Assembly (NCBI RefSeq): GCF_027944115.1
Contig: NZ_JAPJZI010000001.1
Span: 372,001 to 436,000 of the forward strand
Direction of reading: 5' to 3'
Length of the DNA stretch: 64,000 bases
From: Hoeflea prorocentri
Lineage (GTDB): Bacteria > Pseudomonadota > Alphaproteobacteria > Rhizobiales > Rhizobiaceae
A program made the position numbers and the translations under genes. The notes below the pieces were generated by a model. That model saw only the letters and a list, made by a program, of their open reading frames with translations. It did not search any database and was not told the origin of the DNA. The number at the start of each line of letters is the position of its first letter. The first letter of the stretch is position 1. Shown here in pieces: positions 1-64,000 of the stretch.

Positions 1-1
1 T

Positions 2-1441
2 GTCGTTGAGCCTCATTCGACCGGGGTCGGTGGGGATTGTTTCTGCCTGTATGCGCCGGAAGGCAGTGATGAACTTGTCGCCTATAATGGGTCCGGCCGG
101 ACGCCCGCGGCGACGGACGCCGATGCGCTTTTGCGCAGTGGCATGAAGGATATTCCGAGATATTCGCCGGTTTCGGTCACGGTGCCCGGGGCAATCGATG
201 CCTGGGTCCGGCTTCTCAAAGACCATGGGCGTCTGTCGCTCGCCGAAGTATTGATGCCGGCAATCGGATACGCCGAGGACGGTTTCCCCATTTCTCCGCG
301 CATTCATTTCGATATGGCCAACCAGGCGGAGTTTCTCGGCAACGATCCCGTCAGTTCCGCGACGTACCTAAAGGATGGCAAGGCTCCGGCGGTGGGATCG
401 GTGATGCGTCTTCCGCAATTGGCCAGGACGATGAGGGCGGTTGCCGAGCAAGGCTCCGACGTCTTTTACAAGGGCTGGATCGCGCGCGACATTGTCGAAC
501 GATTGCAGGAACTTGGCGGCGTACACACGATGGACGATCTTGCCCGTGCGGGCGGGGAGTATGTTGCGCCAATTGCATCGCGATACCGCGACCATACCAT
601 TCACCAGTGCCCGCCCAACGGGCAGGGTGTCATTGCGCTCTTGCTGCTGAACATGATGCAGCGGTTCGATATCGATCCCGGCGGACCGCTGACGGCGGAT
701 CGCATTCATCTTGAAATCGAGGCATGCCGGCTTGCCTATGCGGCGCGCAATCATTTTGTCGGCGATCCTGAGTTTTCGGCAGTGCCGGTCGAAGTGCTGC
801 TTTCAGACGATTATGCGCGCAAATTGGCGGGATCCATCGACATGTCCCGGGCAACGGTGCCTGCGGTAGATATTGATGTGCCGCGCCACCGCGATACGGT
901 CTATATCAGCGTGGTCGATGAGGACCGCAACGCCTGCAGTTTCATCAATACGCTGTTTTTTGGCTTCGGCAGCGGCATAACGGCGCCGGAATCGGGCGTA
1001 ACGCTGCATAATCGCGGCCAGGGCTTTACACTCCAGGAAGGCCATCCGAACCGTATCGCTCCGGGCAAGAGGCCGCTGCACACCATTATTCCCGCCATGG
1101 AGACGAAAGACGGCCGTGCGCAGATGTCCTTTGGTGTTATGGGCGGTCAATATCAGGCATTCGGGCATATGCAGTTCTTGTCGCGGTATCATGATTTCGG
1201 GCTCGACCTTCAGGAAGCAATGGACGCGCCACGTTTCATGGCCGATCCGTTCAACGGGCAGGTCGAGATGGAGAACGCGATCGATGCCGATATCTGTGAG
1301 GACCTTGTTCGGCGTGGCCACGACATCGCGACGGCGTCCGTTCCGATTGGAGGATCGCAGGCCATTGCTATCGATTGGGAAAACAACGTCCTGACCGGAG
1401 CTTCTGACCCGCGCAAGGATGGCTGCGCGATCGGCTACTGA
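2..1441 (+). CDS. gamma-glutamyltransferase-family Ntn hydrolase (5' end outside window)
   Basis: The reading frame is open from base 2, so the N-terminus lies upstream of the window; 479 residues are visible. The family makes a precursor that cleaves itself into a large and a small subunit, the new N-terminal threonine being the nucleophile. The first visible residues match the family's glycine-rich region (VEPHSTGVGGD). The processing site is DTVYISVVD, with the catalytic Thr codon at 896-898. Two downstream motifs are unusual: the canonical LNNxMDDF region reads LHNRGQGF, and the GKRPLSS oxyanion region reads GKRPLHT. This suits the GGT-like acylase/YwrD-type subgroup better than classical glutathione-cleaving GGT. 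Family assignment is firm; the substrate is unknown. Whether it has a signal peptide cannot be seen. Confidence 0.88.
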   Translation, partial: VVEPHSTGVGGDCFCLYAPEGSDELVAYNGSGRTPAATDADALLRSGMKDIPRYSPVSVTVPGAIDAWVRLLKDHGRLSLAEVLMPAIGYAEDGFPISPRIHFDMANQAEFLGNDPVSSATYLKDGKAPAVGSVMRLPQLARTMRAVAEQGSDVFYKGWIARDIVERLQELGGVHTMDDLARAGGEYVAPIASRYRDHTIHQCPPNGQGVIALLLLNMMQRFDIDPGGPLTADRIHLEIEACRLAYAARNHFVGDPEFSAVPVEVLLSDDYARKLAGSIDMSRATVPAVDIDVPRHRDTVYISVVDEDRNACSFINTLFFGFGSGITAPESGVTLHNRGQGFTLQEGHPNRIAPGKRPLHTIIPAMETKDGRAQMSFGVMGGQYQAFGHMQFLSRYHDFGLDLQEAMDAPRFMADPFNGQVEMENAIDADICEDLVRRGHDIATASVPIGGSQAIAIDWENNVLTGASDPRKDGCAIGY

Positions 1442-1633
1442 AGATATGAGACGGGCCGGCGGTCGACCGATTTCGCGTTAATGATGATCTGCGCCGCCAG
1501 AAAGCCGCCTAGTTTGGAATATAACGAGGCCGTCGTCACAATCTCCGGATGATGAAAGCCGGCATTGTTTCATGTCAATTCGGTGATAGATTGTCGCAGA
1601 ATCATCCGGTAGCAGAGGCCGTTCAACTCTTTC

Positions 1634-2737
1634 ATGCTTCGATTTCTTCGTTCCGAATACGCGCTCATCGTGGGCTTTATCATTACAGGTCTGGCCTATG
1701 GTCCGTTTTCGGGCCTGTTTGGTGAGACCTTTACCGGGCCTGTCTATACTGTTTTGTTTGTGGTGCTCTTTACCAGCATGCTGCTGCTTTCGTTCTCGGC
1801 AGTGCGGCATGCCGACCATCTGGCCGAACTGCTTGGTGAGCCTTACGGCACGCTGATCCTGACGATTGCCGTCATTACCATTGAGGTTGCCTTGATCTCG
1901 GCAATCATGCTCAGCGGCGATGCACAGCCCACCCTTGCACGCGATACGATGATGGCCGTCCTGATGATCGTGATGAACGGCGTTGTCGGTCTTGTGCTGC
2001 TTGTGGGCGGGTTCAAACACAGTGAGCAGGAGTTCAATCTGCGGGGCGCCAGCGCCTTTCTGACGGTTCTGGTGACCCTGGCCACGATGACGCTGATCCT
2101 GCCGAACTTTACTGTTTCGACACCTGATCCAAGCCTCAGCCGGATACAGGCAGAGTGGTTCGCGGTCATAACGATTGTTCTCTACGTTACGTTTCTGGCG
2201 ATCCAGACATCGCGTCACCGCTCGTTTTTCATGCAGCCGGGTATGGAAGACGGGGAAGACGCGCATCACGGTCCGCCGGGCGGCGGGTCTGTTTCCTATC
2301 ATGCCGTGCTGTTGGTGCTGACCCTTGTTCCCGCGGTGCTCCTGTCGAAGAAGCTCGCGGTGCTGGTCGATTTCGGCATCGGCACGTGGAGCCTGCCCGC
2401 TGCGATCGGCGGCATTATCATCGCGGCACTTGTGTTGGCGCCGGAGGCGCTTGCGGCCTTTCATGCCGCGCGGCAGAACTACCTTCAGCGGGCGGTCAAT
2501 ATCTGTCTCGGATCGGCGCTTGCGACCATCGGCCTGACTGTTCCGGCAGCGCTTGCCATTTCCATCTTTTTCAACAAGGAAATCCAGCTCGGTATCGGCA
2601 ACACCGACATGACATTGCTGCTTTTGACCATGTTCGTCAGCGCGCTGACATTCGGCGGAACCCGTACGAACATGCTGCAAGGCGCTGTCCATCTGGTGAT
2701 ATTCGTCGTCTATATCGTGCTGATCTTCAATCCCTGA
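1634..2737 (+). CDS. chaA: ChaA-like calcium (sodium/potassium)/proton antiporter
   Basis: A 367-residue hydrophobic protein with about ten to eleven membrane segments, matching the CaCA-superfamily ChaA antiporters that exchange cytoplasmic Ca2+, Na+ or K+ for external protons. The signature GEPYGTLILT is at residues 68-77, followed by an intramembrane glutamate (E84). A second acidic motif (LAPEALAAFHAA, near residue 255) gives the expected internal duplication. Length is typical of the family. No strong Shine-Dalgarno is visible before the ATG. It stands alone between the GGT-like gene and the cytochrome bd operon. Which ion it prefers cannot be read from sequence. Confidence 0.85.
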   Translation: MLRFLRSEYALIVGFIITGLAYGPFSGLFGETFTGPVYTVLFVVLFTSMLLLSFSAVRHADHLAELLGEPYGTLILTIAVITIEVALISAIMLSGDAQPTLARDTMMAVLMIVMNGVVGLVLLVGGFKHSEQEFNLRGASAFLTVLVTLATMTLILPNFTVSTPDPSLSRIQAEWFAVITIVLYVTFLAIQTSRHRSFFMQPGMEDGEDAHHGPPGGGSVSYHAVLLVLTLVPAVLLSKKLAVLVDFGIGTWSLPAAIGGIIIAALVLAPEALAAFHAARQNYLQRAVNICLGSALATIGLTVPAALAISIFFNKEIQLGIGNTDMTLLLLTMFVSALTFGGTRTNMLQGAVHLVIFVVYIVLIFNP

Positions 2738-2880
2738 TATCCGGATGGTCCGGGCCTTGCGGAAAGGACTTGTGCGGCGTCATTGCGCCGCGGTGGCTGC
2801 TACATTTTTGGCAATTGAAATCAGGCCGGCTATGCCAATAATGGCAGCGGGGTGCTTCAACCGAGAACGGAAGATTCGCG

Positions 2881-4290
2881 ATGGCAGACTTCAGCGACCC
2901 AGTTATTCTTGCCCGCATTCAGTTCGCGTTTACCGTCTCGTTCCATATCATTTTCCCGGCGACGTCCATCGGGCTGGCGAGCTTCCTTGCATTCGTGCAA
3001 TGGCGCTGGATGCAAACCCGTGAAGAAGTCTATCTGACCCTTTTTGATTTCTGGATCAAACCGTTCGCCGTCGTGTTCGGCATGGGTGTCGTATCCGGCC
3101 TGATGCTGAGTTACGAATTCGGCACCAACTGGAGCGTTTTCGCCGACAAGGCCGGCCCGGTGATCGGCCCGCTGATGGGTTACGAGGTCATGACCGCATT
3201 CTTCGTCGAGGCGGGCTTTCTCGGTGTTATGCTGTTCGGACGCGACAAGGTCGGTCCAAGATTGCATTTTTTCGCAACCTTCATGGTGGCGGCGGGCACG
3301 CTCGGATCGGCCTTCTGGATCCTGAGCGTCAATAGTTGGATGCAGACGCCGGCCGGCTACGGCATGAACGAGGCGGGACAGTTCATTCCGCTGAGCTGGA
3401 TGGAGGTGATCTTCAACCCGTCCTTCCCCTATCGCTTCGTCCATATGGTCTTTGCCGCCTATCTGACGACAGCGCTGGTCGTGGCGGCAACGGCCGCCTA
3501 TCATTTGCGCCGCGCCCGGCAGAACCGCACGACGCGCAAGATGTTCTCGCTGGCCATGTGGATCATCGCCATTGTCGCACCGCTGCAGATCCTTGCCGGC
3601 GACCAGCACGGGCTTAATACCTATGAGCACCAGCCGGCCAAGGTTGCCGCGCTGGAGGGGCATTTCAAGACCCGCAAGGCAGCACCGGAGTATATTTTCG
3701 GCTGGCCCAATATGGAGACCGGCGAAATCGACTATGCGGTTTCCATTCCCTATCTCGGGTCGTGGATTCTTACTCATGATTTCAACGCGGAGGTTGTCGG
3801 ACTTGACCAGTTTCCGCGCGAAGACTGGCCGAACGTTAATATTCTGTTCTGGTCATTCCGGATCATGGTGGGGCTCGGCCTGTTGTTCTTCACGCTCGGC
3901 TGCTGGGGCCTGTGGAAGCGATATCGCGGCCAGCTTTACGACAGTCCGCGGCTGGCACAGTTCGCACTGATGCTCGGGCCGACCGGCTATATCGCGGTTC
4001 TGTGCGGCTGGGTGACGACGGAGGTCGGCCGGCAGCCCTATACGATCTACGGCCTTTTGCGGACGTCGGATTCCGTTTCTCCGGTCGCCGCGCCGGCGGT
4101 GGCCACATCGCTGGCCGCCATCGTGGTCGTCTACCTCTTCGTCTTCGGACTGGGGACGCTCTATACGCTGCGGCTTTTGGCCAAAGACCCGCCGGACAGC
4201 CCTGCCGAACAGCAGCGTGGACTGCTCGATCAGGGCGGACGCCGCGCCGTCCGGATCTGGCGGCTCATATGGCCGGGCAGGGAGGTCTAG
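2881..4290 (+). CDS. cydA: cytochrome bd-type quinol oxidase subunit I, CIO (short Q-loop) type
   Basis: Subunit I of the cytochrome bd quinol:O2 oxidoreductase of the inner membrane, which carries hemes b558, b595 and d. Visible ligand positions by comparison with E. coli CydA are H22 (H19), H188 (H186) and M329 (M393), with E102 and E110 matching E99/E107 of the proton path. The quinol-site motif GRQPY is at 383-387. At 469 residues the protein lacks the long Q-loop insert of E. coli CydA (522), which places it with the cyanide-insensitive (CIO) subgroup. The subunit II gene starts 3 bp after this stop, with its ribosome-binding site over the end of this gene. Confidence 0.94.
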   Translation: MADFSDPVILARIQFAFTVSFHIIFPATSIGLASFLAFVQWRWMQTREEVYLTLFDFWIKPFAVVFGMGVVSGLMLSYEFGTNWSVFADKAGPVIGPLMGYEVMTAFFVEAGFLGVMLFGRDKVGPRLHFFATFMVAAGTLGSAFWILSVNSWMQTPAGYGMNEAGQFIPLSWMEVIFNPSFPYRFVHMVFAAYLTTALVVAATAAYHLRRARQNRTTRKMFSLAMWIIAIVAPLQILAGDQHGLNTYEHQPAKVAALEGHFKTRKAAPEYIFGWPNMETGEIDYAVSIPYLGSWILTHDFNAEVVGLDQFPREDWPNVNILFWSFRIMVGLGLLFFTLGCWGLWKRYRGQLYDSPRLAQFALMLGPTGYIAVLCGWVTTEVGRQPYTIYGLLRTSDSVSPVAAPAVATSLAAIVVVYLFVFGLGTLYTLRLLAKDPPDSPAEQQRGLLDQGGRRAVRIWRLIWPGREV

Positions 4291-4292
4291 CG

Positions 4293-5291
4293 ATGGACTA
4301 TGCTTTGATCTGGGCGCTCATTCTCGCCATCGGTGTCTTTGTCTATGTCGCACTGGACGGCTTTGATCTTGGCGTCGGTATCCTGTTTCCCCTTCTTGAA
4401 GACGAGCAGGAGCGCGATACCGCCATCGGCGCCATTGCGCCTGTCTGGGACGGCAATGAAACCTGGCTGGTCCTTGGCGGCGGTGGATTGCTGGCGGTGT
4501 TTCCGCTGGCCTATTCGGTCATCTTTCCAGCGCTTTATGTGCCGCTCATCGCGATGCTGTTGGCGCTGGTCTTCAGGGGCGTTGCCTTCGAGTTCCGGGT
4601 GCATGCCGGCCGTCACAAGCGGTTCTGGGATCATGCCTTTTTCGGCGGTTCACTGGTCGCTGCATTTGCCCAGGGCATATCGCTCGGCGCATGGCTGCAG
4701 GGAATCGAGGTTGTCGGGCGGTCCTATAGCGGCGCGTGGTGGGACTGGCTCACGCCCTTTTCGGTCGCAACGGGGCTCGCCCTGGTGTTCGGCTATGCAT
4801 TGCTTGGCGCGGCATGGCTTAACCTGAAAACCGAGGGAGCGCTGAATGCCCGTGTGAATCGTTTGATCATCCCGCTGGCGGCGGCGACGATCGGCTTTAT
4901 CGTCGCGGTCAGTCTCTGGACACCGTTTATGAACGAGCGCTATGCCGCGCGCTGGTTTACGTTTCCGACGATGATTTACGCCTTGCCCGTTCCGCTCTTT
5001 GTCGCAGCGACGGTGTTCACGCTATGGCAATCGCTCAAAAATGATAATGCCCTACGCGCCTTCCTCAGCGCTGAACTTCTGTTTCTGCTTTGCTATATCG
5101 GCATCGGTATCAGCGTTTGGCCGCATATCGTCCCGACTGCGATAACCATCCATGACGCAGCCGGACCTGACAAGAGCCTCGGCTTCCTGCTTGTCGGTGC
5201 GGTCGTTCTCATTCCATTGATTCTTGCCTATACGGCGGCGGCCTACTGGATCTTCCGCGGCAAGGTCAAGCATGGCGGTTATCACCATTGA
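4293..5291 (+). CDS. cydB: cytochrome bd-type quinol oxidase subunit II
   Basis: A 332-residue integral membrane protein, subunit II of the bd oxidase. The N-terminus carries the diagnostic DGFDLGVGILFP motif, and a conserved WDGNETWLV stretch follows. The frame stays open upstream to 3912, but that part lies inside cydA. The ATG at 4293 is chosen because GGGAGGT at about 4280-4286 is well spaced and the protein then begins exactly like other CydB proteins. It sits between cydA and a tiny third-subunit gene in one operon. Confidence 0.94.
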   Translation: MDYALIWALILAIGVFVYVALDGFDLGVGILFPLLEDEQERDTAIGAIAPVWDGNETWLVLGGGGLLAVFPLAYSVIFPALYVPLIAMLLALVFRGVAFEFRVHAGRHKRFWDHAFFGGSLVAAFAQGISLGAWLQGIEVVGRSYSGAWWDWLTPFSVATGLALVFGYALLGAAWLNLKTEGALNARVNRLIIPLAAATIGFIVAVSLWTPFMNERYAARWFTFPTMIYALPVPLFVAATVFTLWQSLKNDNALRAFLSAELLFLLCYIGIGISVWPHIVPTAITIHDAAGPDKSLGFLLVGAVVLIPLILAYTAAAYWIFRGKVKHGGYHH

Positions 5292-5302
5292 CGGGTGCGG
5301 CC

Positions 5303-5440
5303 ATGGACAAGGAAAAGAAAGACATGCCAAAGGGCCCGCTTTGGCGCAGGCTCTTGTGGTTTATCGCCCTTTGGGTCGCGGGCGTGTTGACGATCACCGC
5401 TGTCGGCTACCTGTTGAGGAGTTTTTTCATCCCCGGCTAA
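5303..5440 (+). CDS. small third subunit of CIO-type bd oxidase (DUF2474/CydX-like)
   Basis: A 45-residue protein starting at ATG 5303, 11 bp after cydB. It has a basic N-terminus (MDKEKKDMPKGPLWRR) and one membrane segment from about residue 18 to 40 ending in FFIPG. Tiny single-span proteins of this pattern (PLWRRLLWFIALW) directly downstream of cioAB/cydAB belong to the DUF2474 family, considered counterparts of E. coli CydX, which stabilises the oxidase. The gene is below most gene-finder cut-offs. Its last 4 bp overlap the convergent ABC ATPase gene. Context and composition make it convincing; a function in assembly or stability is inferred from the family. Confidence 0.8.
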   Translation: MDKEKKDMPKGPLWRRLLWFIALWVAGVLTITAVGYLLRSFFIPG

Positions 5441-6546
5441 AGCCTTAACTCGGTTTCAGGATCGAACAGGCAGGCCTTGTTCATGTCGATGGCGAATTGC
5501 ATGGTCTCGCCCTGATCCGGCGCTTCGTCCGGATCGCAGGCAACGATAACTTCCTGCTCACCAAGCCTTGCCATCAGGATCGTTTCTGACCCGGTGGGTT
5601 CCACCATGTCGATGCTGATGTCCACGAGGGTGGACGTGCCGCCCTTGCGTTCCGCCCGTTGCTCATGCGCCGGGCTGAAATGTTCAGGCCGGATACCGAA
5701 TACAACCTTTTGCCCGGCCTCCAGCCTGGTGTGTGTTTCCGTAATCAGCGGAAGGACCGCGCCATCGCCGCCTTGAAGGACGATGCCGGGAGCATCTCCG
5801 GCTCCGGTTATCTCGCCCTGCAGGAAGTTCATTGTCGGCGATCCCATGAAGCTCGCGACAAACCGGTTGGTCGGATTGGAGTAGATATTGTTGGGGGTGT
5901 CATATTGCTGCAAAACACCGTTGAACATGACCGCGATGCGGCTGGCCAGCGTCATCGCCTCGACCTGGTCATGGGTGACGTAAACGGTTGTCTTTCCGAT
6001 ATTCTGGTGCAGCTTCTTGATCTCGGTGCGCATTTCGACGCGCAATTTTGCGTCCAGATTGGACAAGGGTTCATCGAACAGGAACAGCTTCGGATCGCGC
6101 ACGAGGGCGCGGCCCATGGCCACCCTCTGGCGCTGTCCACCGGAGAGCTGGCTGGGTTTGCGCCCGAGCAGGTGATCGATCTGGAGGAGCGCCGCAACGC
6201 GGGCGATCTCCCTTTCCCTTTCGGCTTTCGCAATGCCCCGGCTTTCCATGCCGAAGCTCATGTTTTCGCGCACGCTCATGGTGGGGTAGAGCGCGTAGCT
6301 CTGGAATACCATCGCGATGTCGCGATCCTTCGGTGCTTCGTTGTTGACGAGATGGCCGTCGATGCGGATCTCGCCCGAGGTCACACTTTCCAGACCTGCA
6401 ATCATGGAGAGCAGTGTAGATTTTCCACAACCGGACGGGCCGACCAGCGCAATGAATTCGCCGGATTGAGCCTCGAGGTTCACATCCTTCAGAACCTCGA
6501 CGTGTCCGTAGCGCTTGCGCAGATCCTTGATCAACAATGACGACAT
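5437..6546 (-). CDS. sugar ABC transporter ATP-binding protein (MalK/UgpC type)
   Basis: The 369-residue ATPase of a CUT1 carbohydrate importer, acting at the cytoplasmic face of the membrane. Walker A GPSGCGKST is at 36-44, the Q-loop at Q82, the signature LSGGQRQ at 134-140, Walker B LFLFDEP at 154-160 and the switch His at H192. A C-terminal MalK-type TOBE regulatory domain runs from about 235 to the end. It is the last gene of the leftward operon, 12 bp after the MalG-type permease, and its stop overlaps the convergent bd-oxidase small subunit gene. Confidence 0.93.
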   Translation of the reverse strand: MSSLLIKDLRKRYGHVEVLKDVNLEAQSGEFIALVGPSGCGKSTLLSMIAGLESVTSGEIRIDGHLVNNEAPKDRDIAMVFQSYALYPTMSVRENMSFGMESRGIAKAEREREIARVAALLQIDHLLGRKPSQLSGGQRQRVAMGRALVRDPKLFLFDEPLSNLDAKLRVEMRTEIKKLHQNIGKTTVYVTHDQVEAMTLASRIAVMFNGVLQQYDTPNNIYSNPTNRFVASFMGSPTMNFLQGEITGAGDAPGIVLQGGDGAVLPLITETHTRLEAGQKVVFGIRPEHFSPAHEQRAERKGGTSTLVDISIDMVEPTGSETILMARLGEQEVIVACDPDEAPDQGETMQFAIDMNKACLFDPETELRL

Positions 6547-6558
6547 GAGTTCAACCTG

Positions 6559-7461
6559 CTATTTGACTGCGCCCTGGGTCAGGCCGCGCACGAAATATTT
6601 GCCGCCCACCAGATAGATGAAAAGAGGCGGAAGAGCCGCCATGATGACTGCCGCCGCTTCGACATTGTAATGGCGTTCGCCGGTTCCTGAGCCGGAGAAG
6701 GCGACGATGGCTGCGGTGATCGGCTGCTTATCGCCGGATGTGAACACGGTGCCGAACAGGAACTCGTTCCAAATCCCGGTGAACTGCCAGATCACCGTGA
6801 CGATCAGGATCGGCGGCGAAAGGGGTAGGATGATGCGGCGGAAGATGCGCCAGAAGCCGGCACCGTCGATCCGCGCCGCCTTGATCAGGTCGTCCGGAAT
6901 ATTGACGAAATAGTTCCGACAAAACAGCGTCGTGAAGGAGACGCCCTGAACCGTATGGACAAGCACCAGCCCGGCAATCGTGTTTGAGAGCCCCACCGTT
7001 CCCAGAACATAGGCCCAGGGCAGCAAGGTCATCTGCGCCGGCAGGAAGACGCCAAGCGTGATCAGACCGAATATGAGGCCGTCTCCACGGAAGCGCCATT
7101 TCGACAGGATGTAGCCGTTGACGAGACCCAGCGCCGTCGACAGGGCCGTTGCCGGGATCGTCATCAGGAGCGAGTTTTTGTAGAAGCGCGAAACGCCCTC
7201 GCAGGTTCCGCCGATGCAGAACGTGCCCCAGGCTTCGGCCCAGTATTGCAGGGAAAAGGAAGCCGGCCAGGAGATGAAACCCCTTCGCACAATGTCGTCG
7301 AGCGGTCGCAGCGTGTTTGTTGAAATGATGATCAGCGGCGCCAGGTAGACAAAGGCGAAGATGCCAAGGGTCAGATAAACCCCGAATTTGGACATGAGCT
7401 GCCGGTTCCGGCTTCCCGTGGCCAACGGGTCGAATTCCTGACGGGTTGCAGTCTCAGCCAT
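6559..7461 (-). CDS. sugar ABC transporter permease (MalG type)
   Basis: A 300-residue permease with six predicted membrane segments and the CUT1 EAA loop (AARIDGAGFWRIFRRIILP) that docks on the ATPase. The frame is open further upstream, but the start at 7461 (MAETATRQ) is chosen because it gives an 8-bp overlap with the preceding permease gene and a normal cytoplasmic N-terminus. An insert with two cysteines (CIGGTCEG) lies in the first periplasmic loop, which is uncommon in MalG proteins. It works with the MalF-type permease, ATPase and binding protein of this operon. Confidence 0.92.
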   Translation of the reverse strand: MAETATRQEFDPLATGSRNRQLMSKFGVYLTLGIFAFVYLAPLIIISTNTLRPLDDIVRRGFISWPASFSLQYWAEAWGTFCIGGTCEGVSRFYKNSLLMTIPATALSTALGLVNGYILSKWRFRGDGLIFGLITLGVFLPAQMTLLPWAYVLGTVGLSNTIAGLVLVHTVQGVSFTTLFCRNYFVNIPDDLIKAARIDGAGFWRIFRRIILPLSPPILIVTVIWQFTGIWNEFLFGTVFTSGDKQPITAAIVAFSGSGTGERHYNVEAAAVIMAALPPLFIYLVGGKYFVRGLTQGAVK

Positions 7462-8377
7462 GGCCGCCGCCCTCCTTGCGTTGCCGCCAGACCGACCAGA
7501 GCGCATAAGGCACGAGCACGAGTGCAAGAGCCGCCAGGATCATCACCGCCGCGGCAGCGCCCTGTGCTATCTGTCCGCGCTGAAACATCAGATCATAGAC
7601 GACGATGGCCGGGACGGTTGTTGCGACGCCGGGACCGCCCTGGGTCAGCGCGACGACGAGGTCATAGGTCTTGATCGCGAACTGAAGCAGCACGACCGTT
7701 ACGGCCACGAAGATCGGCCATATGGTCGGCAAAATTACCCGGCGGTAGATGCGCGGCATCGATGCGCCGTCGATCTGCGCCGCCTTGACGAGATCGCCGT
7801 CCACGGACCGCAGGCCGGCGAGGATCAGCGCCATTGCAAAGCCGGACGCATGCCAGATCGCCGTAAGCACAACGACATAGAGCGCGACGTCGCGGTCGGC
7901 GATCCAGTTGAATTTTGCCGTCACCCAGCCGATGTCCTTCAGGGCCAGTTCGATGCCGGTCTGGGGATGGAAAATCCAGCGCCAGACAGTGCCTGTGACG
8001 ATAAAGGAGATGGCGAGCGGATAGAGATAGATGGTGCGCCAGATGGCTTCAAAACGCACACGCTGATCGATCAGGATCGCCAGCAGGGTGCCAATCACCA
8101 GCGCTCCAAGCACGTAGAGCGCGCCGAATACAAAAAGGTTCTGATAGGCGAAGGTCCAACGCTTGCTTTGCCACAAAGCCGCATAGGGGCCAAAGCCGCC
8201 GTAGTCGAGTTGGGGCAGGAGCGTGGAGTTGGATATCGAAACCCAGAACGTCCAGCCGGAAAACAGCACCACATAGACAAAGGCCGCGAAGATCGATGGC
8301 ACCAGCACGAACTGTGGAGTCAAGCGGGACAAGCGCTGCCACAGTGCGTTTTGCCGGGTATTACCCTGCTGCTGCAT
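7454..8377 (-). CDS. sugar ABC transporter permease (MalF type)
   Basis: A 307-residue inner-membrane permease with six predicted spans and the EAA motif KAAQIDGASMPRIYRRVILP near residue 225. The start at 8377 (MQQQGNTRQ) is supported by a strong GGAGGAGGTCC ribosome-binding site just upstream; the longer open frame to 8530 runs into the binding-protein gene. It is separated from the upstream binding-protein gene by about 80 bp containing a perfect GC hairpin, and overlaps the next permease gene by 8 bp. Confidence 0.92.
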   Translation of the reverse strand: MQQQGNTRQNALWQRLSRLTPQFVLVPSIFAAFVYVVLFSGWTFWVSISNSTLLPQLDYGGFGPYAALWQSKRWTFAYQNLFVFGALYVLGALVIGTLLAILIDQRVRFEAIWRTIYLYPLAISFIVTGTVWRWIFHPQTGIELALKDIGWVTAKFNWIADRDVALYVVVLTAIWHASGFAMALILAGLRSVDGDLVKAAQIDGASMPRIYRRVILPTIWPIFVAVTVVLLQFAIKTYDLVVALTQGGPGVATTVPAIVVYDLMFQRGQIAQGAAAAVMILAALALVLVPYALWSVWRQRKEGGGHG

Positions 8378-8420
8378 CAAGGACCTCCTCCAGACTTTTG
8401 TCGGCACGTGACCGGCAGGC

Positions 8421-8440
8421 GGCCCCGCATCGGCGGGGCC
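8421..8440 (-). terminator. GC-rich stem-loop between binding-protein and permease genes
   Basis: A perfect inverted repeat with arms GGCCCCGC and GCGGGGCC and a 4-nt loop, just after the stop of the sugar-binding-protein gene. There is no T-run, so it is probably not a strong intrinsic terminator. Such hairpins between binding-protein and permease genes usually stabilise the upstream message or attenuate read-through, giving more binding protein than permease. Confidence 0.6.
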
Positions 8441-8456
8441 ACCCGTAATCATCGTC

Positions 8457-9734
8457 TTATTGCTGCAGCTCGACAGCGTCGGCCAACTGGTTTGCGGCTT
8501 CTTCCGGCGTGATGGAAGGATCGGCGACAAACTCGGTGATGACCTCCATCATGGCGCCGCGGTACTTCTGGAGAACCGTCATATTGTGCGCCATGGAACG
8601 CACCAGCGTGCCTTCGGAAACCGATGCCTTCAGGTCCTCAAGACCCTTTTGCTGGCACTGGGTAAAGCCGCCCTCGGACAGATCAACATCCGTACGCGAA
8701 GGAATGGAGCCCTTGGCGACATTGAATGTGACCTGGAATTCCGGGGACATAATGATCTTGGCCAGGAGCTCCTGACCCGTCACATAGTCCGGATCGCTCT
8801 GCTCGAAGAAGACAACGGAGTCGGCGTTCAAAATGAAACCGTTGCCGCCCCAGTCGACTGGGGTCTGGTTACACAGGTAATCGACGTCTTCCTTGTATCC
8901 GGCAAGATTGGCGGAGGCGACGGTCCAGTCGCCCATCAGGAAGAAGGCAGCATCTCCATCCATCGTCATCGCCATGGATTGTTCCCAGGACCGGCCGTTG
9001 ATGCCGTCATCCATATAACCGACCATCTTGCGCAACTGTGCGAAGGCATCGATCATGCCCTGGCTGCGCATGGCGTCGGTATCGGCTTCCTGGAAGGCCT
9101 TGCGGTAGAGATCCAGATCCATGCCGTAAACGATGCTGTCGAAGGTCGTCGTGTCCGACCAGTCGGCGGCGCCATGTGCGATGCAGATCTTGCCGGCGGC
9201 CTGAACCTTTTCGCAGGCTGCATTGAATTCGGCCCAGGTTTTCGGAACTTCGATGCCCAGATCGTCAAGGATCTTCTTTGAGCTGTAGAGCCAGTTGACG
9301 CGGTGAATGTTCATCGGCGCGGCAACCCAGTTTCCCGTCGGCTTCATCACCGAGATCAGCTCAGGCGCGACGACCGCGTCCCAGCCTTCCGAGGATGCAA
9401 CACCATCGAGATTTGCCGTTCGGCCCGTGGCGTTCCATTCGGCAATTTCCGGACCTTTGAGCTGCACCGCAGCAGGCGCGTTGCCGGCGACAACGTCGGA
9501 GCGCAGCTTGGCCAACGTGTTCGAGGTATGACCGGAAATCGCGGTCTGCTCCCATACACCGCCGGCTTCCTCGAACATCTCACCGAGTTTGGCGATGGCT
9601 GCGGCTTCGGAGCCTTGCGCCCATTGGTGCATCATGTTGGTCTTTGGTTCAGCCTGAACACCAGCGACCTGAGCGCCGAGCGCAATGGTGCCAAGCAGTG
9701 TGGTGATCGTTAGTGTTTTCCCTTTATTTTCCAT
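8457..9734 (-). CDS. periplasmic sugar-binding protein of ABC transporter
   Basis: A 425-residue extracellular solute-binding protein of the family-1/GtsA-like group. A signal peptide covers about residues 1-28, with a likely cleavage after GVQA. The mature part begins with MMHQWAQGSEAAAIAKL, the usual first strand-helix of this group, and a cysteine pair (CEKVQAAGKIC) lies near residue 175. The start at 9734 has a good ribosome-binding site (GGGAGGTACCC). It is preceded by the SDR gene and followed by the hairpin and permeases. The group often binds glucose, mannose or related sugars; here the catabolic genes suggest another monosaccharide or sugar acid. Confidence 0.9.
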   Translation of the reverse strand: MENKGKTLTITTLLGTIALGAQVAGVQAEPKTNMMHQWAQGSEAAAIAKLGEMFEEAGGVWEQTAISGHTSNTLAKLRSDVVAGNAPAAVQLKGPEIAEWNATGRTANLDGVASSEGWDAVVAPELISVMKPTGNWVAAPMNIHRVNWLYSSKKILDDLGIEVPKTWAEFNAACEKVQAAGKICIAHGAADWSDTTTFDSIVYGMDLDLYRKAFQEADTDAMRSQGMIDAFAQLRKMVGYMDDGINGRSWEQSMAMTMDGDAAFFLMGDWTVASANLAGYKEDVDYLCNQTPVDWGGNGFILNADSVVFFEQSDPDYVTGQELLAKIIMSPEFQVTFNVAKGSIPSRTDVDLSEGGFTQCQQKGLEDLKASVSEGTLVRSMAHNMTVLQKYRGAMMEVITEFVADPSITPEEAANQLADAVELQQ

Positions 9735-9850
9735 GGGTACCTCCCGTTGTTTCTAGGAAAAGGGTCTTCAGTGTGTCGCTGAAAGCGATGGCCGGGTGCG
9801 GCCGGCTTTAGCGAATCTGCAAATGGCGTGAAGTCGTTTCACGGCGCGCC

Positions 9851-10600
9851 TCAATAGGTTGCCCGCCCGCCGGACAGGTCGAAGGCTGCGCCGGTGGTGA
9901 ACGAGTTTTCAGCCGAAGCCATCCAGAGGATCATGCTGGTGATCTCCTCTACCGTGACAAAACGGCCTCGGGGTATCTTGGAAAGCATGTAATCGATGAA
10001 CTCGTCAGTGACCTGATCGAGGATGCGTGTCCTGGCCGTTGCGGGCGTCACGCAATTAACAGCGATATCGTGTGTCGCTGTCTCCTTGCCGAGCGACTTG
10101 GTCAAGGCAATCACGGCTGCCTTGGATGCGGAATAGGCCGAGGCGTTTGGATTGCCTTCCTTTCCGGCGATGGAGGCGACATTGACGATGCGCCCGTAGT
10201 TGCCGGCGATCATTGCCGGAATGACTGCCTTGCAGCAGTGAAACGTTCCGTCGAGATTGACGGCCTGAACCTTGCGCCATTCGTCCGGCGGATAGCCGGC
10301 GACCGTGTCGGTGGGGCCCGCAATACCGGCGCTGTTGATGAGCACATCAACCTTGCTCAACCCGGCTTCGGTGTTTTCAAGCGCCGCGCTAACGCTGGCA
10401 AAATCGCTGACATCGACCGTCACCGGCAGAATTGAATCTGCGGGAAGCGCAGCGACCCGTGGCTCCAATGCTGTGACGTCGAGGTCCCAGATGGCGACGC
10501 GGGCTCCCGATATGACCAGGCGTTCGGCAACGGCTGCTCCGATACCATTTGCGCCGCCGGTGACAACGGCGACCTTGCCTGAATAGTCGTAGCTGTTCAT
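9851..10600 (-). CDS. SDR dehydrogenase, sugar-acid type (possible 2-keto-3-deoxy-aldonate dehydrogenase)
   Basis: A 249-residue classical short-chain dehydrogenase. The TGGANGIG nucleotide motif is at 14-21, an acidic end of strand beta-2 (IWDLD) predicts NAD+, and the catalytic residues are S143, Y156 and K160 (YSASK). It overlaps the upstream FAH-family gene by 4 bp (ATGA). An SDR paired with an FAH-family hydrolase is the signature of the diketo-hydrolase routes for L-fucose and L-rhamnose, where the SDR oxidises a 2-keto-3-deoxy acid to a 2,4-diketo acid. That role here is inferred from the pairing. Confidence 0.88.
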   Translation of the reverse strand: MNSYDYSGKVAVVTGGANGIGAAVAERLVISGARVAIWDLDVTALEPRVAALPADSILPVTVDVSDFASVSAALENTEAGLSKVDVLINSAGIAGPTDTVAGYPPDEWRKVQAVNLDGTFHCCKAVIPAMIAGNYGRIVNVASIAGKEGNPNASAYSASKAAVIALTKSLGKETATHDIAVNCVTPATARTRILDQVTDEFIDYMLSKIPRGRFVTVEEITSMILWMASAENSFTTGAAFDLSGGRATY

Positions 10601-11454
10601 GCCGCCACCTCGCTTAAGTTGACGACGCGCTGCTGCTGCTCGCCTAGACCGTCAATGCCGAGAGACACGTTGTCACCGGGGCCGAGCCAGACCGGTGGTT
10701 TCATGCCGGCACCAACGCCGGGCGGAGTGCCGGTGCAGATGAGGTCTCCCGGCTCCAGACGCATGAATTCGCTCAGATAGCTGACGATGGTCGCAACGTC
10801 GAAAATCATCGTATTTGTGTTGCCGGACTGCATTCTCTGTCCGTTGACATCGAGCCACATCGGCAAGGCGCGTGCGTCCGCGACTTCGTCGCCTGTTACG
10901 ATCCACGGGCCCGTCGGGCAGAAATTCGGAAACCCTTTGCCCTTTGCCCATTGCCCGCCCCGTTCAAGCTGCCAGGACCGCTCGGAGACGTCGTTGACCA
11001 CCGTGTAGCCAAGCACATGGTCGAGCGCGTTCTCGCGTTCGACATTGAGTGCAGCCGTGCCGATGACAATGCCGAGTTCGACTTCCCAGTCGAGTTTGGA
11101 CATTTTCGGTGAGTAAAGGATTGGATCGTTCGGCGCGCAGAAGGTCCCGGACGCCTTGTTGAAGAGGATCGGTTCCTCGGGGATGTCCATTCCGGCTTCC
11201 GCAGCATGGTCGGAATAGTTCAGGCCGATACAGTAAATATTGCGCGGCTGTGTCATCGGCGTGCCGATACGCGCGCCGGCGGTCTCAACTGCCTCAAGCG
11301 TTGTCGGATCGGTATTGCCCAGCGTATCGGCGAGCAGCGGAATGGTCTGCGGTGTGAAATCCGCGACGAGCGGAGAGACGTCGCGCGCCGTGCCCGTGTC
11401 GTCCAACATGCACGGTATCTCGCTGCCTTCTCTTCCGACACGCAGTAGCTTCAT
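10597..11454 (-). CDS. fumarylacetoacetate hydrolase-family protein (possible 2,4-diketo-3-deoxy acid hydrolase)
   Basis: A 285-residue FAH-fold protein. The family hydrolyses or decarboxylates diketo acids using Mg2+. Metal ligands are visible as E124, E126 and D155 (DWEVELG and VVNDVS), with the active-site GLNYSDHAAE at 77-86 and K100. The start at 11454 is chosen over the longer frame because it gives a 4-bp ATGA overlap with the upstream enolase-like gene and begins with the normal family N-terminus. With the SDR it could cleave a 2,4-diketo-3-deoxy sugar acid into pyruvate and a hydroxy acid; the exact substrate is not readable from sequence. Confidence 0.88.
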   Translation of the reverse strand: MKLLRVGREGSEIPCMLDDTGTARDVSPLVADFTPQTIPLLADTLGNTDPTTLEAVETAGARIGTPMTQPRNIYCIGLNYSDHAAEAGMDIPEEPILFNKASGTFCAPNDPILYSPKMSKLDWEVELGIVIGTAALNVERENALDHVLGYTVVNDVSERSWQLERGGQWAKGKGFPNFCPTGPWIVTGDEVADARALPMWLDVNGQRMQSGNTNTMIFDVATIVSYLSEFMRLEPGDLICTGTPPGVGAGMKPPVWLGPGDNVSLGIDGLGEQQQRVVNLSEVAA

Positions 11455-12767
11455 GCTGCATTCTCCTTGTTGTTCTTCTTGCCCCACCAGGTTCCGGCAA
11501 GCGGCCTGCCGCCAACGAATGCCGAAGCGCCGAGTTCGTCCTGAATGCGCAGGCATTCGTTCCATTTCGCCATGCGCTCGGAGCGGGCGAAGGATCCGAC
11601 CTTCAATTGTCCGCCGCCCAGACCTGTCGCCAGATGGCTGATCGAGACGTCTTCCGTCTCGCCCGACCGTGCCGAGACGATGGAACGCCAGCCGGCCGCC
11701 TGTGCCGCGTCAAATGTGTTGATCGATTCGGTTACCGTTCCGGCCTGATTGACCTTGACGAGAACGGCATTGCAGGCACCGCGCGCGGCCGCCTGCTCGA
11801 CAAGGCCAGCATTGGTCACAAGATAGTCGTCTCCAATGATCTGGACGCGCTCACCGAACCGGCGGGTGAATTCCTCCATGCCGTCGGCATCGTCCTCGCC
11901 GAGGGGATCTTCGATCGAAGCGATGGGGTAGGCGTCGAGCCAGTCGCCCAGCATGTCGATCATGGCGGCGCTGTCCAGTTCACGATCTTCGAGCGCCAGC
12001 CTGTAACGTCCATCCTGTCCAAACTCCGATGCCGCGATATCGAGTGAGATCACGACGCGTTCGCCGGGCTTTTCTCCTGCCTTCTCGATGGCACTGACCA
12101 GTGTTTCGAGCGCCTCTTCATTGCTGTCGAAGACCGGCCACCAGCCGCCTTCATCGGCGACGCCGGCAATCTTCCCGCGTGACGCCATAATGTCGCCGGC
12201 GGCAAAATAGACCTCGTTGGTCACTTCCATGACTTCATCCAGGCTGGAAGCGCCCGGCACCATGATCATGAAATCCTGAATGTCCACACGGCGTCCGGCG
12301 TGCGCGCCACCGCCAAAAATCTGAATTTCCGGCAAGGGCAGGGACGGTGTGTGCCGATAACGGTCGGCAACATGCCGCCACAGGGGCGTGCCGCTGTCGG
12401 CGGCGGCCGCATGGAGGACGGCAAGAGACGTTGCAACGGTGGCGTTACCGCCCAGTTTTTCCTTCAGCGGAGAGCCATCGAGCGCCAGGATTGCCGCATC
12501 GACGCGTTCCTGCTCGCCGGCCTCGATGCCGATGAGTGCGGGTGCGATCACGTCGTTTACTGCCGCAAGCGCCTTTTTGACACCTTTGCCGCCGAATGCC
12601 TTGCCGCCGTCGCGAAGATCAAGTGCCTCGCGGGTGCCGCGGGAGGCCCCCGACGGGGCAATCGCCCGGCCCAGCGCACCGCTTTCGAGCCTTACATCGA
12701 CCTCGACGGCCGGATTGCCGCGTGAGTCCCAGACCCGTCTTGACCTGATTGATGCGATCGGGCTCAC
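11451..12767 (-). CDS. enolase-superfamily paralogue with altered active site, in a sugar-catabolic operon
   Basis: A 438-residue protein clearly homologous to enolase (2-phosphoglycerate hydratase). In yeast numbering it keeps S39 (S39 here), H159 (H156), E211 (E206), D246 (D243), E295 (E286), D320 (D314), K345 (K338), R374 (R367), S375 (S368) and K396 (K389). It changes E168 to D165 and H373 to A366, both next to the leaving hydroxyl; the GGEHADNN loop reads GGAHAGRR. So the metal site, catalytic base and phosphate grip are present, but the C3 side is opened. The GTG start at 12767 overlaps the kinase stop as GTGA; the next gene overlaps as ATGA. This is unlikely to be the housekeeping enolase. 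A phosphorylated sugar-acid substrate is inferred. Confidence 0.82.
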   Translation of the reverse strand: MSPIASIRSRRVWDSRGNPAVEVDVRLESGALGRAIAPSGASRGTREALDLRDGGKAFGGKGVKKALAAVNDVIAPALIGIEAGEQERVDAAILALDGSPLKEKLGGNATVATSLAVLHAAAADSGTPLWRHVADRYRHTPSLPLPEIQIFGGGAHAGRRVDIQDFMIMVPGASSLDEVMEVTNEVYFAAGDIMASRGKIAGVADEGGWWPVFDSNEEALETLVSAIEKAGEKPGERVVISLDIAASEFGQDGRYRLALEDRELDSAAMIDMLGDWLDAYPIASIEDPLGEDDADGMEEFTRRFGERVQIIGDDYLVTNAGLVEQAAARGACNAVLVKVNQAGTVTESINTFDAAQAAGWRSIVSARSGETEDVSISHLATGLGGGQLKVGSFARSERMAKWNECLRIQDELGASAFVGGRPLAGTWWGKKNNKENAA

Positions 12768-13798
12768 GCGTCGACCCCTTCCATTCGATTTGTCAGTTCG
12801 CGGGTGAAATCCCGCAGCGTAGGGGTCGGCGCCTTGACAAAGCCAAGGGCGAGGCCGCGGATCCTGTCCTGTTCTGCGGCGCTCAGATACTCGACCGGCG
12901 ATTTGCCATCGATCCGGGCCAGCATCAGCGCCGGTACGAGGCCGCATATCCGCTCTTCAAGCTTGTTTTTCGGCTCCCAGACAATGTGAGCCGAATAGGC
13001 ATTCCAGAATTCAACAACGCCGGACAGCAGCCGTTGTCGCGAGGCGGGCAGATGCGCGGCCTTGAGGATCAGGTGATTGATACAGAATGACGCATCGAAA
13101 CTGGCATCGCCCATCGTTGCGCATTCGGCGTCAAGGATCACCGGCTGACCGTTTCTGAACAGGATATTCTTCGGGCTGATATCGCCGTGCACGAGGACCT
13201 GCCCACTTTCGAAGAGCATTTCGGCAAGTGCGACAAGTTCATCGGCAACTTCCGGATGACGGCCCGCCGTGAAGGTCAGGTATGGCTCAATGCGCAGGGC
13301 GCGAAAGTCCTCGCGATTGTGAAACGGAGCGGTATCGAAGCCCGGCTGTGTCGAGATGGCATGTATCTGCCCGAGCAGGTTTCCGACCCGCCCTGCCTCG
13401 CTGCGATCCTCGCGCTCTTCCAGCAGCGCGGCTTTCCACAGATAGACATCGCTGCCCTGCAGATATTCCATGGCAAAGCCGTGCAGGTGTTCGGAACTGC
13501 CAAAGAGTTGCACCGCGCTGCCCGGAGCAATGCGGGCCGCAACGCGCAGCCATTCATATTCCGCACGGTTCCTGTGGACGGGCGCGCGCCAATCCTCTTT
13601 GACCTTCAACTTGGGCAGGGCGAATTTGGCGCAAATGCTCTTGTCACCCAGATCGACGACCGCGATGTCGGAGGCAACGCCCCCGGAAAGCGGATCGATC
13701 CGCACGATCTGATCTCCTGACCCAAGCCCAAGTTCAACGACCAGCTCACGGCATTTTTTTTCGATGGTGGAGATGACGCCTCTGCCTTCAAGTTGCAA
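12764..13798 (-). CDS. APH/choline-kinase-fold phosphotransferase, first gene of sugar operon
   Basis: A 344-residue small-molecule kinase of the aminoglycoside phosphotransferase fold. The catalytic loop VHGDISPKN carries the H-x-D-x4-N pattern, the Mg-binding DAECA follows, and the glycine-rich LSGGVAS near residue 37 is the nucleotide loop. As first gene of an operon with sugar importer, enolase paralogue, SDR and FAH hydrolase, it probably phosphorylates the imported substrate or an intermediate. The start is uncertain: TTG 13798 has no Shine-Dalgarno and abuts the operator palindrome. An internal GTG at 13705 has AGGAG well placed but would remove a plausible N-terminal helix. Its stop overlaps the enolase-like start by 4 bp. 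Confidence 0.8.
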   Translation of the reverse strand: MQLEGRGVISTIEKKCRELVVELGLGSGDQIVRIDPLSGGVASDIAVVDLGDKSICAKFALPKLKVKEDWRAPVHRNRAEYEWLRVAARIAPGSAVQLFGSSEHLHGFAMEYLQGSDVYLWKAALLEEREDRSEAGRVGNLLGQIHAISTQPGFDTAPFHNREDFRALRIEPYLTFTAGRHPEVADELVALAEMLFESGQVLVHGDISPKNILFRNGQPVILDAECATMGDASFDASFCINHLILKAAHLPASRQRLLSGVVEFWNAYSAHIVWEPKNKLEERICGLVPALMLARIDGKSPVEYLSAAEQDRIRGLALGFVKAPTPTLRDFTRELTNRMEGVDA

Positions 13799-13812
13799 TG
13801 TTCACGTGAACA
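13799..13812. promoter_or_regulatory. 14-bp palindrome, probable operator of the LacI regulator
   Basis: A perfect palindrome TGTTCACGTGAACA centred on CpG, in the short gap between the kinase gene (leftward) and the LacI-family gene (rightward). LacI-family operators are even palindromes with a central CG, and an autoregulatory site between divergent regulator and target operon is the usual arrangement. Binding is inferred. Confidence 0.7.
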
Positions 13813-13889
13813 ATTACAATTAGCCCTGAGGCTGAGTCAAGACAGGAATGTCTGCAAATGATAGAAAGCCGTGTGCCGAGGGGGGCAAA

Positions 13890-14876
13890 TTGTCCAAACG
13901 CGTAACAATCAAGTCCATTGCGAAAGACCTTGGGATCTCGCACATGACGGTGTCCCGGGCGCTTTCAGACAATCCCAATGTGCATGCCAAAACCCGTGAG
14001 GCGGTGGTCAGGCGTGCAGCCGAGCTCGGCTATGTGAAAAGCGCGGCGGCAAAGGCGATGCGCGGTGACGGGACCAAGATCATCGGCCTGCTTTTGCCCA
14101 ATATCGTCAACGAGTTTTACGCCCGTTTCGCCAATACGCTGGCCGAGGCCTGCGAGGAGGGCGACTACCATCTGATCATCCACCTGACGAATGATGATAT
14201 CGAACTTGAGCAACGCTCACTGCAGCGATTGCTGGAAGTGCAGGCGATGGCCGCGATCATGGTGCCGGCTCCGGGCGATCCGGGCGAGAGTCTGAAACGC
14301 CTGGGTTCGATGAAGATCATCCAGCTCATCCGGCAGAGACGCTCGGATAAGCCGACCGCATCCATTCTTGTGGACGACGAGGCAGCCATTCGCGACGCGG
14401 TCATTCATCTTGCAGGCATCGGTCATCGCGCCATTGCCTATATTGGCGCAGATGCGGCTTTATCATCGGGCCGCAGCCGCCTTTCCGCCTTCAAATCCGG
14501 GCTCTTGGCGTCGGAGGTGACGGAGATTGCCGAGCTCATCCATGTGGGTTCTCCGTCTTTCGAGATGGGGCGAAGTTGTGCACGCCGAATACTGGAGGAG
14601 CGTGTCGCAACCGCAATCGTGTGCGGGGGGTTCGAGATTTCGAACGGCGCCCTGACTGCCCTGCTTGAAGCCGGTAAGGGCGTCTTGGAGGAGGTCGAGT
14701 TCGTCGGCTATGGCGACCCGTCATTTTATGCCTGGCTCATGGGCGGTATATCGACGATCCGTATTCCGGTTGATGATCTTGCTTTCAAGGCGGTCGACAT
14801 GCTGGACGGGGATGCATCCAGCGGCAGGCTGGTATCTTTCCCGGCCGAACTGACTGTCAGGGGCGGCGTTTCCTGA
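13890..14876 (+). CDS. LacI-family transcriptional regulator
   Basis: A DNA-binding repressor of the LacI/GalR family that controls the divergent sugar operon. The N-terminus has the helix-turn-helix VTIKSIAKDLGISHMTVSRAL followed by the hinge helix region ending YVKSAAAKAMRGD, then a periplasmic-binding-protein-like effector domain starting KIIGLLLPNI. I place the start at TTG 13890 because GAGGGGGG sits at proper spacing and the protein then begins LSKRVTIKS like other members. The ATG at 13848 (14 residues longer) has AGGA immediately against it, which is poor spacing. The effector is probably the transported sugar or a pathway intermediate. Confidence 0.9.
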   Translation: MSKRVTIKSIAKDLGISHMTVSRALSDNPNVHAKTREAVVRRAAELGYVKSAAAKAMRGDGTKIIGLLLPNIVNEFYARFANTLAEACEEGDYHLIIHLTNDDIELEQRSLQRLLEVQAMAAIMVPAPGDPGESLKRLGSMKIIQLIRQRRSDKPTASILVDDEAAIRDAVIHLAGIGHRAIAYIGADAALSSGRSRLSAFKSGLLASEVTEIAELIHVGSPSFEMGRSCARRILEERVATAIVCGGFEISNGALTALLEAGKGVLEEVEFVGYGDPSFYAWLMGGISTIRIPVDDLAFKAVDMLDGDASSGRLVSFPAELTVRGGVS

Positions 14877-15133
14877 CCGGAAACAGGCCCTCTGCATCAT
14901 TGATTATTCGTCTCGACAATTGCCTTGATGGGTGCCCGATCGGCAGATCGCGATGATGCGTGGCTTTCACTGCCAAAACGGTCATCATGTTTTGCCCGCG
15001 TTTTTCTGCTAGCCTGATGCGCGTTGCGTCGCGCCGGATTGGTGCAATTGGTAATTGTTCAAGGGCCAAGGGCGGTATTTTAGGGCCCGCTGCAAACACT
15101 GCATTGCGGACCGAACCATCGAGGAGGACAGAC

Positions 15134-15874
15134 ATGCTTGAAACCACCATCGACAGGGAAAACAACCTGATCATAGCCACGGCGCGCGATACGCTGAGCG
15201 AGGCCGATTTCGACGGTCTTTCCGAGAATATCAACGACTATATCAATAGCACGGACCGGGCACCGGGGATTGTGCTGAATGCGGAAACCCTGCCGCACTG
15301 GAAGAATGCGGCCGCTATGTTCGCCCATTTAAAGCTGGTGCGCGAGCACGAAAAGGTACTGCCGAAAGTGGCGCTGGTCAGCGATAACTCGGCATTGTCG
15401 ATCATGCCGTCGCTGGTTGATCATTTTGTCCGAGCCAAGGTGCGGCATTTTTCGCATGACGCCTTTGACAAGGCGGTCGAATGGGCGGCGCTTGAAGATG
15501 ACCCTTCCGGTTCGATCAGGATCATGGAAGGATTTCCGGCAGATGTGATCGCCTACGAGGTGATCGGCACACTCTCATCGCGCGATTACAAGACCATCCT
15601 GACGCCGCTTGTCGAGGAAAAACTCAAGGGCCACGACAAGATCAAGATCCTGGTTGTGCTTGGTGATGCGTTTGATGGTGCAACCGCATCCGCCTTGTGG
15701 GACGATGCCTGGCTTGGGCTTGGACATATTGCCGCTTTTTCCAAGATCGCCATTGTGTCGGACATTGAATGGATACGTAATGGCGCGAAGGTTTTCGGCC
15801 CGCTGATGCCCGGTCAGTTACACATCTTTGATACCGGTGCGATCGATGACGCTCGAGCCTGGATTATCAGCTGA
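15134..15874 (+). CDS. tandem SpoIIAA/STAS-like (SEC14-like) protein
   Basis: A soluble 246-residue protein made of two SpoIIAA-like domains, about residues 1-118 and 122-246. Each begins with a beta strand pattern and a D-x-L or S-x-D-Y segment (ARDTLSEADFDGL and GTLSSRDYKTILT) and includes an A/V-rich helix pair. Single-domain members are common small proteins of unknown role; fused pairs are less usual. The start at 15134 is chosen because of GAGGAGGA upstream; the open frame reaches 14960 without such support. No obvious partner is adjacent. Function is unknown beyond the fold family. Confidence 0.75.
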   Translation: MLETTIDRENNLIIATARDTLSEADFDGLSENINDYINSTDRAPGIVLNAETLPHWKNAAAMFAHLKLVREHEKVLPKVALVSDNSALSIMPSLVDHFVRAKVRHFSHDAFDKAVEWAALEDDPSGSIRIMEGFPADVIAYEVIGTLSSRDYKTILTPLVEEKLKGHDKIKILVVLGDAFDGATASALWDDAWLGLGHIAAFSKIAIVSDIEWIRNGAKVFGPLMPGQLHIFDTGAIDDARAWIIS

Positions 15875-15937
15875 GAGTGTTCCAGAACCGGCCGGAGCAA
15901 GCGCTGTCATCTCAAACTCGTCAAAGAAGGACTGCCC

Positions 15938-16828
15938 ATGACGTTGCCGTTCCAGACAGACCTGTCCGTCAAACCGGAAGTGATTGCTTTCTTCGACGAG
16001 GGGTCCAATACGATCTCCTACATTGTGCGCGATCCCGGATCGGTATCGTGTGCCGTCATCGACGCGGTTATGGAAATCGACTATGCGGCCGGCCGGCTGA
16101 CCTTTGAGGGCGCCGATGCGATTATCGAACGCATCAGGGCGGAAGGATGGACACTTGAATGGCTGATTGAGACGCATATCCATGCCGACCATCTGTCCGG
16201 CGCGCCCTATATCCAGAAACATCTGGGTGGCAAGATCGGTATCGGCGAACAGGTGACCGTCGTTCAGGACACATTCGGCAAGATCTTCAATGAAGGCACG
16301 GAGTTCCAGCGCGACGGATCGCAATTCGATCGCCTTTTCACCGATGGTGACACCTACCGGATCGGGGCCATGAACGTCTTTGTCATGCATACACCTGGGC
16401 ACACGCCGGCCTGCATGACCCATGTCATCGGCGATGCAGCCTTTGTCGGCGATACCTTGTTCATGCCCGACGGCGGCTCGGCCCGGGCCGACTTCCCCGG
16501 GGGCGATGCGCGCACGCTCTACCGCTCCGTGCGCCGTGTCCTTGAACTGCCGCCGGAAACCCGACTTTTCATGTGTCATGACTATGGCCCCAATGGCCGG
16601 GAAATCCGCTGGGAAACGAGTGTAGCGGAAGAACGGACCAACAATATTCATGTCAAAGACGGTATTGACGAAGATAGCTTTGTCCAGATGCGTGAAGCGC
16701 GGGACGAGACGCTTGCCATGCCGAAGCTCATCATCCCGTCCCTGCAGGTCAATATGCGTGCCGGCCGATTGCCGCCCAAGGACGACAAGGGCGATGTGTT
16801 TTTGAAAGTGCCCATCGACAAGCTTTGA
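15938..16828 (+). CDS. MBL-fold metallo-hydrolase, persulfide dioxygenase-like
   Basis: A 296-residue metallo-beta-lactamase-fold protein. Metal ligands are H80, H82, D84, H85 (THIHADH), H155, D172 and H214, the set used by glyoxalase II and ETHE1-type persulfide dioxygenases. The segment SARADFPGGDA matches the region of persulfide dioxygenases that usually reads GRTDF, so a sulfur-oxidising role is possible but not certain. Start ATG 15938 has AAGAAGGA upstream. It lies about 5 kb from a BigR/SqrR-like regulator, the class that controls such enzymes elsewhere; no matching operator was found directly before this gene. Confidence 0.82.
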   Translation: MTLPFQTDLSVKPEVIAFFDEGSNTISYIVRDPGSVSCAVIDAVMEIDYAAGRLTFEGADAIIERIRAEGWTLEWLIETHIHADHLSGAPYIQKHLGGKIGIGEQVTVVQDTFGKIFNEGTEFQRDGSQFDRLFTDGDTYRIGAMNVFVMHTPGHTPACMTHVIGDAAFVGDTLFMPDGGSARADFPGGDARTLYRSVRRVLELPPETRLFMCHDYGPNGREIRWETSVAEERTNNIHVKDGIDEDSFVQMREARDETLAMPKLIIPSLQVNMRAGRLPPKDDKGDVFLKVPIDKL

Positions 16829-16892
16829 CCGCGCCCCGCAACAGGCGTCCGTTTCTTTGCGTCAGGGGCTTTACATTTGCCTGTCGCACAAG

Positions 16893-16910
16893 ACATACTA
16901 CCGAGTATGT
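16893..16910. promoter_or_regulatory. inverted repeat, candidate TetR-type operator
   Basis: Arms ACATACT and AGTATGT, 7 bp each with a 4-nt spacer ACCG, about 48 bp before the SDR start. The shape resembles operators bound by TetR-family regulators of acyl-CoA metabolism. No TetR gene is adjacent, so the regulator is unknown. Confidence 0.5.
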
Positions 16911-16957
16911 TGGTTGCTGATAGGCGCCGGTGACAAGGCGCGAATGGGGAGGCTGGT

Positions 16958-17782
16958 TTGAGCTATCTTGACGATCTTTTTTCGGTTGCCGGGAAGACGG
17001 CACTGGTGACAGGCGGTGCGACCGGCATCGGCAAGATGGTGGCAAGTGCGCTTGTCAGGGGCGGCGCACATGTTCTGATCGCCTCGCGCAAGGGCGAGGC
17101 CTGCGAGGCCGTTGCGGCCGAGCTCAACGCCATGAATGCACCGGGATCGGCCGTCGGATTTGCCGGCGATGTCGGGACGGAAGAGGGAGTCGCCGCCCTC
17201 GTCTCCGACGTCAGGGCGCGAACCGATGTGCTTCATATTCTTGTCAACAATGCAGGTGTTACCTGGGGAGAGCCGCTCGAGACCTTTCCACACGCTGCCT
17301 GGCATAAGGTGATGAACATCAATGTTGGTGGGCTGTTCACGCTGACACGCGAACTGCTGCCGCTCCTCGATGCAGGTTCATCGGATGATGATCCTGCCCG
17401 CATCATCAATCTGGGATCTGTCATGGGAACGCAGCCGGTTGCCGAGGGTGCCTATTCCTATTCCGCCTCGAAGGCGGCGGTGCATCATCTGACAAGAATC
17501 CTCGCCAATGAATTTGCAAAGCGCCGGATTACTGTGAATGCATTTGCGCCGGGCCCGTTCCAGAGCAAGATGACTGCCTTTGCCACGGCAAGTGATGAGA
17601 TGGCGCAGAAGGTCGGCAAGGGTGTGCCGCTCGGGCGTATTGGAAGCCCTGACGACATCGCCGGGGCCACCCTTTATCTTTGCAGCAAGGGCGGTTCCTA
17701 TGTTTCCGGTGCCATCCTGCCATTGGACGGTGGCCTTTCTGTCTATAGTTCGATGGGTCTTTTCGCACACGCGCTGGAATAG
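16958..17782 (+). CDS. short-chain dehydrogenase/reductase (RhlG/FabG-like)
   Basis: A 274-residue SDR with the TGGATGIG nucleotide motif near residue 18, NNAG, and a YSASK catalytic motif preceded by a serine in NLGSVMG. The start is TTG 16958, supported by GGGGAGG 5 bp upstream; no better ATG is available. R in ASRKGEA after strand beta-2 suggests NADP(H). It is the first of three rightward genes (SDR, ACAD10/11-type kinase, SDR) that look like one transcription unit behind an inverted-repeat operator. The context suggests hydroxyacyl-CoA or hydroxyacid metabolism; the substrate is not known. Confidence 0.85.
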   Translation: MSYLDDLFSVAGKTALVTGGATGIGKMVASALVRGGAHVLIASRKGEACEAVAAELNAMNAPGSAVGFAGDVGTEEGVAALVSDVRARTDVLHILVNNAGVTWGEPLETFPHAAWHKVMNINVGGLFTLTRELLPLLDAGSSDDDPARIINLGSVMGTQPVAEGAYSYSASKAAVHHLTRILANEFAKRRITVNAFAPGPFQSKMTAFATASDEMAQKVGKGVPLGRIGSPDDIAGATLYLCSKGGSYVSGAILPLDGGLSVYSSMGLFAHALE

Positions 17783-17853
17783 CCCAGTGCCTCGGGGTTG
17801 CGTTGCGTCCCCGAGATCGTCCTGTTTCTCCGGAGTGGGGAGGTGATGCCGCC

Positions 17854-18885
17854 ATGAGCAAGTCCAATGATCTTGATGCAGGGCCCCTTGGCGCCGAGCT
17901 GGAGGCCGGTATCAAAGGCTTTGAGGGGCTGCGGGAGATTTCGAAATTTGACACGGGTCAGTCGAACCCGACCTATCTGCTGAAAGCGGACAGCGGCGCG
18001 TATGTGTTGCGTGCAAAGCCGCACGGCCAGTTGCTGAAGTCGGCTCATCAGGTCGATCGTGAATTCCGCGTCATGCAGGCCCTTAGCGGCAGCAATGTGC
18101 CGGTGCCGCAGATGCTTTATCTCTCAAAGGAAGACTCGTCCATCGGCCGTATGTTCTTCGTGATGAGCTATCTGGAGGGGCGTATTTTCTGGCAACCGGA
18201 TTTGCCGGAATGCGACAGGGATGAACGCGGCCCGATTTACGATGCTATGAATGCTGCACTGGCGGCGCTGCACGATGTTGACCCGTCGGCTGTCGGTCTT
18301 GGAGATTTTGGCAAGCCCGGAAGCTATTTCGAACGCCAGCTCAGCCGCTGGAGCAAACAGTACAAGGCGAGCGAAACACAGCCGAACCGCGATATGGACG
18401 CGCTGATCCTCTGGCTGGAAAAGCACCTGCCGGCGGATGACGGGCAGGTCTCGCTGGTTCATGGCGACTACCGCATCGACAACATGATCTTTGCTCAGGA
18501 CAAGCCCGAGATCCTTGCGGTGCTTGACTGGGAACTGTCGACCCTTGGCCATCCGCTTGCCGATCTCGCCTATCAGTGCATGCAGTGGCGGCTACCGCAC
18601 AATACCGGTTTTCGCGGTCTTGGCGGTCTTGATCGCAAGGCCCTGGGGCTTCCGAGCGAAGAAGACTATGTCGCCGCCTATTGCCGGCGCAGGCAGATTG
18701 AGCGGATCGAACACTGGTCGTTCTATCTGGCGTTTTCCTTTTTCCGGCTGGCGGCGATCCTTCAGGGGGTTTTGAAGCGGGCGCTGGACGGTAACGCGTC
18801 CAATCCGAAAAGGGCCAAGGAAATGGGTGTGGCTGTGCCTGTGCTGGCGGCCATGGCGATGCAGCTGACGAGGGAGGAGGCCTGA
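17854..18885 (+). CDS. phosphotransferase of ACAD10/11 N-terminal (LvaA-like) type
   Basis: A 343-residue APH-fold kinase. The catalytic loop LVHGDYRIDN and the Mg site VLDWELSTLGHPLADLAY are exactly the pattern of the kinase domain of human ACAD10/ACAD11 and of bacterial LvaA, which phosphorylate 4-hydroxyacyl-CoAs so that they can enter beta-oxidation. The start at 17854 follows GGGGAGGTGAT; the longer frame to 17803 is unsupported. It lies between two SDR genes, 1 bp before the second. No acyl-CoA dehydrogenase partner is adjacent, so the pathway would have to use one from elsewhere. Confidence 0.86.
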   Translation: MSKSNDLDAGPLGAELEAGIKGFEGLREISKFDTGQSNPTYLLKADSGAYVLRAKPHGQLLKSAHQVDREFRVMQALSGSNVPVPQMLYLSKEDSSIGRMFFVMSYLEGRIFWQPDLPECDRDERGPIYDAMNAALAALHDVDPSAVGLGDFGKPGSYFERQLSRWSKQYKASETQPNRDMDALILWLEKHLPADDGQVSLVHGDYRIDNMIFAQDKPEILAVLDWELSTLGHPLADLAYQCMQWRLPHNTGFRGLGGLDRKALGLPSEEDYVAAYCRRRQIERIEHWSFYLAFSFFRLAAILQGVLKRALDGNASNPKRAKEMGVAVPVLAAMAMQLTREEA

Positions 18886-18886
18886 A

Positions 18887-19681
18887 ATGGCGGGTCTGTT
18901 TGAAGGTGCAACGGTTCTGATTACCGGCGCTTCCGGGGGGTTTGGAAGCGGGGCCGCCCGGCGTTACGCCTCGGAAGGGGCGCGGCTGGTCCTGTCGGAT
19001 TACGACGAAGGGCGGCTTGAGGCCATTGCCGGCGAAGTCTCGGATGCTTGTGGCTGCGAGGTGGCGATGCTGGCCGGTGATGTGGCCGAGGAAAGCCTGT
19101 CGGAGAAGCTTGTGGCCCTCGCCGTCGAGCGTTTCGGCCGCCTTGACGTTGCCGTCAACAATGCCGGTATCGCCCAGGACGCCTTTGAGAAACTCCCCAA
19201 GACGTCTTCTCGGGAGGCGCGCCGTATTCTCGATGTTGATCTCCTCGGCATGTTCTTCGCGCTCAAACACCAGCTTCCGGTCATGGAGCGTCAGTTTCGC
19301 AGTGGCGGAAAGGGAGGCTCGATCGTCAACGTTGCGTCCGTCGCCGGAGTAACCGGCGCATCGGGCCTTGCCGTCTATGCGGCGGCCAAGCACGGCGTTG
19401 TCGGTCTGACCCGCTCAACCGCTCAGGAATATGCGCGTCTGGGCATTCGTATCAATGCGGTCTGCCCTTCCTTTGCACGCACGCCCATGGCGACCGACAT
19501 GCTGAATGTCGAGGTTCGCGGGCGCGTGGTGACCGAGGAGCAACTTGTGCGCGGAATACCGATGGGCCGGCTGGCGGAGGTCGAGGAGGTCGTGGAGGCG
19601 TTTGTTTTTGCGTCTTCACCGAAGAACTCGTTCATGACCGGTCAGACCATCCATGTCGACGGTGGTCTGACCGGCTATTGA
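18887..19681 (+). CDS. short-chain dehydrogenase/reductase
   Basis: A 264-residue classical SDR: TGASGGFG near residue 13, DYDE after beta-2 (NAD+ preference), NNAGIA, a serine in VASVAG and the catalytic YAAAKHG. It starts 1 bp after the kinase stop with GGGAGGAGG as ribosome-binding site, so it is cotranscribed and probably translationally coupled. Likely an oxidoreductase for a hydroxyacyl-CoA or related alcohol in the same route as the kinase. Its stop codon directly abuts the stop of the convergent nucleoside hydrolase gene. Confidence 0.86.
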   Translation: MAGLFEGATVLITGASGGFGSGAARRYASEGARLVLSDYDEGRLEAIAGEVSDACGCEVAMLAGDVAEESLSEKLVALAVERFGRLDVAVNNAGIAQDAFEKLPKTSSREARRILDVDLLGMFFALKHQLPVMERQFRSGGKGGSIVNVASVAGVTGASGLAVYAAAKHGVVGLTRSTAQEYARLGIRINAVCPSFARTPMATDMLNVEVRGRVVTEEQLVRGIPMGRLAEVEEVVEAFVFASSPKNSFMTGQTIHVDGGLTGY

Positions 19682-20647
19682 TCAATCGCCGATTTCGGCG
19701 GGCCTGCCGGCGATCGTATCGAAATAGTGAGCGGCAAAGAACCGGACATCGATATCGAGCAGGGCTGTGTGCTGTGGCCGCTGCTGCCAGCTCGGATCAA
19801 CCGTCGGTTTGCCTGTCGGATTGAAGATGGTCTGTCCGATACCCGGGCCATCGGTGGCGGCGGCGATTGCGCCGCGCTTTTGTTTGTAAACGCCCGGAAT
19901 GGTCAGATAGGCCAAAGCCATGACATCATGGGGGATACAGCCGTTGAGGCCGGAATGGCTGCGGTAGAAGCGGGCGTAGAAGCGAGCCATGTCCGACAGC
20001 AGCTTGCCGACCTTCGGATTGGCATCTTCAAGATCGGCGAAGAAATGCGGCGACAGGACAACCTTGGTCGTCACATCGAGCGGTGACAGGACAACGGGCC
20101 AGGACGCGGCGAAAACCTTTTCGGCGGCATGCGGATCGTTCCAGATATTCGCTTCGGCAACCGGCGACACATTGCCGGGAATATAGACTGCGCCGCCCAT
20201 GATCGACACGGATTTGACGCGTGATGCGATGGTCGGATCGATGTCGAGCGCCCGCGCCAGATTGGTCAACGGGCCAATGGCGCAGATGTCGATTTCGCCG
20301 GGCATTTCCCGCGTCTTTTGCACCAGATATTCTGCGGCTGATTGAGAAACGGCTGAGTTGGCGGATTTCGGCACCTCGACATTGCCAAGCCCATTGCGGC
20401 CATGGACAAAATAGCTGTGCGGTCTGGGCTCCATGACGAGCGGACGGGTTTGGCCCTGTGCGACATCGCATTCATGGCCGAAGCAGTCGAGAAGGGCGAG
20501 GGCATTCTCCGTCGCCTCGGAGACTGACACATTGCCGAAGATTGTCGTCAGGGCGATGAGATCGATATCGGGATGGGCGATCGCATATGCGATGGCCATG
20601 GCATCGTCGATGCCCGGATCCGTATCGATGATGACCTTGTGTTTCAT
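19682..20647 (-). CDS. inosine/uridine-preferring nucleoside hydrolase
   Basis: A 321-residue enzyme that hydrolyses the N-glycosidic bond of ribonucleosides using a Ca2+ held by aspartates. The N-terminal DTDPGIDDA motif and the central SIMGGAVYIPGNVSPVAEANIW region with DPHAA are diagnostic. The ATG at 20647 is chosen because AAGAAGGA is correctly spaced; an in-frame TTG two codons upstream is too close. Specificity within the family cannot be read. It is a single leftward gene, tail to tail with the SDR with no gap. Confidence 0.92.
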   Translation of the reverse strand: MKHKVIIDTDPGIDDAMAIAYAIAHPDIDLIALTTIFGNVSVSEATENALALLDCFGHECDVAQGQTRPLVMEPRPHSYFVHGRNGLGNVEVPKSANSAVSQSAAEYLVQKTREMPGEIDICAIGPLTNLARALDIDPTIASRVKSVSIMGGAVYIPGNVSPVAEANIWNDPHAAEKVFAASWPVVLSPLDVTTKVVLSPHFFADLEDANPKVGKLLSDMARFYARFYRSHSGLNGCIPHDVMALAYLTIPGVYKQKRGAIAAATDGPGIGQTIFNPTGKPTVDPSWQQRPQHTALLDIDVRFFAAHYFDTIAGRPAEIGD

Positions 20648-20745
20648 TGTCAATCCTTCTTCTTGTCGGTCATACGGGAAGTCGCGGACCGTGAAATAAT
20701 CGGTGCAATGAAGTCAAGTGAAATCGCGTTTCGGTTTATGTTGTG

Positions 20746-21825
20746 TCAGGCAAAACGGGACGGCCGGCAGATGTCGAGCAGCGGCTCTTCCCCGGCTTCG
20801 AGGAGTTCATATTCAGCGAACCGGCCTATGGCTGGGGCCAATGTCATGCCCGAATGCGTGACCGCCAGATAGAGCCCGGCGACCTGTTGAGAGAACCCGA
20901 TGATCGGCAGGCCGTCCTGCGGGATCGGCCGCCAGCCGACGCCAACGCTTCTGAATTGGATTGCGTCGGAACCCGCAATGTTTTCCCGGATCTTGGCAAG
21001 CACGGTATCTGCCACCGCGAGGGGGCCGTTTTCATCCAGGTTGCCGGCATATTCCGCGGCGGCGGCGATCGTGTTTTGCGAAACCTGCCGGATTTCAAAT
21101 TGCGGACTGACGATGACGCTGTTGATCAGGGCGGAAGGCGCCGAGAACTGTGCAAGTACAGCCGGCGAGGCTTCGACCGGAACCGGAATGCCAAACGGGG
21201 CGCACAATTCTGCGCTGGCTGCTCCCGCAGCCATGACAACGGCGTCTGCTTCAAGTATTTCGTCCGCCAATCGCACACCGGCGAGGCGACCGCTTCTTTC
21301 GATCAAGGCTTCGACCTTTGCAGGCATGCGAATGCCTGCACCGGCAGCGGCTGCATGTTTCAGCAGGAGCTGGGTTGCCTCAACGGGCTCTATGACCCCT
21401 TCGCCAGGTGCAAATGCCGCCAGTTCGGGCACAGTTTGCAAATTTGGTTCAAGCCGTGCGATCTCTTCCCGCTCAACGATCCTGATGTCGAGGCCGGCTT
21501 CTGTCTGCTCGCTCACACGTTTGTTCACGCTTGCCGCATCGCCGCGCCAGATAAGCGTACCGTTCCATTTCAACGGCAATGCGCCTGCGAACTCGTCCTG
21601 CAGACGCCGGTATTCTTCCAGCGCGCGCTGCCGCAGGCGAATATAGGCCTTGTTGCGCGTGCTTGAGGCGTTGAGCCACGAAAAGGACTGACCGGTTGCA
21701 CCGCCGGCTGCGTTGCCGCGGTCAATAACGGTCACCGTCGCACCACGCCGGGCAAGGTGATAGGCGATTGACGCGCCGATGATACCGGCGCCGATAATCA
21801 CGATCTTCTTGTTCGCGGAACTCAT
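20746..21825 (-). CDS. FAD-dependent oxidoreductase of the DAO/glycine oxidase family
   Basis: A 359-residue protein with an N-terminal FAD-binding dinucleotide fold (IIGAGIIGASIAYHLARRG, ending in a VIDRG acidic strand) and a GATGQSFSWLN segment that contacts the flavin in DAO-family oxidases. The C-terminal AVTHSGMTLAP is the second flavin motif. The family oxidises amino acids, sarcosine and related amines. The gene starts 12 bp after an ArsR-type regulator gene with a persulfide-sensor cysteine pair, so it is probably that regulator's target. No membrane anchor is seen. Confidence 0.88.
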   Translation of the reverse strand: MSSANKKIVIIGAGIIGASIAYHLARRGATVTVIDRGNAAGGATGQSFSWLNASSTRNKAYIRLRQRALEEYRRLQDEFAGALPLKWNGTLIWRGDAASVNKRVSEQTEAGLDIRIVEREEIARLEPNLQTVPELAAFAPGEGVIEPVEATQLLLKHAAAAGAGIRMPAKVEALIERSGRLAGVRLADEILEADAVVMAAGAASAELCAPFGIPVPVEASPAVLAQFSAPSALINSVIVSPQFEIRQVSQNTIAAAAEYAGNLDENGPLAVADTVLAKIRENIAGSDAIQFRSVGVGWRPIPQDGLPIIGFSQQVAGLYLAVTHSGMTLAPAIGRFAEYELLEAGEEPLLDICRPSRFA

Positions 21826-21837
21826 TTTCGCGAGCGG

Positions 21838-22170
21838 TCAGTCTTTGGTCGGCGGTTCGCAATAAAGCCCGTAAAGAGTTTCCAGAACCGCCTGGACCTC
21901 GTGGGACGCAAGGGAATAGTAGATGGTCTGTGCGTCGCGCCGCGTCTTGACGAGTTTGAGAGCGCGCAGTTTTGCAAGATGTTGCGACAGCGCCGACTGG
22001 CTCAGATCGACGGTTGTTGCAAGTGCACCGACGGCCATCTCGCCGCCGACCAGATTACAAAGAATAAGCAGGCGTTTTGGATTGGCCATAGCGGCCAGAA
22101 GCTGCGAGGCCTGCTCCGCATTTCCAGCCAAATCAGCTTGGACGGCCTTGTCTTCAACAAGTGACGACAT
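21838..22170 (-). CDS. ArsR-family repressor with BigR/SqrR-like cysteine pair
   Basis: A 110-residue winged-helix repressor with the recognition region LSQSALSQHLAKLRALKLVKTRRD. Cysteines are C38 and C104, exactly 66 residues apart, as are the redox pair of BigR and of SqrR, which form a disulfide or tetrasulfide on contact with persulfide and release DNA. No metal-binding CxC motif of the arsenic or cadmium sensors is present. It probably autoregulates through the palindrome at 22205-22218 and controls the cotranscribed FAD oxidoreductase. The sulfur-sensing assignment is inference from cysteine spacing. Confidence 0.82.
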   Translation of the reverse strand: MSSLVEDKAVQADLAGNAEQASQLLAAMANPKRLLILCNLVGGEMAVGALATTVDLSQSALSQHLAKLRALKLVKTRRDAQTIYYSLASHEVQAVLETLYGLYCEPPTKD

Positions 22171-22204
22171 GATGCTTCAGGATTTCCTTTGTTGGTTCCT
22201 ACCC

Positions 22205-22218
22205 TGCTTATATAAGCA
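22205..22218. promoter_or_regulatory. perfect 14-bp palindrome, probable ArsR-type operator
   Basis: TGCTTATATAAGCA, a perfect AT-rich palindrome in the 62-bp gap upstream of the ArsR-type gene. Its TATA core could also overlap the promoter, which would let the repressor block RNA polymerase directly. Confidence 0.65.
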
Positions 22219-22232
22219 TATTCGAAAATAAT

Positions 22233-22994
22233 CTATCCCTGACGCTCCCTGGCGGTTTTTGCCAGGGCGGCAAGCGCGCCCGCAAGCTTGCCGGCGTCAT
22301 CAAGCTGGGTTTCAAATTCTATGCGCCGGAGCCGATCCCCGCTCGCCAGTTCGAAACCGGCTGCATCGATGCCGCTGATGCGCCATTTGCCGGTTTTTTC
22401 GCCGGCCAGTACCCGGGCATAGACCATGACCGCATCGGCGTGGTCGTCATTCATATGGGCGATGGCGCTTTCTTCCAGCGCGGCAAGTTCGTCTGCCGCG
22501 GGAGAGTGAACCAGGAAATCGGCCGGTGTGAGGTGGTAAGCTTTTCCAAAGCCGCCATTGAGACTTGCGGATACTGGGTTCAACCGGAAGAAGGCGAAAT
22601 CGCCGAAATCGGCATAGAGCGCGGCCTTGGGATGACGCCTGAGAAAGCGGGCGCGCACGCGAATGTGTCCGGCCGATTGCCGTTCGATGCGCTCGGCTTC
22701 GCACTGAAGCGTGATGCGGGGGTGCGCAAGCGGATCACCCTTTCCCGGCTCCCCCAGCAGGAGCGAGACATGCGGATCGTTGGTCAGGCCAGATGTATGT
22801 TCGGACAGGGCCGAGACGAGAATGACGGGTGCACGGTCGATGTCGTTTGCGACTGCCGTGCGGCTGGCGAAGGGATAGCCCGAGCCGGGGAGCAGAACCG
22901 CGAGGGATCCGTGGCGGGAAGAGCTGATGAGATCGCGGGCGAGCGCGCGCGCCTCCTCATTTGTCTCCAGGACCTTGCTGTTCTTCTCTGCCAT
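22233..22994 (-). CDS. HugZ-like pyridoxamine-phosphate-oxidase-fold protein with DUF2470
   Basis: A 253-residue protein with an N-terminal split-barrel FMN/heme-binding domain (about 15-160; SSSRHGSLAVL to FGDFAFFRLNP) and a C-terminal DUF2470 domain (about 170-250; AIAHMNDDHADAVMVYA). This architecture is found in HugZ/HutZ heme-degrading or heme-handling proteins, but the C-terminal heme-ligand motif of true HugZ is not obvious, so general flavin or heme use is as far as I go. It lies 14 bp after a CoA-transferase gene in an HSD10-like/CoA-transferase operon. Confidence 0.82.
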   Translation of the reverse strand: MAEKNSKVLETNEEARALARDLISSSRHGSLAVLLPGSGYPFASRTAVANDIDRAPVILVSALSEHTSGLTNDPHVSLLLGEPGKGDPLAHPRITLQCEAERIERQSAGHIRVRARFLRRHPKAALYADFGDFAFFRLNPVSASLNGGFGKAYHLTPADFLVHSPAADELAALEESAIAHMNDDHADAVMVYARVLAGEKTGKWRISGIDAAGFELASGDRLRRIEFETQLDDAGKLAGALAALAKTARERQG

Positions 22995-23008
22995 GTCGAC
23001 GGTCGCTT

Positions 23009-24040
23009 CTAGTTCGATGAAAATTTCGGTGCGATACCCGGCATGATATGGCCAGAAACTGTGTCAAAGCTCTGTCGGCTGATATTGTGCGGATGGTTTG
23101 CCGCCTCTTGCGGCGTCAGAACAGGTGAAACGCAGGCATCTGTTCCGTCAAAATGTGCAGCCCATTCGTCGCGCGGGCGGGTGAGAAAGACCTCAGCAAT
23201 CAGCGCGCGCAACTCCGGCCAGCCCTTGCGGTCGTATTGACGTTCCTTCCAGGCTGCATCAAGGCCTAGCCTATCGACCAGTTCGGCGAAGAATTGGGGC
23301 TCCAGAGGGGCGATCGCGACATAGCGCGCGTCTGATGTCCTGTAGGTGTCATAGAACGGGCAACCGGTGTCGAGCAGGTTTTCTCCCCGTTTATCGCCGT
23401 CCCACACTCCCGAGGCCATGAAGGAGAAAATCGGCGAGGCCAACATGGCTGAGCCTTCGACCATGGCCGTGTCGAGAACCTGGCCTTGTCCGGTCTGGCC
23501 GCGGGCAAAGAGTGCGGCAAGGACGCCCATGATGAGCACCATTGTGCCGCCGCCATAGTCGCCGACCAGATTGAGCGGCGGAACCGGGGCCTCGCCCTTG
23601 CGGCCGATCATGGAAAGGACGCCGGACAGAGCGATGTAGTTGAGATCATGGCCAGCCATGGCAGACATTGGACCGTCCTGTCCGAAGCCGGTCATGCGGG
23701 CATAAATCAGGCGCGGGTTGGCCTCCATCATGCTGTCGGGGCCCAGGCCAAGCCGTTCCATGACACCGGGCCGGAAACCCTCGATTAGCACATCGGCTTC
23801 GCGGATCAGCGAAACCGCCTCGGCATGTTCGTCGGCGGATTTCAGATCAAGCTGCACTATTCGGCGATAGAGCAGGTCGCAGTTGGTTTGCGGATCGAGC
23901 GGCAAGAACAGCGGAGCGCGGCCCTTGCCTTCGATACGCGTGACGTGCGCTCCAAGGCCCGCCAACAGGTAGCAGGCAAAAGGAGCCGGGCCGAGGCCCG
24001 CCATCTCAACGATTTTCAGACCGATGAGCGGCTTGGTCAT
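23009..24040 (-). CDS. CaiB/BaiF-family protein, alpha-methylacyl-CoA racemase-like
   Basis: A 343-residue family III CoA-transferase fold protein. The motif GFGQDGPMSAMAGHDLNYIALSG contains the His and Asp positions that act as bases in alpha-methylacyl-CoA racemase, and the overall length fits the racemase subgroup (about 360) better than formyl-CoA transferases (about 425). It begins 6 bp after the HSD10-like SDR gene. Both enzymes act on 2-methyl-branched acyl-CoAs in other organisms, so a role in branched-chain acyl-CoA breakdown is inferred. Confidence 0.86.
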   Translation of the reverse strand: MTKPLIGLKIVEMAGLGPAPFACYLLAGLGAHVTRIEGKGRAPLFLPLDPQTNCDLLYRRIVQLDLKSADEHAEAVSLIREADVLIEGFRPGVMERLGLGPDSMMEANPRLIYARMTGFGQDGPMSAMAGHDLNYIALSGVLSMIGRKGEAPVPPLNLVGDYGGGTMVLIMGVLAALFARGQTGQGQVLDTAMVEGSAMLASPIFSFMASGVWDGDKRGENLLDTGCPFYDTYRTSDARYVAIAPLEPQFFAELVDRLGLDAAWKERQYDRKGWPELRALIAEVFLTRPRDEWAAHFDGTDACVSPVLTPQEAANHPHNISRQSFDTVSGHIMPGIAPKFSSN

Positions 24041-24046
24041 CGGGCC

Positions 24047-24808
24047 TTACTTCGGCGCCAGGCGAATGGCCCCATCAAGGCGGATCGTCTCGCCGTTCAA
24101 CATGGTGTTGTCGACGATATGCATGACGAGGGCCGCAAAATCCTCGGGCGTGCCCAGCCGCGACGGATAGGGCACTGAGGCAGCGAGGCTGTCCTGCACT
24201 TCCTGCGGCATGCCCATCAGCATCGGCGTGCCGAAGATGCCGGGAGCAATTGTCATGACGCGGATACCGAAACGGGCAAGCTCGCGCGCCGCCGGCAATG
24301 CCATCGAGTGAATTCCGCCCTTTGAGGCGGCATAGGCGGCCTGTCCGATCTGCCCGTCAAATGCGGCGACGGATGCCGTTGAAATAACGACGGCGCGCTC
24401 ATTGTCGTCCATCGGCTCCAGTTTCGATGCCCGATCGGCAACCAGCCGCAGCAGGTTGAATGAGCCGATCAGATTGACATTGATGACTCGGGAAAAAAGT
24501 TCCAGGTCGTGGGGGCCTTCGCGTCCGACGATGCGGCTGGCATTGGCAATGCCGGCGCAATTGACGAGGATGCGGGCATCGCCGTGTGCCTTGGCGGCGG
24601 CGGCAACGGCCTCTTCGGCTGCGCTGGCGCTGGCAACGTCGCAGGCGATTGCCAGACCGCCAATCTCATCGGCGACCGATTTTGCCTGTTCCTCGTTGAT
24701 GTCGAGCACGGCCACCTTGGCGCCTGCTGCAGCCAGTGTCCTTGCCGTTCCTGCTCCCAGGCCGGATCCTCCGCCGGTTACGATTGCAGCCTGTCCGTTG
24801 ACCTTCAT
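24047..24808 (-). CDS. 3-hydroxyacyl-CoA dehydrogenase type 2 (HSD17B10-like SDR)
   Basis: A 253-residue SDR whose C-terminus (PYPSRLGTPEDFAALV, then LNGETIRLDGAIRLAPK) is the hallmark of 17-beta-HSD type 10, which oxidises 3-hydroxy-2-methylbutyryl-CoA in isoleucine breakdown. The nucleotide motif TGGGSGLG is near residue 12, and a serine plus YAASKGG complete the active site. The start is ATG 24808: the GGAGG ribosome-binding site is just upstream, inside the longer open frame. It is the first gene of the operon with the racemase-like and HugZ-like genes. Confidence 0.88.
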   Translation of the reverse strand: MKVNGQAAIVTGGGSGLGAGTARTLAAAGAKVAVLDINEEQAKSVADEIGGLAIACDVASASAAEEAVAAAAKAHGDARILVNCAGIANASRIVGREGPHDLELFSRVINVNLIGSFNLLRLVADRASKLEPMDDNERAVVISTASVAAFDGQIGQAAYAASKGGIHSMALPAARELARFGIRVMTIAPGIFGTPMLMGMPQEVQDSLAASVPYPSRLGTPEDFAALVMHIVDNTMLNGETIRLDGAIRLAPK

Positions 24809-24840
24809 GAAAACCTCCAAAACGAAAGAACATCAACAAT

Positions 24841-24860
24841 CCCGGCCATAAAGTGCCGGG
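24841..24860 (-). terminator. stem-loop downstream of choV
   Basis: Arms CCCGGC and GCCGGG with an 8-nt loop, about 40 bp after the choV stop on the leftward strand. The following bases are T-rich but not a clean T-run, so it is a weak terminator candidate that may insulate choXWV from the next operon. Confidence 0.4.
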
Positions 24861-24897
24861 CTTTCGGCGAGCGCCCTAACGAGCGTTCGAATTTCCG

Positions 24898-25959
24898 TCA
24901 CTGGGTGGCAGACTGCCGGTGGCTGGTCAAGCCCTTGATGATCTCCTGGGCGCCGATCGTGCCGACGACCGTGCCATTGTCCACAATGCCGACGGTGCCC
25001 GGGCGATTGGCGAGGGCATCCAGAACGTCCGTTAAGGGCGTGTCCGGTTTTGCCACCGCCGAAAACGCATCGTCGGTCGCCGTCCTGCCCTTGTCATCGG
25101 CTGCCATCACATCAGCGGCATGCAACATGGAGAGCGGGTTCATGTTGGCGACGAAGTCCGCGACATATTCGTTTGCCGGGCTTTGGACAATATCTTGCGG
25201 TGTGCCGCACTGGACGATACGGCCACCCTCCATGATCGCGATCCGGTTGCCGATCCGGAAGGCCTCGTCGAGGTCGTGGCTGACAAAGATGATTGTCTTG
25301 CGCAGCTGCTGTTGGAGTTGCAAAAGCTCATCCTGCAGGCGTGTTCGGATCAGCGGGTCAAGGGCGGAGAATGGCTCGTCCATCAAGAGGATCGGCGCGC
25401 CTGTGGCAAAAGCGCGCGCCAGGCCGACGCGTTGCTGCATCCCGCCAGACAGTTCGTTGACCCGGCGGTCGGCCCATTGCGACAGGCCGACGAGTTCAAG
25501 CTGTTCGGCAACCCGCGCCTTGCGTTTCGCAATCGACATGCCGGAGAGTTCCAACCCGAAACCGACATTGTCGGAAACAGAGCGCCACGGCAAAAGCCCG
25601 AACTGCTGGAAGACCATGGCAACCCGTTCCATCCGCAGCTGGCGAAGCTCGCGCGGCGAGCAGCGTTGCGGATCCACGTGGGTTTCGCCGTTGTCGACGT
25701 GGGTCTCGCCGCGGATAACCGGATTGAGGCCGTTCACAGCGCGCAGCAGGGTGGATTTGCCTGAACCGGAAAGGCCCATCAGCACGATAATCTCGCCCTC
25801 GCGGACGTCGAGGTTGGCGCCTGCGACACCCAGGACCTGACCGGTTTCCCTTTGAATGGTCTCGCGGCTTTCGCCCTTGTCGATGAGCGGCAGCGCGGAT
25901 TCAGGGTCCGGACCAAAGACAATGTCCACATCCTTGAAACTGACGATCGGATTGCTCAT
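24898..25959 (-). CDS. choV: choline/betaine ABC transporter ATP-binding protein
   Basis: A 353-residue ATPase of the ProV/OpuAA family. Walker A GLSGSGKST is at 62-70, and NELSGGMQQRVGLARAFATGAPILLMDEPFSALDPL holds the signature and Walker B in the proline/betaine-type arrangement. A CBS-like regulatory tail follows from about residue 275. An imperfect tandem repeat GETHVDNGETHVDP sits at 84-97, right after the Walker A helix. It overlaps choW by 4 bp. With choX and choW it forms a high-affinity choline importer. Confidence 0.92.
   Translation of the reverse strand: MSNPIVSFKDVDIVFGPDPESALPLIDKGESRETIQRETGQVLGVAGANLDVREGEIIVLMGLSGSGKSTLLRAVNGLNPVIRGETHVDNGETHVDPQRCSPRELRQLRMERVAMVFQQFGLLPWRSVSDNVGFGLELSGMSIAKRKARVAEQLELVGLSQWADRRVNELSGGMQQRVGLARAFATGAPILLMDEPFSALDPLIRTRLQDELLQLQQQLRKTIIFVSHDLDEAFRIGNRIAIMEGGRIVQCGTPQDIVQSPANEYVADFVANMNPLSMLHAADVMAADDKGRTATDDAFSAVAKPDTPLTDVLDALANRPGTVGIVDNGTVVGTIGAQEIIKGLTSHRQSATQ
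25669..25710 (-). repeat. in-frame tandem duplication within choV
   Basis: Residues 84-97 of ChoV contain GETHVD twice, separated by one Asn. At DNA level the two 18-bp units differ at three synonymous third positions (GAA/GAG, GTG/GTC, GAT/GAC), so the duplication is not brand new and the protein sequence seems to have been kept. Confidence 0.75.
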
Positions 25960-26795
25960 TGCTCTTTCTCCTCGGCACGGAACATGCGGTCGAGGACAAT
26001 CGCAACGACAACGATTACAAAACCGGCTTCAAATCCGAGCGCCGTGTTGACCGAATTGAGTGCCCGAACAACCGGCACGCCGAGGCCATCCGCCCCGACG
26101 AGGGCGGCAATCACCACCATGGAAAGCGACAGCATGATGGTTTGTGTCAGGCCGGCCATGATCTGCGGCATGGCATAGGGCAGTTCGACCTTCCAAAGGA
26201 GCTGGTGCTTGGTCGCCCCGAAAGCCTGACCCGCCTCAATCAAAGACTGCGGCGTCGATGAAATGCCGAGATGGGTCAGTCTGATAGGGGCGGGGACAAC
26301 AAAGATGGCTGTTGCAATCAGCCCGGGCACCATACCGATGCCGAAGAAAACGATAGCCGGGATCAGATAAACGAATGTCGGCAAGGTCTGCATGAGATCG
26401 AGGATCGGCCGGATTGCCGTGAACAGCCGCGGCCTGTGTGCGGCGGCTATGCCGATCGGCACGCCGAGGGCCATACAGACAAGGCACGCTGAAAGAACCA
26501 GTGTCAGCGTTTCGGTGGTTTGTTCCCAGTAACCCTGATTGACGATGAAGAGCAGACCTATACCCACCAGCGCGGCGGTTGATGCCGACCGGCGCAAGGC
26601 ATAGGCGATGGCCACAAACACCAGGATGACGATGAGCGTTGGTGGCGTTTGCAGGACCCACAGGATCGCCTCGATGGCGGCCTCGAGCCCGTTTGCCAGC
26701 CCATCGAAGAACCAGCCGCCATAATCGGTCAGCCAGTCAACGACGGCCTTTGATACTTTGCCGACCGGTATCTTGTATTCCGTCAGCCATTCCAT
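25956..26795 (-). CDS. choW: choline/betaine ABC transporter permease
   Basis: A 279-residue inner-membrane permease of the ProW/OpuAB type with six predicted spans. The ATPase-docking loop around GQAFGATKHQLLWKVELPYAMPQIMAGL is typical of the betaine/choline group. The N-terminus has the usual cytoplasmic extension (VDWLTDYGGWFFDGL). It overlaps choV by 4 bp and is separated from choX by about 130 bp that contain a terminator-like hairpin. Confidence 0.92.
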   Translation of the reverse strand: MEWLTEYKIPVGKVSKAVVDWLTDYGGWFFDGLANGLEAAIEAILWVLQTPPTLIVILVFVAIAYALRRSASTAALVGIGLLFIVNQGYWEQTTETLTLVLSACLVCMALGVPIGIAAAHRPRLFTAIRPILDLMQTLPTFVYLIPAIVFFGIGMVPGLIATAIFVVPAPIRLTHLGISSTPQSLIEAGQAFGATKHQLLWKVELPYAMPQIMAGLTQTIMLSLSMVVIAALVGADGLGVPVVRALNSVNTALGFEAGFVIVVVAIVLDRMFRAEEKEQ

Positions 26796-26879
26796 TGCTG
26801 ATCCCCCGCACAGTTAGGCTTCTTGTCGTTCAGTTTGGAATCTTGCGTACGGCCTCCGCAAGCCCCCACTTGCGGTACT

Positions 26880-26909
26880 AAAAAACCGCCCCGTTTTGGC
26901 GGGGCGGTT
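26880..26909 (-). terminator. intrinsic terminator/attenuator between choX and choW
   Basis: On the leftward strand a perfect 10-bp stem (AACCGCCCCG / CGGGGCGGTT) with a 6-nt loop is followed by a run of T. It lies 16 bp after the choX stop and before choW, so it should end most transcripts after the binding-protein gene while letting some reach choWV. Confidence 0.85.
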
Positions 26910-26924
26910 CTTGTTTGTTCAGAC

Positions 26925-27869
26925 CTACATGCCGAGATTTGACTTGACGGCGGCCAGTCCGTCGGCGCCGTCAAAGGTCGTGACGCCCGCGACCCATGTC
27001 TCAATCATCTCAGGATGCTGCTTGAGCCATGCCTTGGCGGCCTCTGACGGCTCTTGGCCATCATCAAGGATCGCGCCCATGATCTCGTTTTCCATCTCGA
27101 GCGAGAATTTCAGGTTCTTCAGCATCATGCCGACATTTGCGCATTCGTCGACATAGCCCTTGCGTACATTGGTATAAACCGTCGCGCCGCCGAAATCCGC
27201 ACCGAAATAGTCGTCACCGCCGGAAAGGTAGGTCAGTTCGAAATTGGCGTTCATCGGATGCGGCGCCCAGCCGAGGAAGACGACCGGCTTGTCTCGCTTG
27301 TCGTTGCGCGCGACCTGAGCAAGCATGCCCTGTTCGGAGGATTCAACCAGTTCGAAATCCTTCAGGCCGAAAGCATCGGAGGAGATCATGTCGAGAATGA
27401 TGCGGTTGCCGTCATTGCCCGGCTCGATGCCGTAGATCTTGCCGTCGAGTGCATCCATGCTGGTTGCGATTTTGCTGAAATCGTCGATGCCCAGCTTTGC
27501 GCCTGCCGCATTGGTTGCCAGCGTATATTTGGCGCCCTCAAGGTTTTCGCGCACTGTCTCGACGGACCCGTCTTCGCGGTAGGGCGCGATGTCGGCCTCC
27601 ATGGTCGGCATCCAGTTGCCGAGAAAGACGTCGATGTCGCCATTCTTGAGCGACGTGTAGGTCACCGGTACCGAAAGCACCTTGATGTCGGTGTCGTATC
27701 CGAGTGCGTCGAGAACCACCGTGGTTGCTGCGGTGGTTGCAGTGATGTCTGTCCAGCCGACATCGGAGAAGCGAACGGTCTTGCAACTTTCCGGTTCGGC
27801 GGCGGTGGCCTGCGCCGAGATGGCGACGGAGAAGCCCAGTGCCAGCATTGCGGTTTTTACGGATGTCAT
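26925..27869 (-). CDS. choX: periplasmic choline-binding protein
   Basis: A 314-residue binding protein of the ProX/OpuAC-II group with a signal peptide to about residue 24 (cleavage near ATAAEP). Three tryptophans sit where ChoX of Sinorhizobium builds its aromatic cage: DVGWTDI, LGNWMPTME and FLGWAPHPMN. The start at 27869 follows GGGAGGTCC; the longer open frame upstream is not supported. Its promoter region is shared with the divergent betI gene and contains a BetI-like inverted repeat, so choline probably induces it. Confidence 0.92.
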   Translation of the reverse strand: MTSVKTAMLALGFSVAISAQATAAEPESCKTVRFSDVGWTDITATTAATTVVLDALGYDTDIKVLSVPVTYTSLKNGDIDVFLGNWMPTMEADIAPYREDGSVETVRENLEGAKYTLATNAAGAKLGIDDFSKIATSMDALDGKIYGIEPGNDGNRIILDMISSDAFGLKDFELVESSEQGMLAQVARNDKRDKPVVFLGWAPHPMNANFELTYLSGGDDYFGADFGGATVYTNVRKGYVDECANVGMMLKNLKFSLEMENEIMGAILDDGQEPSEAAKAWLKQHPEMIETWVAGVTTFDGADGLAAVKSNLGM

Positions 27870-27947
27870 TTTCGGACCTCCCAAAGTCAAAACAAGGTTA
27901 TAGTGGGGTGCATCGCGCCACAAAGTCGGCTGTTTTGCAAGCTTTTA

Positions 27948-27963
27948 TTGAATGATTGTTCAA
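27948..27963. promoter_or_regulatory. candidate BetI operator
   Basis: Inverted repeat TTGAA-N6-TTCAA in the gap between choX and betI. BetI boxes in other bacteria are built on the same TTGAA/TTCAA arms. It is placed to control both divergent genes. Confidence 0.6.
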
Positions 27964-28028
27964 AATAAATTGGTTTTTACGGGACACATGCACATAATGT
28001 CTTCAGGCATGAGAACACAGGAGCGCGA

Positions 28029-28607
28029 ATGCCAAAAGTAGGCATGGAGCCCATCCGGCGTAAGTCCCTGGTCGAGGCCGCGATTTCGGCCATCCACGCG
28101 CGGGGGTCGCTCGACATTACGATCCGCGATATAGCGCTGCGTGCGGGTGTGTCACAAGGGCTGGCGCATCACTATTTCGGCAGCAAGGATGCATTGATTG
28201 CTTCCGCCATGCGTCACCTGCTGACCGAATACGGCCGTCAGGTGCGAAGGGAGATGAAGAAGGCGCACGATCCGCGCAGCCGTGTCTCCGCCATCATTCA
28301 CGCCAGCCTGGGCAGTGAGCAGTTCAGGCCGGAAACCGTGTCGGTCTGGCTGGTCTTTTATGTTCATGCTCAAGAATCGGACGAGGCGCATGCATTGCTT
28401 TCGGTCTATTCACGGCGGCTGAGGTCGAACCTCGTCCATGGCCTTGTACCTCTTGCCGGTGAACGGGCGCACCGCATCGCCGAAGGCATCGCGTCGCTGA
28501 TCGACGGTCTTTACATCCGCAAGGCGCTTGGAAGTCTCGCCGGTGAGATCAGGGCGGAGCAACTGGTCGAAGACTATGTGGACAGAGAGCTAGAAGTTCG
28601 GGGATAA
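28029..28607 (+). CDS. betI: TetR-family repressor BetI
   Basis: A 192-residue choline-responsive repressor. The N-terminus MPKVGMEPIRRKSLVEAAI and the helix-turn-helix ALRAGVSQGLAHHYFGSKDALI are characteristic of BetI; length is normal. In many rhizobia betI heads a betICBA operon, but here it is followed by thymidine kinase and betBA are not in the window. It is divergent from choX, so choline uptake is its likely local target. Confidence 0.92.
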   Translation: MPKVGMEPIRRKSLVEAAISAIHARGSLDITIRDIALRAGVSQGLAHHYFGSKDALIASAMRHLLTEYGRQVRREMKKAHDPRSRVSAIIHASLGSEQFRPETVSVWLVFYVHAQESDEAHALLSVYSRRLRSNLVHGLVPLAGERAHRIAEGIASLIDGLYIRKALGSLAGEIRAEQLVEDYVDRELEVRG

Positions 28608-28678
28608 CGCGGCCGGGCTGATGCAAAAAGCTGTCTTGCGGCGCTATGGTCCGGCCGGAACCATCAGCAGGCCGGGAC

Positions 28679-29281
28679 GTGTCAAAACTCTACTTCAGCT
28701 ATTCGGCGATGAACGCCGGAAAATCCACACTTTTACTGCAGGCTTCCTATAATTACCGGGAACGCGGCATGCATACGCTGCTTTTCATCGCCGCGCTCGA
28801 CGATCGTGCGGGCAGGGGCAGGATCGGATCGAGGATCGGCCTTGAATGCGATGCAACGCCGTTTTCGGTAACCGATGACCTTTATGAAATGATAGAAAGG
28901 GAGCATCGCATCAAACCGGTTGCCTGCGTCTTTGTCGACGAGGCGCAGTTCATGAGCGAGGAACAGGTCTGGCAACTGGCCCGAACGGCCGACAGGCTGG
29001 ACATTCCCGTGATGACTTATGGTTTGAGGACGGACTTCCAGGGGAGGCTGTTTCCCGGTTCGCAGGCTTTGCTTGCGGTTGCCGATACGCTCAGGGAAAT
29101 CCGAACCATCTGTGAGTGCGGCCGCAAGGCCACGATGGTTTTGCGGCTTGGCGCCGATGGCAAACCCGTCCGGGACGGGGAACAAATTGTTGTGGGTGGG
29201 AACGAAACCTATGTTTCGCTATGCCGGCGGCATTGGCAAGAAAAAATGGGTTTTTCCAGTAATCAAAGCAATTCAACTTGA
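28679..29281 (+). CDS. tdk: thymidine kinase
   Basis: A 200-residue type II thymidine kinase that phosphorylates thymidine to dTMP in the salvage pathway. P-loop AMNAGKST is near residue 9, the catalytic FVDEAQF near residue 85, and a zinc site is made by CECG and CRRH. The GTG at 28679 is preferred because the protein then begins VSKLYFSYSAMNAGKS, like the conserved family N-terminus; the ATG at 28646 adds 11 residues and has no ribosome-binding site. It starts 71 bp after betI on the same strand. Confidence 0.93.
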   Translation: MSKLYFSYSAMNAGKSTLLLQASYNYRERGMHTLLFIAALDDRAGRGRIGSRIGLECDATPFSVTDDLYEMIEREHRIKPVACVFVDEAQFMSEEQVWQLARTADRLDIPVMTYGLRTDFQGRLFPGSQALLAVADTLREIRTICECGRKATMVLRLGADGKPVRDGEQIVVGGNETYVSLCRRHWQEKMGFSSNQSNST

Positions 29282-29409
29282 GCCGAAAAGTATAGATTCC
29301 CGGTCTGCGGCATATTGCCAGCCCCCGCGATTTCGACGGGATTGACCGTTGCATCCCCGCGTGCGGCGGCGTTATTGGTATGCCCGATCTCAGTGACGGA
29401 GGCATGTAT

Positions 29410-29799
29410 ATGCGATTTGGAGTGTTTACCGCTGCGGCTGTGGGCTTGGCAGTTCTCGCCACACCGGCGCTTGCCGATGGCGATGCGAAGAAGGGTGCAA
29501 AAGTATTCCGCAAGTGTAAAGCCTGCCATGTGGCGGATGAAGAGAAGAACAAGGTCGGCCCGCATCTGGTCGGGATTATCGACCGGCCGGTCGCAACCGT
29601 GGACGGCTTCAAATATTCGGCAGCCATGGTCGAGTTCGGCGCTGACGGCAAAGTCTGGGATATCGAGACGTTGACGGTCTATCTGAAAAAGCCAAAAGAC
29701 CTCGTCAAGAAAACGAGCATGGCGTTTGCCGGCATCAAAAAAGATTCCGACATGGAAAACCTGATTGCTTATCTTCAGGACCCGTCCGCAGCAAAATAA
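29410..29799 (+). CDS. class I c-type cytochrome
   Basis: A 129-residue periplasmic electron carrier. A signal peptide covers residues 1 to about 23 (cleavage after TPALA), the heme attachment site is CKACH near residue 39, and a methionine ligand is available in the C-terminal half (KKTSMAFAGI). The pattern KCKACHVADEEKNKVGPHLVGI matches the cytochrome c2/c550 group. ATG 29410 is chosen because GGAGG lies 7 bp upstream; the in-frame ATG at 29404 is too close. A good terminator follows. Confidence 0.93.
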   Translation: MRFGVFTAAAVGLAVLATPALADGDAKKGAKVFRKCKACHVADEEKNKVGPHLVGIIDRPVATVDGFKYSAAMVEFGADGKVWDIETLTVYLKKPKDLVKKTSMAFAGIKKDSDMENLIAYLQDPSAAK

Positions 29800-29822
29800 G
29801 TTCTGCGCAGTCTGTACCGAAT

Positions 29823-29854
29823 AAACGCGCCTTTGCGGCGCGTTTTTCTTTTTT
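29823..29854 (+). terminator. Rho-independent terminator after cytochrome c gene
   Basis: A perfect 9-bp stem AAACGCGCC / GGCGCGTTT with a 5-nt loop followed by TTCTTTTTT, 23 bp after the stop. It should separate this gene from the five-gene operon downstream. Confidence 0.88.
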
Positions 29855-30142
29855 GATGGTTTAACTGTCCCATTATATGTTTAATTTACAGTATATTGCA
29901 TTTATATCTTAACGTCATTTCGAGTACTCTAAGGGGTGTTATTTTCCCGTTGCAAGCATGATCGATACTTGTAGACACGGGGCTCAGCACCAACATTAAT
30001 CCTTGCCGCAGATTGGGAACCGGTGTGCAAACCGCTGTTGCCCCGAGGATCGATTTGGGTTTCAAGTACGTAGCCGCATCCGGTCATGATACCGTCGGAC
30101 AAACGTGCCGGTCAGCGGTCGTGCGAACCATTGGGGACTTAC
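29855..30142 (+). promoter_or_regulatory. AT-rich leader/promoter region of the five-gene AAA+ operon
   Basis: With the terminator this makes about 340 bp without a gene. Positions 29860-29950 are clearly more AT-rich than the surroundings and are where I would expect the promoter. No clear -35/-10 pair, palindrome or leader peptide could be assigned. Short open frames here have no ribosome-binding site. Confidence 0.35.
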
Positions 30143-31231
30143 ATGGCGACACTGCAAAATCTCGATTCAGAAATCGAAAAGACAAAGGGAATTGTTGAGG
30201 AGATGCGCTCGAAGATCGAGCAGTCCGGCTCGGTGCTGGAACAATTCTCCAAAGCGGAAACAAAGCTCGGTGATGCGGAATTCGACATCGAGAATGCACG
30301 CATCGAGGATGTACTGCGCCAGCAAAAGGTGATGGAAGCCAACATTGCCGACCTGATCATCGGGCTTGAGGACGCGACGAATGTATTCGGCGCCGAATTT
30401 GAAAGCATGAAGAATTTCTCCGGCTGGGAGAAATTCATTGGGATCTTTTCCAAGCAACGCATGCAACGGATGCGTACAGACCGTGTGCGCAATATGTCCC
30501 TTGCGGGCAATCTTCAGGAACTGTTGTCCAAGTCCGATGCGATTGTCGGCATCCTGAAGGAGCAAAAGAGCATTCTCGACGAGCGGTACAAGACGTCGGA
30601 GGCCAGTCTCGTCAGCGTCATAGACCGGCGCAAGGATGCGATGTCGCAGATGGAAGCGGTGCAAAAGCGCATCGACGAGCTCAATCCGATATTGATGGAT
30701 ATCGAAAACAAGATCGCCGCTTCGACCGACCAGAAGGAACGGACCGAACTGGAAGGTGAGCGCTCAAACCTTGCCAACGAGTATAATGAAGCCCAGGCCA
30801 AGGAGCAGGAACTCCTGGCTGAAAGCCAGACGCTTGAACGCTATACCTCGATGTTCCAGACTTTCGTGGATTCCCTCAACAATCAGATCGCCGCGCAAAA
30901 TACGCTGATCAACAAGCTGACCATCGATACCGAGCAGCGCATCGTTCTTTACAAGGCGCTGGAAGATTCACTGAAAACCGCGGCGCAACAGGACGTGGCC
31001 CACAAGATCAACACACTTGGCAGCCAGGTCGATACCGCGGCGGAGGAAACGATGGCCGGGATCGGTTCGGCGGCACAGCGCCATATTGGCGATCTCCTTG
31101 AAATGCACGAAAAGAACATGCTGGCGACCCAGGATATCCAGCGCCGCAAGAAACTTGCCGATGACGCCTTTGCACGCCGGTTCTCCGATGTGATGGAAAA
31201 GCACAACGCGGCGGATTACGTACGGGCCTGA
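30143..31231 (+). CDS. coiled-coil protein, first gene of AAA+ operon (function unknown)
   Basis: A soluble 362-residue protein, strongly charged and rich in Glu, Lys, Gln and Ala, with long heptad-like stretches (about 5-60, 140-260 and 300-350), so largely coiled coil. It has no signal peptide or membrane span. The start at 30143 (MATLQNLDSE) follows TTGGGGAC; the longer frame starts inside unlikely coding sequence. It heads five genes in the same direction with tiny gaps or overlaps. Its build resembles bacterial coiled-coil proteins such as TelA or PspA-like scaffolds, but I see no diagnostic motif. It may be an adaptor or substrate of the AAA+ protein. Confidence 0.75.
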   Translation: MATLQNLDSEIEKTKGIVEEMRSKIEQSGSVLEQFSKAETKLGDAEFDIENARIEDVLRQQKVMEANIADLIIGLEDATNVFGAEFESMKNFSGWEKFIGIFSKQRMQRMRTDRVRNMSLAGNLQELLSKSDAIVGILKEQKSILDERYKTSEASLVSVIDRRKDAMSQMEAVQKRIDELNPILMDIENKIAASTDQKERTELEGERSNLANEYNEAQAKEQELLAESQTLERYTSMFQTFVDSLNNQIAAQNTLINKLTIDTEQRIVLYKALEDSLKTAAQQDVAHKINTLGSQVDTAAEETMAGIGSAAQRHIGDLLEMHEKNMLATQDIQRRKKLADDAFARRFSDVMEKHNAADYVRA

Positions 31232-31241
31232 CGGCGTTTTG

Positions 31242-32387
31242 ATGAAAAACAGTACCGGGCAGGCGGCGCAGTATTTCGACGCCATGGACAGCGCCCTTCG
31301 CGGGCTCGACACGTTTCTTGGCGACGCCAACTCGCCGCTTTACAAACATCCGCTCATCGGCCGCGTTGTTGTTGCCTATGTCGAGCGGCTCCAGCAGACC
31401 TTCGCATGCTGGCGCAATCGTATCGGCTTTACCGAGACGTTCCGCATCTCACGTGCCGAAAGCGGATTTCCGGTTTTCCAGAACGTGCTGGAGCTCGATA
31501 ATGACCGCAAAACTGCAGAAAAGAGGCTCGCCGCCCTAGCATCAGGCGATGAGTTGCGGCGTGAGATGGTCGATTTCATTTTGCGGCAACGGGCCTTTCC
31601 AAAGGCGCTTCAGTCGCGCATGGCCGAGCGGTCCTATCTGGAGACGATCCAGAAGGGTGACGTTTTCATCCCGTTCATTCTGCCCGAGACCATTCGTGTG
31701 TCGGTCAACGCGAAGACGCGGCGGCCCTATTATGTGGTACATTGGGGTGTCTTTGACGGCAGTCAGTCCTTGCCGATGGTCTATATGGCGACGATTGAGG
31801 ATTCCAGCGCCGAACTCAATGAGATGCTGGTTCTGCCGAGCGGCAAGATGAACCCGAAGATCACCATACCATTGCCGGTGGAGGGGCTGCTCAATCCTGA
31901 CCTGGCACACCGCTTTGATGAGTTTGCGGAGAAAAACAGCGCCTATTCGCTGACGCCGGTGACGATTGCCGGCAATCTGGACAAGGATTTCGAAGAGCTT
32001 CACCCCAAGCAGCTTCGGCGATTTGTGCTCGGGCCCTTCTATTCGGCAGGCGTTACCGAGCACAATGACCGGGTTTCCGACATCCTGTCGAAGGTTCGCA
32101 AGGCGGATAATGCCTGGATGTTGACCTGGACGGTTCAGGAAGTCGTCGCGACCAGCGAACGCGCCGCCAAACGGGGATTGTGGCGGTCGACGCCGGCGCG
32201 CCAGGAGTTTCATATCGAGACCAGCGATCTTGAGGCCACACGCCAGGGCGTGAGCTTTTATGAAAAACATGCACTCGTGCCGCACGATGCCTACCAGGCG
32301 CTTTTTGCCGACGGGGATGCGGATGCGATTTTCCGGGACTACAAGGTCCATGTCATTTCCGGTAACCACATCACCAGCGGGGTCTGA
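31242..32387 (+). CDS. conserved protein of AAA+ operon (possibly DUF6384-like)
   Basis: A soluble 381-residue protein of unknown function starting at ATG 31242, 10 bp after the coiled-coil gene. The N-terminal third is helical (about 1-135); the rest looks alpha/beta, with a conserved-looking FIPFILPETIRVSVN and YYVVHWGVFDGSQSLP segment near 145-185. No catalytic motif, signal peptide or membrane span is visible. I associate it with the DUF6384 family from memory only. Its fixed position between the coiled-coil protein and the ATPase suggests a subunit of the same complex. Confidence 0.72.
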   Translation: MKNSTGQAAQYFDAMDSALRGLDTFLGDANSPLYKHPLIGRVVVAYVERLQQTFACWRNRIGFTETFRISRAESGFPVFQNVLELDNDRKTAEKRLAALASGDELRREMVDFILRQRAFPKALQSRMAERSYLETIQKGDVFIPFILPETIRVSVNAKTRRPYYVVHWGVFDGSQSLPMVYMATIEDSSAELNEMLVLPSGKMNPKITIPLPVEGLLNPDLAHRFDEFAEKNSAYSLTPVTIAGNLDKDFEELHPKQLRRFVLGPFYSAGVTEHNDRVSDILSKVRKADNAWMLTWTVQEVVATSERAAKRGLWRSTPARQEFHIETSDLEATRQGVSFYEKHALVPHDAYQALFADGDADAIFRDYKVHVISGNHITSGV

Positions 32388-32390
32388 CCT

Positions 32391-34307
32391 ATGAGCCAGA
32401 ATGCGGGATTGACCACGATCCACGAGGAAGATATTGCGCGGCATCTTTCGACAGCGCAGGGGATGATTTCACGGCTGGTGGTTCTTGAACGCGGTAGCGG
32501 ACGATCCGGAACCGGGCTTGCCGGCACCGGCCGGCGGTTTGTTTCAACGGTTTCGACCGGATCGGTAAAGCGCACGCGCGAGGTGGAACTTGCCAAGACC
32601 GTTGCAGCCATCCGTCCGGACGATCCGATGCTGTCCATTTCTCAGCATACGTTGCTGTTCAGGGTCCGGCGCGGCCTTGCCGTTGCCCTGGCGCTGTCAG
32701 ACAGTTTTGCCAAGCAGAGCGCCCTTGAGGCGCTTCAGGCGAAAAACTCGGCGGCACCGCTTTCAGGTGAAGCGGCAACTGAGTTCAAGGCGCTGCTTTC
32801 GGCCTCGGCCTATGTCGCGGCCTTTGCCTTTGCCGCCTACCTTCTGCAACTCATCGGCAGCGAGAGCGAACCGGTCAACGATGTGGACGAGCCGGATTTT
32901 CTCTTCGACACGCCGCAGGATGCCTTGAAATCGATGCTTGCGGGGCTCGATGCGGCGCTTGCCGAGGCGCGCGACGACGAAGCCCTGACAGCAAGGGCGA
33001 GAGCTTTTGCGCGCTCGGCAATCGAAGGGTTGCTGCAGCGCCGGTCCCGGTTTTCCGGACTGGCCGATTTTGCCGAGGTGCATATTCGTATCGAACAGGA
33101 CGATTTCACGCTGGACGGTTTCGAAGTTACGCCAGGCGAACGCCGTAAACCGCTTTCGATGAGCTTCAAGAAGCCGGAGGAAATCATCGGCAACCACATT
33201 GCCAAATATCAGGCGATGAAACTTGCCAAGATGCTGGTTTCCTACGATTTCGACCGGCAGATGAACCCGTTTGTCGAACTGGGCGGTTTTCTGTTCACCT
33301 TCATCGGCGACGGCATGCCGGGGACAGGCAAGACGATCCTGATCCAGATGATTGCCGGGCTGATCAACGACTACTGCAAGATTGCCGGTTACCCGTTTCA
33401 CTACGAGAATTTCGGCGTCGATCAAATTTCGTCCTACCAGGGCAAGTCCGGCCAGAACTGCAAAGCATTCGTCGACAATGTGATCAGCCCGCGAGCGATC
33501 GGTTTCGGCACCGTCGACGATATAGACCAGGTCGCTGCGAAACGGTCCGACGACCGCGCCTCCGCCGGACAGCATGAGGTGACGGCAGTGCTGATGGAGA
33601 GTTTTGCCGGTGCATCGACGGTGGTGCGCGGCAATTGCGCCTTCGGAATGTTTTCCAACTATCCGGAAAATGTCGATGACGCTCTGCGTCAGCGGGCCGG
33701 GGCGCGTTGGCTGGTCGATGGGCCGCAAAGCCGCGAAGACTATATCGATATCTTCGTTCTGCTTGCCGGACGCAACCACGACATTCCGCTTGGCAGGCAC
33801 GATCTTTATGCCGGTCAGGAAATCAAAAACGCCGTTGCGACATCCTATTCCGGCCATGACGAGCCGAAGGAAGATGGCCTTGTTGCCGTCTGGGAGACCT
33901 TTCGAAAGGAGCGCGGCGATATCAAAACCATGGCGGATGTCGGCGAATATCTTTACCGGATCAAGCGGGCCGAACCGCGATTTACCGGCCGTGCCATCAA
34001 GAACATCACCGACGCCATCAAGATGAGGGCCATGGATATCGACCTGCCCGACGAATGGTTCGAGACGCCGGATGCTTTCATGCACAAACCCTACGATGCG
34101 AAAAAGGCGATGATCGAAGAGCTGCGCGGGCCGTTCTCGATCGAGATGGTGCTGCAGGAAATCAACCGGTATGGGGATTCGGAGTTCCGCTATACGGACA
34201 AGTCCGATGATGCGGCCGTCCAGGATATTATCCGCCGCGAGCGACAGCGCGAAAAGGCCGTGCGGGAAATTGAAGCCATGAAACGTGACGGGCATTGGGA
34301 GAACTGA
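32391..34307 (+). CDS. AAA+ ATPase, core of five-gene operon
   Basis: A 638-residue protein with a single AAA+ module. The N-terminal 260 residues are helical and unrelated to known domains I can name. Walker A GMPGTGKT is at 308-315, a pore-loop-like SYQGKS at 348-353 and Walker B at 370-379 (VDDID, with Asp where most AAA proteins have the catalytic Glu). The sensor-1 Asn is N423, and arginine-finger candidates are R433, R435 and R439 in DDALRQRAGARW. The aromatic pore loop suggests that it threads or remodels protein substrates. The C-terminal 170 residues are helical. The stop overlaps the next start by 1 bp. Confidence 0.82.
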   Translation: MSQNAGLTTIHEEDIARHLSTAQGMISRLVVLERGSGRSGTGLAGTGRRFVSTVSTGSVKRTREVELAKTVAAIRPDDPMLSISQHTLLFRVRRGLAVALALSDSFAKQSALEALQAKNSAAPLSGEAATEFKALLSASAYVAAFAFAAYLLQLIGSESEPVNDVDEPDFLFDTPQDALKSMLAGLDAALAEARDDEALTARARAFARSAIEGLLQRRSRFSGLADFAEVHIRIEQDDFTLDGFEVTPGERRKPLSMSFKKPEEIIGNHIAKYQAMKLAKMLVSYDFDRQMNPFVELGGFLFTFIGDGMPGTGKTILIQMIAGLINDYCKIAGYPFHYENFGVDQISSYQGKSGQNCKAFVDNVISPRAIGFGTVDDIDQVAAKRSDDRASAGQHEVTAVLMESFAGASTVVRGNCAFGMFSNYPENVDDALRQRAGARWLVDGPQSREDYIDIFVLLAGRNHDIPLGRHDLYAGQEIKNAVATSYSGHDEPKEDGLVAVWETFRKERGDIKTMADVGEYLYRIKRAEPRFTGRAIKNITDAIKMRAMDIDLPDEWFETPDAFMHKPYDAKKAMIEELRGPFSIEMVLQEINRYGDSEFRYTDKSDDAAVQDIIRRERQREKAVREIEAMKRDGHWEN

Positions 34308-35608
34308 TGCAGCGCCTCGCCGAACACGATCTGATTCATGGACGATTGCTTGAGATCAGCGAGCCGCATCTGGTTGAGCGCTACAACAGGGCGCTGAAGG
34401 CCTTCGGGTTGCCGGCAACGCAGCTGGAACTCCTTCGCATCGATATGACGGGATATTCGCCGGAAGTGGCCGAAGAGCTTGGTGATCCGCTTTATCTTGA
34501 TCCCAACGCTGTCAACCGGCGCTTCATCATCCTGTCGCCGGCGCAGGAAGGCCTGCCGGTGGTACACACGGCTTTTTCCAACACCGCATCGCTCATGCAC
34601 GGATTTTTCGACGCCAACCGGCGGGCCATTCATGCGGTGACGATCCGCGATGTGCTCTATGGCGAGATCGAGGAGGATATTGTCGAGGTTCAGGACGTTG
34701 AGGACCTGCTGTCAATCCAGGAGGTGCGTTTTAATGTTCTTGCCGCCGACGACATGTTGGGCAAGGCGGAAGAGCTGCGCGAGCTCTCGGACCGGTTGCT
34801 CAGCGTGCCGGAAGCATGGCGCGATGATGCAATGATTGAACGCATGGTAGAGCTGGCGCAGCAGACGGGCGATATCCGCAAGAATACACTTGTGCCGGAT
34901 AAGGTCATCTTCCGCCATGAGGCGTTCTGGTCCGGCCATTTCGGCGGCATATTCGTGTTTCTGGATGGCCGGAACACAACAGTGATCTGCGATCCGAATG
35001 CTCCCGGTTTCCGGCGCTCGCGGCCATGGCAGGTCGGCTATATCGCGCTTGACGATCACGCGCGGATTTTCGAGTTTCTTCAGCGCACCGGCCGTATCGA
35101 ACTGCCGCGTGCCTCCTGGATCGATAAATCCGGATATTTGAGCCACAGGACCGATATGGTCTTGCATGACCTGATCCGCAGGAACGATGCCGAGGCCCGC
35201 TTCGACCGGATCGATGCCATCTGGCTGCAGACCTGGATTCACCGTCACGCCGGAGCCGTCGCCGAGGACGGTGTCTATCCGTTCCTGCAGGCGGCCAGCC
35301 GCCGGATCGCCGCCGATGGCGAATTTCCGCTTGACGAGGCCGATGCCACGCATCGTTTCCTGTTGGTGCGGGCGCGTGCCGATCACGCCGATCGTTGGCT
35401 GGTCAACCGCCTGATCAGCGTGCTCGTGCCGGCGGATTTTGTTTCACGGTTTGTCTTTGACAAGCAGGGGTTCTACAGCGCTTATGAGAGCTATTCCGAC
35501 GGCTACAAGGACCATGTCGTCAAAACACTGAGCGACACCTATCTGCGGAACAAGAGGGCGTTCCGCGCCCGGCTTTACGGACTAGAAGAGGACAGAAGCG
35601 ATGTTTGA
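34307..35608 (+). CDS. conserved protein of AAA+ operon (possibly DUF6638-like)
   Basis: A soluble 433-residue protein of unknown function. ATG 34307 overlaps the ATPase stop (TGATG) and has GGGAGA upstream; the in-frame TTG 34295 is less likely. It has mixed alpha/beta composition with a tryptophan-containing DAIWLQTWIHRHAG segment near 300. No known catalytic motif, export signal or membrane span is seen. I associate it with DUF6638 from memory only. The strict coupling to the ATPase gene argues for a stoichiometric partner. Confidence 0.72.
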   Translation: MQRLAEHDLIHGRLLEISEPHLVERYNRALKAFGLPATQLELLRIDMTGYSPEVAEELGDPLYLDPNAVNRRFIILSPAQEGLPVVHTAFSNTASLMHGFFDANRRAIHAVTIRDVLYGEIEEDIVEVQDVEDLLSIQEVRFNVLAADDMLGKAEELRELSDRLLSVPEAWRDDAMIERMVELAQQTGDIRKNTLVPDKVIFRHEAFWSGHFGGIFVFLDGRNTTVICDPNAPGFRRSRPWQVGYIALDDHARIFEFLQRTGRIELPRASWIDKSGYLSHRTDMVLHDLIRRNDAEARFDRIDAIWLQTWIHRHAGAVAEDGVYPFLQAASRRIAADGEFPLDEADATHRFLLVRARADHADRWLVNRLISVLVPADFVSRFVFDKQGFYSAYESYSDGYKDHVVKTLSDTYLRNKRAFRARLYGLEEDRSDV

Positions 35609-36725
35609 CCCGATCATTGCGTTTTTCGAACGGGTGTTCACCCTGATCGGCCACGGCATCGGCGTCGTGATTGCCTGGATTCTGTGGCCGTTCATGGTTG
35701 CCGGGCGCTGGTACCGCAGCAAGGGGTTTATCCTGAAAGCCATTGTCGGCGCCGCCGTGGTCGGGCTCGTTGTTCTTTATGCGATCTTCATTTGGCGTAC
35801 GTTGTGGATTCGCGATTTCAACCCGGATTACGTGGCCGTCTACAATCTTGATGAGGCCGGCGTAAAAGCCGGCGATCAGCCGTCGATCGAAAACAGCAGC
35901 GCGACGACGCGCACCTGCTCGCGCTCGGTGATCGTTGATGTAACGGCGGATCTGATCGATTTCAATGTCGATCAGAATGCCTGGATTTCGTCGACTTTGC
36001 TCTACAAGGCGGGTTTCTTCGGTGTGCCCTGGGATTCGACACCTTTTCTGGACAACAAGGCATCCTTTCAGCGCGGTGTTCATCAGGCGGTTCAGCGCAC
36101 GGCCATTGAGCTGGTGGATACGCTGGGCCGTGTGCGCGGCACGTCGCAGGTGGACCCGGATCTCGACCGCGCGCGCGGACGCATCCAGTACGACCAGTAT
36201 ACTTGGTATTTCAGCCTTTCGCCGTTCGGCCCGCTCGCACCGACGCCCGCCGCTTTCCGGGAGGGGCGCGACAAGCTTCGCGCCTTCAATGACAGGCTGG
36301 AGAGCTGCGATGCCGTGTTCGATGCGCGCGCCGACAATCTGATCAGCTTCATCGACCGGATCGCGAAGGATATCGGCTCTACGTCGGCCGCCCTGCGCGA
36401 CCGATCGGCCGCCAGCAACGCCGGATGGTTCGATACGCGGGCCGACAACCAGTTCTGGTTCACATACGGGCAGCTTTACGCCTATTACGGTATCCTGAAA
36501 GCGGCCCATGCCGATTTTGCCGACGTTATCGAGAGCCGGCAGCTCGAGGATGTTTGGACGACGATGGAAGATCAGCTTCGCAAGACGCTGGATCTCAATC
36601 CGGTGATCGTCTCCAATGGCAGGGAGGATGGCTGGATCATGCCGTCGCATCTGGCAACGGTCGGCTTCTACCTGCTGCGGGTTCGCTCAAACCTCGTTGA
36701 GGTGCGCTCCATTTTGGATCGCTAG
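35601..36725 (+). CDS. membrane-anchored DUF2333-like protein, last gene of AAA+ operon
   Basis: A 374-residue protein whose start overlaps the previous gene by 8 bp. The N-terminus has two hydrophobic stretches, about 15-38 (GHGIGVVIAWILWPFMV) and 43-67, and the remaining 300 residues are probably periplasmic. The N-terminal sequence MFDPIIAFFERVFTLIGHG matches what I remember of the DUF2333 family of alphaproteobacteria. No enzyme motif is seen. As the only membrane protein of the set it could anchor the AAA+ machine to the inner membrane or be its target. Confidence 0.78.
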   Translation: MFDPIIAFFERVFTLIGHGIGVVIAWILWPFMVAGRWYRSKGFILKAIVGAAVVGLVVLYAIFIWRTLWIRDFNPDYVAVYNLDEAGVKAGDQPSIENSSATTRTCSRSVIVDVTADLIDFNVDQNAWISSTLLYKAGFFGVPWDSTPFLDNKASFQRGVHQAVQRTAIELVDTLGRVRGTSQVDPDLDRARGRIQYDQYTWYFSLSPFGPLAPTPAAFREGRDKLRAFNDRLESCDAVFDARADNLISFIDRIAKDIGSTSAALRDRSAASNAGWFDTRADNQFWFTYGQLYAYYGILKAAHADFADVIESRQLEDVWTTMEDQLRKTLDLNPVIVSNGREDGWIMPSHLATVGFYLLRVRSNLVEVRSILDR

Positions 36726-36736
36726 GCGGTGTTGCA

Positions 36737-37198
36737 CTAAACCGGCAGGAACGAGGACGATTTGACCTCTTCCATCACCGCATAGGTGTGGGTCTCCCTG
36801 ATGCCGGGCAGGGGCAGGATGACTTCGGACAGGAAGGCGCGGTAAGCGGCCATGCCGCCGACACGCGCCTTGACGAGGTAATCGAAGCCGCCGGCGACCA
36901 TGTGGCATTCCATGACGTCATCGGAGCGTTTGACGGCCTCGGCGAAGGCCTCGAAGACATCGTCCGTCGTGCGATCGAGCTTGACTTCCACGAAGACCAG
37001 CAGGCCGCGTCCGAGCTTTTCAGGTGACAGGCGGGCCGAATAGCCTTCGACAAACCCCTCGCGAACCAAACGTTTGACCCTTTCCGCCGTAGCTGTCGGC
37101 GAAAGATGAACTTTTTCGGCCAGTTCCAGATTCGACAGCCTGCCCTGGCGCTGGAGCAGGCGGAGTATCTTGCGGTCGGTTTGGTCGATGGATTTCAT
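36737..37198 (-). CDS. putR: Lrp/AsnC-family activator of proline catabolism
   Basis: A 153-residue Lrp/AsnC regulator: winged helix-turn-helix in residues 1-60 (QTDRKILRLLQRQGRLSNLELAEKVHLSPTATAERVKRL) and a C-terminal RAM ligand-binding domain. It is divergent from putA with 112 bp between, the arrangement of putR/putA in Agrobacterium and Rhodobacter, where PutR activates putA with proline. The tail end runs up to, but does not overlap, the last gene of the AAA+ operon. Confidence 0.9.
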   Translation of the reverse strand: MKSIDQTDRKILRLLQRQGRLSNLELAEKVHLSPTATAERVKRLVREGFVEGYSARLSPEKLGRGLLVFVEVKLDRTTDDVFEAFAEAVKRSDDVMECHMVAGGFDYLVKARVGGMAAYRAFLSEVILPLPGIRETHTYAVMEEVKSSSFLPV

Positions 37199-37310
37199 GA
37201 TTCTCTACTAACTTCATATAAGGTAGTGAATTTCGCTGAATATTTTTTCAACAATAGACACATACGCACATCAAGTCGAGCTAGAATGGGAAAAACACGG
37301 GAGAGACGCG

Positions 37311-40300
37311 ATGAATGCCCCGCTATCCACGGTCGTGCCGCAGTTCTTGGCGCCCTATGCCGATGATGATGACACTTTGATCAGGCGCTTTGCCGAGCAA
37401 TTGCAGCTTGATGACAGGCAGAACGCCGAGATCGACCGGCGTGCAACACGCTATATCCAGGCTATTCGCGACCGATCCGGCTCCATTGGCGGTGTCGAGG
37501 ATTTCCTGCGCGAATACGGGCTGTCCACTCCGGAGGGGCTGGCCATGATGGTGCTCGCCGAAGCGCTGCTGCGCGTGCCCGATGCCGGTACCCAGGACAA
37601 GCTGATTGAAGACAAGCTGAAAGAAGGAAACTGGAGCGCGCAGGACGGGCAGGGCGATACCTGGTTTGTCGCGGCCTCAGCCTGGGCGCTTGGCATGACG
37701 GCGCGGGTGATCAAGCCGGGCGAGACGCCGGAATCGCTGCTGCAGGGGCTTGTCAAACGGCTTGGACTTCCAACCGTACGCACGGCGACCAAGCAGGCCA
37801 TGCGGTTTCTCGGACATCATTTTGTGCTTGGAGAAACGATCACGGCTGCTCTCGGCCGTGCTGAAAAGAGCGAGGAGCGCGGCTTTCGCCATTCCTTCGA
37901 TATGCTGGGCGAGGGCGCCCGCACCGCGGCCGACGCTCAACGCTACTGGCAGTCCTATGCGGATGCCATCGAGGCGATCGGCAAGGCGGCGGGCAAGACG
38001 ACATTACCCGATCGTATGGGCATTTCCGTCAAACTGTCGGCTTTGCATCCGCGCTATCACGCGACCCATCGCGAGAGGGTGATGGGAGAACTTGTCCCAA
38101 GTGTTCTGAGACTTGCACAGAGCGCCAAGGCGTATGATCTCAACTTCACCATCGACGCCGAAGAGGCGGACCGGCTCGAATTGTCGCTGGAGGTAATGGC
38201 GCAGGTCTTCAGCGATCCCTCGCTCGAAGGATGGGACGGGTTTGGTCTTGCCGTTCAGGCCTACCAGAAGCGCGCGCCGCAGGTGCTCGATTTTGTCGAT
38301 GCGCTTTGCCGTCAAACCGGCCGGCGCATGATGGTGCGGTTGGTCAAGGGCGCCTATTGGGACACGGAAGTCAAGCTGGCGCAGGAACGCGGGCTGGACG
38401 ACTATCCGGTCTATACGCGCAAGGCGGCGACGGATGTCTCCTACCTTGCCTGCGCCCGGCAGATGCTGGATATGCGCGAACGCGTTTATGCCCAGTTTGC
38501 CACGCACAACGCGCTGACCGTCGCCATGATCCTGGAAATGGCAGGCGAGGACCGCAGCGGTTTCGAGTTTCAGCGGCTGCATGGCATGGGCGAGTCGCTT
38601 TACGACGCGGTGGCTGAAAACAATATTCCGGTTCCGTGTCGGATTTATGCGCCTGTCGGCGGCTATCGCGATCTGCTTGCTTATCTCGTGCGCCGGCTTC
38701 TGGAAAACGGCGCAAATTCATCATTCGTTGCTGTCGCGGGTGATGCCAGCGTGCCCATCGGTGAATTGCTTGAACGTCCGCTCGACCAGCTCGGAACGGC
38801 GAACGGGAAAAGCGCCCGGCACAGCGACATTCCGTTGCCGCGCAATATCTACAGGGACCGGCCCAACAGTTCGGGGCTTGAGTTCGGCCACCGCGCCCAA
38901 CTTCGGCAATTGTGCGAGGGCATGGCCGGCGCTGACACCCTGGTTGCCGCAAAGCCGCTCATTCCGAGCGTCAAGGTACATGGCGGCAGCGTCGATGTGC
39001 GCGCGCCGGCTGAACCCGGGCGTGTTGTCGGAACGATTTCTCAGGCGCGGGTGGCGGATGTCGAGGCTGCCATGAAAGCCGCGCGAAAAGGCTTTGAGCG
39101 CTGGTCGCGCATGCCGGCCGATGAGCGCGGCGCGGTGCTGGGCACCGCCGGTGACCGGCTTGAGGCCGAACGCGACCGGTTTATGGCGCTGTTGTCGCTG
39201 GAAGCAGGAAAGACCCTCGATGACGGCATTGCCGAAGTGCGCGAGGCGGTGGATTTTTGCCGCTACTATGGACATCAGGCGGAGCTGCTGTTCTCAGAAC
39301 CCCGGCTCATGCCGGGGCCGACGGGCGAGGAAAACCGCTATGGCTGGCGCGGGCGCGGCGTTTTTGCCTGCATCAGTCCATGGAACTTCCCGCTGGCGAT
39401 CTTTCTCGGTCAGGTGACCGCCGCGCTGGCGGCCGGCAATGCGGTGATCGCAAAGCCGGCGGAACAGACGCCGCTTGTTGCCCATGAGGCGATAAAGTTG
39501 CTGCATGCGTGCGGCGTGCCTGAGGATGTCCTGATCTATCTGCCGGGTGACGGTGAAATCGGCGCGGCGCTTGTTTCCCACCCGCATATCGACGGCGTGG
39601 CATTTACCGGGTCGACGGCGACGGCGCGGGCAATCAACCGCACGCTTGCCGCCAAGGACGGACCCATCGTTCCCCTCGTAGCGGAAACCGGCGGTCTCAA
39701 TGCAATGATCGTTGATGCGACGGCTCTGCCGGAGCAGGTCACCGACGATGTCATCATGTCCGCCTTCCGCTCCGCCGGTCAGCGTTGTTCGGCCCTGCGT
39801 ATCCTGTTTCTTCAGGAGGACGTTGCCGACCGTGTGCTCGAGATGATCGAGGGTGCGACCCGGGAACTGCATCTCGGCCTGCCGCAGAACCCCGACACCG
39901 ATGTCGGCCCGATTATCGATGAAGGCCAGAGGTCGATGCTCGCCGCACATATCGAGGACATGAAACGGACCCAGACGGTCAGGTTTTCGGGCAACCCACC
40001 GGATGAGGGGACCTTTTTTGCCCCGCATATCGTGGAACTGGACAAGGCCTCGGCCCTGCGTGAGGAAGTGTTCGGTCCCGTCCTGCATGTGGTGCGATGG
40101 GCGGCGGGAACTCTTGACCGCGTACTCGATGACATTGATGCCAGTGGTTACGGCCTGACGCTTGGTGTACACACACGCATTGAATCGCGTGTTGCCAAGG
40201 TGATTGACCGTCTTGATACCGGAAATGTCTATGTGAACCGCAACACGATCGGCGCCGTTGTCGGAACGCAGCCATTTGGCGGTTCGGGGCTTTCCGGCAC

Positions 40301-40418
40301 AGGTTTTAAAGCGGGCGGGCCGCATTATCTTTACCGCTACGCGCAGGAGCAGGTGGTATCGGTCAATACGGCTGCCGCCGGCGGCAATGCAAGCCTCATG
40401 GCGATCGATGACGACTGA
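37311..40418 (+). CDS. putA: bifunctional proline dehydrogenase / P5C dehydrogenase
   Basis: A 1035-residue enzyme that oxidises proline to glutamate in two steps: an FAD proline dehydrogenase barrel (about 170-470; RLVKGAYWDTEVKLAQERG is the conserved strand) and an NAD+ aldehyde dehydrogenase (about 540-1010; catalytic Cys in SAGQRCSALR, and AETGGLNAMIV). It has no N-terminal ribbon-helix-helix domain, so it does not repress its own gene, consistent with the adjacent putR. At about 1000 residues it is the short PutA type without the extra C-terminal domain of the 1200-residue rhizobial enzymes. Start ATG 37311 follows GAGAGA. Confidence 0.95.
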   Translation: MNAPLSTVVPQFLAPYADDDDTLIRRFAEQLQLDDRQNAEIDRRATRYIQAIRDRSGSIGGVEDFLREYGLSTPEGLAMMVLAEALLRVPDAGTQDKLIEDKLKEGNWSAQDGQGDTWFVAASAWALGMTARVIKPGETPESLLQGLVKRLGLPTVRTATKQAMRFLGHHFVLGETITAALGRAEKSEERGFRHSFDMLGEGARTAADAQRYWQSYADAIEAIGKAAGKTTLPDRMGISVKLSALHPRYHATHRERVMGELVPSVLRLAQSAKAYDLNFTIDAEEADRLELSLEVMAQVFSDPSLEGWDGFGLAVQAYQKRAPQVLDFVDALCRQTGRRMMVRLVKGAYWDTEVKLAQERGLDDYPVYTRKAATDVSYLACARQMLDMRERVYAQFATHNALTVAMILEMAGEDRSGFEFQRLHGMGESLYDAVAENNIPVPCRIYAPVGGYRDLLAYLVRRLLENGANSSFVAVAGDASVPIGELLERPLDQLGTANGKSARHSDIPLPRNIYRDRPNSSGLEFGHRAQLRQLCEGMAGADTLVAAKPLIPSVKVHGGSVDVRAPAEPGRVVGTISQARVADVEAAMKAARKGFERWSRMPADERGAVLGTAGDRLEAERDRFMALLSLEAGKTLDDGIAEVREAVDFCRYYGHQAELLFSEPRLMPGPTGEENRYGWRGRGVFACISPWNFPLAIFLGQVTAALAAGNAVIAKPAEQTPLVAHEAIKLLHACGVPEDVLIYLPGDGEIGAALVSHPHIDGVAFTGSTATARAINRTLAAKDGPIVPLVAETGGLNAMIVDATALPEQVTDDVIMSAFRSAGQRCSALRILFLQEDVADRVLEMIEGATRELHLGLPQNPDTDVGPIIDEGQRSMLAAHIEDMKRTQTVRFSGNPPDEGTFFAPHIVELDKASALREEVFGPVLHVVRWAAGTLDRVLDDIDASGYGLTLGVHTRIESRVAKVIDRLDTGNVYVNRNTIGAVVGTQPFGGSGLSGTGFKAGGPHYLYRYAQEQVVSVNTAAAGGNASLMAIDDD

Positions 40419-40424
40419 CGTGTT

Positions 40425-40634
40425 CTAGCTCTTTATCCGCTCCAGATCCCGGCGCACCCACTGCTCAAACGCGTAAGCACCATGGGATTCGGCGATCTCC
40501 AGCGTACGGGTCAGGCGTTCGCGCCTGATATCCTGCGCCTTGCTGTCGCCGGTTGCGGATGTCCCGGCTGAGATGTCGGCGTCGGCACAAGAGTGAGGTT
40601 CCAGCCACACAGGCTCCGCAGAAACCCCGCTCAT
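40425..40634 (-). CDS. small hypothetical protein coupled to monooxygenase gene
   Basis: A 69-residue protein whose ATG at 40634 overlaps the stop of the upstream monooxygenase gene (TGATG), the usual sign of translational coupling. The C-terminal half (SKAQDIRRERLTRTLEIAE) is charged and helical; the N-terminal half is low-complexity. No family is recognised. It ends 6 bp from the putA stop in convergent orientation. The coupling is the main reason to keep it. Confidence 0.5.
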   Translation of the reverse strand: MSGVSAEPVWLEPHSCADADISAGTSATGDSKAQDIRRERLTRTLEIAESHGAYAFEQWVRRDLERIKS

Positions 40635-40924
40635 CAGCCGATATACGTCATTTCGTGCAAGGTGAAGTCCGCGACAGCGCCTTCCGTGGCTTGCGAATAG
40701 GCGGCAAGATGCGGGGCGTTCATGTGGGCTTGCCACAGGTCCCGCGAGGTCCAGTTCTCGTAAAACATGAAATGCGCCGGATTGTCATTGTCCTGATGCA
40801 GGTCGTATTGGAGGCAGCCATCCTCGACGCGGGTCGGCGCCACAAGTTTTTCCAGTTCCGACTTTATCAGGTCGATCTTGTCTGGCTGGGCGTAGATATG
40901 CGCGACGATGGTCAGCTTTGTCAT
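40634..40924 (-). CDS. antibiotic biosynthesis monooxygenase (ABM)/YgiN-like protein
   Basis: A 96-residue ferredoxin-like ABM-domain protein. The pattern VAHIYAQPDKIDLIKSELE, then EDGCLQYDLHQDNDNPAHFMFYENWTS, then a C-terminal beta strand is typical of YgiN-type quinol monooxygenases and related small oxygenases that work without cofactors. It is leftward, followed by the coupled 69-residue gene. Substrate unknown. Confidence 0.85.
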   Translation of the reverse strand: MTKLTIVAHIYAQPDKIDLIKSELEKLVAPTRVEDGCLQYDLHQDNDNPAHFMFYENWTSRDLWQAHMNAPHLAAYSQATEGAVADFTLHEMTYIG

Positions 40925-41014
40925 GTCTGGTCTCCTTATTGTGTTTGGTCCCGATTTAGCCTGTTACGTCAGCGGGATAAACAGGCGTGAGACAATTATC
41001 CGTCCGGACTGTTT

Positions 41015-42178
41015 CTAGCGGTGACGGTCCAGATAGGCCTCGGCGATTTCGGCGTCGATCGCTGGGGGGACCGGAACCACGCAGTCGTCTTTGCTCGCCT
41101 TTCCCGATGCGATGTGCTCCAGGCAGCGGGCCTGAAGGGCAAAACCGAGATCCATGGATTCGATGGAATTGCCCAGCGGGCGCGGCCCGGCGAGGTTGGC
41201 CATATGGCCACCGGCCAGAATGTGGACCGTGCGCCCGCCTTTCAGATGCAGGGTTTCGATGTCCTGCTCTTCGAAGCGATCCCGTGCCACAACCTGCGGG
41301 CTGTGCAAAAGGTCCGAGACGGCGATTTCGGTGGGGAAATGACCGCCATTCATCAAGACGGCTCCGTCCTTCATTGCACCAAGGTCATCGGCCGTAATGA
41401 CATTGACCGCTCCGGTTTCCGTCACAATCACATCCGCGGTTCGGATGGCATGGTCGCGGGGTGGTGTCAGAAACCCGTCAAAATGAGCCTCTAGCGTTGT
41501 GACGGGATCTGCATCGACGACGCTGACATTGGCGCTGGCATTCCTGAAATTGGCCGCGACGCCGCGGCCGCAGGCGCCATAGCCGAACACGGTGACCCGT
41601 TTGCCGTTGGTCGACCGGTTGGTCAGGCGCATATAGCTCTCAAACATGCTTTGTCCGACGGCATGACGGTTCTCGGCAAATTGCTTGATGGGGCTGTCAT
41701 TGATGACGAGGATCGGCCTTTGCAACTGTTCGCGCATGGGGGCCAGACGCATGCGCCCTGAAGTCGTTTCCTCCGTTCCGCCGAGCAGCTCCGGATAGGG
41801 TGCCTCCGCGTAGATGGCGAAGAGATCTCCTCCGTTGTCGAGGATCAGATCGGGCTTTTCGGCAATGACGCGGTTGAGTGAAAGATCATGCACCGACTGG
41901 TCCATGGTCTGTTCGGCGATCACCTCGATCCCGTGCTGATGCAGATAGTCCACCGTGTCGGGCTGCGTGCTGTTGAGATTGCCTGTTGCGACGATCCTGG
42001 CGCCGCCGGCATGGAGCGTGCGAAGCAGGATTGCCGTCTTCGGCTCAAGGTGAATGCCTGTCCCGATTGTCATGTCCCGAAAGGGTTTTGTGCGGGCAAA
42101 TTCCGCTTCTATGCCCGTTAGCAAGTGGCAGCCTGCCTTGACCCAATCGATGCGCGATCCTTCTTTTCCGGTACTCAT
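41015..42178 (-). CDS. S-adenosylhomocysteinase-like paralogue with changed active site
   Basis: A 387-residue homologue of S-adenosylhomocysteine hydrolase, shorter than the usual 430-470 residues and lacking the C-terminal KPDHYRY tail that completes the NAD site of the partner subunit. The NAD-binding GYGACGRG is at 199-206. By alignment with the human enzyme, H55, E156, K186 and H301 are kept (H43, E137, K165, and the His in NGGHF). D131 appears as N115, D190 as E169, and H353 is lost (GCAMGHPS is replaced by NLAGPRPLG). It probably uses NAD on another nucleoside-like substrate. ATG 42178 is chosen as start. It is a single gene, divergent from the trpL/trpE(G) region. Confidence 0.83.
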   Translation of the reverse strand: MSTGKEGSRIDWVKAGCHLLTGIEAEFARTKPFRDMTIGTGIHLEPKTAILLRTLHAGGARIVATGNLNSTQPDTVDYLHQHGIEVIAEQTMDQSVHDLSLNRVIAEKPDLILDNGGDLFAIYAEAPYPELLGGTEETTSGRMRLAPMREQLQRPILVINDSPIKQFAENRHAVGQSMFESYMRLTNRSTNGKRVTVFGYGACGRGVAANFRNASANVSVVDADPVTTLEAHFDGFLTPPRDHAIRTADVIVTETGAVNVITADDLGAMKDGAVLMNGGHFPTEIAVSDLLHSPQVVARDRFEEQDIETLHLKGGRTVHILAGGHMANLAGPRPLGNSIESMDLGFALQARCLEHIASGKASKDDCVVPVPPAIDAEIAEAYLDRHR

Positions 42179-42497
42179 GGCGATAACCTGCAATCCGTGA
42201 TCTTGAACCATGTCTGCGTGTGGTCGCAGCTTAACGGAATGTGCCGGTCAGACAAATCTTCAAGGGCACGCATGGGACGGAGGCCGGCCCGGGGCCTCGG
42301 GCCGGTCAGGCGGCGACGCGCGATGCGGATGGGATGAAGGCTGCCGTCGAAGCAGAGTTTGCTGAACGGTTCAATCCGGCGGAGTTTGCGGAGTTGCGCC
42401 GGCTGCGCAAGCGGATTGCCGAAGACGCAGGGTCCTCCGGCCCGGTTTGATGAATCGGAAAACACGGCTTGCGCCGGGCGGCGTTGGGCGTTAACAC

Positions 42498-42554
42498 ATG
42501 GGCATGAACTGCGCACGGAACATCAATGCAAACTGGTGGTGGGCTCGCTTGTAG
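42498..42554 (+). CDS. trpL: trp leader peptide
   Basis: A short leader peptide with three consecutive Trp codons (TGG TGG TGG at 42534-42542) shortly before its stop TAG. It reads MGMNCARNINANWWWARL from ATG 42498, or two residues shorter from ATG 42504. Ribosome stalling at these codons when charged tRNA-Trp is scarce favours an antiterminator and allows transcription of trpE(G), as established for Sinorhizobium and Azospirillum trpE(G). Confidence 0.9.
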   Translation: MGMNCARNINANWWWARL

Positions 42555-42589
42555 CGGCCTTTGCCAAGTTGTGCGCAACACTTGCCAAG

Positions 42590-42618
42590 CCGCTGAGGAT
42601 AACCCCGGCGGTTTTTTT
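42590..42618 (+). terminator. trp attenuator terminator
   Basis: A stem CCGCTGAGG / CCCCGGCGG (eight of nine positions paired, one wobble) with loop ATAA followed by seven T, 35 bp after the leader stop. A competing pairing exists between CCCCGGC (42603-42609) and GCCGGGG (42622-42628). This is the terminating structure of the attenuator before trpE(G). Confidence 0.85.
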
Positions 42619-42652
42619 GTGGCCGGGGCTCAGTTTTTGAGGAACAGACGAG

Positions 42653-44830
42653 ATGACGGCAGCAAAGACCGATGAAACAAGCGACATCATTGTCACACGT
42701 GGCGGAGTGGAGATCAGTCGCACGCGCACGGGCATATCCTATGCGGGCGCGATCGATGCCTATATTGACGGACTCGACAGCCGGCGCGGCGCCGTCTTTT
42801 CTTCCAACTACGAATACCCGGGGCGCTATACACGCTGGGATACGGCGATCATCGATCCGCCGCTTTCCGTTGTCGCAAAGGGCCGCGGCATGCGGTTCGA
42901 GGCGCATAACGAGCGCGGCGAGGCGCTTCTGGATATGGTGGAGCGGCGGTTGGGGCGGCTCTCGGAAGTCACGGTTGATGAGCGCAAGCGCCGTCACATT
43001 GCCCTGACCGTTGCCGCTCCCGACCGGTCCTTTACCGAGGAAGAACGCTCACGGGTGCCGACGGTTTTTACCGTGCTTCGCGCGATCACCGATCTGTTCT
43101 TCACCGAGGAGGACAGCAATCTCGGGCTCTATGGTGCTTTCGGATATGATCTGGCCTTCCAGTTTGACCATGTTCCGCTTCATCTGGACCGGCCTGAGGA
43201 TCAGCGCGATCTTGTGCTTTTCCTTCCAGATGAGATTTTGGTGGTTGATCACTATTCTGCCCGCGCCTGGGTCGACCGCTACGACTTTGCCCGCCGGGGG
43301 TTCACAACCGCGGACAAGTCGCGGGAGGTGGAAGCACGGCCCTTTGAACCCTCAACGCAAGACCCGCCGCGAGCCGACCACAGGCCCGGTGAATACGCCG
43401 AACTTGTGCGCAAGGCCAAGGAAAGCTTCAAGCGTGGCGATCTTTTCGAAGTGGTTCCGGGGCAGATGTTCTTTGAACGCTGCGCAAGCCCGCCATCGGC
43501 CATATCCCGCCGGCTGAAAGACACCAATCCGTCGCCCTATTCCTTTTTCATCAATCTCGGCGAAGGAGAATATCTCGTCGGCGCATCGCCAGAGATGTTC
43601 GTGCGGGTCAATGGCCGCCGGGTGGAAACCTGCCCGATCTCCGGCACGATCAAGCGCGGGGACGATGCCATCTCCGATTCGGAGCAGATCCTCAAGCTTC
43701 TCAACTCAAAGAAGGACGAATCCGAACTGACCATGTGTTCCGATGTCGACCGGAACGACAAGAGCCGCGTGTGCGTGCCGGGTTCGGTCCGGGTTATCGG
43801 CCGGCGTCAGATCGAGATGTATTCGCGCCTCATCCATACGGTCGATCATGTCGAGGGCCGGCTGCGTGACGGCATGGACGCTTTCGATGCATTCTTGAGC
43901 CATGCGTGGGCCGTCACGGTGACCGGTGCTCCCAAACTGTGGGCGATGCGGTTCATCGAGGAACATGAGAAGAGCCCGCGCGCCTGGTATGGCGGGGCAG
44001 TCGGCATGGTCAATTTCAACGGCGATATGAACACCGGGCTGACGCTTCGCACGATCCGTATCAAGGACGGTATCGCGGAGGTCAGGGCCGGTGCGACGCT
44101 GCTGTTCGATTCCGTGCCGGAAGAGGAAGAGGCCGAAACCGAGTTAAAGGCATCGGCGATGCTGGCGGCGATCCGGGATGCGGGCCAAAGCAACGAGGCT
44201 GCGGCCTCGCGCAGCGCCAGCAAGGTCGGCGAAGGTGTAAAAATCCTGCTCGTCGATCACGAAGATTCCTTCGTTCACACGCTTGCCAACTATTTCCGCC
44301 AGACCGGCGCCGATGTGACGACCGTACGCACGCCGGTTGCCGATGCCGTCTTCGACGAGGTCGATCCGGATCTCGTTGTCCTGTCGCCGGGGCCCGGAAG
44401 CCCAAAGGATTTCAACTGCAAGGCAACGATCAGGAAGGTCAAGGAACGCAAGCTGCCACTGTTCGGCGTGTGCCTCGGATTGCAGGCGATCACCGAGGCC
44501 TATGGCGGCGAGTTGCGGACACTGGCCGTGCCGATGCACGGCAAACCTTCGCGCATCAGGATCAATGAGCCGGGTATCGTCTTTTCCGGTCTCGGCAGGG
44601 AAGCGACCGTCGGGCGATACCACTCGATCTTCGCTGATCCGGCAACGTTGTCGAAGGATTTTTCAATCACCGCGGAAAGTGAGGACGGGACAATCATGGG
44701 GATCGAACACCGCACCGATCCGGTTGCGGCCGTCCAGTTTCATCCTGAATCCATCATGACCCTTGGCCAGGATGCCGGCATGCGTATGATCGAAAATGTC
44801 GTGGCGCATATGGCGCGCCGTAAGGATTAG
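42653..44830 (+). CDS. trpE(G): fused anthranilate synthase TrpE-TrpG
   Basis: A 725-residue fusion of both anthranilate synthase components, which make anthranilate from chorismate and glutamine in the first step of tryptophan synthesis. The chorismate-using TrpE part covers about 1-510 ([24 protein letters not shown], then [10 protein letters not shown]). The glutamine amidotransferase part runs from about 525 to the end with catalytic C607 (GVCLGLQ), H697 and E699 (HPES). The one-chain form is typical of Rhizobiales and a few other alphaproteobacteria. Expression is controlled by the leader and attenuator upstream. Confidence 0.96.
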
Positions 44831-44928
44831 TCAGCCCGCCGCATTTGCCGCAGGTGATTTGTTTGTTGCCGTCGGCGGGTGAGGCGTCTATAACGCTCGC
44901 CATGAAATTGGTACCGGTCAGAGCATTG

Positions 44929-45027
44929 ATGAAGTCTGCTGAAGGTCGCGCTGTCGAGCCGCCTGCGGATTTGCATGGCCTATCGCTTCTTCTTCTCGGC
45001 CTTAGTGGCGATCGCCGGGCTCGTTAG
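44929..45027 (+). CDS. leucine leader peptide upstream of leuA
   Basis: A short open frame ending in HGLSLLLLGLSGDRRAR, with six Leu codons within eight positions (44980-45003), its stop 2 bp before a terminator hairpin. Possible starts are ATG 44902, ATG 44929 or TTG 44971; none has a strong ribosome-binding site, so the N-terminus is uncertain. Ribosome stalling at Leu codons would link leuA transcription to leucyl-tRNA supply. An overlapping frame from ATG 44975 reads MAYRFFFSALV through the same pyrimidine-rich stretch; the Leu frame is preferred because leuA follows. Confidence 0.65.
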   Translation: MKSAEGRAVEPPADLHGLSLLLLGLSGDRRAR

Positions 45028-45028
45028 A

Positions 45029-45071
45029 GGAGCGTCCGGCGGTCGATACGCCACCGGCACACGCTCCTTTT
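45029..45071 (+). terminator. leuA attenuator terminator
   Basis: A long hairpin with outer arms GGAGCGT (45029-45035) and ACGCTCC (45061-45067), inner partial pairing of CCGGCGG with CCACCGG, and a following TTTT. It lies between the Leu-rich leader frame and leuA, about 75 bp before the leuA start. Confidence 0.75.
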
Positions 45072-45146
45072 CTCAACAGAAATAATGATCAATTCCAGCC
45101 CGGCTCAAGGTGCCGAGGTCAGGATGACAGACGAACGAGAGAAAAC

Positions 45147-46862
45147 ATGACAGCCACCGATCCGTCGATGAACAACAATGCAAAGAGCGGCATGTCGCAT
45201 GCGCCGCGAAAATATCAACCCTATCCGCTGACCGGTCTTGACGACCGCACATGGCCGTCAAAGCGTATCGAGAAGGCGCCGATCTGGTGCTCGGTCGATT
45301 TGCGTGACGGCAACCAGGCCCTCGTCAATCCGATGGGTCACGACCGCAAATGGCGCATGTTCCAGCTCCTGCTCGATATGGGCTTCAAGGAAATCGAGAT
45401 CGGGTTTCCGTCTGCGTCCCAAACGGATTTTGATTTTGCGCGCTGGTGCATCGAGGAACATGACGTTCCCGAGGATGTCTCGCTTCAGGTGCTGGTGCAA
45501 TGCCGCCCCGAGTTGATCACGCGCACCTTCGAGGCGCTTCAGGGCGCCCACAAGCCGATTGTGCATTTTTACAATTCCACCAGCGAGCTGCAGCGACGGG
45601 TGGTCTTTGCAAAGGATGTTGCCGGGATCAAGCAGATTGCGGTCGACGCCGCCAAAATGATCACCGATATGGCTGCCGATGCCGGCGGCGGGTTCCGCTT
45701 CCAGTATTCGCCGGAGAGCTTTACCGGGACCGAGCTGGAAGTGGCGCTCGAGATCTGCAATGCGGTGACCGAGGTCGTTCAGCCGACACCGGATAACAAG
45801 CTGATCATCAACCTGCCGTCGACGGTGGAAATGTCGACACCCAACATCTATGCCGATCAGATCGAATGGATGTGCCGCAACCTTGACCAGCGTGAAAACC
45901 TGATCATCTCGCTGCATCCGCATAACGATCGCGGCACCGGAATCGCCGCCACGGAACTGGGTCTCATGGCGGGCGCCGACCGGGTGGAAGGCACGCTGTT
46001 CGGCAATGGCGAGCGCACCGGCAATGTCGATGTCGTGACGCTGGCGCTCAACATGTACACGCAAGGGGTGGACCCCAAACTCGACTGCTCGGACATAGAG
46101 CGGATCAAGAAGGTCTACGAATACTCCAACCAGATGGTTATCCCGGAGCGCCATCCTTATGTCGGTGAACTCGTCTATACGGCGTTTTCCGGCTCGCACC
46201 AGGACGCCATCAACAAGGGTATGAAGGCGATCAGGGCTGCCAATACCGAGACTTGGGAGGTTCCCTACCTGCCGATCGATCCTCAGGATGTGGGGCGGAC
46301 CTATGAGGCGATCATTCGCATCAACTCCCAGTCGGGCAAGGGCGGTATCGCCTATGTCCTGCATGAGGATTACGGCTTCAACCTGCCGCGTGGTCTACAG
46401 GTCGAATTCCAGGGCGATATCCAGCGCATCACCGATGAGCGGGAAGAGGAAATGCCATCCCAGGCGATCTATGAGCGTTTTATGGAGCGTTATGTCGACC
46501 AGCCCGGTGGACGGATAACCTATGTCGATCACCACACTTTCCCTTCGCTGGAAACCAAGGGCGTGCGTGAGGTCGAGGCTGTGATCAAGGATCGCGGTAA
46601 GGAGATCAAGATTACCGGGCAGGGGACCGGCCCCATCGACGGCTTTGTGCATGCCCTGTCGCTTCACACGGGGCTCGATCTGACCGTCGCGGACTATTCC
46701 GAGCACTCGTTGCAGCACGGCGCGAATGCCGCTGCTGTCTGCTACATGGAAATCGAACATCCGGGCGGCCGGCTCTTTGGCGTCGGCATCAGCACCAACA
46801 TTGTCGCGGCCTCGCTCGAGGCTGTTGTGTCGGCGGCAAACCGGCTGCTTGGTGGTGACTAG
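45147..46862 (+). CDS. leuA: 2-isopropylmalate synthase
   Basis: A 571-residue enzyme joining acetyl-CoA and 2-ketoisovalerate in the first committed step of leucine synthesis. The TIM-barrel domain begins WCSVDLRDGNQALVNP with the metal-binding aspartate, has HNDRGTGIAATELG with the metal-binding His, and then GNGERTGNVD. The C-terminal regulatory LeuA dimerisation domain, which binds leucine, follows from about 440. Length and motifs fit the long LeuA type. It stands alone behind the leader/attenuator. Confidence 0.96.
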   Translation: MTATDPSMNNNAKSGMSHAPRKYQPYPLTGLDDRTWPSKRIEKAPIWCSVDLRDGNQALVNPMGHDRKWRMFQLLLDMGFKEIEIGFPSASQTDFDFARWCIEEHDVPEDVSLQVLVQCRPELITRTFEALQGAHKPIVHFYNSTSELQRRVVFAKDVAGIKQIAVDAAKMITDMAADAGGGFRFQYSPESFTGTELEVALEICNAVTEVVQPTPDNKLIINLPSTVEMSTPNIYADQIEWMCRNLDQRENLIISLHPHNDRGTGIAATELGLMAGADRVEGTLFGNGERTGNVDVVTLALNMYTQGVDPKLDCSDIERIKKVYEYSNQMVIPERHPYVGELVYTAFSGSHQDAINKGMKAIRAANTETWEVPYLPIDPQDVGRTYEAIIRINSQSGKGGIAYVLHEDYGFNLPRGLQVEFQGDIQRITDEREEEMPSQAIYERFMERYVDQPGGRITYVDHHTFPSLETKGVREVEAVIKDRGKEIKITGQGTGPIDGFVHALSLHTGLDLTVADYSEHSLQHGANAAAVCYMEIEHPGGRLFGVGISTNIVAASLEAVVSAANRLLGGD

Positions 46863-46890
46863 ACGCGAATCCGCTTGGCGCATGTCCTAG

Positions 46891-46911
46891 GTCAGGTTGT
46901 TTCCACCTGAC
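46891..46911. repeat. inverted repeat downstream of leuA
   Basis: Arms GTCAGGT and ACCTGAC with a 7-nt loop, 29 bp after the leuA stop. No T-run follows, so it may be a weak transcription end or message-stabilising hairpin. Nothing else is recognised between leuA and the next gene. Confidence 0.35.
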
Positions 46912-47040
46912 GTGCGCTTGCAACCAGACCCGACGACTTCACTCCGATGCAGACGCTTTTGCGGGTTTGCCTAGGGGCTGACGGTCGTCGGAGTTGATGT
47001 CTCGTGAACAGCCCACACCGGCCTTAAAACTGTTCAGCGG

Positions 47041-47364
47041 CTATCCGAAGTACTTCAGCGTTGCGCTAAGTGCCAATACTGACAGGACAAGGAGTATCCA
47101 TATGCCGAAACCCAATAGGGCGGCTGCGTAAGCGCTGCAAACAAGCTGTCCGTTCGGGTCTCTTTTGTATCCGAACGGATTGAAACCTGTTTCGTGTGAA
47201 TGGAACGAGACGATCCTGATTCTCCCAAGGCTTACCGCTGGAACCACTGCTCTCGCGGTAATGTACCCAAAGAACATAAGAATATACTCGAAGAGCACTT
47301 GGAGCAGGATAAGTATCCCTCGAAGCAGAAAACCCGCGATCCTTGTTGTTGCTTCTTCAGACAT
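47041..47364 (-). CDS. small membrane protein of unknown function
   Basis: A 107-residue protein with two membrane segments (about 10-45 and 80-104) separated by a basic, aromatic loop (IRIVSFHSHETGFNPFGYKRDPNG). The start has an excellent ribosome-binding site (GGGAGAAAA). Base composition is visibly lower in GC than its neighbours and codon use is less biased, which may point to recent acquisition. No family is recognised, and it has no obvious operon partner. Confidence 0.65.
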   Translation of the reverse strand: MSEEATTRIAGFLLRGILILLQVLFEYILMFFGYITARAVVPAVSLGRIRIVSFHSHETGFNPFGYKRDPNGQLVCSAYAAALLGFGIWILLVLSVLALSATLKYFG

Positions 47365-47448
47365 TTTTCTCCCATGACGTGTATGGAGGTTATGTCGTTA
47401 CCTTTAATTGAGAGTTCAAGACAGTTTCCGGTAATCATCGGAGTTTGG

Positions 47449-48348
47449 TTAAAGCTCTTCTGAACGAAAGACTTCAAAACTCCGGCTGTCGGCATCAAGG
47501 CCATACCGGTCAAGCCTGCAGGACCATGCGCCCGGCGCGCCGCTGATTGTAAAGAGATTGTATCCGGAGGCCGGCCGATGCCCGCCGAGTGCTTCGCTGG
47601 CCGAGGGGACGCCGACCACGGGAACGTCCGCGTCCTTGCCGGGCAGCCGGTAGAGCGTGTCGAGATGGGTGTGACCGTGGAGAACAAGCTCTGCCCCGGC
47701 TGACCGCATCACTGCTCCGAAGCGGCGAATTCCAAGCATGCGTTTATAGGTTTTTGCCGCGCCCCGGACCGGCGGGTGGTGGATCATGACAACCCGGAAC
47801 AGCCCTTCATTCTCCGCTTCAACGAGGTGCTGGCGCAAGGCCAGTGCCTGGCGGCGTCCGAAAATGCCGTTGGCGGAAAAGGGCGGTGTCGCGCTTGCCG
47901 TTGAGACACCGATCAGGGCGACGTTGCCGCGCACGCGGCAATAGGGGAACAGGTTGTCTCCGCTGGTTGAAAGGGCTTCATCATCGCCCAGCATGTAGGG
48001 CCGCCATGCGTGGGAAAGCGCTTCGAATGCGCCCGGCACATAGGCGTCGTGATTGCCGGGCACCACCGATACGTCCTGCGGATCACCTGTTTCGACGAGC
48101 CACTGCGTCGCCGCCATGATCTCCGCCTTGGTCGCCAGATTGACGAGGTCCCCGGTGACGGCAAGATGGTCCGGATCGGCCGCTCTGATATCGTCCAGCA
48201 GGGATTCCAGAATATTGCCGAACAGGCGTTTGCCGCGGTTTCGGTGCCAGTTGATATAGCCGGTGATTCGCTTGGAGGCGAGTTCACGCGCCGAAAGACG
48301 GGGCAGCGGGCCGAGATGAATATCCGATATGTGGGCGAGACGGAACAT
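47449..48348 (-). CDS. calcineurin-like metallophosphoesterase
   Basis: A phosphoesterase of about 300 residues with the complete two-metal motif set: HISDIHLG, AVTGDLVN, VPGNHD, MIHHPP and LHGHTHLD. It is related to the 3',5'-cyclic-nucleotide phosphodiesterase (CpdA/Icc)-like group, but substrate prediction in this family is unreliable. ATG 48348 is chosen as it starts the conserved domain directly; an ATG four codons upstream (48360) is also possible. Single leftward gene. Confidence 0.88.
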   Translation of the reverse strand: MFRLAHISDIHLGPLPRLSARELASKRITGYINWHRNRGKRLFGNILESLLDDIRAADPDHLAVTGDLVNLATKAEIMAATQWLVETGDPQDVSVVPGNHDAYVPGAFEALSHAWRPYMLGDDEALSTSGDNLFPYCRVRGNVALIGVSTASATPPFSANGIFGRRQALALRQHLVEAENEGLFRVVMIHHPPVRGAAKTYKRMLGIRRFGAVMRSAGAELVLHGHTHLDTLYRLPGKDADVPVVGVPSASEALGGHRPASGYNLFTISGAPGAWSCRLDRYGLDADSRSFEVFRSEEL

Positions 48349-48428
48349 GGCGCAGGACATAGCTGCCCGTCGACCGATGGGCAAGAAGTCCGTCGGTTTG
48401 ACGTTTCCGCCTCAACGCTTTCAGGAAA

Positions 48429-49412
48429 CTACACCGCCTCGCGCCCGTGCGGGGCCATCAGATCAATCTCGGGTCCGACGGGAACGATGCGGGTCGGGTT
48501 CACGCTCTCATGGCTGCGATAGTAATGCTGCTTGATGTGAAACATGTTAACCGTCTCGGCAATGCCGGGCATCTGGTAAAGCTCCCGCAGATAGCCTGAC
48601 AGGGCCGGGTAATCCTGAATGCGTCGCTTGTTGCATTTGAAATGACTGACATAAACGGGATCAAATCGGACCAGCGTGGTAAAGAGCCGCCAGTCAGCCT
48701 CCGTCAGGCGGTCTCCCATCAGGTAGCGATTGGCTGCCAGCTTTTCCTCGACCATGTCGAGCGTGTCGAAAAGGGCGTTGAACGCCTCTTCATAGGCTTC
48801 TTGCGTCGTGGCGAAGCCGCTTTTGTAAACGCCGTTGTTGATGTTGTGATAGATCGGCTCGTTGATGGCGTCGATCTCGGCCCTCAGCTCCTCGGGATAA
48901 AAATCCAGTTGCGCATCAACGCCTTCAAGCGCGTTGAACGCCGTGTTGAACATGCGGATGATCTCGGACGATTCATTCGAGACGATGGTGTTTTCCTGCT
49001 TGTCCCACAGAACCGGCACGGTAACACGCCCGCTATAGGACGGATCGGCGGTCGTGTAGACCTGCCACATGAAGGATGACCCGTTGATGGCGTCCGTCGT
49101 GCCGCCGTCCCTGTCATGGAACTCCCAGCCGTTCGTTCCCATGAAGTGATCAACGATCGAGAGCCCGATATGCGGCTCGAGGCCCTTGAGCTTCCTGAAG
49201 ATCACGGTGCGGTGCGCCCACGGGCAGGCATGGGAGATATAGAGGTGATAACGTCCGGCTTCGGCGGCAAAGCCGCTGCGACCGCTTGGACCCGCACTGC
49301 CGTCCGGCGTGACCCAGTTGCGAAACTGCGCTTCGGACCGTTTGAAGCGGCCCTTGTTTTCCTTGGTGTTGTACCAGACATCCTTCCAGACGCCGTCAAT
49401 CAGCATTCCCAT
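48429..49412 (-). CDS. glutathionyl-hydroquinone reductase (YqjG/ECM4-type GST)
   Basis: A 327-residue omega-like glutathione transferase. The catalytic CPWAHR motif (C63) and the NESSEIIRMFN glutathione-binding segment are diagnostic of S-glutathionyl-(chloro)hydroquinone reductases, which remove glutathione from conjugated quinols. The N-terminus (GVWKDVWYNTKENKGRFKR) is specific for this class. ATG 49412 has GGAGA 6 bp upstream. Cytoplasmic, leftward, single gene. Confidence 0.92.
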   Translation of the reverse strand: MGMLIDGVWKDVWYNTKENKGRFKRSEAQFRNWVTPDGSAGPSGRSGFAAEAGRYHLYISHACPWAHRTVIFRKLKGLEPHIGLSIVDHFMGTNGWEFHDRDGGTTDAINGSSFMWQVYTTADPSYSGRVTVPVLWDKQENTIVSNESSEIIRMFNTAFNALEGVDAQLDFYPEELRAEIDAINEPIYHNINNGVYKSGFATTQEAYEEAFNALFDTLDMVEEKLAANRYLMGDRLTEADWRLFTTLVRFDPVYVSHFKCNKRRIQDYPALSGYLRELYQMPGIAETVNMFHIKQHYYRSHESVNPTRIVPVGPEIDLMAPHGREAV

Positions 49413-49646
49413 ACATTTTCTCCAGGTTTACTGCGCAAGATAGGGTTCTGCCTCGGCCAAGCGAAGGCGGATTGATTGAACAGTGTGTTTTACATTGCAA
49501 TCGCTGCCGGCTTTGTGCTATCCGCCTTCAACGCAAAAAAGGTCAGACCATGAATATTGCCGGAGAACTGCGACGACGCTGAAGCTTTTACGCCCGACAA
49601 AGGGTGTGTTTTGCCGTGTCCAGCCGCCAGTCTCCCGGATGAAATC

Positions 49647-50186
49647 ATGTCTGCGATAAAGCCAGCCTATCTGACCGAAAATCCGTCTCACGACGCCATC
49701 ATCGATATCATCAACGAAGAAGCCTTTGGACCGGGACGTTTTGCGCGTGCCGCTGAACGTGTGCGTGAGCAAGGTCCCCACGACCGGCATCTGTCTTTTG
49801 TCGCCGCAGTCGATGAGCAGATCGTAGGCTCCGTTCGCATGACGCCGATTTTGGCCGGAGAGGTTGCCGGTCACTTGCTCGGGCCGCTTGCGGTACGCCC
49901 GCAATTCAAGAATCTCGGCATCGGCCGGCAACTGGTGCGTATCAGCGTTGATGCGGTGCTTGCATCCGGAAGCGACGCCGTCATCCTGGTTGGCGACGCG
50001 CCCTACTACCGGCCCCTCGGTTTTGAACCGGTGCAGGCAAAATTGCGTTTTCCGGGACCGGTCGACCCCGACCGTATTCTGGTCGCGCCGAAAACCGTAG
50101 CAATCCATGCGGGTCTGGATGGCGAAATCCGCTGGCGGCGCGTTGAAGAGCAGGCAAGCGAACTGCCGGCTGCCGAGGGTCTCTAA
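49647..50186 (+). CDS. GNAT-family N-acetyltransferase
   Basis: A 179-residue acetyltransferase resembling YhbS. The acetyl-CoA site is visible as LGPLAVRPQFKNLGIGRQLV, and a late YYRPLGFEP beta bulge is typical. The start at 49647 (MSAIKPAYL) is chosen because the longer open frame to 49557 is not conserved-looking. The acceptor molecule is unknown. Its stop is 12 bp from the convergent membrane-protein gene. Confidence 0.86.
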   Translation: MSAIKPAYLTENPSHDAIIDIINEEAFGPGRFARAAERVREQGPHDRHLSFVAAVDEQIVGSVRMTPILAGEVAGHLLGPLAVRPQFKNLGIGRQLVRISVDAVLASGSDAVILVGDAPYYRPLGFEPVQAKLRFPGPVDPDRILVAPKTVAIHAGLDGEIRWRRVEEQASELPAAEGL

Positions 50187-50198
50187 ACCGGACCTGCC

Positions 50199-52265
50199 CT
50201 AGCGGCCTTCGCGGTACCAGGTGCTTCCCAGCGTAAGGAACAGAAGCGCCAGACCGAAGAAACCGGCAAAAAGCGGCAGGCGGTTCACGCCCTTCAGTTC
50301 CGTTTCATCTGTGATCTTCAGGACCAGACGGTCCGGTGAGGGGCGAACGCTTCCCTTCACCGGCAGGACCGTCGGCATTGAAAGCTCCGTGCCACCGGCC
50401 GACACACGGCGGGCTATTCCGCCGGTTTCCTCGACAAGCGGACGCAGAATTTCCGTTGTCGACACGGTCGCGGCGAATTCCGGAGCGTTGACGGCACCGA
50501 CATGCACAAGGGCGCGCATATCCGCATTGGCTATGTCGAACAGTCCGTTTTCCTCGACAGGCAGTTCGGCTTCGAAAAGTCCGTCGGCGGATTCTATCAG
50601 CGGAACCGTCAGGGTTTCACCGGTGGGCGTCGTGATCACCGCGTCGGGCACTTCTTCGGACATAGTCTGGCGGGTGATGGTCAAAAGATTGCCGCGGGAT
50701 GTGGCGCGCAGGGACTCTTCCTCCAGCGACGGCTCCTTCATCAGCCAGTGGGCGATGCGCCGATAGAGCGGCACATGTGGCCCTCCGCCCTCAAAGCCGC
50801 GGGCCCAAAGCCAGCCGTGATCCGACATCAGCATGGCCACGCGTCCGTCGCCGACACGGTTGAGGATCAGCAGCGGCGCGCCATCGGGACCTTCCAGGAT
50901 TGTATCGTCCTGCGGCGCATCCACGGCGATCGCCCGGAACCAGCGGCCCCATTGCGGCGGTTCTTCCCCGGAGCCGGGCAGCTCACGTGTGACCGGGTGG
51001 CGGCGTCCGGCATCGCTCAGGCGCGGGTAGAACCCGACTTCGGAGATTTCGCCGGTTGGTGTTGCCGGTAGCACCGGCGCCAGCGGTGTCGTGGCGATGG
51101 AATCGCGTCCGGCATGCTCCGGCCCGGCGGCTATGAGCAGAGCGCCACCGGCTTCGACATACTGGGTGATGTAGTCGTAATAGAGCACGGGCAGCACGCC
51201 GCGGCGCTGATAGCGGTCAAAGACGATCAGATCGAACTCGTTGATCTTCTCCACGAACAATTCGCGTGTCGGAAAGGCGATCAGCGACAATTCGTCGATC
51301 GGCGTTCCATCCTGCTTTTCCGGCGGGCGTAATATGGTGAAATGCACCAGATCGACGGAGGTGTCGGATTTAAGCAGATTGCGCCAGGCGCGTTCACCGG
51401 CATGCGGCTCACCGGAGACCAGCAGAACCCGCAGGTTTTCCCTGATACCTTCGAGAACGGCAACCGCCCGGTTGTTTGTCAGACTGACCTCGCCGGGAAG
51501 AGATCCGACCTCAAGTTCTATGATGTTGTCGCCGGCCCGGTCGATCTCGATAAAGAGCGGCATGGTCTGCCCGACGGGCGCAAGTTCGGTGCTGTAGATT
51601 TCGCCATTGACCCGCACCGTGACGTCCGTCACTCCGCGCGTCTCGGCGCCTTCCTCGCTGACCCGGTAGGAGATCTCCTGCGGCTCGCCGACAATTCCGA
51701 AGCGAGGCGCATCGACCAGTTCGATGCGGCGGTCGATCTCGCCGGGCGCTCCGGTGATCAGACCATGGACCGGGGCATTGAAGCCGAGTTCCGATGCCGA
51801 TGAGGGAACATCGTGAACCTGACCGTCGGTGATCATGACGGCACCGGCAATACGCGATGTCGGAACATCCTCCAGTGCGGACGACAGAGCTTCAAAGAGA
51901 CGGGTCGACGGCGTTTCGGTAAAGGTGTCGTTGCCGACTTCGACAACACGCACATCCATTCTCGTAAAGCCTGCAAGCTGGGTCTGAAGCTGTTCCAGCG
52001 CCGCGTCCGTCATGGCGGTGCGTTCCGCTGATGCCTGGCTTTGGCTCCTGTCGACGACAACGGCAACCACGCTATCAAGCGGTTCGCGCTCGGTCTGCAG
52101 AACAACCGGGTTGAGTAGCGCAAGGCAAAGGGCTGCGAGCGCCGCAACACGGAACAGAGCGCCGCGCACCCGCTGCCAAGCCGAAAAGACTGACAGAACC
52201 GCTGCGGCCGCGGCCAGCAGTCCGATATAAAGGAGCGGGATCAGGGGTGAAAATTCAACCGACAT
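50199..52265 (-). CDS. large membrane protein with VWA/glutamine amidotransferase-like region
   Basis: A 688-residue protein with two N-terminal membrane spans (about 8-28 and 37-57), a large extracytoplasmic part and one C-terminal span (about 663-683). Residues 65-170 look like a degenerate von Willebrand A domain (VVAVVVDRSQSQ, then GAVMITDGQ). Residues 280-480 resemble the glutamine-amidotransferase-like domain that follows it in these proteins (LRVLLVSGEPHAGERAWRNLLK). It is the fourth gene of the leftward MoxR cluster, starting directly next to the DUF4159 gene stop. A role in envelope integrity is inferred from the cluster type. Confidence 0.78.
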   Translation of the reverse strand: MSVEFSPLIPLLYIGLLAAAAAVLSVFSAWQRVRGALFRVAALAALCLALLNPVVLQTEREPLDSVVAVVVDRSQSQASAERTAMTDAALEQLQTQLAGFTRMDVRVVEVGNDTFTETPSTRLFEALSSALEDVPTSRIAGAVMITDGQVHDVPSSASELGFNAPVHGLITGAPGEIDRRIELVDAPRFGIVGEPQEISYRVSEEGAETRGVTDVTVRVNGEIYSTELAPVGQTMPLFIEIDRAGDNIIELEVGSLPGEVSLTNNRAVAVLEGIRENLRVLLVSGEPHAGERAWRNLLKSDTSVDLVHFTILRPPEKQDGTPIDELSLIAFPTRELFVEKINEFDLIVFDRYQRRGVLPVLYYDYITQYVEAGGALLIAAGPEHAGRDSIATTPLAPVLPATPTGEISEVGFYPRLSDAGRRHPVTRELPGSGEEPPQWGRWFRAIAVDAPQDDTILEGPDGAPLLILNRVGDGRVAMLMSDHGWLWARGFEGGGPHVPLYRRIAHWLMKEPSLEEESLRATSRGNLLTITRQTMSEEVPDAVITTPTGETLTVPLIESADGLFEAELPVEENGLFDIANADMRALVHVGAVNAPEFAATVSTTEILRPLVEETGGIARRVSAGGTELSMPTVLPVKGSVRPSPDRLVLKITDETELKGVNRLPLFAGFFGLALLFLTLGSTWYREGR

Positions 52266-55079
52266 CTACTGACCCAGCCTTTCCAGAAGAGCAGGGACAT
52301 GGACCTGATCCGCCTTGTAGTTGCCCGTCAGCATATACATCATGATGTTGACGCCGGAGCGGTAGGCATGTTCGCGCTGCACCGGGTCGGGCGGGACGGT
52401 CGGGTAGACCGGAATGTTGTTTTCATCGATTGCCCATGCGCCGGCAAGGTCGTTTCCGGTGATGATGATGGACGACACGCCATCGCCACCGCGTGCAGGC
52501 CTGTTGCCTGCGGTTTCGGCATCCATCAGCGCTTCCACCCAAAGCGGGCTGCCGCGATAGCGGCCCGGGAATTCGTTGAGGATGTAGAATGCCTTTGTGA
52601 GCACATGATCCTGCGGCACCGGCTCTAGCGCCGGAACATCAAGCTCAGCCAATATGGCGCGCAACCGCGCCGTTTCGGGTGAAACGACACCGGCCTGGCC
52701 GAGTCCCGCCAGCGCATCGCGGGTGTCGAACAGAACCGTTCCGCCGTTTTTCATGAAGGCGTCAACCCGGCTGATCGCCTCACGCGAGGGGGGTTCTGCA
52801 TTGACGGTGATCGGCCAGTAAAGCATCGAATAAAGCGCCAGCGGGTCGGTTTCGATATCGACGCCGACGGGTTCGCCGGGCTCAAGCGAGGTCCGATAGG
52901 TCAGGAACCGTGTCATCCCGTTTAGGCCTTGCAGGCTTGTCCCATCTGTGCGCCGGTCTCCGGTGATCACATAGGCCAGGTGGGTCCGGTCCAGCGATGC
53001 AAGGATGTCGGCGTCTCCCGGTTTTTCGTCCGCTGCACTGGCCTTGTCGGATGTTAAGGTCACGGCAAGCGTGGCAGCAACCAACAGAGCTCCCGTAGCG
53101 CTTTGGGCGCGGCGCAAGGAAAGCCGCGAAAAGGCACCGGCCATGAAGAGAACGATCAGGGTGTCGGCCAAAAGCAGCAGCATGGCGGTGGTCAGAAGAT
53201 AGGGCGCCAGATCGACGCTGCTGCTGCGCACATATTCCGACTGCGTGAGCGGCCCGGAATAGGCAGGCAATGCGAATGGGACAAGCGTATCGCCCTGCGC
53301 CATCAGGTTGAGTGCGACAAAGCCGCTTTCCGTGCCGTAGAGACCTGGTGGGTTATCAAAACTTACCGGCGGCAAGGTCCCGGAAAGGATTTTCAGCGGC
53401 TGCACCGCGCCCGATGGTGTTGTCACCGAACCGCTTGCCGATAACAGCCGGTAGGGCGGCAGGACCACTTCATCGGTCACACCCTGCTGGCCGACGCTCG
53501 AGCGTGACAGGAGGATCGAACGGCGCAACATCTCAACGAAGTGACCGGAGATTGGCAGGTTGGACCACGTTGCCTCGGCGGTAACGTGAAAGAGCACAAT
53601 GCGCCCGTCACCGAAGGTCCGGCTTGTCACCAGCGGCGTACCGTCGGCAAGGCTTGCCCAGGTTCTTGCTCCAAGGTCCGGCGATGGTTCCGCGAGGACC
53701 TGCCGATTGACGGTGACATCGTCAGGTCGGCTCATGCCGGCAAAGGCTCCGCTTTCGGAAAATGCCGCCAGCGGCTGCGGTTCGCTCCACGACAGGGCAC
53801 CACCCAGCGCACGTTCTCCGCGGCGCAAATCCACCGGCACGAATGGATCGCCGCTGTCGCCCCCGGCAAGACGGGGGCCGGCAAAACGCAGGAGCAATCC
53901 GCCCCTGTTGATCCAGCCTGTCAGTGTCTCCTCGACATCTTCCGGCACGGTTCCGATATCAGCCATCACGATGACGGAGGGGCGTTGTTCGACAAGCTCC
54001 CTAATGGCGCCGGAAAGTTCCTCGTTTTCAGGAACCATGAGGTCGGCGAACGGGTCCAGCGCGCGCGTCAGATAGTAAAGCGGCGAAAGCAGTGGTTGCG
54101 ACAGGTCGAGCGGCTCGGCGGACAACAGGCCGACGCGACGCCGGCGGGCGCTCTCATCAAGAAGATAACGGGCACCGGCATTGGCAACGCCGTCGATCGA
54201 GATGCTGGCAAATTCATTTCGCAGTTCGAACGGCACGCTGAAAAGCGCTGTACCGGTGGTTGCGCCCGCTTCAAAGCTGAGCTGCCCATTGGCGATGGGG
54301 CGTCCCTGGGCATCGTTTGCGGTGACGAAATGCGTTTCCGCATGATCGTCGTCACGCCGCTCCGCGACCACGGAAAATCCGTTGGCCTCGTTGCTGGCAG
54401 ATGCCAGCGCGATGAGCTGCGTGGTGTCGTTGTCAAACAGGAGAATATCCCGAGGTGCCTTGGTGACCAGGCTTTCCCAGGCGGAACCGGCCTTGTCCGC
54501 AGATAGCCCGGATGAAAGCGCGGCAAGTGTGCCGATCTGCGTATCCTGCAACGCCGTAAGAATGGCGGCAATTGCCGCACTGTGATCGCCGTGAAGCGGT
54601 CTTGGCGCAATGGCCTGAAGCCGTTCGCGCGCACGGGCCGGTGTGTCGAGCGTCGCGTCATGGGCCTGCTCAGCGGTAAAGACAATCGAGACGGGCAGGT
54701 TTTGCGCCTCGGCATCGTCGATCAGTTCCGACGCCACCGACTGACGGTCCTGCCAGTCGCCTGTTGTGGACCAGCCATTGTCCATAACGATGACAAGCGG
54801 TCCGCCATCGCTGATGCGGATTTCGCGCGGGTTCATGACCGGCTGGGCAAGGGCGATAACGATCAGTGCGGCAATCAGCAGCCTGAGAGCCGTCAGCCAC
54901 CAGGGGCTTTTGGACGGCGTTTCCTCTTTTTTCAGGACACGCGCCAGGATCCGCAACGGCGGAAAGACTTCCGTCCTCGGACGCGGCGGGGTTAGACGCA
55001 GCAGCCACCAGATGATCGGCAGGGCGAGAAGACCGAACAGGAGCGCCGGTGCGCCGAAGATGATGGGAAGCGCGCTCAC
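52266..55079 (-). CDS. DUF4159 protein with BatA-like N-terminus
   Basis: A 937-residue membrane protein. The first 80 residues form the two-helix BatA/aerotolerance N-terminal domain (FGLLALPIIWWLLRLTPPRP). A VWA-like region lies at about 90-230 and further spans near 640-690. The C-terminal DUF4159 domain (about 715-930) begins LASLDRTHLAYVITGDRR and contains GGTVLFDTRD. The GTG start overlaps the DUF58 gene stop as GTGA. This gene order (MoxR, DUF58, DUF4159, large membrane protein) is a known conserved cluster in alphaproteobacteria, but its job is not established. Confidence 0.85.
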   Translation of the reverse strand: MSALPIIFGAPALLFGLLALPIIWWLLRLTPPRPRTEVFPPLRILARVLKKEETPSKSPWWLTALRLLIAALIVIALAQPVMNPREIRISDGGPLVIVMDNGWSTTGDWQDRQSVASELIDDAEAQNLPVSIVFTAEQAHDATLDTPARARERLQAIAPRPLHGDHSAAIAAILTALQDTQIGTLAALSSGLSADKAGSAWESLVTKAPRDILLFDNDTTQLIALASASNEANGFSVVAERRDDDHAETHFVTANDAQGRPIANGQLSFEAGATTGTALFSVPFELRNEFASISIDGVANAGARYLLDESARRRRVGLLSAEPLDLSQPLLSPLYYLTRALDPFADLMVPENEELSGAIRELVEQRPSVIVMADIGTVPEDVEETLTGWINRGGLLLRFAGPRLAGGDSGDPFVPVDLRRGERALGGALSWSEPQPLAAFSESGAFAGMSRPDDVTVNRQVLAEPSPDLGARTWASLADGTPLVTSRTFGDGRIVLFHVTAEATWSNLPISGHFVEMLRRSILLSRSSVGQQGVTDEVVLPPYRLLSASGSVTTPSGAVQPLKILSGTLPPVSFDNPPGLYGTESGFVALNLMAQGDTLVPFALPAYSGPLTQSEYVRSSSVDLAPYLLTTAMLLLLADTLIVLFMAGAFSRLSLRRAQSATGALLVAATLAVTLTSDKASAADEKPGDADILASLDRTHLAYVITGDRRTDGTSLQGLNGMTRFLTYRTSLEPGEPVGVDIETDPLALYSMLYWPITVNAEPPSREAISRVDAFMKNGGTVLFDTRDALAGLGQAGVVSPETARLRAILAELDVPALEPVPQDHVLTKAFYILNEFPGRYRGSPLWVEALMDAETAGNRPARGGDGVSSIIITGNDLAGAWAIDENNIPVYPTVPPDPVQREHAYRSGVNIMMYMLTGNYKADQVHVPALLERLGQ

Positions 55080-55996
55080 GAGGACACCTCGCGCACGCCG
55101 CCGCCGGGGACGCCCGACAAATGCGTATGAAGGGCCACCAGGGCGGTCGAGGCCGGCTGATCGGTGTGGTGGGTAATGAAGTTCCAGCCGAGACGGCGCA
55201 GGCTGTCGGCAATGCTCTCGCGGCGCGCAAGATAAGTCCGCCGGTACTCCTCATGCAGGGACTCGGCTCGACCGGCGGTCAGTTTTACACCGTCCTCCGG
55301 GTCGACGAACTCGGTGCGGCCGCGATAGGGGAAAACCTCTTCCACCGGATCGCAAATCTCCAGCACATGGCCCCTTATGCCGCGCTTGGCGATCGGGGCG
55401 AGCTTTTCAAGCACGTCTTCGGCCGGGTCGAGGAAATCGGAGATCAACACAAGATCGCTGTGGCGGTTGATCTGCGATACATCCGGGAATACGGCCCTGT
55501 CGCGATGCAGGTCGATGGCCGTTGCCAGGCGCTCGGCAGCGTTGCGCGCCGAGACCGGGTCAAGGACCCCGGGGGAGGCAATGCGTTCACCGGACCGGGC
55601 GAGAATTTCCGCAAGCGCCAGCAGGATCACCAGCGCCCGGCTTTGTTTTGAAACCGGCGCGAGCGTCGACTGGAACAGCATCGAGGCCGATGAGTCGCTC
55701 CACAGCCAGACGGTGTGGGCCGCTTCCCATTCGCGGTCGCGCACATAGGTGTTGTCGTCCCGGGCCGAACGGCGCCAATCGATGCGTGAAAGGCTCTCGC
55801 CCTCAACGTAGGGACGGAACTGCCAGAAATTTTCCCCGATGCCGCGTTTGCGGCGGCCGTGCCAGCCGGCGATGACGGTGTTGGCGACACGGTGCGCCTC
55901 GACAAGCAGATCGGGCACATAGGCTGCCCGTTGCCGGGCACGCGCCAGCGCTGAAGTTGTCGAAACGGCTTGTGTTGCCTGTCCGATCGTGGCCAA
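55076..55996 (-). CDS. DUF58-domain protein
   Basis: A 306-residue cytoplasmic protein with the DUF58 core (RRKRGIGENFWQFRPYVEGESLSRIDWRRSARDDNTYVREWE-like region, then VWLWSDSSASM) and a degenerate VWA domain behind it. It is the usual partner of MoxR ATPases. The only visible start is TTG 55996, with GGCGGAGA about 10 bp upstream. It lies 6 bp after the MoxR gene and overlaps the DUF4159 gene by 4 bp. Confidence 0.85.
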   Translation of the reverse strand: MATIGQATQAVSTTSALARARQRAAYVPDLLVEAHRVANTVIAGWHGRRKRGIGENFWQFRPYVEGESLSRIDWRRSARDDNTYVRDREWEAAHTVWLWSDSSASMLFQSTLAPVSKQSRALVILLALAEILARSGERIASPGVLDPVSARNAAERLATAIDLHRDRAVFPDVSQINRHSDLVLISDFLDPAEDVLEKLAPIAKRGIRGHVLEICDPVEEVFPYRGRTEFVDPEDGVKLTAGRAESLHEEYRRTYLARRESIADSLRRLGWNFITHHTDQPASTALVALHTHLSGVPGGGVREVSS

Positions 55997-56002
55997 GGGC
56001 GA

Positions 56003-57019
56003 TCAGTCTCCGCCGACTTTCTTGACCAGCGCCGCGATCACGTCCCGGACATGCATACCCTCAGCGCGGGCCGCAAATGTCAGCGCCATGCGGTGCTGCA
56101 AGACCGGTTCGGCAAGGGCAAGAACATCGTCCACGGAGGGCGCAAGGCGACCGTCATAGAGCGCTCTTGCGCGCACGCACAGCATCATCGCCTGTCCGGC
56201 GCGCGGACCCGGACCCCAGGCCACATGCCGGTCCGTTTCTTCGTTGCCGTTGCCCGGCCGGGCGGCGCGGACCAGCTCGAGGATGGTGTCGATCACCTTT
56301 TCGCTCACGGGCATGCGGCGAACCAGAGCCTGGATTTCCTGAAGGCGTGAAGCTGTCAGCACGGCTGCGGCTCGCTTTTCATCGACGCCAGTCGTTTCAA
56401 GCAGAACCTGACGTTCGGCTTCCAGTTCGGGATAGGGAACGTCCACCTGCATAAGGAAGCGGTCAAGCTGCGCCTCGGGCAGCGGGTAGGTGCCTTCCTG
56501 TTCGAGCGGGTTCTGCGTTGCCAGCACGTGGAACGGCTCGGGCATATCGTGCCGGGAGCCGGCGACGGTCACATGATATTCCTGCATGGCCTGGAGAAGC
56601 GCCGACTGGGTGCGCGGCGATGCGCGGTTGATTTCATCGGCCATCAGCAATTGTGTGAAGATCGGGCCGGGGACAAAGCGGAACGAACGCTTGCCGTCGC
56701 CGTCCTGATCCATGACCTCCGAGCCCAATATGTCCGAAGGCATCAGGTCCGGTGTGAATTGAATGCGATTGTCGCTGAGGCCAAGAACGGTGCCAAGCGT
56801 TGCAACCAGCTTGGTCTTTGCCAGTCCGGGCACGCCAACGAGCAACGCATGCCCGCCCGACAGAACCGCGAGAATGGTCTGTTCCACGACATTGTGCTGG
56901 CCGAAAATGACCGAGCCGATTTCACGCCTGACGGCGGCAATGTCCTTGAGGGCCGCTTCGGCCGCCTCGACCACTGCTTTTTCGTCCAGCGCAGGATCGG
57001 CATTTTCAACGATGCCCAT
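56003..57019 (-). CDS. MoxR-family AAA+ ATPase
   Basis: A 338-residue AAA+ ATPase: Walker A GVPGLAKT near residue 82, Walker [25 protein letters not shown], and the sensor-1 region [26 protein letters not shown]. MoxR proteins act as chaperones for VWA-containing partners and for metal insertion; here the partners are the next three genes. First gene of the leftward cluster, with about 180 bp to the divergent DUF1285 gene for the promoter. Confidence 0.93.
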
Positions 57020-57199
57020 ATGGCAAACTCCGTATCTTTGAACCGGGGACTCGGCTCGCTATATCTCTCATTATCCACTATTTGGCGCGGATCGGATAAC
57101 CATCAATGGAAAATACTGTGCTTTATCCCTATGAATCGCATGATCTCTTTGAAGCTCTAAGTGATAATATTGTGAATAGGAAAGAAGCTGGACCACACA

Positions 57200-57814
57200 A
57201 TGGCAAAGGGTGAGATAGCGGCTGCGGGCAATGCGGCAAGCCTTGAAGCCCTCATTTCCAGGGCTGCGCCGGTTGGAAAGGGGCTTCCGCCCGTCGAGCG
57301 CTGGAATCCGCACATTACCGGTGATCTGGATATGGAAATCCGCTCTGACGGCTCCTGGTTGTATCAGGCAACGCCGATCACACGCCCGGCTCTCGTGCGC
57401 CTTTTTTCGACCGTGCTGCGTAAGGATGAGGACGGCAAGACCTATCTGGTCACACCGGTCGAGAAGGTGGCCATCCGTGTCGAAGATGCACCATTTACCG
57501 CTGTTGAAATGAGTGCCGGAACACGCGACGGCGAGCAGGTTTTGACCTTCCGGACCAATGTTGGCGACATCGTTGAAGCCGGACCGGATCATCCCCTGCG
57601 CTTCGAGATTGCTGGCGAAAATGACGAACTGAAGCCCTATTTGCTTGTGCGCGGCCGGCTTGAAGCACTTTTGACGCGCGCCCTTGTCTACGATCTTGTT
57701 GAACTGGCCCAAAGCCGCATGATCGAAGGTGCCGAGACTTTCTCGATCAGCTCCGGCGGCGAAGTTTTCGCGATCATGCCGACGGACCGGCTGGAGGCCT
57801 TGTCGCATGAGTGA
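57200..57814 (+). CDS. DUF1285-family protein
   Basis: A 204-residue soluble protein of the DUF1285 family (PPVERWNPHITGDLDMEIRSDGSWLYQATPI, then VTPVEKVAIRVED). No catalytic residues are recognised; the fold is mostly beta. It is divergent from the MoxR gene and overlaps the NUDIX gene by 8 bp, the order kept in many rhizobia next to the CCA transferase. Function unknown. Confidence 0.87.
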   Translation: MAKGEIAAAGNAASLEALISRAAPVGKGLPPVERWNPHITGDLDMEIRSDGSWLYQATPITRPALVRLFSTVLRKDEDGKTYLVTPVEKVAIRVEDAPFTAVEMSAGTRDGEQVLTFRTNVGDIVEAGPDHPLRFEIAGENDELKPYLLVRGRLEALLTRALVYDLVELAQSRMIEGAETFSISSGGEVFAIMPTDRLEALSHE

Positions 57815-58439
57815 TTTTAAGGAGACGGCATTCAGCGCCGAGGCTTTTCGCGCAAGGGCGGCGCGGGAATACGGTGATGCGGATGAGCGCAGATATGGCG
57901 ATCACATTCTCAATGCGGACGTCATCGAGCACCTTTCGAAGAAGCCGCTGCGCGAGGCGGCTGTACTTGTCCCGCTGGTCGACCACGGTGCGCAATCGAA
58001 CATTCTTCTGACGCAACGCACCCAATCAATGCGTACGCATTCAGGGCAGGTTGCCTTTCCGGGCGGCGCGATCGATCCGGAGGATGGCTCTCCGGAGATC
58101 GCGGCAATGCGTGAAGCGGAAGAAGAAATCGGACTGCCCCGGTCCTATGTGGAGCCGGTCGGGCGGTTGCCGCATTACCTGACCGTCTCCGGTTTTCGCA
58201 TCACGCCGGTCCTTGCCGTGATACGCGAAGACTATCCGATGACCATCAACCGCCACGAGGTGGATGACGCATTCGAGGTGCCGTTTTCCTTCCTGATGAA
58301 TCCGACCAACCACATTCGCGAAAGCCGGATCTGGGAAGGCAAGGAGCGCCATTTCTACACAATGCCCTATGGCGAGCGGTATATCTGGGGTGTGACCGCC
58401 GGAATCTTGCGCACACTCTATGAAAGGCTCTACGCATGA
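57807..58439 (+). CDS. NUDIX hydrolase, CoA pyrophosphatase-like
   Basis: A 210-residue NUDIX protein. The NUDIX box is intact: FPGGAIDPEDGSPEIAAMRE, then AEEEIGL, giving the G-x5-E-x7-R-E-x-x-E-E-x-G pattern. The upstream LLTQRTQSMRTHSGQVAF is the motif of CoA diphosphohydrolases (YeaB/NudL type). ATG 57807 overlaps the previous gene; the longer frame from 57729 lies within DUF1285. It overlaps the CCA transferase gene by 4 bp. Confidence 0.9.
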   Translation: MSDFKETAFSAEAFRARAAREYGDADERRYGDHILNADVIEHLSKKPLREAAVLVPLVDHGAQSNILLTQRTQSMRTHSGQVAFPGGAIDPEDGSPEIAAMREAEEEIGLPRSYVEPVGRLPHYLTVSGFRITPVLAVIREDYPMTINRHEVDDAFEVPFSFLMNPTNHIRESRIWEGKERHFYTMPYGERYIWGVTAGILRTLYERLYA

Positions 58440-59716
58440 CCGCGACAGGTGAGGCCGCATCGGTCGCGCAGGAGGACTGGTTTCAGGACAAGCGTCTGCA
58501 TCATGTGCTTGATCTTCTGAACCGTGATGGCGGCGAGGCGCGCATTGTCGGCGGCGCTGTGCGCAATGCGCTCCTGGGCATGAAAGTCGGCGATATCGAT
58601 ATCGCAACCACGCTGCATCCGCAGGACGTCGTGGAGCGGGCGGGTGAAGCGGACATCAAATGTGTGCCGACCGGCATCGACCACGGAACGGTGACGCTGA
58701 TTGCGGGCGGTACGCCCTTTGAAGTGACAACCTTGCGTGCCGATGTCGCCTCGGACGGGCGCCGCGCAACGGTTGCCTATGGCGCCGACTGGTCCGTCGA
58801 TGCCCATCGTCGGGATTTGACGATCAACGGGCTCTATGCCGATGCCGATGGCAAGGTGATCGACCTCGTAGACGGGTTGGCCGATATCGAGAGCCGTACG
58901 GTGCGGTTTATCGGTGATCCGCAGACCAGGATCAAAGAGGATTATCTTCGTATTCTGCGCTTCTTCCGGTTTTTCGCCTGGTATGGCGGTGGCCGCCCGG
59001 ACGCAGATGGGCTGCGGGCATGCGCGCGGCTTAAATCGGGGCTATCCGGCCTGTCAGCGGAACGTGTCTGGTCCGAGCTTAAACGGCTCTTTGCCGCGCC
59101 GGACCCATCTCGCGCGATGCTTTGGATGCGTCAGAGCGGGGTTCTGAGCGCCATACTGCCTGAATCCGAGAAATGGGGAATCGATGCCATATTCGGCATG
59201 ATCGAGACGGGCGCGGCGCTTGACTGGACGCCCGATCCGCTTTTGCGTCTGATGGCTGTTGTACCGGACGATCCGGACCGCGTTGATGCCATGGCGCGCC
59301 GCCTGCGCATGTCAAACAATGAGCGCGGGCGTCTTGTTGCATGGGCCAAACAGCCACAGATTGTGGAAGGAATAGCCGATGCGGTCTTGCGGCGTCAGCT
59401 TTACCGCGGAAACAGCCGCGCGGTGGAAGACCGTCTGCGCATCAGGCTCGCAGCTTTACGCAAGGCGGCGCAGGGCGACGATGCGGCGCTGATCGGGGCA
59501 GGAGCCTGTTCGCGCCTTTTGCAGATTGCACAGGAATGGACGCGGCCGGAATTTCCGATAAGCGGAAAAGACCTGCTCAAGCTTGGTGTTGAACCCGGAC
59601 CCGGGGTTGGCGGCGTGTTGACCACGCTGGAGGATGCCTGGATCGACAGCGGCTTTATCCTGACGCGCGACGAGCTTCTCAAACGTGCTGGCGACCTGTC
59701 AGGCGATTTGCTCTAG
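58436..59716 (+). CDS. cca: CCA tRNA nucleotidyltransferase / poly(A) polymerase family
   Basis: A 426-residue class II nucleotidyltransferase that adds or repairs the 3' CCA end of tRNAs. The active-site motif GGAVRNALLGMKVGDIDIAT gives the catalytic DxD, and RRDLTINGLYAD and RIKEDYLRILRFFRF follow in the neck domain. It is slightly longer than short bacterial enzymes because of a C-terminal helical extension common in Rhizobiales. The 4-bp overlap with the NUDIX gene indicates one operon with DUF1285. Confidence 0.93.
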   Translation: MTATGEAASVAQEDWFQDKRLHHVLDLLNRDGGEARIVGGAVRNALLGMKVGDIDIATTLHPQDVVERAGEADIKCVPTGIDHGTVTLIAGGTPFEVTTLRADVASDGRRATVAYGADWSVDAHRRDLTINGLYADADGKVIDLVDGLADIESRTVRFIGDPQTRIKEDYLRILRFFRFFAWYGGGRPDADGLRACARLKSGLSGLSAERVWSELKRLFAAPDPSRAMLWMRQSGVLSAILPESEKWGIDAIFGMIETGAALDWTPDPLLRLMAVVPDDPDRVDAMARRLRMSNNERGRLVAWAKQPQIVEGIADAVLRRQLYRGNSRAVEDRLRIRLAALRKAAQGDDAALIGAGACSRLLQIAQEWTRPEFPISGKDLLKLGVEPGPGVGGVLTTLEDAWIDSGFILTRDELLKRAGDLSGDLL

Positions 59717-59735
59717 GTCCGGCCTGCATCCTTCA

Positions 59736-60158
59736 TCAGCCCATATAGGCATAAGCGCAGGTTGCGCCTGCACAGACCTTCGGGCTTCCCACCTGACGAA
59801 TATCGATGCGCGCAGTCGCCATGCGCCGGCCGTTGGACAGGATCGTGACCGTCGCTTCAATGTCGCCGGTCGATACGGGCCGCATGAAATGGGTGGTCAT
59901 ATCGACCGTCGTCATGATCCGGCCGTCATCGTTGATGCCGATCAGTGTCAAAACGCCGACCGTATCGGCTATGGCGGAAAGGGCCTGACCGCAGACGATA
60001 CCGCCCGTACGGGCAAGGTTGTCACCGGCTGGAATGCGGAAAACGGCGCCGGCTTCAGATACATCGACCGGTTCAATGTTCAACGCCTTGACCCAGGGGG
60101 CAAAAGCTTCCGCAAGAAACGTCTTCATGGCATCAAGTCTGGACTGGTCTGCGCTCAT
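59736..60158 (-). CDS. PaaI-family hotdog thioesterase
   Basis: A 140-residue hotdog-fold protein. The pattern ARTGGIVCGQALSAIADTVGVLTLIG followed by TTVDMTTHFMRPVSTGDIEATVTI is the PaaI/YdiI-type thioesterase active site, with Asp as the likely general base. It probably hydrolyses an aromatic or short acyl-CoA, but the substrate is not known. Leftward, 20 bp from the convergent CCA transferase stop. Confidence 0.87.
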   Translation of the reverse strand: MSADQSRLDAMKTFLAEAFAPWVKALNIEPVDVSEAGAVFRIPAGDNLARTGGIVCGQALSAIADTVGVLTLIGINDDGRIMTTVDMTTHFMRPVSTGDIEATVTILSNGRRMATARIDIRQVGSPKVCAGATCAYAYMG

Positions 60159-60243
60159 GCCGTTGTTCTCCCATACTGTGTTGCATCCTTTGAAAGGGAG
60201 TGGCCTAAAACAGTCAAGAGATCAGGCTTTTGCCCAGTGGATG

Positions 60244-61155
60244 CTAAGGCCAGCGAACCGCCGGCGGCATTGATGAGAGGATCGAATCGACGTTGCCACC
60301 CGTCTTGAGTCCGAAAATCGTGCCGCGATCATAGAGCAGGTTGAACTCCACATAGCGGCCGCGCCGGATGAGCTGTTCGTTGCGGTCGTTCTCGTCCCAG
60401 TGGGTATTGAAATTCTTGGTCACCAGTTTGGGATAGGCCACGGTAAAGGCCCGCCCGACATCCTGCACGAAGGCGAAATCGGCATCCCAGCCGCCATCGG
60501 CGTCCGACGAGCGCAGCCAGTCGAAAAAGATGCCGCCAACACCGCGCGGTTCGTTGCGGTGCTTGAGGAAGAAATAGTCGTCGCACCATTTTTTGTAGAG
60601 CGGATAATCGGCAACCTTGTGCCGCGCACAGGCCACTTCCATCGCCTTGTGGAAGAGTTGCGTGTCGGGGTCTTCCTGAACCCGGCGCCTGTCGAGGACG
60701 GGTGTCAGGTCGGCTCCGCCGCCGAACCACTGCGTGGTCGTGACGACCATGCGCGTGTTCATATGCACCGCCGGCACATGCGGGTTGACCGGATGGGCAA
60801 TGAGCGAAATCCCCGAGGCCCAGAACCGCGGGTCGATTTCGGCGCCCGGGATCTGCTGGCGGAACTCGGAGGAAAATTCACCGTGCACGGTTGATGTGTG
60901 AACGCCGACTTTTTCAAACACCCGGCCGGACATCATCGACATGACGCCACCGCCGCCCTTGCCGTCGTCCCGGTGCCATTCGGTCCGTGTAAAACGGCCC
61001 GGCTGGTCTTCCGACAACGGGCCGGTGACCGCGTCCTCAAGCTGCTCGAAGGCCGAGCAGATCGCATCGCGCAAGGTCTCGAACCAGATGCGCGATTTCG
61101 CTTTTTTTTCCTCCAGAGCAGGCGGATGCCCGAGCGGAAGGTTAGGCCTTTCCAT
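60244..61155 (-). CDS. hemF: oxygen-dependent coproporphyrinogen III oxidase
   Basis: A 303-residue enzyme that converts coproporphyrinogen III to protoporphyrinogen IX with O2 in heme synthesis. Diagnostic segments are [50 protein letters not shown] and [21 protein letters not shown] 61155 is preferred over the in-frame TTG one codon upstream. The gene is alone on the leftward strand. Confidence 0.96.
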
Positions 61156-61321
61156 CAACCAGTGTCCCCATTAGTCCCCGGCCCTCATTAGCAGGTCGGA
61201 TTGAGCGATGCCATAGTCGCTCGGGCGATATTACGAACATAGTGTCGCGTCCGGGTTGTTTCATCTCCCGGACTCGCCAAGTGCGCCAATCAGGCCTATT
61301 ATCTGGGCTAGGGTGCTGATT

Positions 61322-61582
61322 ATGAAGCGTGTTCCTAAAGTTCCGCCCATGGAGGGGCTTCGCCGCCAGATTCGAAAGAGTCGTGAGGCGAAAGGCGCCT
61401 CGGCAGGTGATTCGTTCATCCGCGAGACCTTCCGTCTTCCGCGCAGCGCGGCACGCGCCAAGGCGCGCGAATGGTTCCACGCATGGCCGAAGGCAGCCTA
61501 CTGGACGGAGGTGGAGAGCTGGCGGCAATTGCCGGGTGATGAGATCGAGTTCACCATGCGCCGCTTGCCGAGCGCGGACTAG
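61322..61582 (+). CDS. small basic conserved-type hypothetical protein
   Basis: An 86-residue protein, Arg- and Lys-rich in its first half and ending WFHAWPKAAYWTEVESWRQLPGDEIEFTMRRLPSAD. ATG 61322 is chosen as start; the ribosome-binding site is weak. No membrane segment or known motif. The composition and its 4-bp overlap with the convergent trmL stop make it look like a real gene. I do not recognise the family for certain. Confidence 0.65.
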   Translation: MKRVPKVPPMEGLRRQIRKSREAKGASAGDSFIRETFRLPRSAARAKAREWFHAWPKAAYWTEVESWRQLPGDEIEFTMRRLPSAD

Positions 61583-62046
61583 TCGGAAATCTCAAGTTGC
61601 CGGATTGCCTCGCCCGCCACCATGGCGGCCGCAATGGCGATATTGAGCGAGCGACGGTCAGGCTGCATCGGGATCAGGATGCGGGCGTCGGCCTCGTCAT
61701 GGACACGCGCCGGGACGCCTGAGCTCTCGCGGCCGAAGAGGAGTATGTCGCCGTCCTTGAAATCAAACCGTCGATAGGAACCTTCGGCCTGCGTTGAAGA
61801 AAGAACCAGCCGGCGATCCTCAGTCCTTGCCCAATGCAGAAATGTCTTCCAGTTTGCATGCCGTGTCAGCGTTGCCTGTTCGACATAATCCATCCCGGCG
61901 CGCCGCAGCGCCCGATCGGAGATATCGAAGCCTGCCGGTTCAACAAGATCGACGGGCAGTCCGAGGCATGCGGACATGCGCAGGATTGTGCCGGTGTTGC
62001 CGGGAATGTCCGGCTGGAAAAGCGCTATTCGTAAATCACTGCTCAT
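61579..62046 (-). CDS. trmL: tRNA (cytidine/uridine-34-2'-O)-methyltransferase
   Basis: A 155-residue SPOUT methyltransferase that modifies the wobble base of some leucine tRNAs using SAM. The three family motifs are visible: IALFQPDIPGNTGTILRM at the N-terminus, LLFGRESSGVPARVH in the middle and ILIPMQPDRRSLNIAIAAAM at the trefoil knot. Length is typical of TrmL. Single leftward gene. Confidence 0.93.
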   Translation of the reverse strand: MSSDLRIALFQPDIPGNTGTILRMSACLGLPVDLVEPAGFDISDRALRRAGMDYVEQATLTRHANWKTFLHWARTEDRRLVLSSTQAEGSYRRFDFKDGDILLFGRESSGVPARVHDEADARILIPMQPDRRSLNIAIAAAMVAGEAIRQLEISD

Positions 62047-62494
62047 GGCCCTCTCTTAGGCAAGTGGCATTGAAACGCAATGGCTGACGCGAGGCCGTGA
62101 CCGAATTGCAACACAATGGTGCATGATTTGAAATGCACCTGTTGGCACTGGAAAGCCGATTCGAATCGGTGTACTTGTCTGCACCGTGGACCAATTCGAG
62201 ACAAAGGAGGGGCCATTGGCAGATACAATACGGCAACTCCCACCATCGGCGCGAATGCGCGATGGCTTTGGCTCGGTCTGACGGCGTCCACGTCTTAATC
62301 TGACGATCCGCTTCCCAGACTTTCGCTGACCCGCTTTTCGATGCGCACCGCTGTGCGCTGGGTCATATTGTTTTTGGACAGTGACGGTTCGACATCTTTT
62401 GTAGCGCTATGCAACGGCGAGGGCCTGCTGGTCCCGTTTCTCATTATCCGGCGCGCACACCGATCACTTTCCGGGCTTGCACAGAGGCTGAATC
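62047..62494. other. 448-bp intergenic region with several dyads
   Basis: No convincing gene. It contains a perfect 14-bp palindrome CCGATTCGAATCGG (62156-62169), an inverted repeat GGTGCAT-N8-ATGCACC (62118-62139) and a bulged hairpin CCATCGGCGC / GCGCGATGG (62243-62265). It is the divergent control region for trmL and the ABC exporter gene. A 60-residue open frame at 62116-62298 covers these dyads but lacks a ribosome-binding site and looks like chance. Confidence 0.5.
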
Positions 62495-64000
62495 ATGTTT
62501 GGCTGGTTTGAAAGACGTTTGAATCCCTATCCCGAGGTGCCTTCCGGACAGCCGCCCCGGCAGCTCCTGGCGTTCTGTTGGCACTATTCCAGGGAAGCTG
62601 CCCCCTGGCTCATCATCATGTCGGTGCTGACCGCATTGATTGCGATTGGCGAGGTGTTCCTGTTCAGCTTCCTCGGCGACATCGTCAATTGGCTGTCAGC
62701 ATCCTCGCGGGAAGAATTTCTTGCAACGGAAGGCGCCAAATTGTTCTGGATGTCGGTCCTGGTGCTTTTTGTGTTGCCCGGCATCGTGTGGGTTCAGTCG
62801 ATGCTGACGCACCAGACGCTGCTTGGCAACTACCCGATGATCGGGCGCTGGCAGATGCACCGCTATCTGCTGCGGCACAGCCTGGCTTTCTTTGCCGACG
62901 AGTTCGCCGGGCGCGTTGCCACGCGCGTCATGCAGACCTCGCTTGCCGTGCGTGAAGCCGTCATGAAGGTTCTGGATGTCCTCGTCTATGTGGTCGTCTT
63001 CTTCCTGACGATGCTTGTCATGGTTGCCGCGGCCGATCTGCGCCTCGCCGCGCCGATGCTCATTTGGGTTGCAGTTTATGTGGCCATGATCGCCTATTTC
63101 GTGCCGCGAATGAAACGCATCTCGCGCGAGCAGGCCGATGCCCGCTCGATGATGACCGGACGGGTAGTCGACAGCTACACAAATATCGCAACGGTCAAGC
63201 TGTTCTCCCATGCCGGACGCGAGGAGGTCTATGCCCGCTCGGCCATGTCGGACTTCCTTGAAACGGTGCACCGGCAGATGCGTCTGGTGACGCTGTTTCA
63301 CGGCATTGTCTATTTCAACAACGCGCTGCTGCTTTTTGCGATCGGTGCATTGTCGATCAATCTGTGGCTGGCCGATTCGGTCTCCGTGGGCGTGATTGCC
63401 GCTTCAATCGCGCTCGCTTTGCGCATATCCAGCATGTCCCACTGGATCATGTGGGAGGTGTCGGCGCTGTTCGAGAATATCGGCGTGGTGATCGACGGCA
63501 TGTCCATGCTTTCGAAGCCGCATGGCGTGACCGATGAGAAGGCGGCAAACCAGCTTGTCGCCGATCGCGGCAGGATCGAGTTCGACCATATCCGGTTCCA
63601 CTACGGCAAGGAGGGCGGCGTGATCAACGATCTGTCGTTGACGATCCAGCCTGGTGAGAAGATCGGTCTGGTTGGCCGGTCGGGTGCCGGCAAGACCACG
63701 CTGACAAATGTCCTGTTGCGTTTCTACGACCTTGAGGCCGGACGGATCCTCATCGACGGGCAGGATATTTCGGGTGTCTCGCAGGACAGCCTGCGCTCGC
63801 GCATCGGTGTTGTCACACAGGATACGTCGCTCCTGCACCGGTCGATCCGTGACAATATCGGCTACAGCAAGCCGGATGCCAGCGATGAGGAGATCATCGA
63901 AGCGGCCAGGCGCGCCAATGCCTGGGACTTCATCCAGGGCCTTGAAGACCTCAAGGGGCGCAAGGGTCTTGATGCCCATGTCGGCGAGCGTGGCGTAAAA
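62495..64000 (+). CDS. ABC exporter, fused permease/ATPase (3' end outside window)
   Basis: The frame is open for 502 codons to the last base of the window. Residues 1-30 are cytoplasmic (PYPEVPSGQPPRQL), residues about 35-330 form a six-span type-IV exporter transmembrane domain, and the nucleotide-binding domain follows with Walker A GRSGAGKTT. The signature and Walker B lie beyond the window. The start ATG 62495 has AGAGGCTG upstream. It resembles the MsbA/multidrug-exporter group commonly found near trmL in Rhizobiales, often as one of a pair; the substrate is unknown. Confidence 0.92.
   Translation, partial: MFGWFERRLNPYPEVPSGQPPRQLLAFCWHYSREAAPWLIIMSVLTALIAIGEVFLFSFLGDIVNWLSASSREEFLATEGAKLFWMSVLVLFVLPGIVWVQSMLTHQTLLGNYPMIGRWQMHRYLLRHSLAFFADEFAGRVATRVMQTSLAVREAVMKVLDVLVYVVVFFLTMLVMVAAADLRLAAPMLIWVAVYVAMIAYFVPRMKRISREQADARSMMTGRVVDSYTNIATVKLFSHAGREEVYARSAMSDFLETVHRQMRLVTLFHGIVYFNNALLLFAIGALSINLWLADSVSVGVIAASIALALRISSMSHWIMWEVSALFENIGVVIDGMSMLSKPHGVTDEKAANQLVADRGRIEFDHIRFHYGKEGGVINDLSLTIQPGEKIGLVGRSGAGKTTLTNVLLRFYDLEAGRILIDGQDISGVSQDSLRSRIGVVTQDTSLLHRSIRDNIGYSKPDASDEEIIEAARRANAWDFIQGLEDLKGRKGLDAHVGERGVK

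Follow-up and report, generated by a model that had tools for sequence, protein, structure and literature searches.

A linked kinase and altered enolase in a sugar operon of Hoeflea prorocentri, with a possible role in recovering an acid fragment as PEP

What do a kinase and an enolase-like protein do in an operon that encodes an FAH-family hydrolase and an SDR and no sugar-acid dehydratase? This question is raised by a locus in the window, i.e., the whole stretch of 64,000 nucleotides of Hoeflea prorocentri DNA that was analysed. The original prediction was that the two proteins replace the missing dehydratase. As discussed below, we tentatively prefer another reading, in which they are a near-obligate pair, a private two-enzyme module that would turn into PEP the acid fragment left by the FAH hydrolase, with a role downstream of that hydrolase rather than in dehydration.

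The operon and its operator

The operon is confirmed to comprise an APH-fold kinase, an enolase-like protein, an FAH hydrolase, an SDR, a CUT1 importer and a divergent LacI regulator. The gene coordinates first proposed are reproduced (Table 1), with the genes from the kinase through the ATPase on the minus strand, and the three 4-bp overlaps (GTGA, ATGA and ATGA) among the four catabolic genes are present in the sequence. The FAH hydrolase is nearest to 2,4-diketo-3-deoxy-L-rhamnonate hydrolase (PDB 8gsr match, 265 bits) and scores 357 bits against NF053535, under the cut-off of 500, while the top PDB matches of the binding protein are the ABC sugar-binding proteins 8hqq and 5dvf. From these families we infer the chemistry of the FAH hydrolase, the SDR and the importer. 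That the operon has no sugar-acid dehydratase holds within the window but makes a weak premise, because the same genome carries an unlinked IlvD-family gene elsewhere, 72% identical to the dehydratase that adjoins the pair in Devosia.

Table 1. Features of the operon in the window
Feature	Coordinates	Strand	Basis and remarks
UgpC/MalK-type ABC ATPase	5437..6546	-	NF008653 461.6 bits, cut-off 432
ABC permease	6559..7461	-	PF00528
ABC permease	about 7454..8377	-	PF00528
ABC substrate-binding protein, glucose-binding-protein type	8457..9734	-	PF13416
SDR oxidoreductase, probably C4 dehydrogenase	9851..10600	-	PF13561/PF00106; role inferred from FAH pairing
FAH-family hydrolase	10597..11454	-	PF01557
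Enolase paralogue with D165, A366 and arginine-bearing L2 loop (yeast E168D, H373A)	11451..12767	-	PF03952 + PF00113
APH-fold small-molecule kinase	12764..13798	-	PF01636 65 bits; TTG start codon uncertain
Palindromic operator candidate TGTTCACGTGAACA, 14 bp, between LacI and kinase	13799..13812	.	
Divergent LacI-family regulator	13848..14876	+	PF00356 + PF13377

The operator lies between the LacI and kinase genes in 16 of 16 loci (the window included) that have a divergent LacI at least 46% identical, with 13 copies exact and 3 carrying one mismatch. Within its own 5.04-Mb genome it occurs in 2 places at up to one mismatch, as compared to 0 for the reversed control; a HisD-family gene near the second place was considered as a sulfonate enzyme and set aside, since it is called histidinol dehydrogenase. 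In another genome (locus L222) a 14-bp operator identical to that of the window precedes an IlvD-type dehydratase, and across different Rhodobacterales and Roseibium loci one operator precedes LacI with the pair, the sugar importer and an IlvD gene.

The kinase-enolase pair and its altered active site

That the kinase and the enolase-like protein belong together, as originally predicted, is borne out in both search directions, and the pair recurs well outside this strain, across several phyla. The enolase-like gene is present in 75 of the 80 loci fetched by kinase similarity alone, which are the best 80 of at least 563 confirmed kinase relatives, and the paired loci among these 80 span Alpha-, Beta- and Gammaproteobacteria, Actinomycetota and Acidobacteria. 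In the reverse direction, an enolase search of 199 family genomes gave 11 variant enolases, all 11 lying within 10 kb of the kinase gene. Plasmid records extend the pair to haloarchaea and Bacteroidota, with both genes in all 18 records fetched from 33 plasmid matches; in Paracoccus seriniphilus DSM 14827 and in Roseibium aggregatum an operon of this type is plasmid-borne. Moreover, the pairwise identities of kinases and enolases correlate (r 0.71 over 98 distinct pairs, the frame-broken L045 left out), the highest value in 500 shuffles being 0.19. Counts over the whole set are on distinct loci, with repeats of identical kinases merged (L062/L120, L048/L121 and L057/L146).

Among the loci that depart from this pattern, L133, from a metagenome bin, carries the kinase, and the only enolase found there is canonical; L130 has MR/MLE, FAH, SDR and kinase genes together with no enolase found within its bin, which is compatible with a downstream role for the pair without proving it. 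An enolase-kinase fusion was considered for L058 and L060, which have frames of about 690 codons, and was rejected because the enolase frame there extends over the kinase gene, which lies in a different frame.

The enolase-like protein has both the N and C domains of enolase and scores 472 bits against TIGR01060 (cut-off 300). Its relatives are altered at fixed positions (yeast numbering). Among the 99 distinct enolases linked to the kinase, with the partial contig-end proteins of L094 and L097 left out, residue 168 is Asp in 99 of 99, H373 is replaced by Ala (93) or Gly (5) in 98 of 98 readable cases, the Asn of loop L2 has become Gly or Ser in 98 of 98, and a new basic residue stands in L2 in 96 of 99, whereas 0 of 21 canonical enolases have the latter; all 21 keep Glu168 and His373 and show none of the variant changes. 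The catalytic Lys345 and the three metal ligands are kept in 99 of 99 linked enolases and the general acid Glu211 in 98 of 99, with Lys in L043. The retained base, acid and metal ligands fit an elimination from a 2-phospho acid, as was predicted for this protein. Fixed E168D, H373A/G and L2 changes beside conserved catalytic residues thus point to a private intermediate, and the basic L2 loop suggests a substrate larger or more charged than glycerate.

The kinase is nearest to methylthioribose kinase among both named and solved relatives, with 56.5 bits against TIGR01767, far under its cut-off of 275. In Pfam (E up to 0.001) it gives only PF01636 and matches none of the MOFRL, GarK and plant-type glycerate kinase families, and its NCBIfam matches include no glycerate kinase.

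What the pair may act on

Based on the reading that we prefer, a conventional dehydratase encoded elsewhere would make the 2-keto-3-deoxy acid, and the FAH hydrolase would cleave the 2,4-diketo-3-deoxy sugar acid into pyruvate and a glycerate-type acid. The kinase would then phosphorylate the 2-hydroxyl of this small 2-hydroxy acid, and the altered enolase would take the proton from C2 and expel the leaving group at C3 to give an enol-phosphate, most likely PEP. The fragment would be an acid beyond the reach of the normal glycerate kinase and enolase: either L-glycerate, or a glycerate or lactate whose C3 group is changed, e.g., 3-sulfolactate. The substrate, the step order and PEP as product are all put forward as a hypothesis.

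Ordinary substrates appear to be served already, because a MOFRL glycerate kinase is found in 184 of the 199 family genomes, the source genome included, and 11 of 11 variant-bearing family genomes also have another enolase, which is canonical-like and 44-46% identical to the variant. The co-occurrence of the MOFRL kinase with the pair is itself uninformative, since nearly every genome has this kinase. A glycerate kinase standing in for the pair was not seen in the operons read. In L185, which has no pair, an FMN hydroxyacid oxidase gene lies downstream of the FAH and SDR genes, with a divergent GlcD-type gene upstream.

PEP as the product is suggested because three features of the neighbourhoods fit it. 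Firstly, in rhizobia the genes for PEP carboxylase, 2-hydroxyacid dehydrogenase and the kinase stand in a row (6 distinct loci), the PEP carboxylase neighbours being confined to one lineage. Secondly, 2-hydroxyacid dehydrogenase genes adjoin the pair, as in L061, where one of PRK06487 type follows it (341 bits, under the cut-off of 448). Thirdly, the pair can stand alone: 36 of 105 distinct fetched loci have none of the screened partner enzymes, 19 of these with more than 15 kb fetched. This count is soft, since some of the contigs are short, L064 and L113 carry a PhyH gene, and the screen missed a frame-broken IlvD gene in L099.

The neighbouring reductases belong to the D-2-hydroxyacid dehydrogenase, ketopantoate-reductase and KARI families, which are usually D-specific. 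L-glycerate is therefore not favoured, and these neighbours together with the basic L2 loop reduce it from sole substrate to one candidate. With E211 retained, sulfite would be a less natural leaving group than water. TauE-type exporters near the pair were screened for with two Ramlibacter reference proteins, a screen of low reach, and were matched only in L096 and L109, which are the references' own loci (Pfam TauE shown for L096), and weakly in L072 (29% over 133 residues). A more general proposal, possible and more doubtful than the one above, is that Bacteria and Archaea have a second way of making PEP apart from glycolysis, in which the APH-fold kinase and a dedicated subfamily of enolases (E168D, H373A/G, basic L2) use a non-glycolytic three-carbon acid such as L-glycerate, or 3-sulfolactate with release of sulfite and not water.

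Another explanation, which we consider rather unlikely, is that the pair acts on some other substrate, or in metabolite repair or biosynthesis, in which case its location next to the FAH and SDR genes would be secondary. It agrees with neighbourhoods that vary widely and include transporters of TRAP and TTT type, PhyH dioxygenases, VOC and cupin genes, a lyase of the PEP-mutase family and a plasmid cluster in Enterobacter. That one operator is shared by the pair with its LacI gene, the sugar importer and an IlvD gene in different loci argues against it.

The route of the original prediction is also unlikely. It holds that the sugar acid is phosphorylated at C2, that elimination of the C3 hydroxyl gives the enol-phosphate of the 2-keto-3-deoxy acid, and that the phosphate is then lost or passed back before the SDR and the FAH hydrolase act; recovery of ATP from the enol-phosphate is conceivable in this scheme. 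It agrees with the lack of a dehydratase in the window operon and in 22 of 31 loci with both FAH and enolase genes, the window included (by a reference screen in which the broken UxuA gene in L045 went undetected); the changes at two residues near C3 and the new basic L2 residues would suit a larger substrate, and L061 carries a hydratase-type gene and an HpcH aldolase gene further along the same strand. However, an IlvD-type dehydratase is present in the closest sister operon, L086, whose binding protein is 87% identical to that of the window, and another stands behind the identical operator in L222. Moreover, within one genus the pathway operon occurs without the pair in genomes G154 and G603 and with it in G071, the seven other operon genes compared being 80-98% identical among the three. 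These three observations contradict a substitution for the missing dehydratase and suggest that the pair is not the dehydration step; the unlinked dehydratase gene of the source genome, and the many pairs with no screened enzyme that uses a 2-keto-3-deoxy acid, also speak against the route. Genes of UxuA, MR/MLE and GarD type occur in kinase loci as well (families shown on examples).

Less likely still is a D-glycerate 2-kinase of a new class, with an operon-borne enolase turning ordinary 2-phosphoglycerate into PEP: the adjoining 2-hydroxyacid dehydrogenase and PEP carboxylase genes, the retention of most catalytic residues and the partial activity that yeast H373A enolase retains agree with it, whereas the MOFRL kinases and canonical-like enolases of the family genomes speak against it, and it leaves the fixed active-site changes and the near-obligate pairing unexplained.

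Annotation and comparison with known systems

Enolase is treated as a housekeeping family with one reaction. NCBIfam labels the variant phosphopyruvate hydratase with a score well above the cut-off, and several public records name its relatives eno, so that annotation probably puts a different enzyme into glycolysis. In the titles and abstract openings of open-access PMC articles we found no description of the paired kinase-enolase subfamily. If true, a widespread, near-obligate kinase-enolase pair would open a new way into central metabolism, and it could account for the recovery of the second product in diketo-hydrolase sugar pathways. With its residue signature, the family is readily recognised and testable.

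In the diketo-hydrolase (Route III) pathway, as reported in PMC6336799, an SDR and an FAH-family hydrolase give pyruvate and glycolate, or lactate instead when the substrate is deoxy-fuconate. Like that pathway, the window operon has the SDR and FAH genes adjacent; unlike it, the operon adds a kinase and an altered enolase and is without its own dehydratase. Some members of glycerate kinase classes I to III produce 2-phosphoglycerate, the enolase substrate, according to PMC2063504, whereas the kinase here is APH-fold with no match to a glycerate kinase family at E up to 0.001. As compared to methylthioribose kinase, no methionine-salvage gene was noticed in the window operon by a Pfam domain scan. 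Finally, the variant enolase resembles enolase EC 4.2.1.11 in both domains, the metal ligands and K345, E211, S39, R374, S375 and K396, and differs from it in E168D, H373A/G, the L2 change from N to G/S with its basic residue, and the linkage to the kinase gene.

Operon and candidate operator

On the minus strand of the window, an APH-fold kinase gene is followed by genes for an enolase-like protein, an FAH-family hydrolase, an SDR and then a CUT1 ABC importer composed of a binding protein, two permeases and an ATPase, with a LacI gene lying divergent from them. This gene content, together with the three 4-bp overlaps, which are borne out in the sequence, confirms the operon as described in the original prediction. 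Here and in related loci we infer all gene functions, and it is noted that frames were called mechanically, with several gene starts being uncertain.

The candidate operator lies between LacI and the kinase in all 16 loci, the window included, where the divergent LacI is at least 46% identical (13 exact copies and three with one mismatch), and is absent from a seventeenth locus, where LacI is 35% identical. With at most one mismatch allowed, the genome of the window has two operator places, both exact, while the reversed operator used as a control has none. Locus L075 combines this LacI and operator with the kinase-enolase pair and a carboxylate transporter of the TTT type, whose binding-protein frame has an operator copy with one mismatch at its start; a copy also precedes the TTT genes in L039 (exact) and in L047 (one mismatch).

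Positions of the pair, the candidate operator and further features (L-numbers denote fetched loci)
Feature	Stretch	Positions	Remarks
Enolase-like protein	window	11451-12767	minus strand
APH-fold kinase	window	12764-13798	minus strand
Candidate operator TGTTCACGTGAACA	window	13799-13812	between LacI and kinase; perfect 14-bp palindrome
Cytochrome bd oxidase subunit-like genes	window	2881-5291	directly past the ATPase end of the operon; judged by eye
Metallo-beta-lactamase-fold protein	window	15938-16828	persulfide dioxygenase- or Blh-like, by eye only
Second exact operator with neighbouring genes	L208, same genome, contig 2	7957-13064 (about 367957-373064)	before a GAF/histidine (sensor) kinase gene; HisD-family gene upstream; response-regulator-like and SMP-30 lactonase genes downstream
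Broken kinase and enolase frames	L045, Rhizobium plasmid CP087971.1	9204-11342	decay or sequencing error
Degenerate pair	L043, Enterobacter chuandaensis plasmid NZ_CP097174.1	7292-10017	enolase-like frame with Glu211 changed to Lys and without the SARSG motif
PhyH-family dioxygenase gene	L064	7217-8125	upstream of the pair
PhyH-family dioxygenase gene	L113	8968-9951	upstream of the pair; locus from a different class than L064

Pairing and spread of the two genes

With the kinase alone as the query, tblastn matched 33 plasmid records, and in each of the 18 that were fetched an enolase-like frame is present within the fetched stretch (degenerate in L043, broken in L045). A kinase-profile scan of genome contigs gave at least 563 confirmed relatives, and 75 of the best 80, which are the top-scoring loci rather than a random sample, have an enolase-like gene. 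Of the five misses, L091 and L104 stop at the kinase or just past it, the genome of L110 has the variant enolase on a different contig, only a canonical enolase was found in the bin of L133, and a search of the bin of L130 at E 1e-40 found no enolase. Conversely, searching the enolase against 199 genomes of the family gave 11 with a copy of 60-100% identity, the genome of the window among them. In each of the 11, the kinase lies no more than 10 kb from the variant, which shares just 44-46% identity with a second enolase of the same genome. Moreover, the pairwise identities of kinases and enolases correlate (r 0.71 for 98 distinct pairs, the highest value in 500 shuffles being 0.19).

Both genes occur in records named Rhodobacterales, Rhizobiales, Burkholderiales, Streptomyces, Arthrobacter, Rhodococcus, Haladaptatus, Halomarina and Persicobacter and in an Acidobacterium-group bin. 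The kinase is found at E 1e-60 or better in only 9 of 398 genomes of the phylum, and is thus widespread but patchy. Note also that the degenerate pair of L043, which neighbours U32 peptidase, aminotransferase, M14 peptidase, MFS and nucleotidyltransferase genes, sits in what looks like a biosynthetic cluster.

Proposed position of the pair in the pathway

It was proposed that the pair does the work of a missing sugar-acid dehydratase. That the kinase and the enolase belong together is supported by our results, while four results argue against the substitution. Firstly, the operon recurs in L086 (identity to the window: binding protein 87%, permeases 77 and 81%, ATPase 75%, SDR 77%, FAH 69%), where an IlvD-type dehydratase lies between the SDRs. 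Secondly, in the genome of L071 the same operator precedes an IlvD frame by 236 bp, with genes for an ABC importer and an SDR after it; the best match of this IlvD is a solved galactonate dehydratase, the second best an IlvD/Edd dehydratase that we take to be xylonate dehydratase, and the nearest PDB entries of the SDR are unnamed SDRs and sulfoquinovose 1-dehydrogenase. Thirdly, genome G071 has in one locus a transporter, an SDR, a UxuA-type dehydratase, a lactonase, an unassigned gene, the kinase, the enolase, FAH and an SDR; in G154 and G603, of the same genus, the seven compared non-pair genes are 80-98% identical to these, and neither the kinase nor the enolase has a match at the corresponding locus. 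Searched with the kinase profile, the whole genomes of G154, G603 and their congener G656 yielded no kinase. Fourthly, an IlvD gene lies elsewhere in the genome of the window, unlinked to the operon; it shares 72% identity with the pair-adjacent one of Devosia and 69% with the one in L086, and has no good operator match upstream.

Among 31 loci having both FAH and enolase, the window included, a reference-based screen of the fetched stretches gave a dehydratase-family match in nine, four of which (L065, L069, L081, L112) match MR/MLE at 30-42% identity and are candidate dehydratases; a tenth, L045, has a broken UxuA that the screen missed. Since the other 21 show no dehydratase nearby, the pair acting in place of a dehydratase is possible where the genome has no other one. 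Comparing L054, with the pair, to L182 and L183, without it, FAH is 80-81%, SDR 92-93% and UxuA 92-95% identical, which would fit a joint move of kinase, enolase and FAH in one block, with the lactonase and the unassigned gene diverging nearly as far as FAH (81-87%).

We prefer the reading that the pair acts downstream of the FAH hydrolase. As described in PMC6336799, SDR and FAH enzymes of such type yielded pyruvate and glycolate, or lactate from a deoxy-fuconate substrate. By analogy, a hexose would give a glycerate fragment: the hydrolase would release pyruvate and a glycerate-type fragment, which the kinase and the variant enolase could convert into PEP. In rhizobia, the gene order is PEP carboxylase, 2-hydroxyacid dehydrogenase, kinase; the carboxylase, assigned by its catalytic motifs in comparison with the E. 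coli enzyme, is present in six distinct loci. In L061 a 2-hydroxyacid dehydrogenase of the PRK06487 type (341 bits, below the cut-off of 448), a family that we take to be glycerate dehydrogenase, follows the pair, and aldehyde dehydrogenase genes precede it in L052 and L056. None of the screened partner enzymes was found in 36 of 105 distinct loci, where absences are soft because a single reference protein was used per enzyme, some loci being short contigs and L099 hiding a broken IlvD; stand-alone pairs in about a third of the loci would fit a product entering central metabolism unaided. The genome of L185 has FAH (62% identical) and SDR (66%) with an FMN hydroxyacid oxidase gene downstream and a divergent GlcD-type gene, and no kinase was found in it, as would be expected if the step of the pair concerns the FAH product. 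D-glycerate itself is an unlikely substrate, because a MOFRL glycerate kinase is present in 184 of the 199 family genomes; this leaves as candidates L-glycerate and those derivatives of glycerate or lactate in which the C3 group is altered.

The altered enolase

NCBIfam labels the enolase-like protein of the window phosphopyruvate hydratase (472 bits, cut-off 300), and no description of a kinase-paired variant was found in the open-access literature searched. According to PMC4450660, Lys345, Glu211 and Ser39 have roles in enolase, and the Chloroflexus enzyme contacts its substrate through Glu165, Glu206, Lys338, Arg367 and Ser368. Chloroflexus Glu165 probably corresponds to yeast Glu168.

The stretches contain 102 linked enolases, the window included, or 99 distinct ones after removal of three repeat loci. 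All 99 have Asp at the position of yeast Glu168; the position of His373, presumably near C3, is Ala in 93 and Gly in five of the 98 readable sequences, and the L2-loop Asn is changed to Gly or Ser in 98 of 98. The base Lys345 and the metal ligands are retained in all 99 and the acid Glu211 in 98. In the Devosia-type clade (L098, L099, L102, L103), which has Gly at the His373 position, LacI and an IlvD dehydratase come after the pair (in L099 the IlvD frame is broken), and the fetched stretches show no FAH.

We regard the variant as a widespread, near-obligately kinase-paired putative enzyme. Its residue changes are fixed, its pairing is near-obligate and its genomes also have a canonical-like enolase, all of which speaks for an intermediate outside the reach of the ordinary enolase. 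By comparison, Glu, His and Asn occupy the three changed positions in each of the 21 canonical enolases, none of which has the basic L2-loop residue that is present in 96 of the 99 linked enolases (all except L043, L052 and the broken L045) and that favours a charged group on the substrate.
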